Assembly: GCA_013054445.1 (NCBI GenBank)
Contig: JAAMPI010001511.1
Coordinates: 1 to 13,556 of the forward strand
Source: Cudoniella acicularis
Lineage: Eukaryota > Ascomycota > Leotiomycetes > Helotiales > Helotiaceae
Direction of reading: 5' to 3'
DNA length: 13,556 nucleotides
Below, piece by piece: positions 1 through 13,556 of the stretch. Both the position numbers and the translations under genes were made by a program. How positions within the stretch are numbered: the first letter of the stretch is position 1; every line of letters starts with the position of its first letter. The notes under the pieces were generated by a model that was not told the origin of the DNA, ran no database searches, and saw only the letters and a list, made by a program, of their open reading frames with translations.

Positions 1-798
1 AAAGACGATTCATATCTAAGAAGGTCTAGCCGTCTCTGCGAGGTTCGCGCTCGCAAGCTCGCACCTTACCTCTTGCTCCAGCGTCCCCCGACTTCTACGC
101 CCTGACCTTGTTGCGATTCGGGTCGCAGACCCGTTTCAGGGTACGCTTTGGCCTGGTGCCACGCCCATAATTATAGGCTCTGGAAGCCCTCCCTGTACAG
201 GAGTCACCTTCTCCTTAATGGAATACACTCGTTTTTGACTCGAAGACCTTGAGATTTCAACAGACCTCTCACGCACAGACAATCACGTGAGGGTGACCCC
301 TTTCTACCGACTTTTAGCAGCGATATTATATAGACTTACTTCCTAACGCGGCTACGCGACCCCTATTCGTACGGCGACCCGCGAAGCAAGGGCTGGGATG
401 TCACAAACCATCCATAACGCCAGTAATGGTTGGCTGAGGACACGACAACAAACATTATAGACGCGGTTGACTCACTGTGGAGCGTTATACTTGTCCCAAG
501 TGGCCCAGTGGGCACCGGCAATCATGATTAGGCAGATAGTACGAGGCCCATCTCCTGCAAAGCTGCAGTGGCGTCCACGCGTTTCGTGTACCCTGAAAGT
601 TCGAGCAGCACGAAACGCTTGAAGGGGAATCAGAAATGGCCCGTCTCATACAATTCTATCAATTTACATGGCGCCATTGACCACGGGCTGAATCTCGTTT
701 TTTTTATACCTAAAGCCTATCCCCTCTTGAGTTTTCCTTCTCGTCGTTGCAACTACTGCGATGCCTTTGCCCTACACGTTTACTGCACCTGATGCCAT
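1..798. other. Intergenic region, no gene recognised
   Basis: No convincing coding region, tRNA or repeat is seen on either strand. The longest open frame (568-792, plus) begins with GTG, has a low-complexity composition and resembles no family I know. The right end is the 3' flank of the minus-strand sugar porter, whose TAG stop lies at 799-801. Confidence 0.5.
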
Positions 799-2740
799 CT
801 AAACATTATTGGAAGCTTTCTCAGAGTGTTCAAAGTCCTGATCATGCTCATGACTGAGCTTTCTGGCCACCTGGGGTGGATTTGACGAAGACAAATGGTG
901 CACGGCCAATACATCCCCCTCCGCTCTGTACGCGTCCTCCATCTTCGAATAAAATGGGCTCTTCGACGAGAACATCGCCTCAATCGACTCCAATGACCGA
1001 TCGGCCGTCTCGGGGTAGAACAGATAGACTATCGGAATCCAGAGGAGATTCAGGCCTGCGAAGAGAAAGTACGTTCGGGACTTGAGATGCGCGAACATGA
1101 TGGGGTTGACCAGGGTTGTCCAGCCTACGCCAATGGCCCATCCTGTTATCCCGAACCCGTTTCCTTGTGCTCTCATTTCTGATGGGAACACTTCCGTAGG
1201 GATCAGAAACGCGACAGTGCCCCAGGTGGCGGCGTAGATCAGGTTGAAAAGGAACAACATCGTGACGGCTGCTGGAGCAAAGGACGATGCTTTGGAAGGG
1301 TTGTGAATGGATCCTTCGTACAACGAAGCTGCGATCAGATTGACGAGGAAGAGACCAAAGGAGCCTCCGATCAGACAACGTCTACGCCCCAGTCTGTCTA
1401 CAATTCGAGCACTGATTATAGTACCGACTGCAATTTGTTAGCTCGGCTGTATCAGCAGTGTAAGACGATTCACCTATCCCGATCGTGTTGAGGCCTCCAG
1501 CAAGACCTGCTTGCTTGATGGTACCGTAACTAGCTTGTTTCAATAGGACCGGAGAATATGCTGTGACGGCAGTGATGCCCGTCCAAGAAGCCATGATCTG
1601 GAGCCAGAGGCAAAGCCAGGCTCGTCTTCCAAGATGATCTCCGTTGGTGGCGCGCCCAAGGAGCACTTTGACGAATTGCACCGGCGAACTGGGCTTCGCG
1701 CCTTCAGCCACGGCACACATCTGAGTTTCCAAGGTCAGTAGCTCCTTTCAAGGGAACTGATGATAGACAATCTACCTCGAGGAACTCCTTCTCAACTTCA
1801 GGCCCAGTGATACCTCTTACGTGCTCAAGGACCTACAATACAGTCAACACTTTTTCGCGGCAAAACATATTTTGCGTACCTCTTTGGCATCTTCAAATCT
1901 TCCAACAGAAGCCAGGTATCGAGGAGAATCTGGTAAAAACTTAACGCCTGCTAGCAAGAGGAGTGCTGGAAAGCATTGAAATGCCAAAAGGAAGCGCCAT
2001 CTGACTGCAGACATCCCACTGTCGACGAAGGAAAGTCCAAAATCTTCACAAGTCAGCTTTGTCACCCTACGGATCAGTGTCCAAGGATCCGTGAAATAAT
2101 TTACCAAGCCAGTATGCAATGCTAATCCCCAAGTAGTTTGCGATGAACACATATCCAAGGAAACCTCCACGATGGCCTGCTGAGGAAACTTCTGCGATGT
2201 AGACCGGGACGATGGCAGTAAGTGCGCCGGTACCGAGCCCAGTGACGACTCGAGCAACCAAGATGAAGTCGGAGGACTGAGTAGCCGCCTGCAAAGCACC
2301 GCCGACAAGAGCGAAGATTGCAGCTAGGAAGACACCATTGATACGTCCAACTCTATCTGCGATCCAGCCACCAACGAAAGCCCCCACGATTGCGCCAAGG
2401 TAGTAAATGGAGACGATACCCCCCTGATGGGTAGTATTTGTGATTGTTCCATCTGGGAGACCAATGCCAACCTCCGCAACATAGTTAGGACTGGCATTCA
2501 CCTATGATAGCCCTGGTCAGCTTCTGGTACACGTCCAAATAAAAGGTGTGTTACATACGCCTCCCATTACTCCCTGATCATATCCCTCAAAGAATATAGC
2601 GATGAGACTAAAGGTTTGTATGAAGATAGAGAGTTGTGTCCTCGACCTGCAGCACGTCAGAGTCAGCGTGAGCTCTCTGATGTTGATTTCAAATGTACGT
2701 ACAGCTTCTTCCAGAATGTGCCCAAAGCCATGGCGAGCAT
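799..2740 (-). CDS. MFS sugar porter (12-TM sugar/H+ symporter family)
   Basis: A plasma-membrane transporter of the MFS sugar porter family, probably importing a sugar or related polyol or acid by proton symport; the substrate cannot be read from sequence. My exon model, in transcript order, is 2703-2740, 2559-2646, 2105-2501, 1880-2043, 1776-1832, 1474-1720 and 799-1427, giving 539 aa. The six introns are 46-61 nt, all GT-AG, several with CTGAC or CTAAC branch sites. Family motifs are present: EGYDQGVMGG in TM1 (33-42), GGWIADRVGR (86-95), PDSPRYL (212-218), DRLGRR after the mid-protein loop, and PETADRSLE (469-477) after TM12. The last is a variant of PETKGRTLE. The start at 2740 (MLAMALG) is chosen because intron 1 joins it in frame to the conserved TM1; an in-frame Met three codons on is an alternative. 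The reading frame is intact. It is divergent from the anhydrosugar kinase, so co-regulation is possible. Confidence 0.9.
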
Positions 2741-3202
2741 TGACCACAGCGAGGATATTTTGACAGCTTCTTGATATGTGAGAAGCAGAGCCTTAGACTG
2801 CGGAGAAATTCAAGACGAATGTAGAGTGTTTAAGTATTCTAGGATGTCTCCGTTGTCTCTTTCCGCAAGAGTGCCGAGATCCTCAAAATATTAACTCGAA
2901 GGCGCTTTTGGAGTGGAAGGAGCAACCGTAAGTCGCACATGTACCTCCGTACGTATCTATGTGTAACGTTCTGTTTTCACGTGGTGTCGCTATATCACGT
3001 AGAAGGGGTTTACTTAGCCTTAGAAACGTCAAGCAGGTTCTGGTAGAGCGTTATCATAATCAAGTGATGATATATAAATATAAGTTAAGCACGAAGCTCT
3101 AACATAGGAAAACTATATGGCTATATAGGTGGTGATGGCGGCAGGGACCCGAGATATCGTGAAGCCAACGAGCTCGCCTCGTCCCCTAGATTCCTCGGCC
3201 CC

Positions 3203-3224
3203 CACGTGATCAGTCACATGATCA
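3203..3224. promoter_or_regulatory. Repeated E-box-like decamer
   Basis: CACGTGATCA (3203-3212) is followed two bases later by CACATGATCA (3215-3224), a direct repeat with a 12-bp period. The CACGTG core is the usual target of bHLH regulators in fungi. Regulation of either flanking gene through it is inference. Confidence 0.35.
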
Positions 3225-3385
3225 TGGGTCATGACACCATGTGTCTATCCAAATTTCTGTCTCTAGTCTCAAGTTAGTATCATACATAACCCCTACAATA
3301 AGACTACTCTGCAACAGCGCTCCCGAATTAGCATCCATGTTCTCCAGGCTTGACATTTTCCCCGTACTAACTTTGCGGGAATAGG

Positions 3386-3391
3386 GCGGGG
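3386..3391 (+). promoter_or_regulatory. Candidate CreA carbon-repression site (GCGGGG)
   Basis: The hexamer fits the SYGGRG consensus for CreA/Mig1-type repressors and sits between a sugar porter and a sugar kinase. A hexamer this degenerate often occurs by chance, so context is the main support. Confidence 0.3.
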
Positions 3392-3447
3392 GAAGGTGGG
3401 AATGGGAACTTCGAAGCTCTTAAACGGGTGAAAGCCTAAATAAGGTC

Positions 3448-3563
3448 GTGCAAAAGCTTTGCCGTATAACCGTTTAACAGCAGCAGGAAACTGCAGTAGG
3501 TATCACAACTCCCCCCTTCCCCACGGCTTAAACGGCACATCCAAGCTTGATAATATTTTGCAC
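3448..3563. repeat. Imperfect inverted repeat in the kinase promoter
   Basis: The left arm (3448-3477) has the ordered blocks GTGCAAAA, GCTT and CCGTTTAA. The reverse complement of the right arm (3528-3563) has the same three blocks in the same order, with different spacers. A further CTTAAACGG lies at 3419-3427. It may be a regulatory array or a worn transposon footprint. Confidence 0.4.
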
Positions 3564-3779
3564 GGAGCTTCGTATTTCACTTTAGCTATTATTCGATCGG
3601 TGACAACTCTTGTTTCCTCCTCGAAAACCCCCCTGACAAGTACCGACTCTGCTCGTGGCGGTTCCTAGAGACTAATCGCGAGGCATACTTCATCTTCCAC
3701 CAGTTCCATCTCCTTCGCGTTCCTTCGTCGTGCGTGTGTAACAATTCTCCGCCGCAACTCGCCACTTCTATGATCCATC

Positions 3780-5288
3780 ATGCCTTCAGTTACAATCAAC
3801 GGCGACAGTGACAGTCATGCCAAAAATGGATCATCATCGCAGGGGCTTAACTTGACAGTGCTTGGATTGAACAGTGGCACCTCCAGTAACCAATCCTTCT
3901 CTCTGTCTCGCTTCCCTGATTTTGCGGTATTGGGTTTCCCGATCTGTGTTTCATTTTCCTCGGTTTTCACTTTCTTAAGAAAACATGGTACTAATTCCCT
4001 GTAGTGGTATTTATACTCTATATCCAGAAGAAGCGGAATTTGACATTAGTAGGATGGTATCGACTGTGCACTTTGCAGGTTTCGACAGGACACACCAACA
4101 TCGCCAATGCATTTTGAGCTGCTGAAATACAGCGAAATTCCTCTGGAACAAACAATCAAGAAGCGAGTCATGAAAATTATTCTTCACAATACCACTACGC
4201 CAGAAGAACTCAGCGAAGTCAACGTTTTGCTGGGAGAGACTTTTGCATCTGCTGTCAAGCAGTTCACGAAAGAGAATGGTCTTCAGCTAACCGACATCGA
4301 CGCACTGGGATCTCACGGGCAAACAATCTGGCTCTTTTCCATGCCCGAAGGTCAGGTGAAGTCTGCCCTAACAATGGCAGAGGGCTCCATACTCGCTGCA
4401 CGAACTGGCATCACCTCCGTAACGGATTTCAGGGTATCAGACCAAACAGCTGGCCGTCAAGGTGCTCCTCTGATAGCTTTCTTTGATGCTCTTATACTCC
4501 ACCATTCCACCAAACTGCGTGCTTGCCAGAACATTGGCGGTATTGCAAATGTCTGCTTCATTCCGCCGGACAGCGAGGGTGGTGTCGATGAATGCTTCGA
4601 TTTCGATACTGGGCCAGGTAATGTCTTCATCGACGCAGTTATTCGTCACTACACAAACGGGGAACAAGAGTATGGCAAGGACGGCGCTATGGGTAAAAAA
4701 GGCCGCGTTGATCAGAAACTCGTCGATGGCTTCTTGACGCACAAGTACTTCAAATTGGAAACCCCAAAAACTACAGGCCGGGAAGTGTTCCGAGACACTC
4801 TTGCATTTGAATTCATCGCAGAAACCGAAAAGAGAGGGCTAAGCCCCGACGACGTTGTGGCAAGCATCACCAGAGTCACCGCACAAGCAATCGTCGAGCA
4901 CTACAACAGATACGCACCTTCTCAAGATATTGACGAGATCTTCATGTGCGGCGGAGGAGCCTTCAACCCAAATATCTTGGACTTTATTCGAAAGATCTAC
5001 CCCAATACGAAGATCATGATGCTTGATGAGGCAGGAATTCCTGGTGGAGCAAAGGAGGCTATCACTTTTGCATGGCAGGGAATAGAGGCTATTATTGGTC
5101 GATCAATTCCTGTTCCTACCAGAGTCGAGACAAGAGCTGAATTTGTGCTGGGAAAATTCTCTCCTGGGAAGAACTATAGGGAGGTCATGAGAAAGGGGAT
5201 GTTGTTCGGCGGCAGTGTGGATCATCTTGCTCCCGTGAAGGAGCTTGTGAATTATGCTAACGGGAAGGCTTTCAACAACAAATGGTAG
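3780..5288 (+). CDS. Anhydro-N-acetylmuramic acid kinase (AnmK) / levoglucosan kinase family protein
   Basis: A cytosolic sugar kinase that, in characterised relatives, opens a 1,6-anhydro ring and phosphorylates O6: anhMurNAc to MurNAc-6-P in bacterial AnmK, levoglucosan to glucose-6-P in the yeast Lipomyces enzyme. Sequence alone does not decide the substrate. My model is 3780-3885, a 2-nt exon 4005-4006, and 4053-5288, giving 447 aa. Motifs in this numbering: GLNSGTS-M-DGID (29-40, nucleotide binding), SHGQT (123-127), DFR (161-163), NIGGIAN (196-202), DTGPGN (221-226, with the Asp equivalent to the AnmK catalytic base), CGGGAFNPN (335-343). The main exon alone encodes [12 protein letters not shown] upstream of the ATG at 4107, so that ATG is not the real start. 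No signal peptide is seen. Length fits fungal members, longer than the ~370-aa bacterial enzyme. If no microexon is used, the alternative is a frameshifted gene. Confidence 0.88.
3886..4052 (+). other. Twin-intron arrangement with a 2-nt microexon
   Basis: Exon 1 ends ...ACC TCC A before GTAACC, and the conserved next codons GAT GGT ATC GAC start at 4053. One intron 3886-4052 or 3886-4049 breaks the frame. Two introns fix it: 3886-4004 (branch-like TACTAAT at 3989-3995, acceptor CTGTAG) and 4007-4052 (donor GTATTT), leaving TG at 4005-4006. The join reads TCC A-TG GAT GGT, i.e. S-M-D-G. The second acceptor is a TAGTAG tandem; using the first TAG (4047-4049) would put an in-frame TAG stop after the Met. 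A one-base insertion near 4050-4052 in a single 164-nt intron is the main alternative. Confidence 0.55.
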
Positions 5289-5725
5289 TGCCAGGGAATA
5301 TTTGAAGGGAGACTGAAGCTATAAATTTTTTGAGAATACTAATTGTTATATTATTAGGTAGTAAGCACTATTCTAAGCTTAAGGTTTAAACCTTAGTAGA
5401 ATCTTCTAGGTTGTTCTTTGATTTATAAGCGTTGATTTCTAAGCTATAGAAGCTTCTAGTAACTACACTCGTAGTATATATAGTCCGCTCATTCCTTTGT
5501 AGATAGATGAGTCTTTAAGTCAAAATCATATGAATCCCTCTCGACCTAACAGTCGACTCTTCTTCCGCCGTCCACCTTAGCCGCCTACCGACGACTATAT
5601 AGATATATACTTCTATATACTATATACCGCGTACTACGGCTATACCATATATACCCTTACCTCCAACAGATATAGGTGGCAAAGGCCCTATAAGCACTAG
5701 AAGCTTCCACTATAAGATTGGTAAT
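5289..5725. other. AT-rich, palindrome-rich intergenic region (RIP-like)
   Basis: This is the 3' flank of the kinase gene, then DNA very rich in TA steps (notably 5596-5655). No gene is seen. Perfect palindromes include TAAGGTTTAAACCTTA (5380-5395) and TAGAAGCTTCTA (5447-5458). A small GC-richer island (about 5545-5590) interrupts it. Such texture is expected of transposon remnants mutated by RIP, but I have not computed dinucleotide indices. Confidence 0.5.
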
Positions 5726-5792
5726 ATAGTGGCGAAGGCTTAGAAATATAGGGGGCAAAGCCTACAAATACAGGGTGGCGGTGCTGAGAAAT
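5726..5792 (+). repeat. Degenerate ~22-bp tandem repeat
   Basis: Three successive units occupy 5726-5747, 5748-5769 and 5770-5792 (22, 22 and 23 bp). Each follows the pattern AYAGNGGC-AAG-CT-AGAAAT. The next base run begins the MITE-like element, which opens with the same ACAG. A related, longer unit lies at about 5662-5697, and another directly precedes the second element copy at about 7138-7170. Confidence 0.55.
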
Positions 5793-5898
5793 ACAGTGAT
5801 TACTCACTGTAAGCATACGCTGGAACCTTCTGTATGAGTCACATTAGGTGGCAATAACAGGGCCTTCAGACCTATATATATAGCGCACTTCTCACTGT
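5793..5898 (+). mobile_element. MITE-like element, copy A (TA-flanked)
   Basis: This 106-bp element begins ACAGTGA and ends TCACTGT, an inverted terminus, with TA on both sides (5791-5792 TA; 5899 begins A after the terminal T, reading CTGTA). TA flanks suggest a Tc1/mariner or pogo-type non-autonomous element. The 5' end is itself a perfect hairpin, ACAGTGA-TTAC-TCACTGT (5793-5810). The copy at 7171-7274 has the same orientation and is about 86% identical. It has no coding capacity. It sits exactly where the SAT4-like gene on the minus strand stops resembling its family. Confidence 0.6.
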
Positions 5899-6550
5899 AG
5901 ATTCAATAGAACATCGCTGGAAATCCAGCAAGTCGGTCAACACGTTGAAGATGGCTTGAGCGTATCCAAATTGGCTCAACTCGCCTTTGTAAAAGCAAAC
6001 ACCAGGGAGATTTGGTTGCCACAACTTCTGCAAAGGCCGACACTGTGCTGCCAGTGCAGTGGCGGTGATTAGATTCACGATAGGCATGATGGCCATCACA
6101 GTCCACATGATGATAGCGAGAGTCTTGTTGTTTTAGAGCCTTAAAATGAACAGTAGAATGGACACCTGTATCATATTGACGGAATTAATGTTATTAATTT
6201 GATAAGCCGTGTTCCATTTTATAATGTCTGGGACCTGAGTCTCAGGATCGTGGAGGTAGTGTGAGTGCCTTCCAGCACCAGAATGAACACTGAGAATATT
6301 AAAAGCGGCCCCAGCAACAGAGAGAGCCTATGTCTAACATTAGAGGCCGTCATGAGAGCGTTTGAAAACTTACTGCAGCCAAGACGATGAAACCGTCATC
6401 CCACCAAAAGCTTCGTGTAATTCGCATGCGGATGTAGCACCTAAGGCAAACACAATTGATGGCAACGATTAAGCTGGACAGACAAACGGCGAGCATAGCT
6501 GGACCATTATCCTGATCACCACCAGCCGGAGCGCTAGGAACCTTCTCCAT
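5899..6550 (-). pseudogene. SAT4/PTH11-type (rhodopsin-like) integral membrane protein, broken and truncated
   Basis: This is the 5' part of a fungal seven-TM SAT4 (rhodopsin-domain) protein. The start is at 6550 (MEKVPSAPAGG), exon 6374-6550, a 46-nt intron 6328-6373 with GTAAGT donor, then coding from 6327. Visible family features: TM1 followed by RMRITRSFWWDDGFIV, then GAGRH, TM segments ending SILLFILRL, and the C-x-P-L-x-x-x-W...G-x-C signature (AQCRPLQKLW...GVCF). Lesions: an in-frame TAA at 6133-6135 between FILRL and NNKTLAIIMW, a frame break near 5921-5926 (LLD versus the expected frame continuing FPAMFY), and a second one-base loss just after. The homology then ends at the MITE-like copy A, so the last TM segments and tail are missing. 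The function of this fungal family is mostly unknown. An intron could be invoked for the TAA, but it would delete a membrane segment. Confidence 0.75.
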
Positions 6551-7170
6551 TATGAGCTAGCCTTTGTGAAACTTGGAATGGAGGTCTTTGTTGATGAGAC
6601 GAAATGTGTACAGCGCGAAGAACGAGAGTCCCGGTGTCGTTTTTCTTTTTGACTTGTATTATCTAATAAAAGGTGTAAAGGGGGCGGTGGAGATACAGCC
6701 AATTGTAGTGAAAATGTGAGCGTGATATGGACAGCCAGACACAATCTCATTTCAAAATGAAAATGCATCTAGCTTAAGATGTGCCGATAATCTGCTTGTC
6801 AACTGCCGGCCTTACACACGGAGAATTAATTCAAGGGCGTCGGAGGCCCAGAGCGTCGCCTATGCACTTTTATCTCAAAAGGATTCAAGTCAATCGCTCA
6901 CCGCCAGTATGCAAGGCCATGCAGAAAATTGAGGTTGGTGCATGGCAACGAACCCATGATGGATGATATTCTCTGGTCAAATTCACGTTGTAGGGCGCAG
7001 AAATGGGCTTATTGCAAATTTCATAATTGGAATCCTTTACCAGCCCCGTTCTTCTGTCGACTGCTATGTAAGAATAGGAAGGTAGATATAGATGTTACAT
7101 TGTTGCGTGACCAACTAACAGGCTGTAGCTGCGTTGGATATGGTGGCAAGGCTCTGTAAGCATTAGAAAT
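6551..7170. other. Flank of the SAT4 relic, no gene recognised
   Basis: The region upstream of the SAT4-like relic presumably held its promoter. Two open frames on the plus strand (6781-6966 and 6929-7159) show no recognisable domain. The last ~33 bp (about 7138-7170) are a GGTGGCAAGGCTCTGTAAG-type unit related to 5662-5697, so the repeat block extends to the left of copy B. Confidence 0.5.
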
Positions 7171-7274
7171 ACAGTGGCTAATCACTGTAAGCACACACTG
7201 GAATCTTCTGTATGAGTCATATTAGGTGGCAATTATAGGGCCTCTAGGCCTATATATAGCGTACTTCTTACTGT
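7171..7274 (+). mobile_element. MITE-like element, copy B
   Basis: This 104-bp copy is the direct repeat of 5793-5898. By eye I count 14 substitutions, 12 of them transitions, plus one 2-bp indel. The left terminus ACAGTG is kept with TA before it; the right terminus is decayed to TTACTGTG. The transition bias fits RIP or deamination. Together the two copies bracket ~1.27 kb that includes the SAT4 relic. Confidence 0.6.
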
Positions 7275-7362
7275 GTAACAATTATTACTAATATCTGCAA
7301 CTGTTTATGGTAGAATGCGAATCCTCCGGTCTTGACTGTGCCACCGTAAAGCGTAAAGTAAA

Positions 7363-7443
7363 GCCCCTGTAAGGAGGGGCCAGGCATCGGCGGCTTAGTG
7401 CACACCTCTCCTTATCGCAAAGGAGATGTCAAATAAATGACAT
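7363..7443. repeat. Three adjacent short hairpins
   Basis: GCCCCT-gtaagg-AGGGGC (7363-7380), TCTCCTT-atcgca-AAGGAGA (7407-7426) and ATGTCA-aataaa-TGACAT (7426-7443) are perfect stems lying almost end to end within about 80 bp. GTAAAGTAAAG just upstream (about 7351-7361) recurs inverted as CTTTACTTTAC at about 8334-8344. Confidence 0.5.
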
Positions 7444-8395
7444 TTCGGTCCCTAATAAGAGCCAATATAAGTCGAGCTAAAGTGAGCAACAATATAAATT
7501 TTTGGTATATTTCAATTATAATAATAACAACAATAGAACGCAACAAAAATCTAATCATTCCCTATAACTTTAAAGTATCCCTACTATTGCTGCTAGCACA
7601 CAGTAAACATTACTAGAATATAGAATGGAGGGTTGGTGATGTGCTGGTTGGAATGTTAGCAGCGTAACTCGTTGGCACTACCAACAACAGGGTCTAATCA
7701 GGCTAAAGACATCGAGTTGCACCGAACAAAGCTACCAGTGCTTCGTACGGAGGAATACATTTGGTGAAACAGGCGCCGCGTCATCCTTGCACCTGAATCA
7801 GTAGATGTCCGAACTCCACCACCTCTGCCTCGGGAATTATGATGAGCATATGTATGCGCAATCAATCCTTGTCGCTGTCAACTGTTGGAAGCAAGATACC
7901 ACTGTCAATATTCTGCATCTTCTGGAGTTCTACAGCAAAGTTGGTGAAGGGCTTCGGCTCCCTTTTTTGACGATGTGAATGCGGATGTGGCGTGATGCTG
8001 GGCTGGATGCTCCAGTGTGGCAAGCCGTAACAAGTCATTCTGTCGTATTGTATGTTGGTTTTTGTCAGTTGACGGTTAAAAAGAATATTCAATGCCGCTC
8101 GTGTTGGTGGCGCAGGATCTCCAACTGATAGGATTTGCCAAAACGGAAGGCGCTGACCACAGTGACCAGGCGTGGCCGTGTGGGCCGAAGCAAACAACAA
8201 CTCGCTCAGAAATTGTAACAGGGACACGAATTCCACAGCTCTCGTTTGAATATTTTGAAATCAATGATCAGGTATGGGACAAACATTTGTGACCAAATCT
8301 GAGTTGTACATTCGTCATATTCATTAATAATACTTTACTTTACCGACGCAAATTTGCCCCCTTTTCTATCTGACGTAAGAACTGGGGCCATGGCT

Positions 8396-8420
8396 CGCCG
8401 CACACCTAAGCGAGCCCCTT
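8396..8420. repeat. GC-rich hairpin GGCTCG...CGAGCC
   Basis: A six-base perfect stem (GGCTCG / CGAGCC) encloses about 13 bases including GCACACCTAAG. The sequence shares short blocks (GGGGCCA, GCACACC, CTAAGC) with 7375-7405, which suggests the two ends of one decayed element about 1 kb long. Confidence 0.3.
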
Positions 8421-8472
8421 AAAAAGAGACTCCCCTACTAAAAAAAAATCACTATTGACTCAATTTAAGAGC

Positions 8473-8497
8473 TTTTTAGCTAAAAATTTAATTAAAT
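8473..8497. repeat. Two adjoining AT-rich perfect palindromes
   Basis: TTTTTAGCTAAAAA (8473-8486) shares its last base with ATTTAATTAAAT (8486-8497). Both are perfect. They lie in the AT-rich 3' flank of the protease gene, well beyond its stop codon, and may be transposon remnant. Confidence 0.5.
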
Positions 8498-8848
8498 AGT
8501 AGCTAGCCCTCGTACTTTAATAACGTCCTTAATTTTACAAGTTAATTATTCTATATAATAATAATAATCAATGGCATTATCTGACATCCCGTGCCACGTA
8601 TCAAGCGCCCAGAACCATGATCCTGGATGTCGGAGGTTTGCTACCGACATCATTCCGAGGATCCGGCAGCCACCCCAGCCACGTGATGGACGTCACCTAG
8701 CAGGTAAGCGAACCACATCACATATAGCTTTTAGGTGCGAAATCACAAGATTTAAGCTGCTCAGCTATAGACAGATAGTAGAAATATATCACTCTACAGC
8801 AATTAAATTATAATAATTAGACTCTAATCATGGCTAGCTATATTTTAT

Positions 8849-11800
8849 TTAGGGTTTCAGCTGTTTCGAGGACCTCACAAGCTGTTCCGTGATTTTTTGG
8901 ATCCCCTCCAGGCTAGTGGCATTTTCATGCTCAAAGAATTTCCACACTTGGAGAAAGCGATCCGATCCACTGCCCTTACACAAGACCTCAAAGATATCTT
9001 TCATACTTAACCGCAGATCCTCCCTTTCCAGCACGGGTTTCGGCAGCATCTCATTGCAGTAAAGAATGTGAGCGGCCAAACCAGCCGCCAACGCCGTGGA
9101 GATGGAGCTCCCTGTCTCGTTGGTGAGCTTTCCGTTTGTAGGGTTTTTGGTTATAATCTTGTCGCCGGGCAGATAGAAGCCATCCTTTTGGTTCGCAAAC
9201 TCGGCTGGTCTCCCGGCTGATGTGGCGGCGGCAATCGAGATGGTATCTGACCGGGCAGCGAAGAAGTTTGGCTGCTGCGCGACGTCGCCGTCACGGTGAG
9301 CGCAGAAGACTACTATCTTCTTGTCCTGGGCACGGCGGAGCGCTGTGTTCAGGGCGGCGGTCTCGGTGTCGTCATAGTCGAGGGAGAGACTCATGGTGAT
9401 AATGTCTACGCCCATGTCTATCGCCCAGTTGATAGCCTTTCGACACAGTTAGCAGTCACCCTTGTTAGCATTTGTCCAACTATGTTTGAAGTTGACACAT
9501 GTCTAGCTAGACTTGGGCTCTTAGCTTGAGGAATGGGAAATGTGAGACTGGAAGTTGGAGATAGGTTTTCTTACGCGCCGGACCGATCTTGCTGTGCACA
9601 TCCGGTGCCCTGAATTGATGAAGTCATGGACTCGAGCAACATAGAAGACGGTCTGGGGGGATAAACTTTGAGCGAATCTGGCCATTAAAGTTCCATGCCC
9701 ACCTGCGCCCACAAAGAATTCCAAGTCATCATCTCCTTCACAAAATGACTTGCCTTTACCAATTTTGAGGCCGGGGAAAGGAACGTCAATACCATCGTCG
9801 ATAATAGCTACTTTCACCTTCTCATATTGCTTTCGGGAGTATTCATCGCCGAGGAAGTCCTCGAGGTGTATCGAGAACTTGTGCATATGCTGATACCAGA
9901 GATTACTAAACAGTTGACAGTCAGACTGGGGAATTTGTTGCTTGTAAAGCTGTGTTGGAACCATAAAAAAGGAGCATACTTGTTATCTGGATCGCCCTTG
10001 CCGTCTATACCACCCGGCTCGCTGATTCTTCCTTCAGTTGGAGCTGTCATGTGCTTTGGCCGCTCCACAAAATCGAAAGTTATCTCCCTCGAAATCCGAC
10101 CCGATGTGGATGGGTTTCTGCTTCCCCTCTCCCCTGTGAATTCTTGGGCCTCCTTCCATTTAAGGCAGTACGAACGCGTTGACGTATCATGCGGGAGTGG
10201 CTCCATCACGGCTTCACTGTCTCTATCTTTCCGTTTCCTCTCCAGCATCCGGTTGAGAAATTCCACCCTATATGTTCGAATCCTTTCCTTCGATAGGGGG
10301 GTCTATGTAAATTAATTATCCGACTTACGAATATCCAGCTATGAAGTGGCTTACTGTAAAGAAGGTGATTTTGACAGATTCCAGTTTCTATAATGCATAT
10401 AAGTGTTTAAATTCGTAGTAGAGAGAATATGGGGGTGGTGGAAGTTGGACACGCACCTTTAGGCATTGGAGGCCCCTCTTCGATGACCAGTGGTCAAGGA
10501 CAGTTTTCTTACCACTGGAGTACAAGCACAGGTCCTTGATGTCTGGACACAGATTGGAGATGAATACATCTTCCCTCTGCCAATCCAGACTGTCAATGGT
10601 CAATCCCTGTAGGCAGTCTTCGATCAAGCCATCGCAGTGATCTTGTGTGCCCATATCAGCAACGGCCAGGTTTAAAATCCGTGTCACCTTTTTGTCGCGA
10701 AGATAGTCGAAGAACTCGAGGTGGTGTTCGGAGCCGTTGAGCGCAGGTAGGCTGACCTTGCTGAGGATCGACTCGAGGGGCAGGTGTAGGTCCTTTTTGA
10801 GGCAATCAATAAATGTTTTGTCAATTTGTTTGTCTACCAATCTACCAAGTTGGAGTCGTAGGTGGCGATGAGGCCCTTCACATGGATAGCTTATTAGAGA
10901 ATGAGGTTGGAGTCAAAAGTGGAGTGTGCTCGTACCTATCTCGGGATATTTGTACAAATGTGCTTCCGCGTCATCGTTATCCAGCTCTTTAATGACATAG
11001 TACTTCAACAACTCTATGATTTTTTCATGAGAGGGTGTATGGGGAGCTTCACTTGACCTTGTTGTCAAAAGCTGGTACGGTGATTTCACATTATGGTCCT
11101 CGGCGGTTAGGGCACTGGGCCATTTTCCCACTAGTAGCTGAACCACCCCCGCATCAGGCGACGTGCGCTGTACCGCAAGATGTAAGGGGGTCTTTTTCTC
11201 GTGCTTGCTGACCATACCCAAAACCTTTTTGTCCACCAAAAGAATGACTTTCATTATTGTGGCCTTGGAAAGCTTCGGATTCTCGAGAGCGAGGTGCAAA
11301 CACGTCTTGTCCTCCTTTTGGGTGGTTTCAAGAGCCGTTACTAAACCTTCAACAGGAGGGACCTCATTGAGAATTCTGCTAAGTAGATTCTCTGACTCGC
11401 TAGCAACATTGTGCATGAAGGTTAGACCATTCATATCAGGCTCGCGCATGATTTGGGGGTATTTCTTAATGATTAGCAGGATAAGGTCCTCCCAGCACTC
11501 GATCTTCCTCATAGATTCCTCATTTTTCGTGTCTTGGGCTTTGTTGGGGTCTCTGTTCCTCTCCGGGCCACTGAACTCCCGGGCTACAGAGTCCTGGTCC
11601 TTGACATCGACGTATTCGGTGTCCTCATCGGGATCGTCATCGGAATCCTCATTGAGATCCTCGTCGGAGTCCTCGTTGGCATCCTCGTCAATGTCGTCCT
11701 CAATAGGGTCTTCGACATCTTCATCTATTTTAGAACGGTTTATTCGGATTCGAGACTTCTCCTCTTCCACATCATTGAATAGTTTGTGAAGGATAGTGCC

Positions 11801-12010
11801 ATGACGGTGGCTATTTAACAGGAAAAGAGGAATCTTCCATCCATCCAGGGAAAATTCAGCCGGGGAAGGGCCGCTTTTAAGGTGGTGCTCTTCGAATGCT
11901 TTGACAAGCTGGCTGTGTTTTTCGCTTGCAGATGGATGAGGTCTAAAAACCTTTGGCGTCTTGGCGCGGTTTCCTCGCCTGGACGCTGGTGTCGTTGTGT
12001 CCTTTCCCAT
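8849..12010 (-). CDS. Ankyrin-repeat subtilisin-like (S8) serine protease, intracellular
   Basis: My six-exon model is 10936-12010, 10457-10875, 10355-10387, 9980-10302, 9575-9905 and 8849-9436, giving 922 aa in one open frame. Order of parts: basic N-terminus; first ankyrin-like segment (~60-80); acidic Asp/Glu linker (~96-133); ankyrin repeats (~193-315, e.g. TPLHLAV at 274-280); a conserved middle region (~375-510); a charged linker; and a Peptidase S8 domain (~645-860). The catalytic triad is visible: Asp653 in AIIDDGID, His687 in GGHGT, Ser838 in GSSIST. The usual oxyanion Asn is not seen; its place reads FCAHRDGD (771-778). There is no signal peptide or propeptide, so it should act in the cytoplasm, with the repeats sensing or binding a partner. 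Such repeat-subtilases occur in fungal self/non-self recognition and cell death. Less certain points are the intron 10876-10935 acceptor (10834 also keeps frame) and the 138-nt intron 9437-9574. Confidence 0.85.
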
Positions 12011-12228
12011 AGCTGTGATGCGCGTGGTGGATACAGAGGGGATTAGATGTAAATGTAAAACGCGGGGGAAGTTTTTTATGCTCGACTCGTCGGAATCACA
12101 TAAGCAAGAAGCCCATCAGCTCTCTTGCTTCTAAATTGCCCCCACCCTGCGGTAGCCGAACTGGATATACGAAGTATCGATACCTAGTGCCAGCCTTAGT
12201 ACCTTAGCACATGCATTTCTTGCATGAT

Positions 12229-12449
12229 GGATGTATATGCCGTAAGACGAGGCTTTGCCTACCTGCAGCCAGCCTGGGGGTGGGTTATCTCCTTGCCTGT
12301 CCAGAATTGCCTGCTACCCCTCACTTGCTGAGTTGGATATCTCCATATCCAGGGCTCTGCATCTCTCTGTGTGATGTTTGCATTTGGATGCATATGTGTG
12401 TGGCAAGACGAGGCTCTGCCAGCCTGCAGTCAGCTCGGGGGTGTGTTAT
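12229..12449 (+). repeat. Direct duplication of a ~60-bp promoter block
   Basis: Copies 12229-12288 and 12386-12449 share GGATGYATATG, then AAGACGAGGCT, TGCC, CCTGCAG, CAGC and GGGGGTG-GTTAT. They are spaced about 157 bp apart. Only the downstream copy runs into TATAAA; the upstream copy continues TTATCTCC. A promoter-element duplication is the simplest reading. Confidence 0.65.
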
Positions 12450-12452
12450 AAA
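12447..12452 (+). promoter_or_regulatory. Candidate TATA box for the 299-aa gene
   Basis: TATAAA lies 190 bp upstream of the ATG at 12642, directly after the second copy of the duplicated block. The distance allows a 5' UTR of roughly 150 nt. Confidence 0.4.
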
Positions 12453-12583
12453 GGCCTGCTATGTCTCATCTTTGCCCGGGCAGGCTTGGAGTTTCCTCTC
12501 AGACTTTCTTCTTTCCGCCCCGTGGTCTGACGCCAGCCTTCGGATTTCGAATTCACCAGCCCGCAGATATCGATCATCGATAC

Positions 12584-12611
12584 CTCAGCCCTCAGCCCTC
12601 AGCCCTTAGCC
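12584..12611 (+). repeat. Heptamer tandem repeat, four units
   Basis: CTCAGCC occurs three times in tandem, followed by the variant CTTAGCC, ending 30 bp before the ATG at 12642. It probably lies in the 5' UTR. Confidence 0.7.
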
Positions 12612-12641
12612 GGCGGCTTCCCCTCTCCCCCTCTGGTGAAG

Positions 12642-13541
12642 ATGAGCAGCGCTGCCAGTCCGATTGAGGGGGTCGAGCCCTGGTTAACGATTCCCCTGGA
12701 GCAGACGGCAGGCGGAAGTTTCCATACGCGTGAGGGGGCCGTAAAGCAGGCACAGGAACAACATAGCACGATGATTGACTATGGCGCGCGGCTCATCGTC
12801 CAGGCCGAGCTTGGCGATGTGGTCCATGGATACATGAATGAAAATGGGGATGCGGCCACGCTGCTGGTCATTTCCTTCCGCTTCTTGAGCCCGAGCCGCC
12901 AACGTCGTTTCCGGCAGGCCGAGATCGAGGTTCAATTCAACGACCAGCTAGGCCGACACGACCACGACCCGGAAGTCGTTAGGGTGGCCCCGGACGGCCA
13001 TTTCCAGCTCAACCCCACAACACGTCTCGAAGAGACCAGCGTGAGCGCCGGAGTCGGCATCCAGGGCGGGCCGGCGACCGGTTTCATCAGCGTGGGCGCG
13101 CAGGCCACCTGGGAGCGCCGCAAGACTCTAGAGTTCACCGATGCCACGTCGCTGACAGGCAGCCGCCACCGCCGGGGCCGCAACTACGGCGCCATGAACA
13201 CGATGCGCTTGGTGATGGACGAGAACCCGGGCCAGAAAGACGGCGTGCCCTCACAGCTCCGCGGCCTGGTGATGCTGAAACGAGACGCCCCCGACGCCCC
13301 ATTTCTGATGCAGTTGCGCGTCAAGACCGTCGTTGATGTGCGCTACCGCATTGGCGAGCTGCTTCAAACCTGGGTCGGCAGCCGTATCAAAGCCGACCCA
13401 GTATGTTTCGACCCGAACCGGGAGCCGGCCCGAGGCCTCCGGGGCTCCGGCAATGTATGGGACCTTTCGGGCCTCGACCGCAACAATCTCGCCGATGTCA
13501 ATCTTGCCGAGCTGTGCAACCTCGACATCACGAACCCTTAG
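12642..13541 (+). CDS. Hypothetical beta-rich protein, candidate protease-partnered cell-death effector
   Basis: An intact intronless frame of 299 aa from ATG 12642 to TAG 13541; the GTG six bases earlier is not used. I do not recognise a named domain. Visible features: an N-terminal ~50-aa segment; alternating hydrophobic/polar strands (LIVQAEL at 51-57, ATLLVISFRFL at 72-82, AEIEVQF at 93-99); PDGHFQLNPTTR (117-128); a Gly/Ala/Ser-rich stretch with alternating pattern at ~132-157, the sort seen in membrane-inserting beta-hairpins; TDATSLTGS (166-174); ENPGQKDGVPSQLR (194-207); and a C-terminal ~50-aa tail with DPVCFDP (252-258). There is no signal peptide or TM helix. The gene is clearly GC-richer than its neighbours. 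Its divergent partner is an ankyrin-subtilase, a layout reported for fungal gasdermin-like genes. Size fits that class, but homology is not shown, and it may be an unrelated fungal family. Confidence 0.7.
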   Translation: MSSAASPIEGVEPWLTIPLEQTAGGSFHTREGAVKQAQEQHSTMIDYGARLIVQAELGDVVHGYMNENGDAATLLVISFRFLSPSRQRRFRQAEIEVQFNDQLGRHDHDPEVVRVAPDGHFQLNPTTRLEETSVSAGVGIQGGPATGFISVGAQATWERRKTLEFTDATSLTGSRHRRGRNYGAMNTMRLVMDENPGQKDGVPSQLRGLVMLKRDAPDAPFLMQLRVKTVVDVRYRIGELLQTWVGSRIKADPVCFDPNREPARGLRGSGNVWDLSGLDRNNLADVNLAELCNLDITNP

Positions 13542-13556
13542 ATTTCGGATCGGGGG

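Follow-up and report, generated by a model that had tools for sequence, protein, structure and literature searches.

Fungal gasdermins offer the closest described counterparts of the locus reported here, and in the accessible part of the survey PMC10197012 about 63% of them are clustered with S8 protease genes and 19% lie near genes with a CHAT (caspase-like) domain. HET-Q2/HET-Q1 of Podospora anserina, in which HET-Q1 is cut by the adjacent HET-Q2, and the other fungal gasdermin-protease clusters place a small single-domain effector gene beside the gene of a multidomain protease of S8 or CHAT type, which carries repeats of the ankyrin or another class. RCD-1 of Neurospora crassa, an allorecognition protein which is also a gasdermin and a small intracellular pore-forming executioner in fungal cell death, is activated by an allelic partner without cleavage, as described in the available sections of PMC12881547. 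Regarding pore formers of other families, K62/KTA1 of yeasts and other ascomycetes belong to the aerolysin family and are described as killer toxins; they are fungus-encoded beta-barrel pore formers recognised through structure prediction, and the available portion of that source (PMC12691639) mentions neither a hemolysin/leukocidin-type fold nor a pairing with a protease. In the accessible parts of reviews on fungal protease-triggered pores, the executioner is a gasdermin, and hemolysin, leukocidin and aerolysin find no mention in the available text of PMC12881547, PMC10197012, PMC9815663, PMC10989679 and PMC13304501. A search of the open-licence literature other than preprints returned no comparable pair of a hemolysin-fold protein and a protease, so an earlier report is possible.

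The window considered here, that is, the whole stretch of 13,556 nucleotides analysed from Cudoniella acicularis, holds two divergently oriented genes sharing this layout, one encoding an ankyrin-S8 protease and the other a 299-aa protein, P0001. We estimate at roughly 0.6 the probability that the locus is a protease-triggered two-gene cell-death switch whose executioner has a hemolysin fold instead of a gasdermin one, cleavage, pore and killing being steps that we infer. As in the HET-Q2/HET-Q1-type clusters, a small effector gene adjoins a multidomain protease gene bearing repeats, and neither product has visible secretion-like features; unlike HET-Q1-type effectors, P0001 has no detectable gasdermin sequence relation and is predicted to adopt a hemolysin fold. 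The two genes are separated by a common divergent promoter region of 631 bp (12,011 to 12,641), measured between their start codons, and both gene models verify this gap and the divergent starts proposed in an earlier, sequence-only reading of this DNA.

The protease gene (8,849 to 12,010, minus strand), a candidate sensor and activator, is recognised from a hand model, a Pfam S8 match and a homologue located beside the P0001 paralogue P0041. Built by hand from the DNA, with alternatives for at least introns 1 and 4, the model comprises six exons and five GT-AG introns of 52 to 138 nt; its spliced product of 922 aa has exactly the length first put forward for an ankyrin-S8 protein, and it carries S8 and weak Ank_2 matches. 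On the minus strand, exon 1 (10,936 to 12,010) encodes a run of acidic residues as well as weak ankyrin repeats at residues 227-295, and exon 2 (10,457 to 10,875) a middle domain common to the S8 proteins of contig C1241 (27% identity, E 2.9e-13) and, as judged by eye only, of contigs C1123 and C1030. Exon 3 (10,355 to 10,387) is 33 nt long and is followed by exon 4 (9,980 to 10,302), whereas the S8 domain is carried by exon 5 (9,575 to 9,905), with Asp653 and His687, and exon 6 (8,849 to 9,436), with Ser838. The Pfam Peptidase_S8 match covers residues 646-856 (E 2.2e-17). The Ank_2 match (residues 227-294, E 4e-4) falls under Pfam's own cut-off, whereas the first frame of the C1241 protease gene has an ankyrin match above it (34.8 bits vs 27.3). 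From the motif positions, we take Asp653, His687 and Ser838 to be the Asp/His/Ser triad. Exon 6 also encodes Arg775 at what is presumably the position of the oxyanion-hole Asn, a residue that the C1241 homologue retains in the alignment, and because of this replacement the activity of the window protease could be weak or lost.

The second gene (12,642 to 13,541, plus strand) encodes P0001, an intracellular-looking protein and candidate pore-forming executioner, this assignment drawing on the open frame, an AF2 model, Foldseek and VIA-align matches and homologues. Its frame runs uninterrupted for 299 codons from the ATG (12,642-13,538), with the stop extending to 13,541. Residues 131-161 (13,032 to 13,124, plus strand) form a Gly/Ala/Ser-rich stretch which, from its position in the model and its composition, is a predicted pre-stem hairpin and putative membrane inserter. 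Indeed, when 28-residue windows were scanned over a 9-row alignment of P0001 and its nearest relatives, the highest Gly/Ala/Ser/Thr content was found in those starting at residues 126-137 (0.49-0.50 vs a mean of 0.31) and the lowest charge in those starting at residues 131-136 (0.10-0.13 vs a mean of 0.25). The intact protein and its Gly/Ala/Ser-rich stretch, both pointed out at the outset, are thus verified by frame and composition. A beta-moment scan gave no peak in the stem segment. The P0001 N-terminus has no hydrophobic stretch by Kyte-Doolittle mean. On the same scale, the top 19-residue means of the two products are 0.96 and 1.35, and neither protein reaches the hydrophobicity typical of a signal peptide or a membrane helix.

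Structural models suggest for P0001 and a distant paralogue a predicted hemolysin-type beta-sandwich fold with a stem-like hairpin. The AF2 model of P0001 has a mean pLDDT of 62.5 and a pTM of 0.64, and the AlphaFold model of the distant paralogue P0003 a mean pLDDT of 69.8. At Foldseek E<=0.001, all 8 PDB chains matched by the P0001 model and, among the matches listed, all 49 matched by the P0003 model have the alpha-hemolysin/leukocidin fold; for P0001, six further hemolysin-type chains (ranks 9-14) come above that threshold, followed by mostly mixed beta-sandwich proteins. With VIA-align, pore formers of this fold account for 50 of the 50 matches listed for P0001 and for 50 of the 50 listed for P0003. 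The likeness is distant, with model-normalised TM-scores of only 0.20-0.32 and Foldseek rmsd of 9-29 A for the chains at E<=0.001, VIA-align rmsd of 3.6-8.1 A for P0001, and 4-13% aligned identity to hemolysin/leukocidin structures. In P0001, the stretch 131-161 sits between model strands 119-130 and 162-176 with pLDDT below 50, and its counterpart in P0003 is a long hairpin (strands 107-129 and 134-159) whose residues 112-147 also have pLDDT below 50. The Gly/Ala/Ser stretch hence occupies the expected place of the membrane-inserting stem, a stem mostly below pLDDT 50 in both models. Both models resemble bacterial alpha-hemolysin/leukocidin toxins in their predicted beta-sandwich fold and, at low model confidence, in a central hairpin placed where the stem would be; unlike these toxins, P0001 is fungal, has no signal-peptide-like start by Kyte-Doolittle mean and no sequence family match, and is paired with a protease gene.

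A common fold alone is no proof of pore formation, and the likeness could be genuine in a protein without pore function, whose beta-sandwich serves as a decoy, as an inhibitor or as a substrate, guarded or released by the protease. The restriction of the likeness to the fold level, the low TM-scores, the stem mostly below pLDDT 50 and a beta-moment peak located elsewhere would all suit such a role. We nevertheless hold it to be improbable, as the segment at the stem position is rich in Gly/Ala/Ser and poor in charge and the strong matches listed are confined to pore formers instead of being scattered across beta-sandwich families.

The sequence-only reading had considered that P0001 might be gasdermin-like, with a new effector family used in the same layout as its fallback. 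Sequence searches of the PDB returned no gasdermin among the 0 (E<=10), 6 (E<=10) and 2 (E<=1) matches of three family profiles, nor among the 0 and 1 matches (E<=1) of P0001 and P0003 taken singly. The C. acicularis genome has at least five gasdermin-like ORFs (on contigs C261, C1673, C1766, C1008 and C335), which adjoin other S8 genes; the family gave no alignment to these five, with an hhalign probability of 0.1% and a best blastp E of 0.24. Among the matches listed for the P0001 and P0003 models by Foldseek and VIA-align, no gasdermin N-domain fold was found. As controls, one gasdermin-like ORF of this genome matches HET-Q1 (E 1e-4) and RCD-1 (E 1.4e-4) in the PDB, while a partial one finds nothing there, so that one of the two controls was positive. 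That P0001 is a very divergent fungal gasdermin, cut by its neighbour as HET-Q1 is by HET-Q2, would agree with its similar size, with the layout reported for fungal gasdermins in the available part of PMC10197012 and with the partial ORF, which on its own likewise has no PDB gasdermin match. We regard this as highly unlikely, considering that three profiles and two single proteins retrieve no PDB gasdermin where another ORF finds HET-Q1 and RCD-1, that the five gasdermin-like ORFs give the values above, and that all PDB chains listed at Foldseek E<=0.001 are hemolysin-type. Gasdermin membership of the family was hence rejected by the sequence and profile tests, with one positive and one negative control, and the original gasdermin suggestion finds no support; fold prediction pointed to a pore-former fold of hemolysin/leukocidin type, and to no gasdermin among the matches listed. 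The fallback, in which a new family of effectors takes the gasdermin's place beside the protease, is the proposal that fits best with this predicted fold.

The layout itself recurs in the genome. On contig C1241, homologues of both window genes lie in the same divergent order, the family member there being P0041, so that the window arrangement appears to be more than chance. On contig C1728, a family member is head to head with a gene carrying a CHAT domain. A protease gene is thus head to head with three of the five family members of this one genome (window, C1241 and C1728), two of them in homologous ankyrin-S8 pairs and the third with a CHAT gene. Regarding the other two, contig C50 has no S8 or CHAT match and the gene adjoining its paralogue no convincing Pfam match, while no S8 or CHAT gene was found adjoining the C1019 member, which lies beside an AT-rich stretch with short ORFs only (pieces read without a Pfam scan). 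At least one other ankyrin-S8 gene, on contig C1030, has no family member within the surrounding 9.9 kb that were read. The layout of sensor-protease and small effector is supported because the pair recurs on another contig and a relative is head to head with a CHAT gene, and the count of protease neighbours, three of five members of one genome, points the same way.

The pairing could still be incidental and the 299-aa protein have an unrelated housekeeping role, in keeping with an uncharacterised family for whose scanned members neither Pfam nor NCBIfam gave a convincing match; given the second homologous pair and the chance of such neighbours under a simple model (~6e-4 for two of four members without the window, ~1e-5 for three of five), this appears extremely improbable. 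A hemolysin-fold pore former might instead work independently of the neighbouring protease, being set off by an allelic partner, a lipid or oligomerisation, with the protease otherwise employed, for instance in removing the pore former. Two of five paralogues with no protease neighbour detected and the missing oxyanion Asn of the window protease would be compatible with this, as would the cleavage-free activation of RCD-1 described in the accessible part of PMC12881547. Three head-to-head pairs involving two unrelated protease classes argue against it, one of these pairs repeating the window arrangement with homologous genes, and we consider it unlikely.

In the protease-triggered switch that we favour, sensing, cleavage, pore formation and killing are all steps that we infer. 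The ankyrin-S8 protein would act inside the cell as a sensor-protease, its ankyrin or middle region perceiving a non-self partner, an invader or damage. Until then, the hemolysin-fold partner would be kept inactive as a soluble monomer. The S8 domain would cut it, perhaps removing one end of the protein, and the cut partner would extend its Gly/Ala/Ser-rich pre-stem and oligomerise on the cytoplasmic side of the membrane of the fungus itself, where a beta-barrel pore would open and kill the hyphal compartment. By slightly better than even odds, in our judgement, fungi possess a second pyroptosis-like executioner that does not depend on gasdermins, namely an intracellular family of hemolysin/leukocidin fold which neighbouring sensor-proteases of S8 or CHAT type unlock. 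RCD-1 would then be akin to P0001 in function, although it is a gasdermin with no sequence match to this family. If the family is a protease-gated executioner, regulated lytic death has recruited, for use within the cell, a pore fold resembling that of toxins. Protease sensors would then be interchangeable modules, plugged in within a single genome to drive two or more pore-forming executioners unrelated to each other, and genome surveys limited to gasdermins would overlook part of the fungal death repertoire.

The family, which is unannotated, comprises 46 database records, P0001 included. No pore-forming toxin family and no convincing match was found by hmmscan against Pfam for P0001 (E<=1) and three paralogues (E<=0.1), or against NCBIfam for four members (E<=1). 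No relatives were found in one scan of viral contigs or in two scans of bacterial and archaeal genome contigs, for each of which one or two short peptide patterns served as the guide. A weak WD40 match of a 5-row profile (2ymu, E 5.6e-5) was disregarded, since it summed many sub-threshold repeat matches of which none passed alone. P0033, P0039 and P0040 were left out of all alignments and P0036 was kept in alignment A2 and dropped from A5 and A6, with 36 rows common to the two family alignments. P0033 is 494 aa long and has an extra C-terminal part without a Pfam match. The named carriers are ascomycetes, including Fusarium, Dactylonectria and Gaeumannomyces, and the family is therefore open to genetic testing in laboratory ascomycetes.

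The best reading of the modelled pair is that P0001, the 299-aa protein with a predicted hemolysin/leukocidin fold, would belong to a new effector family set in a gasdermin-type two-gene layout, a fallback of the sequence-only reading that has now gained a predicted fold and a proposed mechanism. Both genes on which that reading was built are confirmed: P0001 is encoded by a single open frame (12642-13541, plus strand), and the minus-strand gene (8849..12010) gives a 922-aa protein once five GT-AG introns of 52-138 nt are removed, in a model spliced by hand for which alternatives exist for introns 1 and 4 at least. The protease carries an S8 domain (Pfam, E 2.2e-17) and a weak ankyrin match (Pfam). 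Asp653, His687 and Ser838 lie at the expected places of the subtilase triad and Arg775 occupies the position of the oxyanion-hole Asn. Lacking this Asn, the enzyme encoded in the window could have low activity or none; its homologue on contig C1241 has Asn there. A degenerate direct repeat of ~90-100 bp (12220-12311 and 12378-12476) is also seen within the shared promoter region of the pair, with a local alignment score of 40, against no more than 22 when the bases were shuffled 200 times.

Regarding the neighbours, searches of the genome (53.2 Mb, 1836 contigs, one of which, G000:C569, is the entire window) with four family proteins retrieved five members, of which three are divergently paired with a protease gene. 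The starts of the window pair are separated by 631 bp, while the C1241 paralogue (P0041) lies 557 bp from the first frame of an ankyrin-S8 gene, and P0003, the paralogue on C1728, 355 bp from the first frame of a CHAT-domain gene, read in three frames that were taken as one gene, the last of which holds the CHAT domain. Sequence comparison shows that each partner on C1241 is a homologue of its counterpart in the window, with E 1e-21 between the small proteins and, between the proteases, E 1.9e-32 across the S8 part and 2.9e-13 across the middle domain. With at least 32 S8 and at least 8 CHAT loci in the genome (merged from 37 and 9 matches, respectively), a simple model gives ~1e-5 for three of five members within 5 kb of such a locus, and ~6e-4 for two of four when the window pair, chosen for its layout, is left out. 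The proposed layout of a sensor-protease with a small effector is hence supported by these three pairs, notably the homologous one on C1241. The expectation that homologues adjoin proteases holds for these three members, and no protease neighbour was detected for the other two: no S8 or CHAT match was found on the contig of the C50 member, and the copy on C1019, divergent and reduced in length, lies next to an AT-rich stretch, the pieces read around it holding short ORFs only. Adjoining the C50 paralogue is a large gene-like frame set (L006 6675-9991) with no convincing Pfam match, possibly another kind of sensor. Two further S8 genes share by eye the middle domain of the window protease, one on C1030 (L045 2251-5469, with weak ankyrin repeats) and one on C1123 (L032). 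No family member was found in the 9.9 kb read around the former, nor on the contig of the latter in the searches with four family proteins, which counts against the pairing. In the C1123 gene, the oxyanion Asn position likewise seems replaced.

The small protein had also been read as a possible gasdermin, which is unsupported. No gasdermin or pore former by name occurs among the PDB matches of three family profiles, P0001 and P0003: the 37-row profile matched no chain and the 5-row profile six (E<=10), the 9-row profile two (E<=1), and, as single sequences at E<=1, P0001 none and P0003 one. As a control, an ORF adjoining an S8 gene on C261 matches the HET-Q1 pore (9uv9, E 1e-4) and RCD-1 (8jyz, E 1.4e-4). 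This PDB test alone is not decisive, because a second control, a partial ORF on C1673, has no PDB match at E<=1. At least five gasdermin-like ORFs, whole or partial, adjoin S8 genes, on C261, C1673, C1766, C1008 and C335 (L015 256-1233, L018 3-947, L021 3148-3642, L023 379-879 and L039 2-580). Every one of the five links to another by blastp at ~E 2e-4 or better, some pairs being without a mutual match; in several, the upstream part looks kinase-like by eye. None aligns to P0001 and its relatives (blastp E no better than 0.24; hhalign probability 0.1%), and the genome therefore appears to carry both effector kinds beside S8 genes. PDB searches, blastp and hhalign together place the family outside the fungal gasdermins at the level of sequence.

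On its own, P0001 retrieved a single relative, a 306-aa protein of Amylocarpus encephaloides (50% identity). The profile searches that the sequence-only reading had proposed yielded 40 and 8 proteins at E<=0.001, two of them common to both, and thus a family of 46 records, P0001 counted. For most of them no organism is given; the others come from Amylocarpus, Cudoniella, Leptodontidium, Lojkania, Vezdaea, Dactylonectria, Fusarium, Cladorrhinum and Gaeumannomyces, all ascomycetes. No convincing Pfam or NCBIfam match was found in the members scanned, and P0001 is not assigned to the bacterial leukocidin sequence family. Profile comparison of the window subfamily (9 rows) with that of P0003 (34 rows) indicates that the two are homologous (probability 98%, E 2.2e-13, 223 columns). 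Members of the P0003 subfamily share a C-terminal tail (..EPI..LP.GYS or GYN) whose strong conservation extends to the last residue, making it a candidate inhibitory or recognition tail. The 494-aa member P0033 has an additional C-terminal part (about residues 280-494) that may stem from an adjacent gene, fused to it during gene prediction.

By analogy with HET-Q2/HET-Q1, the protease would sense a trigger via its repeat and middle regions and clip its small partner, which would then insert its stem hairpin, form a ring and perforate the membrane of the very cell that makes it with a beta-barrel pore; this would be the most likely course for the window pair, in which sensing, cleavage, pore formation and death are all putative steps. 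Fungal gasdermin-protease two-gene clusters are described with S8 and CHAT proteases, often bearing ANK, TPR or WD40 repeats, in reviews (PMC12881547, PMC10197012 and PMC10989679). Word searches for hemolysin, leukocidin and aerolysin had no hit in PMC12881547, PMC10197012, PMC9815663, PMC10989679 and PMC13304501. Aerolysin-family proteins are reported from yeasts and other ascomycetes (PMC12691639), but form a different family from that of P0001.

Elsewhere in the window, a frame for AnmK (anhydro-N-acetylmuramic acid kinase; 4107-5288, plus strand, Pfam E 2.9e-78) is present in this fungal genome; its 393 aa begin at profile position 29, and an upstream exon is therefore likely. An MFS sugar transporter is broken over several frames (799-2501, minus strand; Pfam Sugar_tr, E down to 7.2e-24). 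Finally, a 94-bp direct repeat of 87% identity, with copies 1378 bp apart (5787-5880 and 7165-7258) that fall outside frames of at least 100 aa, is possibly a short mobile element.
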